Positions 1-35,094 of a DNA stretch of 35,094 nucleotides are shown piece by piece. The number at the start of each line of letters is the position of its first letter. The first letter of the stretch is position 1. The DNA comes from a virus. The stretch is taken from IMG/VR virus record IMGVR_UViG_3300031227_000206, positions 1 to 35,094 of that record; one strand, given 5' to 3'. The position numbers were made by a program, and so were the translations under genes. The notes under the pieces were generated by a model. It was not told the origin of the DNA. It did no database searches and saw only the letters and a list, made by a program, of their open reading frames with translations.

Positions 1-1
1 A

Positions 2-334
2 GTGAGCGATAAAGGTAGAGTAAGAAACTCTAAGAAGAAGATTTTAAAACAACAACCTGATGGTTACAAATTATCATATTTAAAAGTTTTCCTATACAAG
101 AACGGCTTAATGACAAACAAAAGAGTACATCGTCTGGTAGCTAAAGCACATATCCCAAACCCTGAGAATAAAGCAGAAGTTAATCATGAAGATGTTAATC
201 CTAGAAATAATAAAGTAACTAATCTTACTTGGTGCACCCGACGTGAGAATGAACAACATAAACTATTTATGAGAGGATGTTTTTCCATAGAAAGAGGGAT
301 TCCAATGAATACAATAACAATACCAGGATATTAA
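2..334 (+). CDS. HNH endonuclease, NUMOD4/HNH type, 5' truncated by window edge
   Basis: About 110 residues are visible and the reading frame is open to the window edge. The first residues read V-S-D-K-G-R-V-R-N, which matches the NUMOD4 signature of phage homing-type HNH enzymes, so the GTG at base 2 is probably an internal valine and not the true start. Next come a YKNG/VHRLVA segment and the HNH core, with VNHEDVNPRNNKVTNL and W-C-T-R-R-E-N. Proteins of this family cut DNA at specific sites and often spread as free-standing homing genes in phages. It is one of only two plus-strand genes here, facing the long minus-strand operon. The family call is firm; biological activity is unknown. Confidence 0.85.
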   Translation: MSDKGRVRNSKKKILKQQPDGYKLSYLKVFLYKNGLMTNKRVHRLVAKAHIPNPENKAEVNHEDVNPRNNKVTNLTWCTRRENEQHKLFMRGCFSIERGIPMNTITIPGY

Positions 335-335
335 T

Positions 336-527
336 ATGTTAGACAAAAAGACAATATCATTTAGTGTAACATTAAAGGAGTATGAATCTATTAGGCACAA
401 TGCCAAATCTAAAGGATCAACTCCATCAACATTCTGCAAGAATGCTATTTTCTCTCATATAAATAAATACCCTGCAAAGGGCTTTTTTGCAGAATTAGAC
501 CGTATAGAGCATGAAAGCAAGTTGTAG
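336..527 (+). CDS. Small protein, possible ribbon-helix-helix DNA-binding protein
   Basis: This is a 63-residue protein whose ATG starts 1 nt after the stop of the HNH gene, so the two are probably cotranscribed. The N-terminus (KKTISFSVTLKEYESIRHNA) looks like the beta strand plus helix of an Arc/CopG or mobilisation-type ribbon-helix-helix protein, followed by S-K-G-S-T-P-S-T-F as the turn into a second helix. Such proteins usually bind DNA as dimers and can autoregulate. The fold assignment rests on pattern only; no close family is recognised. The C-terminal 20 residues are charged and nondescript. Confidence 0.55.
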   Translation: MLDKKTISFSVTLKEYESIRHNAKSKGSTPSTFCKNAIFSHINKYPAKGFFAELDRIEHESKL

Positions 528-620
528 TATGAAAACACGTGATACCGTGGTAGAGTCGTTTCTATCCCTAGGTTTATAGGCAATCCTCCGAATAATGGCC
601 ACTATGTATAAGACAAACAA
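528..620. other. Gene-free stretch with bases complementary to the terminator loop
   Basis: The ~175-base gap between the plus-strand genes and the late operon has no convincing ORF. Besides the terminator it contains ATCCTCC at 583-589, a perfect complement of GGAGGAT (639-645) in the terminator loop. It also has short self-complementary runs (CCTA/TAGG around 567-580, GTGG/CCAC at about 547-550 and 598-601). On a plus-strand transcript these could form a loop-loop interaction. No known RNA family is recognised, and the region may be no more than a 3' untranslated segment. Confidence 0.4.
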
Positions 621-669
621 CAAAAAAGCCAGTCCCGTGGAGGATGAGTCCGGGAACTGGCTTACATAG
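621..669 (-). terminator. Intrinsic terminator closing the late operon
   Basis: On the minus strand a stem of 8+4 bp (AAGCCAGT/ACTGGCTT at 663-656 and 633-626, then CCCG/CGGG, with one bulged base at 655) is followed by six T residues (627-622 region). It lies about 40 nt after the last minus-strand gene (stop at 705). A-runs on the other side (670-675) let the same hairpin serve the converging plus-strand genes. CTATGTA at 602-608 and TACATAG at 663-669 could extend the base of the hairpin in either transcript. Confidence 0.85.
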
Positions 670-704
670 AAAAAATCAACACCTATAATATACTACTTTG
701 TAAC

Positions 705-905
705 CTATCTGGCAACCCCATTTTTGATGTATTCTTTTTTCTCAAGATAGTTTCCTCCAGTAAAGATCCCTGTTGCTGCTGATAATGCTGTGAACCAGCC
801 ACCCCAAAGAAGAGGATCAGACCATTCACGAAACCAGAACCCTACTGCTACAATAACCAATATCCAGATTACCATCTGTGTTAGCTTCCATTTCTTATTC
901 TTCAT
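705..905 (-). CDS. Small membrane protein, candidate holin
   Basis: This 66-residue protein has a basic N-terminus (MKNKKWK), a strong hydrophobic segment at about residues 10-25 and a weaker glycine/alanine-rich one at about 35-52, then a charged tail (EKKEYIKNGVAR). Its ATG overlaps the stop of the preceding 141-residue ORF by one base (TAATG), so translation is coupled. It is the last gene of the operon and sits in a lysis cassette, which fits a holin or antiholin that controls inner-membrane permeabilisation. There is no family-specific motif, so the holin call comes from topology and place. Confidence 0.55.
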   Translation of the reverse strand: MKNKKWKLTQMVIWILVIVAVGFWFREWSDPLLWGGWFTALSAATGIFTGGNYLEKKEYIKNGVAR

Positions 906-1330
906 TATTTAAATCCCTGTATTATATTGATAATAATACTAGCAACCAATCCACCAATCAGAATCTTATTCGTCCCCAAGTAAAATTTCAATCGCTTCTG
1001 ACAAGCGGTCAACTGCAAAGATAGCTCGGTCGATACTATCTCCAGCTTCTCCAGCTTCCCCTTTCGCTCTGCCAAGAATCTCTCTAGCTTTTCTATTTCT
1101 TTCTTCCGTTCCAGTGAGAAAGTCTCTGAGCTTTCCTTCTGCTGTTTCAAGGTCTGTTCTAAATTGGATATCTCCAGCCCTAAGTTCTGAATTGATTTTT
1201 TCGAGTTCTGTAATTCTAGTTTGATCGTTAATATCTCCGATCTGATTTGATCTCCAATATCCGATGCCATAACCAGTACTGAAAAGAATAATAACAATAA
1301 CAATGACAATCCAACTTTTTTTCCAACCAT
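905..1330 (-). CDS. Coiled-coil membrane protein, possible spanin-type lysis protein (frame 1 of an overlapping pair)
   Basis: This 141-residue protein has a signal-like N-terminus (K-K-V-G then an L/F/V-rich stretch to about residue 22), a long charged coiled coil (about 28-115, heptad-like I/L spacing) and a C-terminal transmembrane helix (about 122-138). That layout resembles a unimolecular spanin, but there is no lipobox cysteine at the end of the signal (the context is V-M-A-S), so an export signal or anchor is more likely. Its ATG lies 8 nt after GGAGGG (1344-1339), and its stop overlaps the start of the 705-905 gene. It overlaps the 966-1334 ORF out of frame over almost its whole length. 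Both frames look like real proteins. Confidence 0.6.
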   Translation of the reverse strand: MVGKKVGLSLLLLLFFSVLVMASDIGDQIRSEILTIKLELQNSKKSIQNLGLEISNLEQTLKQQKESSETFSLERKKEIEKLERFLAERKGKLEKLEIVSTELSLQLTACQKRLKFYLGTNKILIGGLVASIIINIIQGFK

Positions 1331-1334
1331 CCAT
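966..1334 (-). CDS. Rz-like i-spanin candidate (frame 2 of an overlapping pair)
   Basis: This 122-residue protein has one N-terminal transmembrane anchor (about residues 7-26, I/V-rich, ending GYGIGYW) followed by a charged helical region (RITELEKINSELRA, later R-K-A-R-E-I-L) and a C-terminal GDSIDRAI...LSEAIEIL helix. Rz-type inner-membrane spanins have exactly this layout: short cytoplasmic tip, one membrane helix, periplasmic coiled coil. Its ATG starts 4 nt before that of the 905-1330 ORF and 4 nt after the shared GGAGGG. Spanins act in the envelope of diderm hosts at the last step of lysis. Homology is inferred from architecture. Confidence 0.6.
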   Translation of the reverse strand: MDGWKKSWIVIVIVIILFSTGYGIGYWRSNQIGDINDQTRITELEKINSELRAGDIQFRTDLETAEGKLRDFLTGTEERNRKAREILGRAKGEAGEAGDSIDRAIFAVDRLSEAIEILLGDE

Positions 1335-1338
1335 ACTA

Positions 1339-1344
1339 CCCTCC
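1339..1344 (-). promoter_or_regulatory. Shared Shine-Dalgarno for two out-of-frame start codons
   Basis: GGAGGG on the minus strand is followed by TAGT-ATG-G-ATG. It stands 4 nt before the ATG at 1334 and 8 nt before the ATG at 1330, and these start different frames. One ribosome site could therefore load either overlapping lysis gene. The 8-nt spacing is nearer the usual optimum. Confidence 0.65.
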
Positions 1345-1348
1345 AGAT

Positions 1349-1531
1349 TTATTCTTTCCTAAACATACTCATGATCGCTGTTGAAACTATGCCTAATAAA
1401 ATTCCTACAAACATATATATAACATCGGCATTGCCAGCTGGAATTGCTCTAAAGAATAAACCACCCATGGTTCCGGCAAGAAATAAGAGCATAGACATTA
1501 TTATGGTAAGCTTCATACTGTTTATCTTCAT
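1349..1531 (-). CDS. Small two-helix membrane protein, candidate holin
   Basis: This 60-residue protein has two predicted membrane helices (about residues 7-26 and 35-55) and ends in R-K-E. The ATG at 1531 was chosen because it overlaps the TGA of the upstream cysteine-peptidase gene as ATGA; a longer reading from 1549 would add six residues inside that gene. Two short helices with a small polar turn and a charged C-terminus, placed between a probable lytic enzyme and spanin-like genes, fit a class II holin. No conserved holin family motif was recognised. Confidence 0.6.
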   Translation of the reverse strand: MKINSMKLTIIMSMLLFLAGTMGGLFFRAIPAGNADVIYMFVGILLGIVSTAIMSMFRKE

Positions 1532-2097
1532 TGAATAAGGTGTCCCCATTTCTTAGCTTCCCCAACAGGCTTCACATGATTGGTAAAATCTTTTTTAGAC
1601 ATCCTGGTTCCATAGCCTGAATGATCTGTATACTCAGAATGGAAATCTCCCCAAGGGTCCGCTAGAACTAAATCATTATGATGTATACCTATTACACAAA
1701 ATGCATGCCCTGATAATCCTGGGAAAGAACCGGATGTCATTACAACTCTTCCCTGCTCAATTAGTTCAACATAATTCTCAAAAGTAAGATGAGTATTGAA
1801 ATTGGAAGCACGTTTCCCAGTGACGAAGAAGCTCAAATAACTTCCATACATTCCATGAATTTCCGCAGGCTCTACTCCTTTTGACCATCTGTACTTTTGG
1901 AGACAGAATTTCTCAGCATTCTCAGTGCTTAATAGCTTCATGAAATAATCATCATCGGCAAGCCCTGAACTATTACCATACATAATATTATTTCCTCGGA
2001 GAAACATGACATAAGATGTAGGCATGCAAGCTGCCATCGGCCTTATAGTATTATTCCTCTGGGTAAAGTAATCGTCTGATGAAAGATTTATTTTCAT
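1528..2097 (-). CDS. C39-like cysteine peptidase, candidate lysis enzyme
   Basis: This 189-residue protein has a papain-like/C39-type layout. Cys24 lies in M-A-A-C-M-P-T-S (the nucleophile position, like CGPTS of Peptidase_C39_2). His131 lies in GHAFCVIGI and Asp147 in LVLADPWGDF, and together they complete a likely triad. Without a signal peptide it would act in the cytoplasm or be released through a holin. Its place next to two holin-like genes and spanin candidates suggests an endolysin-type peptidase cutting peptidoglycan cross-links, though a virion maturation role is possible. The ATG at 2097 overlaps the stop of the upstream 37-residue ORF (ATGA); an upstream ATG at 2127 would add ten arginine-rich residues and is less likely. 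Confidence 0.7.
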   Translation of the reverse strand: MKINLSSDDYFTQRNNTIRPMAACMPTSYVMFLRGNNIMYGNSSGLADDDYFMKLLSTENAEKFCLQKYRWSKGVEPAEIHGMYGSYLSFFVTGKRASNFNTHLTFENYVELIEQGRVVMTSGSFPGLSGHAFCVIGIHHNDLVLADPWGDFHSEYTDHSGYGTRMSKKDFTNHVKPVGEAKKWGHLIQ

Positions 2098-2207
2098 ACC
2101 TCGTACCAATCTCCTCCGACAGAACATTTAAGGGCATCTGCATTTGCAGTAATCCTAAGAAGATATACAGTGCCTTGCTTTAAAATGGTGCCCTTCGTGA
2201 ATTTCAT
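2094..2207 (-). CDS. Tiny coupled ORF, unknown function
   Basis: This is a 37-residue ORF beginning MKFTKGTILKQGTVYLL and ending C-S-V-G-G-D-W-Y-E-V. The sequence alternates hydrophobic and polar residues like beta strands. Its TGA overlaps the peptidase start as ATGA, good evidence that it is translated. Its ATG lies 6 nt after a weak AGG and is inside the end of the 43-residue ORF above it, in another frame. It could be an independent small structural protein or the 3' part of a gene split by a frameshift. Confidence 0.5.
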   Translation of the reverse strand: MKFTKGTILKQGTVYLLRITANADALKCSVGGDWYEV

Positions 2208-2286
2208 GATGAGCCTGATCTATTGTTACCAAATCATTCGTTGCGTCATCTTGATTAAGATTGTGATGTGATACTAAATAACCCAT
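2155..2286 (-). CDS. Small histidine-rich protein, possibly a shortened phage structural protein
   Basis: This 43-residue ORF has an excellent ribosome site (GGAGG, 5 nt before the ATG). It contains DLVTIDQAHHEIHEGHHFK, which resembles a His-rich segment (HHEIHEG) found near the N-terminus of longer phage structural or decoration proteins (from memory). The reading then stops after K-A-R-H-C-I-S-S, while the beta-rich continuation lies in the next frame (2094-2207). That suggests either two overlapping tiny genes or a decayed longer gene. Confidence 0.5.
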   Translation of the reverse strand: MGYLVSHHNLNQDDATNDLVTIDQAHHEIHEGHHFKARHCISS

Positions 2287-2320
2287 ATTGGCCTCCATTA
2301 TTATTATCGGTTTAAACTAT

Positions 2321-2986
2321 TTAGATCCTACGATCTATTAGTTTTTGAGATTCTATTTCTTTTTCAAGTTCTTCTATATGGAATTCACTTCCAATATGAA
2401 TCTGGTAGTTTTCATTTATAACTGGCTTCTCTTCCATATGATCAATAGCTTCCCAAGTACCCTCTGAAATTCCTGTCTGTCTTTGCTTAAATTGAGTTAA
2501 TGCTTTTTTCTTAATAAACCATTTCCAGTATTCGGGTTCTTCTTCTTGATATTGTTTATTCGTTGGAACCTTATTATCATTTAATTCAATCAATTTTAAC
2601 CTTAGCTTTTCAAAGTATTCTACCATAGGAATTTTATTAGCTAGAGAAATATCCAGCATGAAAATATTATTTTCTTCACGTTTGATTTCAATATCAATAT
2701 GTTTTAATTCCTTGCCTTTATCAGTTAGAACAAAAACCCTATCTTCTGTATTATTATTATACTCCAGTATTAATCTTCGCTTCTCTTCCTTATCTAAAAG
2801 CATCCTTTTTGTTTCATATAAAGCGAGATGATATTGTCGCATAAGAAAATGGAATTCATGTGCTATAAAATTCCCTTCTTTTTTTACCGTGAATTTTTCC
2901 ATATCAAACTCAGATTTGAGTTGACCCATTTCCATGAATTGCTGTGCTAACTCAATAACTTTTTCATCTACATTTTCTAAATTCAT
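2321..2986 (-). CDS. Hypothetical protein paired with the repeat fibre gene
   Basis: This 221-residue soluble protein is rich in Lys and Glu and has no signal, membrane helix or recognised motif. Long helical stretches are likely, including a C-terminal one (E-E-L-E-K-E-I-E-S-Q). It begins 2 nt after the stop of the Kelch-like fibre gene, and its GGAG lies inside that gene's last codons, so the two are translated together. Genes right after receptor-binding fibres often encode fibre chaperones or tail-fibre assembly proteins. That role is a guess from position only. Confidence 0.5.
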   Translation of the reverse strand: MNLENVDEKVIELAQQFMEMGQLKSEFDMEKFTVKKEGNFIAHEFHFLMRQYHLALYETKRMLLDKEEKRRLILEYNNNTEDRVFVLTDKGKELKHIDIEIKREENNIFMLDISLANKIPMVEYFEKLRLKLIELNDNKVPTNKQYQEEEPEYWKWFIKKKALTQFKQRQTGISEGTWEAIDHMEEKPVINENYQIHIGSEFHIEELEKEIESQKLIDRRI

Positions 2987-2987
2987 A

Positions 2988-3959
2988 TTATACTCCTGCT
3001 AGAGATTTACGAGCTACTGACAAATTTCCTCTATCTGTTGCATTTCCAGTAGTTAATGTCATATCAATATAATCAATTTGGTTCTTATATGATCCATCTT
3101 GGCCACCCCCAAAAAAACCATATACAGACCCTGATACTCCTGCTAAAGTTGTACGAGCTACTGACAAATTTCCTCTATCTGTTGCATTTCCAGTAGTTAA
3201 TGTCATATCAATATAATCAATTCGGTTCTTATATGATCCATCTTGGCCACCCCCAAAAAAACCATATGTTGGACCCGAAATTCCTGCTAGGCCACCACGA
3301 GCTACTGACAAATTTCCTCTATCTGTTGCATTCCCACTAGTTAATGTCATATCAATATAATCAATGACATCAGAATAACCAGTAGTAGGATTATAGCCAC
3401 CCCCAAAAAAACCATATGTTGGACCCGAAATTCCTGCTAAAACTATACGACCATCTGATAAATCCCCTCGATCTATTGCGTTTGCAATAATAGAAGTTAA
3501 CGTAATGTAATCAATAATATCAGAATAAGCAGCACCTGCCCTGCCTCCCCCAAAAAATCCATATACTGGTCCTGATACTCCTGCTAACTGGGCACGAACT
3601 ACTGACAAATCCCCATTATCTATTGCGTTTCCAGTGGTAAGTAATAAATTTATATAATCTAAAACAGTACTAGCAAAAAATCCATATATACGCTCATACG
3701 CACCTGCTAGATTACCACGAGCTACTGATAAATCCCCTCTATCTGTTGCATTTCCAGTAGTTAAACCCACGTCAATATAATCAATGACATTTGTTGTTCC
3801 ACCACCATAAAATCCCCAGACAACATATTTATAAAATAATTCCCATACTCCTGATACTTTAACATGACCATATAGAATTGTTTTCCAGACACCACTAATT
3901 TTAACTTGAAGGTCAGGGACTTGTTTCCAAGTTTCTAATACTTTTGTTTTAATACTCAT
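2988..3959 (-). CDS. Repeat-rich tail fibre or tip protein, Kelch-like beta-propeller
   Basis: This 323-residue protein starts with a short region containing two V-K-[IV]-S-G-V-W motifs, followed by six repeats of 41-50 residues. The repeat unit reads Y-G-F-F-G-G-G, a variable turn, IDYIDMTLTTGNATDRG, then L-S-V-A-R-x-x-L-A-G. Six blades with a GG pair and aromatic residues match a Kelch-type propeller. Such proteins occur at phage tail tips, where the top loops may bind host surface sugars or proteins. The two residues after the conserved Arg differ in all six repeats (GN, AQ, IV, GG, TT, KS), which suggests exposed, selected positions. A good AGAGG sits 5 nt before the ATG. Receptor binding is inferred. 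Confidence 0.7.
   Translation of the reverse strand: MSIKTKVLETWKQVPDLQVKISGVWKTILYGHVKVSGVWELFYKYVVWGFYGGGTTNVIDYIDVGLTTGNATDRGDLSVARGNLAGAYERIYGFFASTVLDYINLLLTTGNAIDNGDLSVVRAQLAGVSGPVYGFFGGGRAGAAYSDIIDYITLTSIIANAIDRGDLSDGRIVLAGISGPTYGFFGGGYNPTTGYSDVIDYIDMTLTSGNATDRGNLSVARGGLAGISGPTYGFFGGGQDGSYKNRIDYIDMTLTTGNATDRGNLSVARTTLAGVSGSVYGFFGGGQDGSYKNQIDYIDMTLTTGNATDRGNLSVARKSLAGV
3005..3860 (-). repeat. Tandem repeats of 123-150 bp within the fibre gene
   Basis: Copies of the motif CGAGCTACTGACAAAT or close variants (plus strand) begin at 3010, 3154, 3298, 3448, 3595 and 3718. The periods are 144, 144, 150, 147 and 123 bp, all multiples of three. The copies starting at 3010 and 3154 are almost identical over more than 100 bases, so the downstream end of the gene was amplified recently or is kept uniform by recombination. 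Confidence 0.9.
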
Positions 3960-4163
3960 TTATGCCTCTCTTTTAAGCCACATATCACCATCTGATCCAC
4001 CTGTTGCGGCAGATATTGATATTGTAACAGGTATGTGAATACTTGTTGTGCCACTATGAGTCTCAAAAGTAGATTTATCATATTGTGTATTAGCTAAAAG
4101 TCTATCATAATCTGACTTCTTAGTTGGTCTACCTATTGTTACTGTTGCACTTGAAAATGTCAT
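3960..4163 (-). CDS. Small tail-associated protein, paralogue A
   Basis: This 67-residue protein begins MTFSSATVTIGRPTKKSDYD and ends G-G-S-D-G-D-M-W-L-K-R-E-A. ATG 4163 was chosen because GGAAG stands 7 nt upstream; a TTG one codon earlier is possible. It is about 60% identical by eye to the next upstream gene (4177-4380), a tandem duplication. The sequence TKK-x-DYDRLL is the kind of short helix seen in small tail proteins that join fibres to the tip. It directly precedes the Kelch-like fibre gene, so an adaptor role is possible but unproven. Confidence 0.6.
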   Translation of the reverse strand: MTFSSATVTIGRPTKKSDYDRLLANTQYDKSTFETHSGTTSIHIPVTISISAATGGSDGDMWLKREA

Positions 4164-4176
4164 CAAATAACTTCCT

Positions 4177-4380
4177 TTAAGACTCTATTGTAAACCATAC
4201 ATCACCATCTGATCCACCTGTTGCGGTTGCGGTTGATATAGTAACAGGAGTATGGATATCTGTTAAAGCAGCATGAACAGTAACAGTAGATTTATTATAT
4301 TGAGCATTATCTAGTAACCTATCATAATCAGCTTTCTTAGTTGAATGGCCTATTGTTACGGTGCTACTTGAAAATGCCAT
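4177..4380 (-). CDS. Small tail-associated protein, paralogue B
   Basis: This 67-residue protein beginning MAFSSSTVTIGHSTKKADYD is the duplicate partner of the 3960-4163 gene, with the same N-terminal beta segment, DYDRLL helix and C-terminal GGSDGD-W motif. The middle part (residues 33-45) differs most. A GGGGGT stands 8 nt before the ATG, and the start lies 1 nt after the stop of the preceding membrane protein gene. Two copies kept in tandem may attach two different parts, or make one heteromeric collar. Function unknown. Confidence 0.6.
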   Translation of the reverse strand: MAFSSSTVTIGHSTKKADYDRLLDNAQYNKSTVTVHAALTDIHTPVTISTATATGGSDGDVWFTIES

Positions 4381-4381
4381 T

Positions 4382-4651
4382 TTATATTACCCCCATCACT
4401 CTACCAATTAAACCAATCCATGTTGCAATCATACCAATATACAAAACTCGTTTGCTCCACTGGATCTCATGCTTTTTACCGCACTCGGCCTTAGTTACCA
4501 TTGTCGGCAAAAACTCATTTAACTTATTTTCAACATTCTCTAATCGCTGATCGATACAACCGTTTCTACTTCCGTTGCCAAACAATTTATTTGATATCTT
4601 ATTTACTGCAAGTACTAATTCCTCAAATGCATTCTCTTGTTTCTCAGTCAT
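4382..4651 (-). CDS. Coiled-coil protein with C-terminal membrane helix
   Basis: This 89-residue protein has a helical N-terminal half (about 1-45, heptad-like, DQRLENVENKLNEFL), a short Cys-containing link (T-K-A-E-C-G-K-K-H) and one C-terminal hydrophobic helix (about residues 68-86). The layout is like XhlA-type phage proteins that work with holins, but no signature proves this. It lies between tail hub and fibre genes, away from the lysis cassette. ATG 4651 follows TAGGAG by 6 nt; the GTG one codon earlier is too close. Confidence 0.5.
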   Translation of the reverse strand: MTEKQENAFEELVLAVNKISNKLFGNGSRNGCIDQRLENVENKLNEFLPTMVTKAECGKKHEIQWSKRVLYIGMIATWIGLIGRVMGVI

Positions 4652-4660
4652 CACTAACTC

Positions 4661-6532
4661 CTACCAAAATTTTGAAATTCCTAAACTTTTCGGATCATCG
4701 GGGTCTGCAAAACCATCATCGTCAGTCCAATATCCAGCACGCTCTAAAGCATAACTTCTCTGAGCATCACTCCAATCCTTATCCCATATTAGCATAGTTG
4801 TGCCTCCAAGATATGATGGAAACAAAGCTACTATATCAGTCCAGAATCCAACATTGCTTCCAACACCTTTCATATCATCTAATTCTATTGTAATCACATT
4901 ATTGATATAATCTTTATTAATCATATAGATTTCAACAAGGCTTGAATCTACCCATTCAAAATTACTATCACCAGATCGCCTTTTGAATGATATTCTAATT
5001 CTATCACCAATATTCTTTGCAGCTAATTGGATCTTAGACTTGAATTTAATTCTTATAGTTTCTGTTTCATAAATCATTCCTAATCTACCTAATAGAATAC
5101 CCACTCCACCAGACGAGGACAATAAGGTTGGAATAGTTTTTGTCTTAGTAATCCCGTAAACTTCTTCTGTAATAGAAGAAGTTCTTTGGCTATAAGAATA
5201 TTTATCTTCACCCCAATTTTTACGCCATCCAATTCTGATAATTTTCCTGATATCATCTATCCTAGATAGACTACTAAAAGTACCTGTAATGATATCATTA
5301 AAATCCATTGAAGTAAGATCATCTTCAATTGTCGTATCCCATATCTTGATAGAATACTTACCATCATTATCATTGAAGAAATTACCCATACAAGACCTCA
5401 TTAGATCACTGATAATCTCTAACGAACTGACATATTCAGTTAATGCTATACCGCACGGGAATTGTTCTGCTTCGGTTACTGCTGCTGCTATTGCAGTAGT
5501 ATTATAATTATCTGAATTGTACGGGACAGAAAGAACATTGCTTGCAATAGATTTGATCTGCTCAATAGGATTATATTCATCAGCAATAATACTGACAGTG
5601 ACAGAATCCCCAGGAGAATAAGTTGCTGTTGCAAGTTTGAAACTGGCGTTCGATATACTAGCACTGGAATGAGTTACCGCTACATCATTGACATATACCT
5701 GAGTTATTGAAGTGACTGAACAAACTGAAGTATCAAGGATTTTGAAACTATGCAAACTGGTTGCAGATCCTAAAGCTAAAGTATTACAAACCAGTGGAAC
5801 CTTGAATACCGTTCCATAGATTAAGGGAATAGGTTTTCCTGAATCTTCAGAATCAAGGTTTGGATAATCAGTTGTGCTATAACTATTTTTAGGAATGTTA
5901 TCTTCAAAGTCTGTTTTATTATCTTCGTAATTGATTTTGAATTTTGAAGTAGAGTATGAAACATTGGTTATCTTACCAGCAAATTGTTTTCTGTATTCTG
6001 TATAGGGTAGATCTTCACCACCTAAAAGTATTGTTATTTTTTTATTATTCCAGCTATAATTTTTATACCTATTATCAAAGAATCCTGAACCGTTTAGTAA
6101 TTCAGCAACACCTGACGATATAATTGATACACCCCAAAATATTTCTGATTTCTGTTGTTTGATCACTGGCACATTATCAAGAATCCCTTCATAGAATATA
6201 TTATTCAATGTCACATTTTTAGTTGCATAATATAATTTATAGTTAGCAACTATGACATTCAAATAAGGTGTTCCTGAAGATGATTGCAAGTAGAGTTTCC
6301 CTTTGCCGTGAAACCATTTGCTGGCTTCTACTTCTGCCAGAGTATCAACCTCAGTTAATGTAACCCCATCTTCTTTTACACTGGTAACATCTACAATATC
6401 TATTGCGGAATAATATATAGTTCCTGAATACAAAGTCCAATCAGTCAACTGCTCACTAGGTTCTATCTCTGCCAAGAAAGTTTTCTTTGTCCCTGGAGTT
6501 GTTATCAGTTTTGCAAAGGTTGTTATGCTCAT
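4661..6532 (-). CDS. Tail hub/tip protein
   Basis: This large 623-residue beta-rich protein lies downstream of the tape measure and tip genes. The first 240 residues resemble the beta domains of siphovirus tip proteins (F-Y-E-G-I-L-D-N-V-P, NKKITILLGG, then F-A-G-K-I-T-N-V-S-Y). The later part has G-D-R-I-R-I-S-F-K-R-R and a segment describing OB-like strands, as in central hub or tail-associated proteins. The Cys residues around 250-275 are unusual. Its ATG overlaps the previous stop (ATGA). It probably closes the tail tube and carries the fibres. The exact family was not identified, but the tail role is well supported by size and order. Confidence 0.65.
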   Translation of the reverse strand: MSITTFAKLITTPGTKKTFLAEIEPSEQLTDWTLYSGTIYYSAIDIVDVTSVKEDGVTLTEVDTLAEVEASKWFHGKGKLYLQSSSGTPYLNVIVANYKLYYATKNVTLNNIFYEGILDNVPVIKQQKSEIFWGVSIISSGVAELLNGSGFFDNRYKNYSWNNKKITILLGGEDLPYTEYRKQFAGKITNVSYSTSKFKINYEDNKTDFEDNIPKNSYSTTDYPNLDSEDSGKPIPLIYGTVFKVPLVCNTLALGSATSLHSFKILDTSVCSVTSITQVYVNDVAVTHSSASISNASFKLATATYSPGDSVTVSIIADEYNPIEQIKSIASNVLSVPYNSDNYNTTAIAAAVTEAEQFPCGIALTEYVSSLEIISDLMRSCMGNFFNDNDGKYSIKIWDTTIEDDLTSMDFNDIITGTFSSLSRIDDIRKIIRIGWRKNWGEDKYSYSQRTSSITEEVYGITKTKTIPTLLSSSGGVGILLGRLGMIYETETIRIKFKSKIQLAAKNIGDRIRISFKRRSGDSNFEWVDSSLVEIYMINKDYINNVITIELDDMKGVGSNVGFWTDIVALFPSYLGGTTMLIWDKDWSDAQRSYALERAGYWTDDDGFADPDDPKSLGISKFW

Positions 6533-6867
6533 CCCTCGGTAACCAGGTTATCAATTATAACTGTAGCCTCTTCTCTATAAGTGAGGTTTGTTCCATAGTC
6601 AGAATTATAAGTCCCAAATACCTTAACCTTCACTATTTTTCTAACTGTTCCGGTTATAGCTAAATCGTCCCCAGTTAAAACTACAGCAGTCGAACTATTA
6701 GCTGTCAAGGAAACAGAAGTTCTATTATTAATTACGGTTCCGCTTTTATCTGTCAGTTTCCATGATATAGTGTTCGGTTTGAAAGAATCTCCATTCTCAT
6801 CAGTAAAAGCTACTGGAAGAACCTTAGTCCCTCCCTCTCTTGCATGTGTTAATATTGTTACTGGCAT
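6529..6867 (-). CDS. Small beta-sandwich tail protein
   Basis: This 112-residue protein has alternating strands and a PNTISWKLTDKSGTVINN-type core that looks like an immunoglobulin-like or BppU N-terminal sandwich, domains common in phage tips and fibres. It has no membrane helix or signal. GGAGG is 7 nt upstream of the ATG, which lies within the last codons of the 6858-7157 gene; its stop overlaps the hub gene. It probably decorates or connects tip parts. Confidence 0.55.
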   Translation of the reverse strand: MPVTILTHAREGGTKVLPVAFTDENGDSFKPNTISWKLTDKSGTVINNRTSVSLTANSSTAVVLTGDDLAITGTVRKIVKVKVFGTYNSDYGTNLTYREEATVIIDNLVTEG

Positions 6868-7157
6868 GGGTTGTCCTCCGTTATTGCTATCCCTATCTGT
6901 TTGCCTGTCATGGCAATTCCAATCTGTTTACTAGTAATTGCTATCCCTATCTGTTTTGCAGTTATTGAAATACAAGCAAGCCCCGTGATGGTGTCACCTA
7001 TAATAACAGCTACTGTCCAAAGGACTCCAGAATAGCCATGAAGAATATGTTGTAAATCACCTTGATCAAAATCCCCATCAGGAATAGGAACACCTATCTG
7101 GAAGATGTCCCCATATGAGATCATTGAATGTAATTTACCAACAGTGTTGATTGCCAT
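6858..7157 (-). CDS. Small protein with nine-residue tandem repeats
   Basis: This 99-residue protein has an unremarkable first 60 residues, then an I-T-x-K-Q-I-G-I-A unit repeated three times before a polar end (EDNPCQ). Each unit is 27 bp. The repeats are strongly beta-prone and could stack as a short solenoid or spike. ATG 7157 was chosen because it overlaps the stop of the preceding fibre gene (TAATG). It sits among tail fibre genes, so a fibre tip or adaptor is likely. No family recognised. Confidence 0.55.
   Translation of the reverse strand: MAINTVGKLHSMISYGDIFQIGVPIPDGDFDQGDLQHILHGYSGVLWTVAVIIGDTITGLACISITAKQIGIAITSKQIGIAMTGKQIGIAITEDNPCQ
6881..6965 (-). repeat. Three 27-bp tandem repeats
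   Basis: On the plus strand ATCTGTTT recurs at 6895, 6922 and 6949, exactly 27 bases apart, inside units reading roughly GCTATCCCTATCTGTTT. They encode the I-T-x-K-Q-I-G-I-A repeats of the 6858-7157 gene. Copy number may change by slippage without breaking the frame. Confidence 0.85.
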
Positions 7158-8677
7158 TATTCTGGTCCTGACTCCCACGCTCCAATAGTTGCTGTTGAAG
7201 ATGATCCTGCTGTTGTTCGTTTCATATCAACTACTGTTCCGGCATTATTATATACTGTTGTGACTGTTGCTGTCTGACGTTTTTTGTTTATGGCTAATTT
7301 ATATATATGCCTGATCATGGACCCGAAAGATGTTGTCGAAGTCGGCAAGCCCTGTCCATGTTCAACATGAGTATCAATAGTCATAACGTCAAGAACTTCT
7401 GCATTCACATTAGCAGCTGAAAGATCATTCAATCCATTAACCAATCCTGGTATAGTTGAGCTCGTGTCGATTTGTATTGCTGCAACTGATGTGTTGATTA
7501 CAGTGACACTACCGCTGAGGGTATCCAATCGACTTGGGATATCATCACCCTGCAACTCGTTTGTGTCGGCTTCAATTACTGCAAGAGTTGAACTAATAGT
7601 ATTCAATCTAAGATCAACCACTCCGGCTGCATCAGGTATAACCAAACTAACATTATCAGTTCCTCTCATGGGTGTTGTAGGAATAGCGGATATGCTACTG
7701 CTCATTGTATTCAATCTTCCCGGAACTACTCCTGCTACATCTGGAATAACCAAGCTGACTCCATCTGTTCCTCTCATTGCAGTTGTCGGAATAGCAAAAA
7801 CACTGGCTGATAATGTGTCCAATCTTCCCTGAATTGTAGCACTGGTATCTATAATTATTGCAGCAAGCTTTGAACTATTATCATCCATCTCAGTACGAAT
7901 TTGCTCAACTGTAGGAGAAGAACCTCCTGCACCTGTAAGCCATGCTATATCACCACGAGTCCTGATAGCAGCAAGTGAAGAAGTTGCAGAAGCAAATCCA
8001 GTCCCTTGAATATTGGAAATAGCAGTATCAATAACAGTGACAGAGCCGCTTATTGTATTGAGTCTACCTGGGATATCATCTGTTTGGAGTTCCCCTGTAT
8101 CTGCCAGAATTGTTGTTAAAGTTCCAGACAGGGTATCTATTCTACCTGGAATATCATCAGTTTGTAATTCGTTAGTATCTGCTAAAGTCAGATCAACATT
8201 ACCATCTATAACGGCAACACTCGCACTCAAAGTATCCAACCTTCCAGGGATATCATCGGTTTGCAACTCTGCTGTATCTGTGAGAATATCATTTATATCT
8301 AAAGCAGTTTGGACTGTTCCACCAACCTGAATTGTATTTACGTCAAGAATATCTGAAGAGTATTTGGAAGCCCAATAATTTTTATCCACTACTGAGTAGT
8401 CATGCCATACTGCAAGTGAACCTGTTCTATGTACTGCAACTTTCAAGCTTCCTAATGTTCCGGTATCAACTACGCTGACTGTAGAATTATAGAAACCAGC
8501 TTCATCATAAACACTAGAAGAGGCATTCCCTTTTTGAGCAAAGTCACCACCGTTTTTAGAAAGCCGGATATCTGCCTGAACAAGAGTAATTCCAGCCTCG
8601 ACAGTATCACCATCTGTAGAATCAAGGAATGGTCCCAGCTTCAATACTGTCGTAGCACTCTGTTTCAATTCACGCAT
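7157..8677 (-). CDS. Tail fibre protein with ELQTDDIPGRL coiled repeats
   Basis: In this 506-residue protein the N-terminal ~110 residues look like a beta domain (K-L-G-P-F-L-D-S-T-D-G). A long repeated stalk follows, with D-T-x-E-L-Q-T-D-D-I-P-G-R-L-x-T-L-S segments at about 130-220 and again near 380, and two copies of M-R-G-T-D-[GN]-V-S-L-V-I-P-D near 305-350. This LQTDDIPG motif is widespread in phage fibre proteins, where stalk segments form trimers. The C-terminal 80 residues (I-R-H-I-Y-K-L-A-I-N-K) resemble a conserved short fibre end. GGAG stands 6 nt before the ATG. Role in adsorption is inferred. Confidence 0.75.
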   Translation of the reverse strand: MRELKQSATTVLKLGPFLDSTDGDTVEAGITLVQADIRLSKNGGDFAQKGNASSSVYDEAGFYNSTVSVVDTGTLGSLKVAVHRTGSLAVWHDYSVVDKNYWASKYSSDILDVNTIQVGGTVQTALDINDILTDTAELQTDDIPGRLDTLSASVAVIDGNVDLTLADTNELQTDDIPGRIDTLSGTLTTILADTGELQTDDIPGRLNTISGSVTVIDTAISNIQGTGFASATSSLAAIRTRGDIAWLTGAGGSSPTVEQIRTEMDDNSSKLAAIIIDTSATIQGRLDTLSASVFAIPTTAMRGTDGVSLVIPDVAGVVPGRLNTMSSSISAIPTTPMRGTDNVSLVIPDAAGVVDLRLNTISSTLAVIEADTNELQGDDIPSRLDTLSGSVTVINTSVAAIQIDTSSTIPGLVNGLNDLSAANVNAEVLDVMTIDTHVEHGQGLPTSTTSFGSMIRHIYKLAINKKRQTATVTTVYNNAGTVVDMKRTTAGSSSTATIGAWESGPE

Positions 8678-8707
8678 TGGTTACTCCTTACTATATCTTA
8701 TCGGTTC

Positions 8708-9697
8708 TTAATTTCTTAATTGTCTATAATGATGCATCGCTACTGGAATGGATAATCCTCCACCTGCTGCAACATACTCATCAACACCAATACTATAAGC
8801 CGCTACATTATAAGCATCTCCCTCAATGTCTGTTGTATACAAACTAGAATCCGGTGCTGTTGATCCACCATGATATAGATTACCTGAGTTTAGTAATGTA
8901 AAATCTCCATTAGCTGGATCTACAAATTCATTAGTCCAATCTGACCCTGAAGGAGCTACAGGATTTGTTCCGTCTCCATCATCGGAGGCACAAGCATCGA
9001 TTGTCATAGTACCGTCAAAATCGTTATTGTTGTTAAATACTGCCGAGTTAGTTATCTCTAAAGATCCATTATCTCTTTCAACTCCATCATTGAAATTATA
9101 AACAATACAATTAAATATTTTAAAATCGTTACCGGCTCCAGTATGTGCATAAATACCCTCTGACCCTGCACCCTGAGAACCACCGTTGAAAAATACAGAG
9201 TTTATAAATGTTACCTCCGCCCCTGTACCAGATCCGTCTATTCCAGTTGCAGCAGACACACAATTTAAATAACAATTTCTGATAATTATATTTGACACAG
9301 AAGAGGCAACAATAATTTGTGTAGTACTTGCGCCAGCTCCTAATTGTAAACCTCTTAATTCTACATTTGATACAGGAATATATAGTCCTGTTGTAGTATT
9401 AGTATCTAATCTATATCTGGCTGTATCATATCCCGTCTTGTCTGCCTGATCTCCTTCTGCGGCTTCAATTAAAATGTTAAAAATTGGTGATGTAACCCAT
9501 CCGTTAATAGCTAAAGATGTCGTATCAGCAGTCCCACTCGACGCCCTGCAATATACATGATGCCAATCACCAGCAGTTACAAGATTAGTTTGCTCGGCAT
9601 TTTCCCATGCGGATAGTGAGGTATAAGCATTAGTCCAATCAACACCTGTTCCAGAGCCGGAAGCGTCGGTATCTACATAACGGATTACTTCTGCCAT
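8708..9697 (-). CDS. Right-handed beta-helix tail spike-like protein
   Basis: This 329-residue protein has an N-terminal Y-V-D-T-D-A-S-G-S-G-T-G-V-D-W-T-N motif typical of phage and secreted beta-helix proteins. It is followed by rungs such as VSNIIIRNCYLN, V-T-F-I-N-S-V-F-F and F-K-I-F-N-C-I-V-Y, as in the pectate-lyase/NosD superfamily. Such domains in tails often bind or cut surface glycans, but no catalytic set can be assigned. The C-terminal 30 residues (P-V-A-M-H-H-Y-R-Q-L-R-N) are separate from the helix and may anchor or cap it. GGAG is 6 nt before the ATG. Confidence 0.75.
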   Translation of the reverse strand: MAEVIRYVDTDASGSGTGVDWTNAYTSLSAWENAEQTNLVTAGDWHHVYCRASSGTADTTSLAINGWVTSPIFNILIEAAEGDQADKTGYDTARYRLDTNTTTGLYIPVSNVELRGLQLGAGASTTQIIVASSVSNIIIRNCYLNCVSAATGIDGSGTGAEVTFINSVFFNGGSQGAGSEGIYAHTGAGNDFKIFNCIVYNFNDGVERDNGSLEITNSAVFNNNNDFDGTMTIDACASDDGDGTNPVAPSGSDWTNEFVDPANGDFTLLNSGNLYHGGSTAPDSSLYTTDIEGDAYNVAAYSIGVDEYVAAGGGLSIPVAMHHYRQLRN

Positions 9698-9991
9698 TTA
9701 GAACTCCGTTCTATTACCTAAATCTGTAACTGCTAAAGAAGCATCGGCAACAAGAGCCAAAAACTCAGTTGTCATTTTGCCGAGTTCAGCTTTGCATAAT
9801 TCCTCGAATACATCACCACCAACATAGGCATTTACTGTCCCAAGAATATCGGCAAATCTTGTCGGTATTGAATTAAGATTTGTTTCTTGAGTTGTTATCA
9901 TAGCCTTTGAAGATACTAGCCTCTGTCTACTCGATTTTATCATTGCACTAATTTCATCCAATCCTGCTTTCACTTCGCTTGATGTTGCCAT
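9698..9991 (-). CDS. Small helical tail protein
   Basis: This 97-residue, mostly helical protein (S-S-E-V-K-A-G-L-D-E-I-S-A-M-I-K, then S-S-K-A-M-I-T-T-Q-E) looks like a coiled-coil structural component. It ends exactly where the beta-helix spike gene begins, with the spike's GGAG in its last codons. Many phages carry a short helical protein next to the fibre genes as an adaptor. No family was recognised. A GGAG is placed 7 nt before the ATG. Confidence 0.55.
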   Translation of the reverse strand: MATSSEVKAGLDEISAMIKSSRQRLVSSKAMITTQETNLNSIPTRFADILGTVNAYVGGDVFEELCKAELGKMTTEFLALVADASLAVTDLGNRTEF

Positions 9992-10020
9992 AATTTAACT
10001 CCTATCTTATTCCTAAATTT

Positions 10021-10083
10021 TTAACTTTCATCAAAATAAATGCTTCCTGTTTTGCTTAAAATAATTTTCGTTTTGACCGTCAC
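10021..10083 (-). CDS. Possible 20-residue micro-ORF
   Basis: In the ~100-base gap between two tail genes, a GTG start with GGAG 6 nt upstream opens a 20-residue frame (MTVKTKIILSKTGSIYFDES) ending in TAA. The alternating K/T/I pattern would make a beta hairpin. The ribosome site is as good as that of neighbouring genes, but so short an ORF may be chance. Confidence 0.35.
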   Translation of the reverse strand: MTVKTKIILSKTGSIYFDES

Positions 10084-10093
10084 AATCTTCTCC

Positions 10094-11206
10094 TTATTTT
10101 TGCTCCTGAATTAAAACCTTTGGTATTATTATTGTCGGTGTATTTTTCTGCCTGTTGTAATCTGTATGTCCAACTATGAATCCATAAACCGTATTGCTCA
10201 AATTACTATCTAGTATTGTATAGAAACATTCTGAATCACCTACAGTATCCAGAAAGGTTTCCATTCCAGTTTTTGTGGTTGGATTATAATATTCATTCAG
10301 AGGATCTGGTATTAATGTATACTGCTCAACCGGATCTTTCTTGTCGAAATAAGTAGCTCCTGATTCTGCCATTGTTCTTTTTGATCTTCTTAATATTTTC
10401 TTCTTGAACCAACTGATTTTATTATCCGGATGATTAGCTGGATAGAAACTTTTTCCAATCCATATTCTGCCTACTTCCGAAAATGTCAAGGTTGGATCAT
10501 ACCAATATGCTTGGAACCCTACTCCGGTAAAATTAGATCCTAATGCAATAACAGCTCTGGTTGCAGATAATGTTACTGAAACTGAAGCCGATACTGAACC
10601 ACCATATAATCCAGAGAAAGTACTAGTTGCATCTGCTAATCTATATGTCAAAACTGTTCCTGAAGCCATATTATATTTATCAAAAATTAAATGTGTAGAT
10701 GTCCCTGCTTCAATTGTTGCTTGAATCCAATTTTGATTTCCCTTAGATACTGTTCCAGTATATCCTGTTGCTGATGTATAATCTGTATTTCTATCAAACC
10801 CAATAATAGTCATTACACTGGAAGTAGCATATGTATTATGTAATGATAATGAAGTTGCTGTTGCTCCAACATCAAACCTGAATTTATCATCTGTATCATT
10901 ATATTTGCATGTTATACCATAAACTGTTCCACTCTGCATTGCTGTTTGAATTACTCCAGCAAGTGAAGATCCGGCAGCATAAGTCCCTGCTGCCACTGTT
11001 GCCAAAGTGACTGAACCCGTTGATGTTGCTTTGAATCCTAATTTATCATTTCTACCTGTGACAATTACATATCCAGTTCCGGTAATCCATTTCTTAGCAA
11101 GGATTTCATTTTGGGTATTCTCTGCTGGATTGTTTGTTAATTCAGAACTAGGAGACAGAGTTGCTGCATCGAATAAATTATTATATAAGAATCTCATCTG
11201 ACTCAT
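10094..11206 (-). CDS. Tail tip protein downstream of the tape measure
   Basis: This 370-residue beta-rich protein occupies the slot that in siphoviruses holds the distal tail or tip attachment protein. The first 230 residues are full of short T/S/V strands; the region from about 255 (G-K-S-F-Y-P-A-N-H-P-D-N) to the end is more globular, with D-P-V-E-Q-Y-T and a final beta segment. Its ATG overlaps the tape-measure stop as ATGA and is preceded by GGAG at 7 nt. A Dit-like role is inferred from order; no diagnostic motif was seen. Confidence 0.6.
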   Translation of the reverse strand: MSQMRFLYNNLFDAATLSPSSELTNNPAENTQNEILAKKWITGTGYVIVTGRNDKLGFKATSTGSVTLATVAAGTYAAGSSLAGVIQTAMQSGTVYGITCKYNDTDDKFRFDVGATATSLSLHNTYATSSVMTIIGFDRNTDYTSATGYTGTVSKGNQNWIQATIEAGTSTHLIFDKYNMASGTVLTYRLADATSTFSGLYGGSVSASVSVTLSATRAVIALGSNFTGVGFQAYWYDPTLTFSEVGRIWIGKSFYPANHPDNKISWFKKKILRRSKRTMAESGATYFDKKDPVEQYTLIPDPLNEYYNPTTKTGMETFLDTVGDSECFYTILDSNLSNTVYGFIVGHTDYNRQKNTPTIIIPKVLIQEQK

Positions 11207-14010
11207 GTTAATGCTCCTAATACTTTAGGGTTAATCCTGAACCCACCTCTATCAGATTCCTCTGTCATGAATTCGATAACTGCAGTTCCTACACTACGAT
11301 CATCCATAATCAATTCTACATGTGCTGGCATAATTGTGATATTCTTACCACCACTACCTCCAGCCCTCATATCTTCTAGCTCATCAAAGTTATCCATCGA
11401 CTGCTGTGGAGGCATGACATATTCCCTATTCGTCAATGCAACATTATTAGTATCAATCCCAGGATTACCTCGGACGGCTCCACCACTGATCATTTTATCA
11501 GTAAGCCCACCACGGATAAACGGTGCTGGAGGAGGTGCTTGGCTTGCGATTAACCCAACCTGTACTGCTCCTAATGCTCCAACTATCCCAGCCATAACGA
11601 CACCAAGAAAAGGTCCTAATGTTAATGCCTTTGAAATTGCTTCTGCTGTATTCATTAAAGCTTGTGCAATGTTCATAGCTTTGCTTGTATTGAATTGTTT
11701 TAATTCCAGATCATATTTTTTCTTTGCTGCCTCTTTATCTATTTCAGCTAATGCGGCTGCAAGTTCATCTTCATCTGTAATAGTATCTGTTGCGTTCTTC
11801 TTTTTTGTTGCTGTTTCTGCATCCAACTTAGAGAACATATTTGCAAAATATTGATCAGTTACTCCAGTTAGAGATGAATACATTAATGTGAAAACTTTTT
11901 TAACAGCATCTACAGCCTTGGTCCATTTATCTACAAATGTCTCGGTAACTAATGGGAGACTTTCTTCGACATATACTCTAGCATTCTCGTTTACCCATTC
12001 CCAAAAATCGGCCTGAGAGGCTCCAGCTTTAGCGGTAGCATTGGGAAATTCTATAGCAAGTATTTTTACTATATCTTCATAGGACCGACCCAGCTTTTCA
12101 AGTTCTCCTCTTCGTCTTTCTATCCTGTCAGACTCTGATGCACTGGATTGCCAAAGTAATTCATCCAGTTTAAGATTTTCTGATATCATTGCATCGGCAA
12201 CACTCTTTGCTAAATCAATTTTATCTTGTGCCACCCTTGCCTCTGTTTCTGCAAGGTCTTCTAATCGCTGTTTTTCTTCTGCTTCATTACGTCTTAGTAA
12301 TTCTGCTTTTTCTGTTTCAGCTATATTCAATGCTGTGATTCTATTCTGCTCTGCTATGAATTCTGCTCTTGCTTTTTCTGCCTTAGCCTTTTCTTGATCT
12401 GCTAATTCCTTATCCAATGCTGCTTGTTTATTTCTATTTGCTACAATTAAATTTATCTTATCTTGTTCATTCCTAGTATTAGCGTCATACGATTTTTGCG
12501 AAATATCCATTTGAGCTTTTGTTACCATTCCGCTCCTTTCCATACGTTGTATATTGCCAGCATGAGCATTTTGAATATCATGTAATTTTCCTACCTGGAT
12601 TTCAAGAGCTTTATCATATTCTTCGGATGTTGAGACTCCACCTTCCATTGCTTCATTTAATAATTGCTGTTCTTCTTTTTCTTCTTTCAATTCTTTTTTT
12701 AATTTAAAAAAGCCTGCAATCAATAATGTGACCGAGGCAGCAATCAAAGCCACTGGACCTAATGCTATCGAAGTTGCAATTCCAAATGAAGCCATCAATG
12801 CTGTCACTTTGCTTAATACCATGAGTGACATAACTGCAGCTCCAGCTCCCAATAATATTTCTTTTAGACCTATTATTATATTAACTAATTTTCTAATTCC
12901 TCCTAATGTTGTTTTGGCAAAATTAGCAAACCCTTCTCTATTATCCTGAAACCAACCAATCATACTTTCAAACATGGTTTTGAAAATAGGTAGCAATTCA
13001 TTCCCAATAGTAATACTGGTCGCTTTTAGAGTTGCTTTAAATCTATCCCAGGTAGCAGCGAAGGTTGACATATTTTTATCAAAAGCAGCCATCATTGGAG
13101 AACCTTCTGCCATCAAAGAAGTTATCTTATCTACTTCATCACCAAGATCTTTTGCAGCGACAACCACACCAGTTAAGGCTCTGACATTCGGAAATAATTC
13201 TGCTAGATCTACTGCTGAGAGTGATCCGACTTTATCCATGACAGCACGAAAACCATCGGCCTTGACTGTCATTCCACCAAGTTCTGCTATTAGTGCTGCT
13301 GATGGTTTTATCAATGCGTTGACTACACCTCTTAAGCTGGTAACTGCCACTCTAGTCTTAATACCATTACGTGTCATAATAGCGAGCATCCCTGCCATAT
13401 CTTCAGCCGTTCCACCAGCTACTTGCATTAACTTTGCAACATTACCAATAACAGGAGCAAGCTCCCCAAAAGTAGTTTTACCAAACTTTACAGTAGCAAA
13501 CATAATATCAGCATAGTAGTTTGCATCCTTGGTTGCGTCTCCAAATGAATTCATTAATGTTGTAATAGCGTCTGCTGCAACTCCGGTATTCGTCAATCCT
13601 GCCTTTGCTGCCTTTGCTGATACTTCTAAAACTTTAAGGGCTTGGGAGGCTGGAACACTTGCGGAAAGAATATCGTAAAGTCCCTTGGCAAGTGCATCTG
13701 TAGATTCTCCATAAGCTTCACTCATTGCAAGAATACCTTTTTCAAAATCCTTCATGATTGGCATTGTAGTTTTATCAAGCATAGTTGAAACATTAGCTAA
13801 AGCTTTTTCAAACTTGGCTGCATCAACCGCACCTTTAATAAAAGCGGCACCAACAGCAAGCATACCTATTTTTGCAGCTTTGGAAATAGCTTTAAAAGTT
13901 TTATCGGTAGCTGCTGCGAAGGCTGTGGTTTTTCCGGTTGCACTATTAATTCCAGTAGTAAACCCTTTTGAATCCAGCCCTAATAATACTGTTAATTTTC
14001 CAACTATCAT
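11203..14010 (-). CDS. Tail tape measure protein
   Basis: This 935-residue protein is by far the longest here. The N-terminal region (about 60-330) matches the TP901-type tape-measure core, with F-E-K-A-L-A-N-V-S-T-M, S-F-G-D-A-T-K-D-A-N, F-G-E-L-A-P-V-I-G and G-M-L-A-I-M-T-R-N-G. Hydrophobic segments follow near 385-455 and near 810-840, with long charged coiled coils between about 460 and 640. Tape measures set tail length and are ejected with DNA; by the usual ~0.15 nm per residue rule, 935 residues predict a tail near 140 nm. It begins right after the frameshifted chaperone (ATGA). Confidence 0.95.
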   Translation of the reverse strand: MIVGKLTVLLGLDSKGFTTGINSATGKTTAFAAATDKTFKAISKAAKIGMLAVGAAFIKGAVDAAKFEKALANVSTMLDKTTMPIMKDFEKGILAMSEAYGESTDALAKGLYDILSASVPASQALKVLEVSAKAAKAGLTNTGVAADAITTLMNSFGDATKDANYYADIMFATVKFGKTTFGELAPVIGNVAKLMQVAGGTAEDMAGMLAIMTRNGIKTRVAVTSLRGVVNALIKPSAALIAELGGMTVKADGFRAVMDKVGSLSAVDLAELFPNVRALTGVVVAAKDLGDEVDKITSLMAEGSPMMAAFDKNMSTFAATWDRFKATLKATSITIGNELLPIFKTMFESMIGWFQDNREGFANFAKTTLGGIRKLVNIIIGLKEILLGAGAAVMSLMVLSKVTALMASFGIATSIALGPVALIAASVTLLIAGFFKLKKELKEEKEEQQLLNEAMEGGVSTSEEYDKALEIQVGKLHDIQNAHAGNIQRMERSGMVTKAQMDISQKSYDANTRNEQDKINLIVANRNKQAALDKELADQEKAKAEKARAEFIAEQNRITALNIAETEKAELLRRNEAEEKQRLEDLAETEARVAQDKIDLAKSVADAMISENLKLDELLWQSSASESDRIERRRGELEKLGRSYEDIVKILAIEFPNATAKAGASQADFWEWVNENARVYVEESLPLVTETFVDKWTKAVDAVKKVFTLMYSSLTGVTDQYFANMFSKLDAETATKKKNATDTITDEDELAAALAEIDKEAAKKKYDLELKQFNTSKAMNIAQALMNTAEAISKALTLGPFLGVVMAGIVGALGAVQVGLIASQAPPPAPFIRGGLTDKMISGGAVRGNPGIDTNNVALTNREYVMPPQQSMDNFDELEDMRAGGSGGKNITIMPAHVELIMDDRSVGTAVIEFMTEESDRGGFRINPKVLGALT

Positions 14011-14318
14011 GCTGACATCCCTGTCTGACTAATAACATTCATAACTTCTTGATGAGTAGTTTGTAATTCCATTGGTACTGTATTAAATCCGAATTTCATT
14101 TCCAGCATTTTTTCAACCCTCGCAATAACTATAGATAGGGGAGGTTCTTCTACCCATTGATCAGTTAATAACCTCACCTGTCTCCATGACAATTCTGTTT
14201 CAATGCGTTCAACTGTATATGCTGGATACGCTATAATTAACCTATGATATATTCCAAAGTTTTCATCGTCTAACTCTTCACCACTTGTAGAGCCTTCTTG
14301 AAGTTCTCCTGAAAAAAA
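14007..14318 (-). CDS. Frameshift extension of the tail assembly chaperone (gpGT-like T domain)
   Basis: This frame has no convincing start of its own. It is open from the run of seven T (14318-14312) to the TGA at 14007, in the -1 frame relative to the upstream chaperone ORF. A -1 slip there yields a fusion of the first ~134 residues of the short form plus ~101 residues from here (S-G-E-L-Q-E-G..., then Y-P-A-Y-T-V-E-R, S-W-R-Q-V-R-L-L). Lambda-type G/GT proteins are made this way and assemble the tape measure. The only in-frame start is a weak TTG at 14192 with no Shine-Dalgarno. The end overlaps the tape-measure start (ATGA). Confidence 0.8.
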   Translation of the reverse strand, partial: FFSGELQEGSTSGEELDDENFGIYHRLIIAYPAYTVERIETELSWRQVRLLTDQWVEEPPLSIVIARVEKMLEMKFGFNTVPMELQTTHQEVMNVISQTGMSA

Positions 14319-14713
14319 TTAGTAAGCCACTCCAACTGATTCTGTCTGGCAACTTCTTTTGTGATTTCTGTTATTTCTCTGATGGATAAATTATCCTCAA
14401 AGAATCTTCTTTCAGTTGGTTTGTAGTCCGGATCTTTATAGGAAAATAACCAATTCAACATTTCAGTTATTCGGTCAAAAGCAAGATCACCATACTTATT
14501 CAGGACAGCTTCTATTTCCATTTTAGCAAGTTTCTTTTTATCTTCCTTTTTCTGAAACTCATCTACAATACGAATTGCCTTTACACCGAATTCTCTGGCT
14601 CTTCCAATTGACATCTCTCTTAATATAAACTCTTTATTTCCTATTGAAATAAGCGTTTGAGAGTTTGACAATTTCTTCGTCAGTTCTGTATTTCCCTTCG
14701 AATCCTTTTCCAT
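14270..14713 (-). CDS. Tail assembly chaperone, short form (gpG-like)
   Basis: This 147-residue protein sits immediately before the tape measure. It contains N-K-E-F-I-L-R-E-M-S-I-G-R-A-R-E-F, then helices, and ends soon after W-L-T-N-F-F-Q-E-N-F. Short soluble helical proteins here in siphoviruses coat the tape measure during tail assembly. ATG 14713 follows GAGGTGG by 9 nt; a TTG at 14722 is possible. The start lies ~80 bases inside the end of the DUF115 gene in a different frame, a real overlap because the EFILREMSIG segment looks essential. Confidence 0.8.
   Translation of the reverse strand: MEKDSKGNTELTKKLSNSQTLISIGNKEFILREMSIGRAREFGVKAIRIVDEFQKKEDKKKLAKMEIEAVLNKYGDLAFDRITEMLNWLFSYKDPDYKPTERRFFEDNLSIREITEITKEVARQNQLEWLTNFFQENFKKALQVVKS
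14312..14318 (-). promoter_or_regulatory. Programmed -1 frameshift slippery site T TTT TTT
   Basis: In the chaperone frame the codons are AAT TTT TTT CAG, so seven Ts form a perfect X-XXY-YYZ heptamer that lets both tRNAs re-pair after a one-base backward slip. The -1 frame has a stop (TAA) immediately upstream and is open for 100 codons downstream, as expected for a G/GT-type site. Confidence 0.85.
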
Positions 14714-15704
14714 TTTTTTCAACCACCTCTTTGATATCTAATTTTGGTAACTCAGTTATTATACCGTCACTGCAATCAAATAATTGCGGACGATCCAGTT
14801 TATATACACTCATTAATGCAAGCTTGTATTCGGCTTGCTCTGCTGTTGTAGGAATTCCATTATCACTCATTATAATTTCTCTGCTTACATCAATATCCCC
14901 AACAATAGTTCCATCTTCTTCTTCATGTTTAACAATTTTTGTTTCTGCCTTTACCCACTTACCTTTTACTTTACTTACTTTAGGATATCTGTCAATCCAG
15001 TCTTTGAATCCAAAATCAAGACCACATAAAAATAGCGGACCATAACCCATAAAATTTGCAACTTCTACTGCATTATTAACAACACATCCAGCATTCAAAA
15101 TAGAAGCTCCAATCATAGAATATACTGATGGTAAAATATTCTCAAAAAAGTCATGACCAAGAAGTTGATCTTTTATTATCTTTTCCATTTCTGGTAATGG
15201 TTTGTCTTTCCATGATTCATGATCAAACAATTTGGCAAAGTGCATCATAAGATAATATATCTTTTCACCCCTCCAGAGTTCAATCACTTTAGGATCTACT
15301 GATGGATGAGTAACTAAAGTTGAACCTTTAAAATTATGTCCATGAAAAAACATATCCCATGCCGTCTGGTTCCCATCAAACAAACAAATATATTCAGGCT
15401 GATGCCCATAATATTTGAGAGTTGCTGCCATTGATTCTGATGTAAAAATTACACCTTTCCAATCTTTCAAGAGTGGTATTAACTTCTCTAAACTAATTCC
15501 AGCACCTACAATTAATGCTGGCTCTCCCTTATGCTTATTCTGATGTTTCAATAAAGAATAATCTTTTTTTTCTTTAACTAATTCTCTTTCTACTTTATCG
15601 TAATTAGCATACGAAGCCCATACCCATCTTTCTATCCAAGATTTCAGGACACCAGAATTTCTAGTGTCCTGGGATTGCTCGTATTTTTCATCTTTTTTAT
15701 ACAT
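14634..15704 (-). CDS. DUF115/MptE-like protein, possible glycosyltransferase relative
   Basis: This 356-residue protein has a Rossmann-like pattern: PALIVGAGISLEKL near residue 60-75, V-I-F-T-S-E-S-M-A-A-T, I-C-L-F-D-G-N, T-H-P-S-V-D and the closing motif NAVEVANFMGYGPLFLCGLD. This is the DUF115 signature shared with MptE-type hydroxymethylpterin pyrophosphokinases and with Maf motility-accessory glycosyltransferases that add nonulosonic acids. The phage role is unknown. Its place between tail tube and chaperone genes suggests late expression, perhaps modifying tail or host surface. ATG 15704 has GGAGG 9 nt upstream; an earlier ATG lies inside the tail tube gene. Confidence 0.75.
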   Translation of the reverse strand: MYKKDEKYEQSQDTRNSGVLKSWIERWVWASYANYDKVERELVKEKKDYSLLKHQNKHKGEPALIVGAGISLEKLIPLLKDWKGVIFTSESMAATLKYYGHQPEYICLFDGNQTAWDMFFHGHNFKGSTLVTHPSVDPKVIELWRGEKIYYLMMHFAKLFDHESWKDKPLPEMEKIIKDQLLGHDFFENILPSVYSMIGASILNAGCVVNNAVEVANFMGYGPLFLCGLDFGFKDWIDRYPKVSKVKGKWVKAETKIVKHEEEDGTIVGDIDVSREIIMSDNGIPTTAEQAEYKLALMSVYKLDRPQLFDCSDGIITELPKLDIKEVVEKNGKGFEGKYRTDEEIVKLSNAYFNRK

Positions 15705-15708
15705 TGAA

Positions 15709-16491
15709 TTAGGCCTCCACTGTCCATTCAAATAACTGTTTTCCTACTGGTTTACTCAGGTCTGCCAATATATGAAATGTCATTGGTATACCTGCAAAAG
15801 CATCAGCCATTGAAAAAGCAATGTCTGAAGCACCAATTTTTTTAGCTCTATGAGCATAGAACTGGATTTGTTTTCCGTTGTCATTAATATGTACGATTCG
15901 AAGAGTTGCTTCAAAATCTGCAAGCTGACCACCAACACCAACTCTTGATACTGTTGCTGATTCATTGTACTCAATATGAACTGTATCCAAATCTGTGATT
16001 CCACCACCATTTATTCTTGCTACTGTTCCAGCTGCTCCTGTTGATGTAAAATCTGTTCCTTTAGTATAACCGTCAGGAGTATTTGACCAATCAGAACTGA
16101 ATACCATTATAGTTCCGGTTGCGTATCCTGCCTGATCTAAAGTGATATTTGCAGTACCACTTAATTCATGATCTTCTCTGAATCTCATTACTGTTGATGT
16201 TGATTCATCATAAGCAATCGCATTGATTACTGGTGTTGCTGCAAATTCATTTGCTGCATCATATGTAAATCTGTTCTGATGATTTTTAAAATCATCCAGC
16301 ATTACATCAACTTCCATTGATTCCATTGTCTTGTGAGATCCTACATTCACTCCTGAATCTTCAAGAGAAAACTGGACTGTTTCTTTATTGTACCGAAAGG
16401 TAGCTGCTGATTTTGGTGAGCCTAATCTAACGTCTCCCCAATATATTTCACAAGGTCCAATCGGTTTAGTTGCCGCTACTGCTTTACTCAT
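15709..16491 (-). CDS. Major tail tube protein
   Basis: This 260-residue beta-rich protein contains P-C-E-I-Y-W-G-D-V-R-L-G near the start, then V-Q-F-S-L-E-D-S-G and M-E-S-M-E-V-D-V-M. The end has I-P-M-T-F-H-I-L-A-D. This pattern, the size, and the place between the tail terminator and the chaperones identify it as the tube subunit that polymerises around the tape measure. The middle (about 105-185) looks like an inserted Ig-like or decoration segment (D-W-S-N-T-P-D-G). GGAGGG is 7 nt before the ATG, and the start overlaps the previous stop. Confidence 0.85.
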   Translation of the reverse strand: MSKAVAATKPIGPCEIYWGDVRLGSPKSAATFRYNKETVQFSLEDSGVNVGSHKTMESMEVDVMLDDFKNHQNRFTYDAANEFAATPVINAIAYDESTSTVMRFREDHELSGTANITLDQAGYATGTIMVFSSDWSNTPDGYTKGTDFTSTGAAGTVARINGGGITDLDTVHIEYNESATVSRVGVGGQLADFEATLRIVHINDNGKQIQFYAHRAKKIGASDIAFSMADAFAGIPMTFHILADLSKPVGKQLFEWTVEA

Positions 16492-16901
16492 AATAATGCC
16501 CTCCTGTAATGCAAATTAAACATTACATTTTTGCCGTAGACATTGAACTCATCGTCAAATAAATCTTCCGGCTCACTAACTAATATAGCCCTGAATCCAG
16601 TTGTTGTGGTATCAGGCTTCTGATTTAATAATTGTATGATCCTCTTAATAATGTCTTCATAACTATCATCTTTCGTCCATACATTAATTGATAATACACT
16701 ATTTGTAATCAAAAAACTAGGATCAGCAGATTGATCACTATTTGTAGATTGTATGTTTAAAACTGTTTCAGGAAAGGTAGGTTTCACTGGAGGCTTGAAC
16801 CAATAAGTTTGAAAGGGTTCTGATCCTGGTGTTCCCATTAAAGCAATATAAGAATCATCATCTGTGAGTCGTTTTTTTATTGCTAATTTTAAAGTTTTCA
16901 T
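16488..16901 (-). CDS. Tail terminator protein
   Basis: This 137-residue alpha/beta protein has an N-terminal helix (K-T-L-K-L-A-I-K-K-R-L), P-E-T-V-L-N-I-Q, V-L-S-I-N-V-W and a helical stretch with D-I-I-K-R-I-I-Q-L-L-N, ending N-V-M-F-N-L-H-Y-R-R. This is the alpha/beta layout of gpU/DUF3168-like terminators that cap the tail tube and join it to the neck. AAGGTGA lies 4 nt before the ATG. Both ends overlap neighbouring genes by 4 bases. Confidence 0.75.
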   Translation of the reverse strand: MKTLKLAIKKRLTDDDSYIALMGTPGSEPFQTYWFKPPVKPTFPETVLNIQSTNSDQSADPSFLITNSVLSINVWTKDDSYEDIIKRIIQLLNQKPDTTTTGFRAILVSEPEDLFDDEFNVYGKNVMFNLHYRRALL

Positions 16902-17305
16902 TTGATCACCTTTGATACAGCCGCACCCATTAGTGTTACTATTCCAACTGCCTCTTCTTCTAATGCTGGACCAAAGAATGGAAAAGCCCTTCTTCCTGCT
17001 CCTCCTACTTCAATCAATGTTGCGTAAGGTTCGCTAGCTGTAACTTCCCCTGTTATTCCATAAGTAAAAACTTTTACTTTTTCAGCTTTAATAGAATTCA
17101 CAAGCTTGGTTGACCACGTGTAGAATCGTGGATCAGGATGTGTTTTCCTCTCTGCTGATGAAAGCTGGGAGCCTACAACATGCTTACTCTTTGCGTTCGT
17201 TGCCACTAAATTCTGTGATTTTTCCATCGCTGTTATCAGGCTTGCGTCCACGAATGTTTTCACTAACTTTAGGTTTCTGTTTAGTTCTGCTAATCCCTGC
17301 AACAT
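16898..17305 (-). CDS. HK97 gp10-like neck/tail completion protein
   Basis: This 135-residue protein has an N-terminal helix (L-A-E-L-N-R-N-L-K), a stretch with S-K-H-V-V-G-S and S-T-K-L-V-N-S-I-K, and the family-typical Y-A-T-L-I-E-V-G-G-A-G-R-R-A-F-P-F-F-G-P-A-L. HK97-gp10-like proteins sit at the head-tail interface. AAGGA is 8 nt before the ATG. The first ~40 codons overlap out of frame with the end of the 17184-17420 ORF. Confidence 0.85.
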   Translation of the reverse strand: MLQGLAELNRNLKLVKTFVDASLITAMEKSQNLVATNAKSKHVVGSQLSSAERKTHPDPRFYTWSTKLVNSIKAEKVKVFTYGITGEVTASEPYATLIEVGGAGRRAFPFFGPALEEEAVGIVTLMGAAVSKVIK

Positions 17306-17420
17306 CGTACAATTCCTTTAATGAATAATTTCTTCTCTTATAAAAGATATAATTATCACCTCTTTCTTCTGCCATCTTCAAATGACTAATTGTTAATTTA
17401 CCCGGTAATCCTTGACTCAT
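17184..17420 (-). CDS. Small basic protein in the connector region
   Basis: This 78-residue basic protein has a helical N-terminal half (L-T-I-S-H-L-K-M-A-E-E-R and N-Y-S-L-K-E-L-Y-D-V-A-G, which could be a small helix-turn-helix) and a highly charged C-terminal half. Its ATG overlaps the upstream stop as ATGA, so translation is likely. The C-terminal 40 codons are shared out of frame with the gp10-like gene. No family recognised. The charged half may simply be what the other frame allows. Confidence 0.5.
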   Translation of the reverse strand: MSQGLPGKLTISHLKMAEERGDNYIFYKRRNYSLKELYDVAGISRTKQKPKVSENIRGRKPDNSDGKITEFSGNERKE

Positions 17421-17761
17421 CTATTTTCCACCTTTTGAGTATAAACCTGTTTATGCCCTTCATAATTTTGAACATCCATTACTTCATGGTAATTAGTTTC
17501 ATTAGGTTCATAAATCCTATGATCTACTGCCACTGAAGAAGTTGAAGGAAAAAATAAAGTATGAGTGCTTTCTACTACTCTACCTTTTATTTCTTTTTTA
17601 AATGCTCCACTTTTAGGAAATATCAATACTGTTGATGTCTCAATTGTAGTTGTCGCTGATTCTGGATACACTGAAGTTCCATTATATTCCTGCGTAACAT
17701 TTTTTACAGTTACGACAGTTCCACTTTGGATTAAAGAATCTGTATCTGAAGACCAACTCAT
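17417..17761 (-). CDS. Head-tail adaptor / head closure protein
   Basis: This 114-residue beta-rich protein has T-V-V-T-V-K-N-V-T-Q, V-V-E-S-T-H-T-L-F-F-P and a final E-V-M-D-V-Q-N-Y-E-G-H-K-Q-V-Y segment. This is the pattern of SPP1 gp16-like stoppers, in which a small beta barrel plugs the connector and a line on H-E-V...V ends the fold. Order (after connector, before gp10-like) fits. Its ATG overlaps the preceding stop (TAATG). Confidence 0.7.
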   Translation of the reverse strand: MSWSSDTDSLIQSGTVVTVKNVTQEYNGTSVYPESATTTIETSTVLIFPKSGAFKKEIKGRVVESTHTLFFPSTSSVAVDHRIYEPNETNYHEVMDVQNYEGHKQVYTQKVENR

Positions 17762-18021
17762 TAGTATGCATCCCCTATATACTCAGATTTATCTTCACCA
17801 AACTCATTTATATCAGTAGCAATTTCTCGAATGTCCTCATAAGGTGTACTGTCCTGATCTATCTTTATTAGTTTCGCTCTGGAGTTCATTAGGGTATCAA
17901 GGAATTTTCCTTTATCAACACTCTTATCACCAATCTTGTAATCACCGACATTGCTGGTATCATCCAGCAATGCCGAAATTTTAAGATCAATTTTTGCTAT
18001 AAGCTCGGATGCTGTTGCCAT
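17761..18021 (-). CDS. Small head-tail connector protein
   Basis: This 86-residue protein begins MATASELIAKIDLKISALL, with Y-K-I-G-D-K-S-V-D-K and then S-R-A-K-L-I-K-I. The Y-x-I-G-x-x-S-V motif after a helix resembles gpW/DUF6148-type connector proteins that bind the portal ring. ATG 18021 starts 3 nt after the capsid stop; reading from further upstream would add residues inside the capsid gene. The Shine-Dalgarno is weak, so translation may depend on coupling. Confidence 0.65.
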   Translation of the reverse strand: MATASELIAKIDLKISALLDDTSNVGDYKIGDKSVDKGKFLDTLMNSRAKLIKIDQDSTPYEDIREIATDINEFGEDKSEYIGDAY

Positions 18022-18023
18022 GA

Positions 18024-19154
18024 CTATGATGTCATCTTTACAACATATCTGTTGCTGACCGCACCACAACCACCGAAGTAGCTTACTTTATATCTTGCTA
18101 CTACATCAGCATTAAAAGCCTGTTCGCTATCTCTTCCCTGCTGGAAAGTTGACAGAGGCCATACTTCAGTATAAACAAACTGTTTCTTGAAGTCTCCATA
18201 ATACCATGCTGTAGCTGCTACCTGCTGATCAATAAAAGTTGTATCAAGTGCTTCTGTTCCATTGAAAATATTCTTTGTCCCCGATGGAGTTGATGCTAAT
18301 ACTGATTGACCTGAGTAACAAATCTTATTTGCAATACTCATCAAGCTTAATCCAGTAAGTAGAGTCTTTGGTCTAACTCTCATTGGTAAGCCCTGTTCAT
18401 CTTTGAACTGAGCAAATTTTGTAAGTGCTGCTTGGAGGTCGGTTTCATCTGTAAGTACCTCAGACCCAAGGTTATTCAAAGTATCAGTTGAATAAGGATC
18501 TGCTGAAGAAGCACCATATAATGTGGTTGCATTTCCGGCTGGTCTCCATGCTGCCAATAGTCCAGTACTGGTTAATTCAAGAACTGCATTCATGATAGTT
18601 TTCTCTCTATCTGATTTAGCAGATTCTCCAATCTGACCGGCTCTCAATAGCATTTGACCTGTCTGGTCAAACCTAACCATCTCTTCTGTTAGAGAAATGA
18701 TTCTACCCTTTTTGGTATTTTTAATTTTATGATACTTTTCAGTGATCGAACCCTCTTCGTAGTTGATACCTTCGATAACTTCTTTCATCTGATTGTCAGC
18801 ACCGAATCCAACAATGGTTTCATCTTTTACAGATGATTGAACAACTGTAACCAATTTGTCACCAATACCATATTCCAGATCATAAGCTTCCTGGACTTTT
18901 TTATTAATCAATGCTCCGGTAATTTTAGGAAATGCAGATGAAGCCATTGCTTCTGAAAAGTCAGCCTCTCCAACTCTGCGAGTACCCATTAAGTTATCCT
19001 GTTTAAGGGATGGTTCACCCATTGCTTGCCAAAGAGCTTTCAAGGAAACTTCATCTGTTTTGATTTTTCCTTCATTAATATTATTAATCATTGCGATGGC
19101 GAACCTTTTTTCTCCGCCATTCTCATATAAAGATTTCATGCTATCTCTGTTCAT
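18024..19154 (-). CDS. Major capsid protein, HK97 fold
   Basis: This 376-residue protein follows a decoration protein and a protease/scaffold gene. Mu gpT-like features include an N-terminal arm of ~60 residues, F-P-K-I-T-G-A-L-I-N-K-K-V-Q-E-A-Y (spine-helix region), and the late Y-Y-G-D-F-K-K-Q-F-V-Y and A-R-Y-K-V-S-Y-F-G-G-C-G-A. It forms the head shell. The GGAG 7 nt upstream of the ATG is one of the best in the window, as expected for an abundant protein. The family assignment is firm from context and pattern. Confidence 0.9.
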   Translation of the reverse strand: MNRDSMKSLYENGGEKRFAIAMINNINEGKIKTDEVSLKALWQAMGEPSLKQDNLMGTRRVGEADFSEAMASSAFPKITGALINKKVQEAYDLEYGIGDKLVTVVQSSVKDETIVGFGADNQMKEVIEGINYEEGSITEKYHKIKNTKKGRIISLTEEMVRFDQTGQMLLRAGQIGESAKSDREKTIMNAVLELTSTGLLAAWRPAGNATTLYGASSADPYSTDTLNNLGSEVLTDETDLQAALTKFAQFKDEQGLPMRVRPKTLLTGLSLMSIANKICYSGQSVLASTPSGTKNIFNGTEALDTTFIDQQVAATAWYYGDFKKQFVYTEVWPLSTFQQGRDSEQAFNADVVARYKVSYFGGCGAVSNRYVVKMTS

Positions 19155-19164
19155 TTTTTATCTC

Positions 19165-19617
19165 CTAGCTCTCTACTATCTGTTTCTGGAGTGCACCAGG
19201 CATAAATTGAACGAGTACACTTGTTCCAGCTGTATCCAAATCTTCAGCACAAACGGCAACACTATTAGTTGCTGAATCAAATCCGCTGGTAGTTGCTAGT
19301 TTTAGCAATAACTGTTTTGCACTAATTACATACTGCTGACCGAATATCTGGGTTGCACTTGCCACTGTCATTTCAAAGACAGTTCCGTGTCCAATTTCCA
19401 ACATTCTTATTGCTGTAGCTGTTGCATCTGTTGCTGGAGATGCGTCCATTGCGATTCCTACTAAGTCATCACAATCGCTTGACAATAATGCAGCTGTAAC
19501 TCTTCCAGTTCCCCAGATTATTTTTAGCATGTCACCCTGTTCGATTGCCACTGTTCCAGTTTTTTTTACTTTCCTGGAGATTTGTGGTCCCCTTCTATAA
19601 CGAAATTTATTAGCCAT
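19165..19617 (-). CDS. Capsid decoration / DUF2190-like protein
   Basis: This 150-residue beta-rich protein has A-I-E-Q-G-D-M-L-K-I-I, a D-D-L-V-G-I-A-M-D-A-S-P strand-loop and I-G-H-G-T-V-F-E-M-T-V. This pattern is common in the DUF2190 family and other small capsid-decorating barrels. The location, just upstream of the major capsid gene, agrees. A GGGGGT stands 5 nt before the ATG. It probably stabilises the head after expansion. Confidence 0.75.
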   Translation of the reverse strand: MANKFRYRRGPQISRKVKKTGTVAIEQGDMLKIIWGTGRVTAALLSSDCDDLVGIAMDASPATDATATAIRMLEIGHGTVFEMTVASATQIFGQQYVISAKQLLLKLATTSGFDSATNSVAVCAEDLDTAGTSVLVQFMPGALQKQIVES

Positions 19618-19620
19618 GAC

Positions 19621-21033
19621 TTACCCCCGTTCGTTTGCAGCTTCTATTACTGCTTTATCATAATCTTCATCACTAAGGGTCTCTCCATTAGACTCATCAA
19701 TATCTTTATGGTCACCCATTCCAGATACACCTTTTTTCTTTTCAGGTTTTGTTAAAGTTTTCCTGTCCTCAATTAGAGCCTTCATAGCTGCTTCATCTTT
19801 TGCTTCAGAAAGTGTTTCCCTGAATAGCGGAGTGACAAGAGCCTCTTCTATTTTACTTTCTTTCAAAAGTTCATCAACTGTCTCTTTCTTCTTTGCCGAT
19901 GCTTTAATAACTTCAAACTCATCAACTTTTAGTTCCAGAGTTTTCTTACCTTCAGTCAATTCAGTAACCTGTTTTTTTAAACTATCAACTTCATCTTTGC
20001 TTGATAGATTATCCTGAACTTTCTTCTCAATAGCCTCTATCATATCAGGCCGATTTTCAAGGAGTTCATTTAATGTAAGATCTTTTAAATCCATACTTTC
20101 CTCTTCATCATTTAGTTTTCCTGATTCAAACATATTATTGGTTGAACCTGGTTCGGTGACAAGATCCGCACTATGCAGAGTCTTGAGAGAATATGCTTCT
20201 GCAATTCCCGTTTCTTTATCATAAATCATCTCACCATTCGCCACGATTGACAAACCTATCTTGTCTGCCATTTCACCGACCAACGATTCTACAATGGGAG
20301 CCTGATGTTGTAAATATTTTATATCGGCTCTGGGAACTCCATTTTCCATCCTGCCATTTTCATAAAATCCAAGTATATCTTTCACATCACGTACGCCATG
20401 ATGCTTACCCATTTCTTCCATGCTTGCATGGTTCATATAGACTTTCTTACCATCAATATTTTCAGCAACGGAACGTAAAAATGCTTCTGAAAACTTTGTT
20501 CCTTTACTTCCAGGAAAATATCTATTCTCAGATGTAGAATTTAAAATAATAACACCTGAAATAGTTCGATTTTCTTTATCGAATTTCCCTTCTTTGAATT
20601 GCCCTGATATTGTAGATTCTGAAATTTGCATAGCTTTCATTTCTGTATCCTTTCTGCTTTCGCTATATTTCCCGATGCTGAATTCTTTCAACAGCTTAAT
20701 GATCTTGCTTTTAATTTCTTTAGGAATTATAGAGGGCATCCGTGCTTTCGATCCACCCATTGCCTGATCAATAGCTCTAAGTGCATTTAGATTTACTGCT
20801 CCGGCTCTTCGATACATCTTAGTAACTGGATCAATTCCTCCAGCTCCTTCACGGTACGGCAAATGCCATTTCCTTCTATCTTCTTTATCTTCAATCCAGA
20901 GAAAACTCTGAGGTGGTAACTGTAATTTATTAACTAAAGACCAACTGTTATTACTGGCATTCTGTTCTAAAATATCTTGGACTTCCTCACTAAGTCTTTT
21001 TGCATACATAGCATTATTGGTTGCTTTATCCAT
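19621..21033 (-). CDS. Prohead protease fused to scaffold
   Basis: This 470-residue protein has three parts. An N-terminal region (about 35-115) with S-F-L-W-I-E-D, W-H-L-P-Y-R-E-G and A-L-R-A-I-D-Q-A resembles a segment seen in front of some phage proteases. The protease region (about 130-310) has Y-M-N-H-A-S with the probable catalytic His, G-L-S-I-V-A-N-G containing the Ser, and D-L-V-T-E-P-G-S-T-N. The C-terminal third is a charged coiled coil (E-V-D-S-L-K-K-Q-V-T-E-L) typical of scaffold. The protein cleaves itself and the capsid arm during head maturation. The Shine-Dalgarno is weak; translation probably couples to the gene 3 nt upstream. Confidence 0.8.
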   Translation of the reverse strand: MDKATNNAMYAKRLSEEVQDILEQNASNNSWSLVNKLQLPPQSFLWIEDKEDRRKWHLPYREGAGGIDPVTKMYRRAGAVNLNALRAIDQAMGGSKARMPSIIPKEIKSKIIKLLKEFSIGKYSESRKDTEMKAMQISESTISGQFKEGKFDKENRTISGVIILNSTSENRYFPGSKGTKFSEAFLRSVAENIDGKKVYMNHASMEEMGKHHGVRDVKDILGFYENGRMENGVPRADIKYLQHQAPIVESLVGEMADKIGLSIVANGEMIYDKETGIAEAYSLKTLHSADLVTEPGSTNNMFESGKLNDEEESMDLKDLTLNELLENRPDMIEAIEKKVQDNLSSKDEVDSLKKQVTELTEGKKTLELKVDEFEVIKASAKKKETVDELLKESKIEEALVTPLFRETLSEAKDEAAMKALIEDRKTLTKPEKKKGVSGMGDHKDIDESNGETLSDEDYDKAVIEAANERG

Positions 21034-21035
21034 TC

Positions 21036-21458
21036 TTACCAGAACTTCTTCAAATGTTTATTCTTCATAACTTCAATCCGATCTCCATAAGCTATAGTTA
21101 CTCCATTTTCTACTACTGGATTTCCATATGTTCCAATTATATACGCAACTACCTTTTTGTGCCAAACCCCAACAGCTGAATGCCTATTTTTGTTTAATTC
21201 TTCAAGCTTATTATTTATATCGGCAATTTTTTTTATCCTCTGCGTTTTGACATCATTTGTATTCCCAGGAATAGAGGTTTCAATATATGCAAGCTTTGAT
21301 CTTTCAGTATTTATATCATCAAGGAATTTATCAAATCGAATTGATAATGCTCCTGCAATTTCTACTGGGAGAACTCCTGATCCTCTGCTCAACTTCTCTT
21401 CAATAATTGTGATCTCTGCTTGTTTCAATCCTGCAACTGATTTTTTTTCTTCTGCCAT
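21036..21458 (-). CDS. Hypothetical protein in the head operon
   Basis: This 140-residue protein has helices in the first two thirds (R-F-D-K-F-L-D-D-I-N-T-E-R, I-N-N-K-L-E-E-L-N-K) and a beta-rich end (Y-G-N-P-V-V-E-N-G-V, then A-Y-G-D-R-I-E-V-M). There is no signal or membrane segment. It lies between the minor head protein and the protease with a strong GGAG before the ATG, so it is probably a head assembly factor or minor virion protein. No family recognised. Confidence 0.5.
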   Translation of the reverse strand: MAEEKKSVAGLKQAEITIIEEKLSRGSGVLPVEIAGALSIRFDKFLDDINTERSKLAYIETSIPGNTNDVKTQRIKKIADINNKLEELNKNRHSAVGVWHKKVVAYIIGTYGNPVVENGVTIAYGDRIEVMKNKHLKKFW

Positions 21459-21488
21459 TTCCTTTCTCCTCTTCTTAATTTATTCCTA

Positions 21489-22394
21489 CTATTTTATATT
21501 GTCAACAATCACAAACTCTTCACGAGCTACAATTGTAATATAACACTGGCAATTCGGATGAGATATGGGAACTGCTGAAGGTGGATAAACTCCAGCACCT
21601 AATCCATATTCATCATTCGCTTCATAAGCATCACATTCTCCTGTTGCACATTCTCCATATCCTGCTGACCGATGCCATTGTATCCCTTTTACCCAAGATT
21701 TCTTGCTGGCATATTCTGCTGTTGCTTCCCTGTATGCTCTGGTAACATCTGTTCTGATTAGCCTATCCATGTTTTTGTATGCGGACTTATATCTACCTCT
21801 GCCCGGAGGGAATTCCTTATAAAACTCTTTCCAGTATTTTGTTCGCATATCTGCATCGGGAAGATAAAGGAAACCCCGAATGTTCTTCATTATATCACCA
21901 ACATATAATCCATCCACATATCCTTTAGTAATCATCCTTCTGATTTCTTTATATGTAATATGATGCAGATCCCAAATCCTATCTGATAAAGTAATTCCAT
22001 CATATCCTTTAATCAGCTTGCCTAAAGCCCTTCTCCATACTTTATCAAAAACTTCGGCTTTCATTCCTATCTTAGCACCTGATTTTAAAGCACCTTTAAA
22101 TATAGATATGCTCGCCTTAGTATCAATTAAAGATGCACGAACACTTTTACTCATTAGCGATTGCGCTGATCTGGTCAATTTATTACTTAGTACTACCAAT
22201 TCTTTTTCTATTGATTTAAATAGTACTCCAAGATTATTAGTTTTGCTTCCATCATAAGTCAATATTATATTTTGAATTCTTCCGGTGGTTCGAGTATAGT
22301 CAACACGATATTTCCTTAGCTCTACTGTCAGAGCTGAATTCTTATCTGCCTGACTTTTTATGATTGCTTTATTTATATTATCTATATAACTCAT
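21489..22394 (-). CDS. Mu F-like minor head morphogenesis protein
   Basis: In this 301-residue protein the C-terminal half carries the family's marks: D-R-L-I-R-T-D-V-T-R-A-Y-R-E-A, I-Q-W-H-R-S-A-G-Y-G-E-C, D-A-Y-E-A-N-D, and a final S-H-P-N-C-Q-C-Y. The cysteines and histidines could bind zinc. This family sits next to the portal and enters or assembles with the head; in some phages it is ejected with DNA. The ATG overlaps neither neighbour strongly and has only a weak ribosome site, implying coupling to the portal. Confidence 0.9.
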   Translation of the reverse strand: MSYIDNINKAIIKSQADKNSALTVELRKYRVDYTRTTGRIQNIILTYDGSKTNNLGVLFKSIEKELVVLSNKLTRSAQSLMSKSVRASLIDTKASISIFKGALKSGAKIGMKAEVFDKVWRRALGKLIKGYDGITLSDRIWDLHHITYKEIRRMITKGYVDGLYVGDIMKNIRGFLYLPDADMRTKYWKEFYKEFPPGRGRYKSAYKNMDRLIRTDVTRAYREATAEYASKKSWVKGIQWHRSAGYGECATGECDAYEANDEYGLGAGVYPPSAVPISHPNCQCYITIVAREEFVIVDNIK

Positions 22395-22481
22395 TTAATG
22401 GGGTCCTGTCCAATCTGAGTAATCCTCAACTGGATCTGGTATAAACCTTTTTTTATAAATAATCTCATTCTTCTTCCTCAT
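22395..22481 (-). CDS. Possible micro-ORF between portal and minor head genes
   Basis: This is a 28-residue frame (M-R-K-K-N-E-I-I-Y, then FIPDPVEDYSDWTGPH) starting inside the last codons of the portal gene and ending 1 base before the minor head start. The PDPVEDYSDW stretch falls in the ~70 bases not covered by the portal. Extending the frame to 22715 gives only a lysine/methionine-rich shadow of the portal. A 25-codon ORF linking the two genes by ATGA overlaps exists in another frame. Both could simply be spacer. Confidence 0.25.
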   Translation of the reverse strand: MRKKNEIIYKKRFIPDPVEDYSDWTGPH

Positions 22482-23982
22482 CATCCTTGGCATCTTCATC
22501 ATCAGCCATTGCTTTTTTTTGTTTCTCAATTTCAAGATCTTCTTCATCTTTTCTGAATTCCTCTTCAGGATCTTCTTCTGCTTCTTTTGCCATGAGATCC
22601 CGTTCCTGTTCATGGTCAAGATCCAGTCTCCCTTGAGCAGTAGTCTTTGACATCCACCCTGCATTAGTTTGAAGAACATAAGCTTTGGTTTCTTTCTCAA
22701 TATCCCTGGTAACAAGATCGGGAAATGTAATACTGCATTCTGTAGATGTTGGCTCTGTTATCTTGATCTCTTTGATTGACTTATCAGGTTGTACTTCTCT
22801 TTCAGTATAGGTTTCTTTTTTAGGAATTTTGCCTTTAGCAATACCGTCCGCAATAACACGTTCAAACATCATCTTATAAGCTTCACCAAAAAAGTCCTGC
22901 CAGTCCTCAAACTCCATAACGGCCGGACCTTCTGCAGTCACGGTAGATGCATAGTTTGAATTGCTGGCATCACTAGAAATCATGAATTCAGGAAGCCCTG
23001 CTCCGGCTGCTATATTCAATAATAATGCTCTTCCATCATGCTGGACATCAGCGGCCTGGAGATTAGGGGATTTTAACTCATAATCTACATTCTTATTTAC
23101 CGTATAAACAGATACATTTTTAGGAGCCCTCGCTAGAGGATTACCATCAGGACTCATCTTTCTGGACGTTTCATATTTGGTTGCTACATTAGCAGCATTG
23201 GTTGGATTGCCGTTTACCTTTTTAATCAATGCAACAGTATTACGAATTTCATTTAATTTCATTCTATCAGTTAGCCACTTTTTATACATCGCTAAGCTTT
23301 GCAACATAGGCTCATAATACGATCTACCCCGAAGGACATCACTGTCCACCAGTATCTTAATATGCTGAACTTCTTCTGCTTTTATATAATCATTTTTATA
23401 ATAGTATCCAAGTACTTCTTCAATATCTTCTGGATTAGTTTCTATACCATCACTAACTTTAGTATCGGTATTATCAAGCCGTTTTTCTGGATCAGTTACT
23501 AATGCTGGATTCATAAACCTGACTTTCAACATTGTCTCTTTATTATCACCTTCAAAATATCTAAGGAAGGTTTCTCCATCTCTCATTGATCTTCGTACAA
23601 TTTCTTTTGCTCTTAATGACATCTTATTTACTTTCCAGAATTCATCCCAATATTCTTTTACTGCTGGAACAGTACTCATTGGATCTATTTTAAAACCATG
23701 CCCTGCGACATATTTCTCGAATAGCCTGATGATATTTCTGCCGTGTGAGTCTTTATAGTATGTCTTGATTGCCTGTTCTCTTAATGATTCCTGATCAGTA
23801 GAATCAAGACCCTTTTCGCTATTACTACCTAATAATCTCCAGTCAGCTTCATCGGCTTCTGGAGTAACATAGTTATTACTTTCAGTTACCGGCCTAATAC
23901 TATTAAGATTATCAAGATCGGTCTGTGCTTCCTGAAGTCTAATTTTACCTTCAATTATTCGTGTTTTGGCTCTTTCAAACAT
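22465..23982 (-). CDS. Portal protein
   Basis: This 505-residue protein sits between terminase and the Mu F-like gene. The N-terminal third has W-R-L-L-G-S-N-S, Y-Y-K-D-S-H-G-R-N-I-I-R-L-F and S-M-R-D-G-E-T-F-L-R-Y-F. The central helical part has A-D-V-Q-H-D-G-R-A-L-L-L-N-I-A-A-G-A-G, F-M-I-S-S-D-A-S-N-S-N-Y-A, both standard in lambda B/phage portals. The last 40 residues are extremely acidic (E/D/K), a common portal tail. GAGAGG lies 5 nt before the ATG. Twelve copies form the DNA channel. Confidence 0.9.
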   Translation of the reverse strand: MFERAKTRIIEGKIRLQEAQTDLDNLNSIRPVTESNNYVTPEADEADWRLLGSNSEKGLDSTDQESLREQAIKTYYKDSHGRNIIRLFEKYVAGHGFKIDPMSTVPAVKEYWDEFWKVNKMSLRAKEIVRRSMRDGETFLRYFEGDNKETMLKVRFMNPALVTDPEKRLDNTDTKVSDGIETNPEDIEEVLGYYYKNDYIKAEEVQHIKILVDSDVLRGRSYYEPMLQSLAMYKKWLTDRMKLNEIRNTVALIKKVNGNPTNAANVATKYETSRKMSPDGNPLARAPKNVSVYTVNKNVDYELKSPNLQAADVQHDGRALLLNIAAGAGLPEFMISSDASNSNYASTVTAEGPAVMEFEDWQDFFGEAYKMMFERVIADGIAKGKIPKKETYTEREVQPDKSIKEIKITEPTSTECSITFPDLVTRDIEKETKAYVLQTNAGWMSKTTAQGRLDLDHEQERDLMAKEAEEDPEEEFRKDEEDLEIEKQKKAMADDEDAKDDEEEE

Positions 23983-23991
23983 ATATACCTC

Positions 23992-24126
23992 TCATTTTAT
24001 CATTATCGGCTTATCAAATAGTCCAATACTGTCAGGATACCTTATAAATACTAGATCTCCTGAACTATCACTATATATCCTATGTTTGGATACCATAACA
24101 CTACATTGTGTCTTGTGAGCGTACAT
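23992..24126 (-). CDS. Small coupled protein between terminase and portal
   Basis: This 44-residue ORF (MYAHKTQCSVMVSKHRIY..., ending F-D-K-P-I-M-I-K) has an ATG sharing a base with the terminase stop (TAATG); its TGA lies 9 bases before the portal ATG. It fills the otherwise gene-free stretch between the two genes. The sequence is beta-prone with one Cys, and no family was recognised. Coupling to the terminase is the main evidence that it is real. Confidence 0.5.
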   Translation of the reverse strand: MYAHKTQCSVMVSKHRIYSDSSGDLVFIRYPDSIGLFDKPIMIK

Positions 24127-25622
24127 TATAGGAATATGTCAGTATCATCATCTGCCTCTCCATAATATTCTTCTTCAAATAGCGGAGGCTCATACAAACA
24201 GTATACACAACTATCACCCTGATCCGGAGATCTACCCATCCTTTTTTTAAACTCTTTCTTATCTTCTACTATAATTCTTCCATCACTTTTAATCAAATAT
24301 TTCATACCGGTTAAATCTTCAATCAATTCAGGATCATTAGGTATGGAAAGAATATTACCTTCTTCGTATTGGCGTTCAAAGATTTCTCTGGAACACCACC
24401 ACATTTCAGCTTTTAGATTTGCGAATTTCTGATCATCAAATGCCTTGTGAGCAGAATCAAGTCCTATTACTGGCTGACCTAATTCTGCCAATCTATCAAA
24501 TACTCCTGCTCCTAATCCACAGGCATCTACCTGTATCATTTCATTTGGCTCAATTAGATTACGAACTATACCAACTGTCTGCATGGTATTTTTCTTTCCC
24601 CAAATTTCTTGTGGTAGTAATTCTTTTCTTTCTTTAGTAGTTAATACGGTTTTATCAGTTCCCATTCTAGCTATATCCAAACCATGCCTTTTACTATAAG
24701 CATCATCTTCGGTATATTCTATTTTAGCATCAACAGCACTCATGACCCAAGAAAGAGGAAGAAGATTACTTTCTCCAGAAGTAGTAAACTCTCCCAGGAT
24801 TTTAGTTTCCCATAAATCAGGACGCTTTGTAGTCCACATCATTTTCTTATCTTTAATTGTGGCTTCTTCTACAATCTGTATTTTTTCCTCTAACTTTTTA
24901 GGCCATTCCCTACCTGTTTTAGATTTACCGTAATTATACAAATCTTTATTCATATGTAATTTAGATTCTGGGAAATGAGAAGGATTAACGAATGGAGAAT
25001 CAAAGGCAGATAAGCTTATACAATTCCATGAATTTAATTCTGATTCATGGTGCTGCCTGAATGGACATTGCTGGTCTGCTCCGTCTGTTGTTGATAATTC
25101 TAATACCCTAGAATTACCACCAGTAAGAGACCCTTCCACTGCATCATATAACCATCTTTCTAATCCCTTCGCTTCGTCCAAAATCCATAGTATATTTGGA
25201 GAGTGGAATCCCTCCATCCTGAAAGGCTTATCAGTAGAGAACCCAATCATATACCAATCAGGCTCTATTCTTACTTGAACCATATCTGCACTTCCAGCTA
25301 AGTATCGGTTGTTTCTTGAGTAGATTTCCCCTATCTCTTTCCATAATAAATTTTTAACTTGATTTCCTGTTGGAGCAGTTGTGACTACTACTGAAGGGAA
25401 ATACAAATTCAAATATGTGACTGCTAATGCAGCAGCCGTTAATGTTTTACTAATTCCATGACATGCTTTTACAGAAGTCCTTTGATTGTTCATAACAGAA
25501 TCACATATAAGTCTCATACCTGACCACGTTTTTAATCCACAATAATCTTCTATAAACGCAGACCAATCTTGCCTATAATGATCGACAAATTCAACTTCAT
25601 CAAGGGCTTCGCTACTTCCCAT
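24126..25622 (-). CDS. Terminase large subunit
   Basis: This 498-residue DNA-packaging motor has a Walker A-like loop at 52-60 (K-A-C-H-G-I-S-K-T) and Walker B with catalytic Glu at 145-151 (L-W-I-L-D-E-A). The C-terminal RNase H-like nuclease has Asp316 in GLDIARMGTD, Asp366 in Q-V-D-A-C-G-L-G and acidic residues 467-470 in D-Q-G-D. All of the expected motifs are present, so it should be functional. The ATG lies inside the last codons of the small subunit gene with only a weak Shine-Dalgarno, typical of coupling. Confidence 0.95.
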   Translation of the reverse strand: MGSSEALDEVEFVDHYRQDWSAFIEDYCGLKTWSGMRLICDSVMNNQRTSVKACHGISKTLTAAALAVTYLNLYFPSVVVTTAPTGNQVKNLLWKEIGEIYSRNNRYLAGSADMVQVRIEPDWYMIGFSTDKPFRMEGFHSPNILWILDEAKGLERWLYDAVEGSLTGGNSRVLELSTTDGADQQCPFRQHHESELNSWNCISLSAFDSPFVNPSHFPESKLHMNKDLYNYGKSKTGREWPKKLEEKIQIVEEATIKDKKMMWTTKRPDLWETKILGEFTTSGESNLLPLSWVMSAVDAKIEYTEDDAYSKRHGLDIARMGTDKTVLTTKERKELLPQEIWGKKNTMQTVGIVRNLIEPNEMIQVDACGLGAGVFDRLAELGQPVIGLDSAHKAFDDQKFANLKAEMWWCSREIFERQYEEGNILSIPNDPELIEDLTGMKYLIKSDGRIIVEDKKEFKKRMGRSPDQGDSCVYCLYEPPLFEEEYYGEADDDTDIFL

Positions 25623-26115
25623 TATTCATCCGTTCTCTGTATTTATCTGCAATACTTTTCATATTAATATCAGCAGTAATATTTGCATTTATTTTCTGTC
25701 CATATAATTCTCTATCCTGCATTTCCAAGAACCACTTAGAGGCTTTCCAATCGTCCTTTGCTGCATCTGTAATAATACGTTGATGCTTAATTATAGCTTT
25801 GGCCTTGCCTGCATCTATCAGTCCAGCAACGCATAGATATTTTTTATCTGCTTCCTTCAGTTTTCCAAAGGTTTTTTTCTTATTCTGTATATCTTTTTTT
25901 AATGCTCTACCCTTTTTTGCCCAAGAATCCCATGTCGTTTTTGGTATACCCATGCTTTGAAATACATATTTCTGGAACTGACCTTCATACAAAAGCACCT
26001 TTATTAAAGCTAACATCTCCCAAGTAAGAGAAGTCATTCTACCGGGACCCTCTGCTGTTTCGGATTTCAGAGCTTCTATATAATTTTTAATATCTGACTT
26101 CTGCTTCTTAGTCAT
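25612..26115 (-). CDS. Terminase small subunit
   Basis: This 167-residue protein is directly upstream of and overlaps the large subunit. A likely helix-turn-helix is formed by V-F-Q-S-M-G-I-P-K-T-T-W-D-S-W (about 50-66), followed by basic helices and A-K-A-I-I-K-H-Q. The C-terminal region has W-F-L-E-M-Q-D-R-E-L-Y-G, typical of small terminases, which recognise packaging sites and recruit the large subunit. GAGGG is 4 nt before the ATG, which overlaps the ParB-like gene's stop. Confidence 0.85.
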   Translation of the reverse strand: MTKKQKSDIKNYIEALKSETAEGPGRMTSLTWEMLALIKVLLYEGQFQKYVFQSMGIPKTTWDSWAKKGRALKKDIQNKKKTFGKLKEADKKYLCVAGLIDAGKAKAIIKHQRIITDAAKDDWKASKWFLEMQDRELYGQKINANITADINMKSIADKYRERMNNGK

Positions 26116-26630
26116 TATGCCCTCGTGAAAACAGTTTCTTTAGAATACTTCCTTTCGTTAACTATATATTCTAAAAAATCTTCCCGTTCAAATCCTGACA
26201 ATCTCCAAATTTCTTCTTTCTTCATTCCTAATTGCTCTGCTATTTCATTGATAGGAATTTCCTTTTTTAATAACGATTTAACAATCGTTTCCATAGGTCC
26301 TAATAAGTGTGTCCCCCTGGCTCGATTATGAGTGATAGTACCATAGATATCATCTTTTTCTTCTGCATGGCTCACTATAACAATCGGCACTTTACCTCCT
26401 GTCTTTGTTTTTAAAGGTTCTTGTCCAGAAATTAGCCACCTATGAAATCCATCTATAATTGTCATATCAGGCCGAACCACTATAGGTTGTGTCCACCCAT
26501 TATTTATAATCGATTGTTTCAGCAACTCAAGATTACTTTTCAATACCTTATTTGGATTATAATCATTAGCTTTCAATTTATCATGATCGACTAATGTAAC
26601 ATTCATTATTGGTTTTAATATATCATTCAT
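26115..26630 (-). CDS. ParB-like protein, IbrB/YbdM type
   Basis: In this 171-residue protein the ParB N-terminal domain spans about 12-110, with L-K-A-N-D-Y-N-P-N, N-N-G-W-T-Q-P-I-V-V and I-I-D-G-F-H-R-W (GxxR-like box), then T-H-N-R-A-R-G. A short helix-turn-helix-like part follows (I-N-E-I-A-E-Q-L-G-M). It overlaps the PP-loop gene by 8 bases. The same pairing of a ParB-like and a PAPS-reductase-like protein occurs as IbrB/IbrA and YbdM/YbdN in enterobacteria. The ParB fold can bind CTP and cut or bind DNA; the role here is unknown. Confidence 0.75.
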   Translation of the reverse strand: MNDILKPIMNVTLVDHDKLKANDYNPNKVLKSNLELLKQSIINNGWTQPIVVRPDMTIIDGFHRWLISGQEPLKTKTGGKVPIVIVSHAEEKDDIYGTITHNRARGTHLLGPMETIVKSLLKKEIPINEIAEQLGMKKEEIWRLSGFEREDFLEYIVNERKYSKETVFTRA

Positions 26631-27768
26631 TTCTTAACCCTTTAAAATCTAGTTTCCCTGATTTATTTTTATATCCTTTTGATAAATGAGAATATAATGC
26701 TCTTCGTATCCTTCCTTTAGGATCTCCAGCCGTTAACTGATCTCTCATAGTTTCCCAACCCTTCTTGGTCATATCATCACCATATTTAAATAGGAATGAT
26801 TTGACTTCATGGTAAGTTGAAGATTTAGGATTAATTAACTTGAATTTTGGTAATAGTTTAAATACTTGATCTTTCAATTCAGCAAGAGTTTCTGACTTTC
26901 CTTCTTTTTCTTTTCTTGTTGAACTTGATCTTCTAAACATAGCACTATCCCAATACATCATTGCCAGATATGCATTGGGTTCTCTAAGTACAATTTTCTC
27001 AAATAAATCAGGATAGAATTCCATCATTCTTACAAGTGATTGAACTGAATCTATAGTAAAGAATTGTGATATTCTTAATCTGTTTATAGGAATATTAAGT
27101 TTCCACATATATGTATAAACTATCGGAAATTTTATTTTCCTATCTAGCATGAAAAGCCAGACATCATTTAGCGTCCAGTCAATTATAGGATAATAAAAAT
27201 TTCTGGAACTTGTATTTAATTTATCTTGCTTCATTTGGCTCATAGCTGTTAACCGTTGAAAACTTTCTCTAGCTCTCAATCCTATTACTTGTGGACCATC
27301 ATTTATCCTTAACATGAATTCCTGATAGAAATCTCCTGGTTTAAATTTATCATGATTCGTAATTGCAAATTTAGGTATTGGCCTTATCCAAACATCCTTC
27401 TTTCTGGGGTCCCAACAAATCATGCTCTCATCATTATATAACATATTAAGACAATTATAATGCCGAATAGGTAAACAGAGCCAATAAAATCTTGCACCTA
27501 TATTTAAGAATATTTTTCTATACATTCTTACTACTTCTTCTACATCTGGATATATTGCTTCTTCATCAATGAATATTACTCTGCTTTTAGTAACATCAAT
27601 TTCATTTGATTCGTGTAATTCCAGGATCAAATACACTACTGCTAATGAATCTTTACCACCGGAAAATGATATATATACATATTTATTATTTTTATATAAC
27701 TTAATCAGTCTTTGTTTGGCTGCATAAACTACATCATGTTTCCCGTAAACCTTAATTAATCTCTGCAT
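26623..27768 (-). CDS. PAPS reductase-like PP-loop protein (DUF3440/IbrA type)
   Basis: This 381-residue protein has a PP-loop at residues 36-41 (S-G-G-K-D-S), which binds ATP or adenylyl groups, then V-I-F-I-D-E-E-A-I-Y-P and a later R-S-S-S-T-R-K region. Family members (YbdN, IbrA, DndC relatives) differ from true sulfate-assimilating enzymes. A substrate cannot be named, but PP-loop enzymes commonly adenylate nucleotides or sulfur carriers, so nucleic-acid modification is possible. ATG 27768 has AAGGA 9 nt upstream; a longer reading would run into the ParB-like gene. It lies between two ParB-like genes. Confidence 0.8.
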   Translation of the reverse strand: MQRLIKVYGKHDVVYAAKQRLIKLYKNNKYVYISFSGGKDSLAVVYLILELHESNEIDVTKSRVIFIDEEAIYPDVEEVVRMYRKIFLNIGARFYWLCLPIRHYNCLNMLYNDESMICWDPRKKDVWIRPIPKFAITNHDKFKPGDFYQEFMLRINDGPQVIGLRARESFQRLTAMSQMKQDKLNTSSRNFYYPIIDWTLNDVWLFMLDRKIKFPIVYTYMWKLNIPINRLRISQFFTIDSVQSLVRMMEFYPDLFEKIVLREPNAYLAMMYWDSAMFRRSSSTRKEKEGKSETLAELKDQVFKLLPKFKLINPKSSTYHEVKSFLFKYGDDMTKKGWETMRDQLTAGDPKGRIRRALYSHLSKGYKNKSGKLDFKGLRNE

Positions 27769-27773
27769 ATTTA

Positions 27774-28337
27774 TTATTCCTTTTTGAACTTTCCACCACA
27801 ATAAGGACATTCAATTTCATCATCAAAAAATTCTACATCAACTTTTTCTTTTGTTTCCCCTCCTTCAAAGAAATCCTTTTCTTCAGGGACATAAGCTGTT
27901 TCATATATCTTTTCATTCTCTTCAAAAAATTTTTGATCTTCTTTATCATTTAGCATTATTACTTTAAGAAGTTCAGCATCATATCCAGGTATATCATATC
28001 CACCTATGGACATAATCAATTCTTTCATAGCATCTTGATCATCATGACCCATGCTTTGTATTTTGTTATCTGCCAGTAATAACTTTTTTTTATCTTTTAT
28101 AGAAAGCCCTGTATACCTGATAATATCACAAGTTTTTGTTCCTGAATCTTTCAAGGCAAGCCACAAACCGTGGCCTGCCAAAATGACATTATCCTCATCA
28201 ACTATAATTGGTCGATACTGTTTGAACAATTTTATGCTTCTCCCAATTTCTTTTAATTGTTCTTCACTATGAACTCTTGGATTATTTGGATGAGGTTTTA
28301 ATGTCGATATAGATGCTTTTGCTTTTTTCGTTTCCAT
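27774..28337 (-). CDS. ParB-like protein with CxxC tail
   Basis: In this 187-residue protein the N-terminal ParB fold has L-K-P-H-P-N-N-P-R-V-H (13-23), G-H-G at 55-57 in I-L-A-G-H-G and the second box L-A-D-N at 88-91. This is the version found beside phage methyltransferases and terminases. An acidic linker (about 140-172) ends in a single C-P-Y-C pair (177, 180), a half zinc ribbon that may dimerise. It lies 5 bases from the PP-loop gene and 8 from the second symporter. It may give DNA specificity to the neighbouring enzyme or to packaging; inferred. Confidence 0.75.
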   Translation of the reverse strand: METKKAKASISTLKPHPNNPRVHSEEQLKEIGRSIKLFKQYRPIIVDEDNVILAGHGLWLALKDSGTKTCDIIRYTGLSIKDKKKLLLADNKIQSMGHDDQDAMKELIMSIGGYDIPGYDAELLKVIMLNDKEDQKFFEENEKIYETAYVPEEKDFFEGGETKEKVDVEFFDDEIECPYCGGKFKKE

Positions 28338-28345
28338 ATTAAATC

Positions 28346-29749
28346 CTATACTTTATTTCTCCTCATACTACTCCATGTATAAGAAATTATTCCAGAAAGT
28401 AATACAGTCATTAGATTCCCAAGTAATGCTATTTGCCAATTACCAATCAATTTACCAATAACAAAAACAGGTAATCCAATTACAAGACTAGCTGATATAC
28501 CCCAAAATACACTTTCTCCATATAGCTTTTTACCGAAGATAGTTATTAATGTTGGTAGTAATGTAGCTGCCCTTAGTGTCCCATAGAATAAGAACAAATG
28601 AAGAATTTTTAATCCAGGTATGTTTGCTATCCCTATTCCTAGGATTGCTAATGCTATCATTGCTACTCTTGATACAGTTAGACTTGTTGATAATTTCCCT
28701 TTAATTCGTTTTGCAAAATCTACATTCACAAGACTTGCTACTGCACTAAGATTAGAATCCAGTGTTGATGCTAATCCAGAAATTATTAATATAATAACTA
28801 ATGGAACGATCACTGGAGGCAGATATTTTTGTAAAACCACTATATTGATTAACTGTGGATCTATCCCTGTTATCCCATCTGCAGCACCAATGAAACCCAG
28901 AAGTGCAAACAGTAATGGAACTATTCCGAATACCAATCCACCTACTATAAATGCTCTCTTTACTCTATCCTGTTTTATTGAAAAAGTTCTTTGCCAGCAT
29001 GTTTGATCACCAAATGGTCCTGCTAATAATCCAACAGTATTAATAATTCCAAATGTAAGCATGATTTGGATTCCTTCAGGACTGAAGAATTTGGTAGTTC
29101 CATTTAAACCACTAAGCCCCTGGATAACTTTTGGAAATCCTCCGGCATTATGAACTACAAAAGGAACTGCAATTATACCGACCAGTAAAATAAAACCCAT
29201 CTGTAGAAAATCTGTTACTACTGATGCTTTCATACCTGAAATAAGACTATAAGATAATGCTATTACTGCTAAGATAACAGTCATTAAAAAAAAGTTTGTT
29301 CCTGTTAACGATCCTATTATAGCAGCACCAGCAAGTAGTTGAACTGCAAAGCTACATATCTGTAAAACTGTAAACTGTATTAAATAAACAGTATGAGCTT
29401 TCTCACCATATTCACTAAACATTACTTCTGGCAATGTGAATCCATTTGGAAATCTGTTTCTAATCTTTACTGATGCAATCCCAAAAAATATAAGGCAAAG
29501 AACATTTGGTATAAAGAACCATGCAAATCCGACTAATCCTTGTTGATATGCTTTTTGTGCTGCAACAAATAAAGCCGGAGCCCAAATCCACGTTGCTGCA
29601 ATCGAAAATGATGCAACCAGTGTTTTAACATTTCGATTTGCTACTATAAATCCCTCAAAGCCTTTACTTCTCTTTCCTAAAAATATAGATATTACTATCA
29701 TAATAAGACCGTAAATACCTAATAACCCCAATACCGCTCCTGCATTCAT
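28346..29749 (-). CDS. Sodium/solute symporter (SSS family), copy 2
   Basis: This is a 467-residue integral membrane protein with about 12-13 hydrophobic helices. SSS marks include F-I-V-A-N-R-N (after helix 1), F-P-N-G-F-T-L-P-E-V, and the sodium-site helix ISGLASTLDSNLSAVASLVN. It would import a small solute with Na+. ATG 29749 follows GGAGA by 7 nt; an earlier in-frame ATG reads into the first symporter gene and is unlikely. It is about two thirds identical by eye to the tandem gene 29776-31200. Solute unknown (sialic acid, proline, sugars and pantothenate all have SSS carriers). Very unusual inside a phage late operon. Confidence 0.85.
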   Translation of the reverse strand: MNAGAVLGLLGIYGLIMIVISIFLGKRSKGFEGFIVANRNVKTLVASFSIAATWIWAPALFVAAQKAYQQGLVGFAWFFIPNVLCLIFFGIASVKIRNRFPNGFTLPEVMFSEYGEKAHTVYLIQFTVLQICSFAVQLLAGAAIIGSLTGTNFFLMTVILAVIALSYSLISGMKASVVTDFLQMGFILLVGIIAVPFVVHNAGGFPKVIQGLSGLNGTTKFFSPEGIQIMLTFGIINTVGLLAGPFGDQTCWQRTFSIKQDRVKRAFIVGGLVFGIVPLLFALLGFIGAADGITGIDPQLINIVVLQKYLPPVIVPLVIILIISGLASTLDSNLSAVASLVNVDFAKRIKGKLSTSLTVSRVAMIALAILGIGIANIPGLKILHLFLFYGTLRAATLLPTLITIFGKKLYGESVFWGISASLVIGLPVFVIGKLIGNWQIALLGNLMTVLLSGIISYTWSSMRRNKV

Positions 29750-29775
29750 AATATTTTCTCCTAAATATAATTTTA

Positions 29776-31200
29776 TCATCCCTCTGAATGATTTATTAAT
29801 ATTCTCATCCTGATACTGCTCCATGTATAAGCTATAATTCCTGAAGCAAGAACAGTAATTATATTTCCTGTAAGTGCCGTTTGCCAATTTCCTGTTAACT
29901 TTCCTATTACGAATGTTGGAATACCAATTACCATGCTAACTAAAATTCCCCAAAAAACACTATCACTATAAATATTTTTACCAAATATAGTCATTAGTGT
30001 TGGAAGAAGTGTTGCAGCCCGAAGTGTCCCATAAAATAGGAATAAATGTAATATTTTTAATCCAGGTATATTAGCAATGCCAATTCCTAATATTGCTAAT
30101 AAAATCATTGCTATCCTAGAAACATTAATATTTGTATTTATTTTACCAGTAATCCTTTTAAACAAATCTACATTAACTAAACTTGAAATAGCACATAAAT
30201 TTGAATCCATCGTTGAAGTTAAACCAGAAATAATTAGAATAACTATTATTGGAGTAATCACTGGAGGAAGATATTTTTGTAATACAATTATGTTAATCAA
30301 TTCTGGATTTATTCCAGTAATCCCATTTGCAGCACCAATAAATCCTAAAATAGAAAAAGCGATTGGAACTATACTAAATATTAGTCCTGCACTTATACAT
30401 GCTTTTTTTACTTTATCTTTCTTAATAGCAAATGATCGTTGCCAGAATGTTTGTTCACCTATTGGTCCTGATAATACCCCGATTGTAGTTATTATGCCAA
30501 AGGTAAACATAATTTCAATTCCTTCAGGACTGAAAAAATTAAGTCCTCTATTATGCATTCCACCAATGCCATTTATTACTGTAGAAAATCCCCCTGCATT
30601 ATGTAAAGCGATTGGAACTGCTATTACACTTACTAATACAATAAATGCCATTTTAATAAAATCTGTAATTATTGAAGCTTTTAATCCATATATTAATCCA
30701 GCCGTTAATGCCACTGCTGACAGAATAATAGTAATTAAAAAGAAGTTGATTCCAGTTAACCACCCCACTATAAAAGCCCCTGCAAGCAACTGCATAGCAA
30801 AAGAACATATCTGAACAATAGTAAATTGTAGTAAATAAATACTATGGGTTTTATTCCCATGCTCTGTAAGCATTAAATCTGGCAACGTAAATCCGTTTGG
30901 AAATTTCTTTCTAATTCTTGAAGCTGCTATTCCAAATAGAAATAGTGCAAAAACATTTGGAATAGAAAACCATGCAAATCCAACCCACCCATTTTGGAAA
31001 GCCTGTTGTGCTGAAATAAATAATACTGGAGGTAATACCCAAGTAGCAGCTATAGAAACAGAACCACCTAATGTTTTTATTTTTCTATTTGCTACCATGA
31101 AACTATTAAATCCCTTATTCTTTCTTCCTAAAAAAACAGATATTATAAGCATTAAAATACAATAAATTCCTAATAGTATTAAAGCTGATCCTACATTCAT
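29776..31200 (-). CDS. Sodium/solute symporter (SSS family), copy 1
   Basis: This 474-residue paralogue of the next gene has the same helix order and same-position motifs: F-M-V-A-N-R-K, F-P-N-G-F-T-L-P-D-L, ISGLTSTMDSNLCAISSLVN and the near-identical C-terminal IANIPGLKILHLFLFYGTLR. Differences cluster in loops and a few helices, consistent with duplication followed by divergence, perhaps to related solutes. AAGGA is 8 nt before the ATG. It begins 14 bases after the cytidylyltransferase stop and shares its transcript. No helix is broken and no frameshift seen, so both copies look functional. Confidence 0.85.
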   Translation of the reverse strand: MNVGSALILLGIYCILMLIISVFLGRKNKGFNSFMVANRKIKTLGGSVSIAATWVLPPVLFISAQQAFQNGWVGFAWFSIPNVFALFLFGIAASRIRKKFPNGFTLPDLMLTEHGNKTHSIYLLQFTIVQICSFAMQLLAGAFIVGWLTGINFFLITIILSAVALTAGLIYGLKASIITDFIKMAFIVLVSVIAVPIALHNAGGFSTVINGIGGMHNRGLNFFSPEGIEIMFTFGIITTIGVLSGPIGEQTFWQRSFAIKKDKVKKACISAGLIFSIVPIAFSILGFIGAANGITGINPELINIIVLQKYLPPVITPIIVILIISGLTSTMDSNLCAISSLVNVDLFKRITGKINTNINVSRIAMILLAILGIGIANIPGLKILHLFLFYGTLRAATLLPTLMTIFGKNIYSDSVFWGILVSMVIGIPTFVIGKLTGNWQTALTGNIITVLASGIIAYTWSSIRMRILINHSEG

Positions 31201-31214
31201 ACAAATTTTCCTTG

Positions 31215-31931
31215 TTATAATTTTGTCATTCCACCAAATGCTTTATTAAAATCCTCTACTGTTTGAGGATAATAACCTAACCATTTAATTACTTTATTCC
31301 AGAATAGCCTTTCCAAATTCCAATCAATACTCAATTTCATTGGTGTAACTTCTGGATCAGTAATGTGGCTGGTATCTATGATTAATGGTTTCAGGAAATC
31401 AGGTTTTTCTTTTGCTACAATCCAATACTGTTCGTATGAATATTTATGACCATAAGTATCCATAAGATATTCGTATTTGTCGTAAGCTGATTTTAGGTTT
31501 ATCCCTGCAACGAATCCTGGCATTGGAGCCAGGTTTCCAAATCCACCAACCGAATCATAATTCTCTGGATGGGCTTCTGCCAGCAACCCATCAATCAATA
31601 CCTGAACATACTCATTACTTACAAACGGACAATCCCCTGATATAGTCAATACGGCACCAAGATTAAAAGTTTCTATAGCATGCAAATCTCTTACTAATAA
31701 ATCATGCTCTGGACCACGATTAATTTCTGCTCCGGCTGCATAGGCAATTTTGCATAGTTCATTGTCTGAGGTGTTTGTGGTTGTTGATAAGATTATTTGG
31801 TCTAGGTTTTCTAAATATTGAAGCTTCTTAATTATCTGTTCAATTAAGGTTAAGCCACCAAGCATTCCAAGATGCTTTCTAGGATATCTTGATGAAGTAC
31901 TGCGAGCTGTAATAACGGCCCCTATCCTCAT
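31215..31931 (-). CDS. Cytidylyltransferase-like nucleotide-sugar enzyme (SpsF/NeuA-like)
   Basis: This 238-residue protein carries the nucleotidyltransferase signature A-V-I-T-A-R-S-T-S-S-R-Y-P-R-K-H-L near the N-terminus, then L-T-I-S-G-D-C-P-F-V (GDCP metal site) and C-terminal substrate-binding parts. Family members transfer CMP (or another NMP) to an acidic sugar such as a nonulosonic acid or a polysaccharide precursor. The closest pattern is SpsF of spore coat polysaccharide clusters. ATG 31931 follows GGAGG by 6 nt; an upstream ATG at 31949 would sit before the ribosome site. Placed between HNH and two symporters. Confidence 0.8.
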   Translation of the reverse strand: MRIGAVITARSTSSRYPRKHLGMLGGLTLIEQIIKKLQYLENLDQIILSTTTNTSDNELCKIAYAAGAEINRGPEHDLLVRDLHAIETFNLGAVLTISGDCPFVSNEYVQVLIDGLLAEAHPENYDSVGGFGNLAPMPGFVAGINLKSAYDKYEYLMDTYGHKYSYEQYWIVAKEKPDFLKPLIIDTSHITDPEVTPMKLSIDWNLERLFWNKVIKWLGYYPQTVEDFNKAFGGMTKL

Positions 31932-31987
31932 ATTATGCCTCCATTGCATATATTATTATTCAATATACATAATATCGGCAGTTTTTA

Positions 31988-32767
31988 CTAGAGTACAGAT
32001 TTTGATACTTTTGCTTTTATATATTTACTTCCCTTACTTAAATTATCATGAGCCCATAACGGTTGAAGGTTCGTATAATGAAAACACTGTTTCCTCTGAT
32101 AAAGATCAGTTAAGTCAAAGCTGGCACAGGGTTTTATATGATCAATATGCCATCCATAAAAAGTATGATTATCCCAAGACATCCCATCTATAAACTGATT
32201 TTCCAAATATTGTTTAAACTCTCTTATAGTACACCCTAATAATACTAAAGCAGATCCTTTTTTAAAATTACGCTTTAGTGCTATACGCAATCTAGTTCTT
32301 AATATATGGGCTAATTTAAAGTTAATATCGGTATTCATTTTATTATTAATGTATTTATTTACTTTTTCTCTATTATTATCTACATATTTTTTATTTCTCT
32401 TAATAATTTTATCCCTATTATTTCGATAATATATTTTACTTTTATTTCTTAGTTCTTTTATATTTTTTTGACGATATTGTTCCATTATTAAAAATATTTT
32501 CTCTTTATTATTTCTATAATATAATTTATTTTTCACATCTATTTCCTTTTTATTTTTTTCATAATATAATCTACCTATCTCTATTATCTTTTCTTTATTT
32601 TTTAAAGAGTATATTTTTTTTTGTTCAAGTATATTCTTTTTATTATTTTGATAATATTTTCTTCTACATTCTTTACAATAGCAATTAAAACCATCGTCCC
32701 TATACTTATCTTTGCTAAATTTATTTATATCCTTAATTTCTTTACACTTTATACATATCTTTTCCAT
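31988..32767 (-). CDS. HNH endonuclease with N-terminal zinc finger and Y/N/K repeats
   Basis: This 259-residue protein has Cys5, Cys8, Cys31 and Cys34 forming a zinc finger. A run of ~22-residue units follows (Y-Y-x-N-N-K-E-K-I, repeated about five times over 40-140), probably helical DNA-binding repeats. The HNH core then has H-I-D-H at 207-210, Asn233 and N-L-S-K-G-S-K. This combination is common in free-standing phage HNH genes. Its DNA is even richer in A+T than its neighbours, fitting recent entry. ATG 32767 has GGAG 6 nt upstream. It sits directly behind the structured leader. Confidence 0.85.
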   Translation of the reverse strand: MEKICIKCKEIKDINKFSKDKYRDDGFNCYCKECRRKYYQNNKKNILEQKKIYSLKNKEKIIEIGRLYYEKNKKEIDVKNKLYYRNNKEKIFLIMEQYRQKNIKELRNKSKIYYRNNRDKIIKRNKKYVDNNREKVNKYINNKMNTDINFKLAHILRTRLRIALKRNFKKGSALVLLGCTIREFKQYLENQFIDGMSWDNHTFYGWHIDHIKPCASFDLTDLYQRKQCFHYTNLQPLWAHDNLSKGSKYIKAKVSKSVL

Positions 32768-32880
32768 ATTCTTCTCCAAATAAAAAAGCACCTCTATCAG
32801 GGGCTGACGTTGAGTATTGCTACTCCCCCTGATACAAGTGCCTTAATGTTTCCAATATCTTAACGTCAGTAAAGATACCC
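32768..32880 (-). ncRNA. Structured leader RNA with likely kissing interaction
   Basis: Hairpin 1: 32879-32872 pairs with 32861-32854 (about 8 bp including G-U), leaving a 10-nt loop. Hairpin 2: GCAC (32841-32838)/GUGC (32791-32788), a 3x3 internal loop, UAUCAGGGG (32834-32826)/CCCCUGAUA (32803-32795), and GAGUA-GCAA-UACUC (32825-32812) with a GNRA tetraloop. The 8-nt bulge AACGUCAG (32811-32804) in hairpin 2 is perfectly complementary to CUGACGUU (32869-32862) in loop 1. Six U residues follow. It matches no riboswitch family known to me. Likely roles are attenuation, antitermination (put-like), or control of the HNH gene. Confidence 0.65.
32782..32841 (-). terminator. Terminator-like hairpin with U6 inside the leader
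   Basis: The second leader hairpin is GC-rich enough (GCAC/GUGC plus UAUCAGGGG/CCCCUGAUA) and is followed by six U (32787-32782), then by the HNH ribosome site. As an intrinsic terminator it would stop most transcripts before any gene, so downstream expression would need readthrough. The bulge may weaken it unless hairpin 1 changes its folding. Confidence 0.5.
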
Positions 32881-32887
32881 TATATAT

Positions 32888-32916
32888 AATATACTACATT
32901 TGTCTTTTGATGTAAA
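32888..32916 (-). promoter_or_regulatory. Sigma-70-type promoter for the late operon
   Basis: TTTACA (32916-32911) and TATATT (32893-32888) are separated by exactly 17 bases, close to consensus. Transcription should begin near 32881, a few bases before the first hairpin of the leader. The -35 box touches the T-run of the previous terminator, so the two units are neatly separated. Confidence 0.7.
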
Positions 32917-32919
32917 CAT

Positions 32920-32947
32920 AAAAAAAGCCCTCCTGAATAGGAGGGCT
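32920..32947 (-). terminator. Intrinsic terminator after the secreted protein gene
   Basis: There is a perfect 9-bp inverted repeat AGCCCTCCT-ATTC-AGGAGGGCT on the minus strand followed by seven T residues. It is strong by all usual criteria and lies 25 bases after the stop of the 110-residue gene. It closes the transporter gene string. Confidence 0.9.
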
Positions 32948-32971
32948 GTATGCTTTATTGAAAATTTCTTG

Positions 32972-33304
32972 CTAGTATTTCACAGTTACCCCGGCCTCCA
33001 CAATGCCAAGGATATCCGCCTCTACATCTTCAGCGTCAAACCATTCTATATCAAATACTAAAACTGGAGTTGTAGCTGTTATTTTTGCTGACATATCAAG
33101 TACTTCATCGGTATCCATGAATACGTCTGCTCCGATTCCCATGAAGCCAGCCTCATAAACTACTCCGGCATCGATAGCATAAATATTCAAATCCGTAACC
33201 ATATCTCTTTCGACATCCACTCTGGTTTCTCCAGAGACCTCCCCGGCAAAAGAAAGTGTTGCCAGTATACCCAACATTAACATCAAAACAATTAGTCTCT
33301 TCAT
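32972..33304 (-). CDS. Small exported protein, outer-membrane-strand-like
   Basis: This 110-residue protein has a clear signal peptide (K-R then L-I-V-L-M-L-M-L-G-I-L, cleavage probably after L-S-F-A). The mature part alternates polar and hydrophobic residues like beta strands (L-N-I-Y-A-I-D-A-G-V-V-Y-E-A-G) and ends V-E-A-G-V-T-V-K-Y, an aromatic C-terminus typical of outer-membrane beta-barrel proteins. It is too short for a complete barrel. It could insert as oligomer, block a receptor (superinfection exclusion) or partner the permeases. GGAGGG lies 4 nt before the ATG. Confidence 0.65.
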   Translation of the reverse strand: MKRLIVLMLMLGILATLSFAGEVSGETRVDVERDMVTDLNIYAIDAGVVYEAGFMGIGADVFMDTDEVLDMSAKITATTPVLVFDIEWFDAEDVEADILGIVEAGVTVKY

Positions 33305-33353
33305 AAGACCCTCCTGAAATATATTATCATAGCACTAAGGCTGTGATTGCAAT

Positions 33354-34169
33354 TTATCCTTTTAATCCTCCAAATAGTCCCTTTACATAGTACTTCTGGA
33401 AACAAAGGAATACTATTAATATCGGCAAGAAAGCAAAGGTAGCTGCTGCAAAAGATTCTCCGTAATGTGGTAATGAATCCATCGCTGTTTTATGTACTAA
33501 AAACTGAACTGTACCCACTGGAAGAGTATATAATTTTTCTCTGCTAACAATAATAAACTGCCAGAGGAAATTTCCCCACTGACCTACAAATCCAATCAAT
33601 GCCATTGTCACTATTGCCGGAGCTGCTAATGGTATTATTATATTTGTGAATTTTCGTATTTCTCCACAACCATCTATAGTCGCTATATCTAAATAATCAT
33701 CCGGTATGGTAGACAGAAATTGCCGGAAGAAGAATAGCATGAAAACAGATATTCCAGACGGAAGCCACATTGCCATCAATGAATTATATAATCCGAAGAA
33801 TCGTATTAACTGAAACGATGGAATTAACGTAATCTGTCCAGGTATAATCATTGTGAATAAAAATAGATTAAACAGAATCTCCTTTCCCTTAAATCGTTTT
33901 TTAGCAAAAGCATATCCAGCCATTACGTTAATCGGGATTGTTAATAACACAGAGCATATTGATACTGTGATACTATTCCGTAACCATAGCCAAGCCGGGT
34001 ATTTGAATAGCTCCCTGTAATTATTAAAATTCATATCTTTTGAAATCAATGTTGGAGGGATTCTTTGCAGACCAACTGTTTCCTGAAAGCTACCGGATAT
34101 CATCCATACCAAAGGGATCAGTAGAATTGCTGCAATTAGAATTACTATTGTAAAACCGAAGTATTTCAA
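33354..34169 (-). CDS. ABC sugar-transporter permease, MalG-like
   Basis: This 271-residue, complete MalG/UgpE-type permease has six hydrophobic segments and the conserved cytoplasmic EAA loop D-I-A-T-I-D-G-C-G-E-I-R-K-F...I-I-P-L. The end (Y-V-K-G-L-F-G-G-L-K-G) is the usual carbohydrate-permease end. It starts with TTG 34169 overlapping the stop of the MazG-like gene, so its expression depends on that gene. It pairs with the MalF-like gene 34603-35094 to form a channel; a binding protein and an ATPase would also be needed and are not in the window. Confidence 0.9.
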   Translation of the reverse strand: MKYFGFTIVILIAAILLIPLVWMISGSFQETVGLQRIPPTLISKDMNFNNYRELFKYPAWLWLRNSITVSICSVLLTIPINVMAGYAFAKKRFKGKEILFNLFLFTMIIPGQITLIPSFQLIRFFGLYNSLMAMWLPSGISVFMLFFFRQFLSTIPDDYLDIATIDGCGEIRKFTNIIIPLAAPAIVTMALIGFVGQWGNFLWQFIIVSREKLYTLPVGTVQFLVHKTAMDSLPHYGESFAAATFAFLPILIVFLCFQKYYVKGLFGGLKG

Positions 34170-34423
34170 TTAGTCAGCTCCTTATCACATAACCCGATCA
34201 TAAAATGGCAAGCGTTTGCAAGGTCGGCACATTCAAGGCGGAGTAGTTTAATATTTACGCCTCTTTTAATCAATTCTTCGTGAACCTCTTCTGATTCTTC
34301 ATAAATCAAACTTGCCACGGCTTCAAAACTCATACTATCCCAACTATCTTTATGCCCATTCTCGACAAGTTTCTCCCTCTGTGCTTTATTACCAGCCGTA
34401 AATAATGCGTCAATATCTCTCAT
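34166..34423 (-). CDS. Phage-type MazG-like nucleotide pyrophosphohydrolase
   Basis: This 85-residue protein has helical E-E-S-E-E-V-H-E-E-L and L-E-C-A-D-L-A-N-A-C-H motifs, matching the ExxE...ExxD metal-binding arrangement of MazG-like enzymes. It has the short phage layout (a leading helix with N-G-H-K-D-S-W near residue 23). Such enzymes hydrolyse NTPs or alarmones, preserving nucleotide pools or damping stringent signalling during infection. It lies between the two permease genes, 2 bases after the zinc-finger gene. GGGAG is 7 nt before the ATG. Confidence 0.7.
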   Translation of the reverse strand: MRDIDALFTAGNKAQREKLVENGHKDSWDSMSFEAVASLIYEESEEVHEELIKRGVNIKLLRLECADLANACHFMIGLCDKELTN

Positions 34424-34425
34424 TT

Positions 34426-34602
34426 TTAAACTCCCTTATTAGTGTGCCCTATATGCCAATAATGACAAAATGGGCAACGGTAAACATCCAGTACACTCTG
34501 ATCACAATGAGTATGCTTTTTCTCCTGCCAAGCTTTTGATGCGGATATGTGTTTCGTTTTTCCTTCACATGTTCTTTGTTTATCAGGAATTTTTCTGGAC
34601 AT
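34426..34602 (-). CDS. Small phage zinc-finger protein
   Basis: This is a 58-residue protein with Cys12, then C-P-F-C at 43-46 and W-H-I-G-H at 49-53: one zinc-binding unit of the kind seen in many phages (VYxCPxCxxWHIGH). It starts immediately after the MalF-like stop with GGAG 6 nt upstream. Another frame over the same DNA (34449-34640) gives a 63-residue reading without motifs and is rejected. Function unknown; possibly RNA or DNA binding. Confidence 0.75.
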   Translation of the reverse strand: MSRKIPDKQRTCEGKTKHISASKAWQEKKHTHCDQSVLDVYRCPFCHYWHIGHTNKGV

Positions 34603-35094
34603 TTATCTCTCCTTAAATAATCTCCTTTGCAGAACACCAATAGTCCCGATTGCTATTGCAAACAGAACCCCAATCGCTGAAGCAAAGCCATACTTGCCGT
34701 ATCTGAAAGCCTGTAGATAGATCTCCAGTACTGCTGTATTAGTTCCATAGTTAGGACCACCACCAGTCATAATCATAGGATACAGAAAGATCTGTGAAAT
34801 CCCTATTATCTTAATGAAGAATATGAAACCTACTGTTGGGAGCATCAATGGTATGGTAATATACCAATCTTCTTGCCTCTCATTACATCCATCAATTTTA
34901 GCTGCATCGAATAGCTCAGTATCAATAGTTGTCATTGCAGCACTATATATTATTATTGTCATTCCCATATCAACAGATATTACAATCAGGCTAATTGCGA
35001 AGAACGCCTCTGGATTAGAACCCAACCAGAATATCTGCTTCCCTAATAATTGATTTATAAGCCCAGTAGGATTTAATAGCCATAACCATATCAT
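34603..35094 (-). CDS. ABC sugar-transporter permease, MalF-like, cut by window edge
   Basis: The last 163 residues of a MalF/UgpA-type permease are visible; the family is normally near 290, so the N-terminal part lies to the right of the window. The EAA loop reads F-D-A-A-K-I-D-G-C-N-E-R-Q-E...I-T-I-P-L-M-L-P. Four hydrophobic segments are visible, and G-G-G-P-N-Y-G-T is the usual P-loop of this family. The Met at the very edge need not be the start. It is the first gene of the string with the zinc finger, MazG-like and MalG-like genes. Confidence 0.9.
   Translation of the reverse strand: MIWLWLLNPTGLINQLLGKQIFWLGSNPEAFFAISLIVISVDMGMTIIIYSAAMTTIDTELFDAAKIDGCNERQEDWYITIPLMLPTVGFIFFIKIIGISQIFLYPMIMTGGGPNYGTNTAVLEIYLQAFRYGKYGFASAIGVLFAIAIGTIGVLQRRLFKER

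Follow-up and report, generated by a model that had tools for sequence, protein, structure and literature searches.

Two long open reading frames (ORFs A and B) of a phage genome begin within a few nucleotides of each other, in different frames, behind a single ribosome site. This raises the question whether both are genes and, if so, how one site would serve the two and what their products would do. The window analysed here is a stretch of 35,094 nt (positions 1 to 35,094 of IMG/VR record IMGVR_UViG_3300031227_000206), and the features of the locus are collected in Table 1. The original prediction described two lysis genes of 122 and 141 codons whose ATGs, 4 nt apart, follow one GGAGGG, the longer being coupled to the next gene by TAATG, and direct reading of the coordinates reproduces this layout exactly, with 5 nt between GGAGG and the start codon of A and 9 nt between GGAGG and that of B. 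The overlap comprises the whole coding length of A (>120 codons). The membrane-anchored coiled-coil character proposed for both products also agrees with the sequence, and the C-terminal transmembrane (TM) helix of B counts as independent evidence because it is encoded in the unshared tail. RNA folding at the two starts showed nothing unusual (z -0.6).

Table 1. Features of the A/B locus in the window (SD, Shine-Dalgarno sequence).
Feature	Position	Strand	Description
Small protein, 66 aa	705..905	-	two hydrophobic segments; ATG at 905 shares TAATG with the stop of B
ORF B, 141 aa	905..1330	-	stop 907-905; N-terminal hydrophobic helix, coiled coil, C-terminal transmembrane helix
B-only 3' tail	905..965	-	carries the entire C-terminal TM (KILIGGLVASIIINIIQGFK)
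ORF A, 122 aa	966..1334	-	stop 968-966; N-terminal transmembrane segment, then charged coiled-coil-like body; no Cys
ATGGATG heptamer	1328..1334	-	start codons of A (1334) and B (1330), in different frames and 4 nt apart
SD GGAGGG	1339..1344	-	sole SD for both starts; direct reading
Small protein, 58-66 aa	1349..1549	-	holin-like, two hydrophobic segments; just upstream of the pair; topology from sequence
Putative endolysin	1528..2127	-	phrog_10051 endolysin (7e-5); papain-like Cys...GH...DPWG motifs by eye (C39-like)

Whether both frames could be open by chance was addressed with the phage's own genes. Stop-free windows of at least 100 codons were absent from the shifted frames of 22 genes of this phage (0/4,815 per shifted frame), the longest off-frame open run being 97 codons. 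An exact probability model, giving the chance that the other frame is stop-free for a given protein and the codon usage of the phage, expected 9.8 stops in the frame of B given protein A and 9.2 in the frame of A given B; none was observed in either case (exact P=1.6e-6 and P=1.6e-5, respectively). The model is well calibrated, as 152 control windows of phage genes had a mean of 10.1 expected and 9.8 observed stops, with a minimum of 2. Silent changes able to stop the partner frame were available at 22 codons of A and at 22 codons of B. Of the Ile/Leu/Val codons of A that precede an A or G, 22 in number, not one has A or G as its last letter, compared with 54% in phage genes, and ATA is used for none of its 16 Ile codons, compared with 35% in the genome. 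Many stops occur in the third frame of the same strand and some in each of the three antisense frames; therefore the region is not simply stop-free. In the unshared tail of B, only 0.04% of dinucleotide shuffles were both open and equally hydrophobic.

A relative covering the locus was identified with the capsid protein as bait, which returned 19 loci, among which only IMG/VR 3300035130_000164 (45,450 bp) was found to include the lysis region. The tail protein and capsid of this phage are 47% and 53% identical, respectively, to those of the window phage, and its first 14.5 kb (hereafter L042) were analysed. The start region reads AAGGAG-ATTGC-ATGAAATG, with ATGs 5 nt apart, spacers of 5 and 10 nt and a modest RNA structure at the starts (z -1.35). 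Behind it lie B', starting at 2210 and 169 aa long, and A', starting at 2205 and 145 aa long, in the same frame relation as in the window. The order of the starts is swapped, B' coming first in L042 whereas A comes first in the window, so that the AUG nearest to the SD opens A in one phage and B' in the other. The chance of an open frame given the other protein is P=7.6e-10 for B' and P=7e-11 for A', and 294 control windows (147 per frame) never had fewer than 5 stops. As in the window, the B-type frame outlasts its partner, and the C-terminal TM of B, like that of B', is encoded entirely downstream of the partner's stop; none of 5000 dinucleotide shuffles of the B' tail was open and equally hydrophobic. 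A', like A, consists of a short N-terminal membrane anchor and a charged helical coiled coil. Like matches like best in pairwise comparison (B-B' 1e-4, A-A' 0.002, cross pairs weaker), scores that are soft because the proteins are coiled coils, and these weak scores suggest homology of A to A' and of B to B'. According to the original prediction, neither frame should be broken in most close homologues, and both are open in L042, the sole relative covering the locus. As a distant relative keeps the same arrangement, a chance origin of the paired genes is very unlikely.

The arrangement is confined to these two phages among the loci scanned (~546 kb), where ATG pairs no more than 5 nt apart with both ORFs longer than 100 codons were found in the window and L042 only. 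A search of IMG/VR for the pattern GGAGG-N(3-8)-ATGGATGGnTGGAA returned seven unrelated sites with the same SD-ATGGATGG motif, at which the second frame extended over only 4-18 codons. Direct searches with A and B found no homologue in IMG/VR, and A, searched alone, had none in GTDB genomes. In INPHARED no homologue of either protein was accepted, the lone match (E=1) being rejected as it sits in the tail region of a Helicobacter prophage. The endolysin and tail protein as bait returned no relatives, while the terminase returned two contigs 99.98% identical that end before the lysis locus, plus one remote contig of no use; A, B and B' had no match in the remaining capsid-bait loci, which are mostly fragments.

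Two contigs from other samples (L002 and L003) match the right-hand part of the window at ~99.98% identity and stop before the lysis region; one of them, within the portion retrieved, extends the record by ~6 kb upstream. Window positions 33354-35094 (-) together with L002 3626-7847 encode an apparently whole ABC importer, made up of a lipoprotein substrate-binding protein and two permeases; an HNH-type gene interrupts the set. The window also carries two tandem sodium:solute symporter genes (28346-31200, -; PF00474, 1.7e-18), 66% identical to each other, adjoined by a nucleotidyltransferase-like gene (31215-31949, -; CMP-sugar synthetase type by eye). Relatives of the symporters were present in phrog_20720 and on one faecal phage contig, and no host was obtained through them. 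Closer to the locus, a tail-fibre-like protein with ~50-residue repeats around YGFFGGG is encoded at 2988-3959 (-), and a tail hub protein at 4661-6532, with its counterpart at 12025-13941 of L042.

Two explanations would reduce the pair to a single gene. That only B is a gene and A spurious could be argued from the greater length of B, which reaches as far as the next gene and forms a complete hairpin in the model described below, and from its weak Rz-like and XhlA-like family matches, but this is highly improbable given the ordinary codon usage of A and not of B, the open frame of A given B in both phages, and the more specific Rz-like matches of A' in L042. The converse, that only A is a gene and B a chance open frame, could follow from composition: the T-rich anchor and A/G-rich coiled coil of A would give the shifted frames a hydrophobic start, a charged body and few stops. 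A hydrophobic N-terminal stretch was indeed present in 69% of the synonymous reshufflings that stayed open for 30 codons, so that the hydrophobic N-termini of the two frames mostly follow from the T-rich codons in the DNA that they share. In addition, the codon usage of A resembles that of the phage's other genes (+0.24 bits/codon), while that of B shows no adaptation (-0.15 bits/codon, among the higher values of shifted frames), and the frame of B stayed open in 19% of the trials in which A's own codons were permuted. That last figure arises because the bias lies in which codons A uses at all, and it is this codon set, devoid of ATA, that departs from the genome. Under phage codon usage nearly ten stops would be expected in the frame of B; moreover, its tail past A encodes a transmembrane helix and terminates in TAATG, and L042 repeats the whole arrangement. 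We therefore regard a chance origin of B as very unlikely. The codon usage in the window would fit an overprinting of B on an older frame A, a point that we do not press because the two frames of L042 score alike (-0.03 and -0.09 bits/codon).

In both phages, then, one SD stands before two out-of-frame starts (GGAGG-5nt-ATGGATG in the window, AAGGAG-5nt-ATGAAATG in L042), and both frames are long and, by P values calibrated on controls, kept by selection. Sequence statistics and conservation indicate that the A/B pair is very probably dual-coding, with both frames maintained, and strongly support two genuine, almost fully overlapping genes behind a single ribosome site. It is accordingly to be expected with high probability, on these sequence data, that both proteins are made.

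The closest mechanistic precedent for such a site is the rnpA/rpmH pair of Thermus, for which dual initiation from one site, consisting of GGAGG and AUGGAUG, has been established (Feltens et al. 2003, described in PMC9841429). It was the only described bacterial ambiguous one-SD start site before the E. coli examples of the latter paper (PMC9841429). The likeness to the window extends to the SD, to an identical AUGGAUG, to two full-length proteins in different frames and to the nesting of the shorter gene in the longer; the differences are that the Thermus genes encode a bacterial ribosomal protein and the RNase P protein, which have no sequence relation to A and B, and that dual expression, shown there, is predicted here. 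Two phage systems offer partial parallels. The dual-start holin of lambda (S107/S105) also has adjacent start codons, used in lambda to set the ratio of lysis proteins, but these are in frame, have two SD motifs and yield nearly identical products. The genes olg1 and olg2 of phage Fc02 overlap in different frames with near-by starts, but the starts are 25 nt apart, the genes are associated with superinfection exclusion and not with lysis, and the expression of olg2 is unproven (PMC9936078). In the literature searched, no phage gene pair was described that combines near-coincident starts, an overlap of more than 120 codons and a common ribosome site.

By analogy, a single SD would position 30S subunits over ATGGATG. 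Initiation at the first AUG would yield A, with its N-terminal membrane anchor and a periplasmic coiled coil, and initiation at the second, one frame over, would yield B, predicted to insert into the membrane as a coiled-coil hairpin and to carry a transmembrane helix at its C-terminus; the end of the B frame would be coupled to the small membrane gene that follows. In the window (5 and 9 nt) as in L042 (5 and 10 nt), both spacers are usable. Alternatively, B might be reached by early frameshifting in A or by re-initiation, for which a run of seven A (GGAAAAAAAG) near codons 5-7 of A could provide a site. This route appears unlikely, since B has its own ATG at a usable distance from the SD and, in L042, each frame has its own ATG close to the SD, with the order of the starts swapped. 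Provided that both proteins are made, the choice between the two starts is thus the route we would expect with good confidence from the comparison with Thermus, and it is plausible that the A:B protein ratio is set by that choice, as had been proposed.

As to function, the neighbourhood of the pair in the window is a lysis cassette by gene content: the endolysin-like gene and the 58-66 aa two-TM gene lie upstream in the same operon, and the 66 aa two-TM gene lies downstream. The pair of L042 is likewise in a lysis cassette, where a two-TM gene and an endolysin of the Amidase_2 type (4e-21) lie nearby. In the window, the 58-66 aa protein had no family match, family searches with the 66 aa protein gave no match above chance, and a single-sequence AlphaFold2 (AF2) model of the putative endolysin was unusable. 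Between the tail and lysis genes of L042 (4099-8159, -) there are three genes with CxxxCxxC-type radical-SAM-like motifs, recognized by eye. From the content of the cassette we infer a lysis role for the A/B pair, and the dual initiation and co-function of the two proteins are likewise proposed here on the grounds given above.

Spanins are the lysis proteins that the pair most resembles. Lambda Rz/Rz1 are also out-of-frame overlapping genes of a lysis cassette, one of them encoding an N-terminally anchored coiled-coil protein, but their o-spanin is a lipoprotein, and in about 70% of the embedded pairs its gene begins at 0.4-0.5 of the i-spanin gene (PMC6139136), whereas the window pair has no lipobox and the two starts are separated by 4 nt in the window and by 5 nt in L042. 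Both A and A' have the N-terminal TM and predicted periplasmic coiled coil of an i-spanin. An outer-membrane lipoprotein with a lipobox, as expected of an o-spanin, was not found in the window, there being no lipobox in A, in B or in any of its SD-preceded ORFs; the single Cys of B is remote from the N-terminus, close to where the coiled coil ends. The unimolecular spanin T1 gp11 shares with B a C-terminal transmembrane helix after a periplasmic body, but such a spanin also has an N-terminal lipoprotein signal, and B has the C-terminal TM only. Consequently, as no lipobox and no other lipoprotein candidate with an SD is present, a classical bridge from inner to outer membrane would have no outer anchor, and with the lipoprotein subunit missing in the window A and B do not constitute a two-component spanin as defined. 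In L042 uncertain lipobox-like sequences occur in A' (AWGC) and B' (LLVC), the former being close to AWAC, which has been proven to be a functional lipobox in a u-spanin (PMC6139136).

A' weakly matches the Rz-like spanin families phrog_739, phrog_89 and phrog_2466 (1e-4 to 5e-3), which five shuffles did not reproduce, whereas A of the window had no Rz-like PHROG match. B matched the Rz-like phrog_739 with E=4e-6, but one of five shuffles, which preserved the pattern, gave 3e-5, and this match was rejected as specific spanin evidence. The C-terminal half of B matched the XhlA-type phrog_1193 (E=0.0017), and a shuffle gave 0.0014. AlphaFold2 modelled B, with B' as the sole other sequence, as two long helices (2-66 and 73-140) forming a hairpin (pLDDT 87.8, pTM 0.65), the hydrophobic ends of which could both sit in one membrane; a Foldseek comparison of this model with viral structures returned generic coiled coils only.

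These data leave some room for a different function, in which both genes are real and their products form a complex of the inner membrane with an antiholin-like or XhlA-like role, regulating the holin or endolysin or assisting either of them, or else act on a host envelope for which no lipoprotein anchor is needed. The window pair without a lipobox would suit such a complex, as would the resemblance of B to phrog_1193, even though a shuffle scores the same, and a hairpin placing both ends of B in the same membrane. On the other hand, two small two-TM genes nearby already resemble holins, and A' combines Rz-like matches with a motif resembling a proven lipobox. We consider this function possible but less probable than a spanin-like one. 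The spanin-like character suggested by the original prediction is thus borne out in part: the lysis cassette and the weak matches of A' to three Rz-like families favour it, while a lipobox is missing from A and B and the match of B is shuffle-reproducible. On balance, the sequence evidence tilts towards a pair that acts like a spanin. A and B would be made together from one site and act in the envelope at the end of infection, after holin and endolysin, and by analogy they would work most like a spanin pair expressed like rnpA/rpmH. The explanation as a whole, combining two overlapping lysis-cassette genes, dual initiation and a spanin-like pair, is the one we favour with moderate confidence. 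The locus would then probably represent a conserved lysis module, in which two membrane coiled-coil proteins are encoded behind one SD whose two out-of-frame AUGs, 4-5 nt apart, compete.

Overlapping out-of-frame lysis genes are already known, and the new aspect of this locus is the shared start site with one SD. If the proposed reading is correct, the locus would follow Thermus rnpA/rpmH as the second full-length example in nature of this mode of expression. It would also encode a lysis machine of two proteins that has no classical lipoprotein subunit, in which the shared DNA codes for two coiled coils and the unshared tail for a transmembrane anchor. Such pairs would escape spanin surveys keyed to the lipobox as well as gene callers that forbid overlaps. 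Conserved in divergent phages, the arrangement may offer a natural and tractable system for studying how ribosomes are partitioned between adjacent AUGs.
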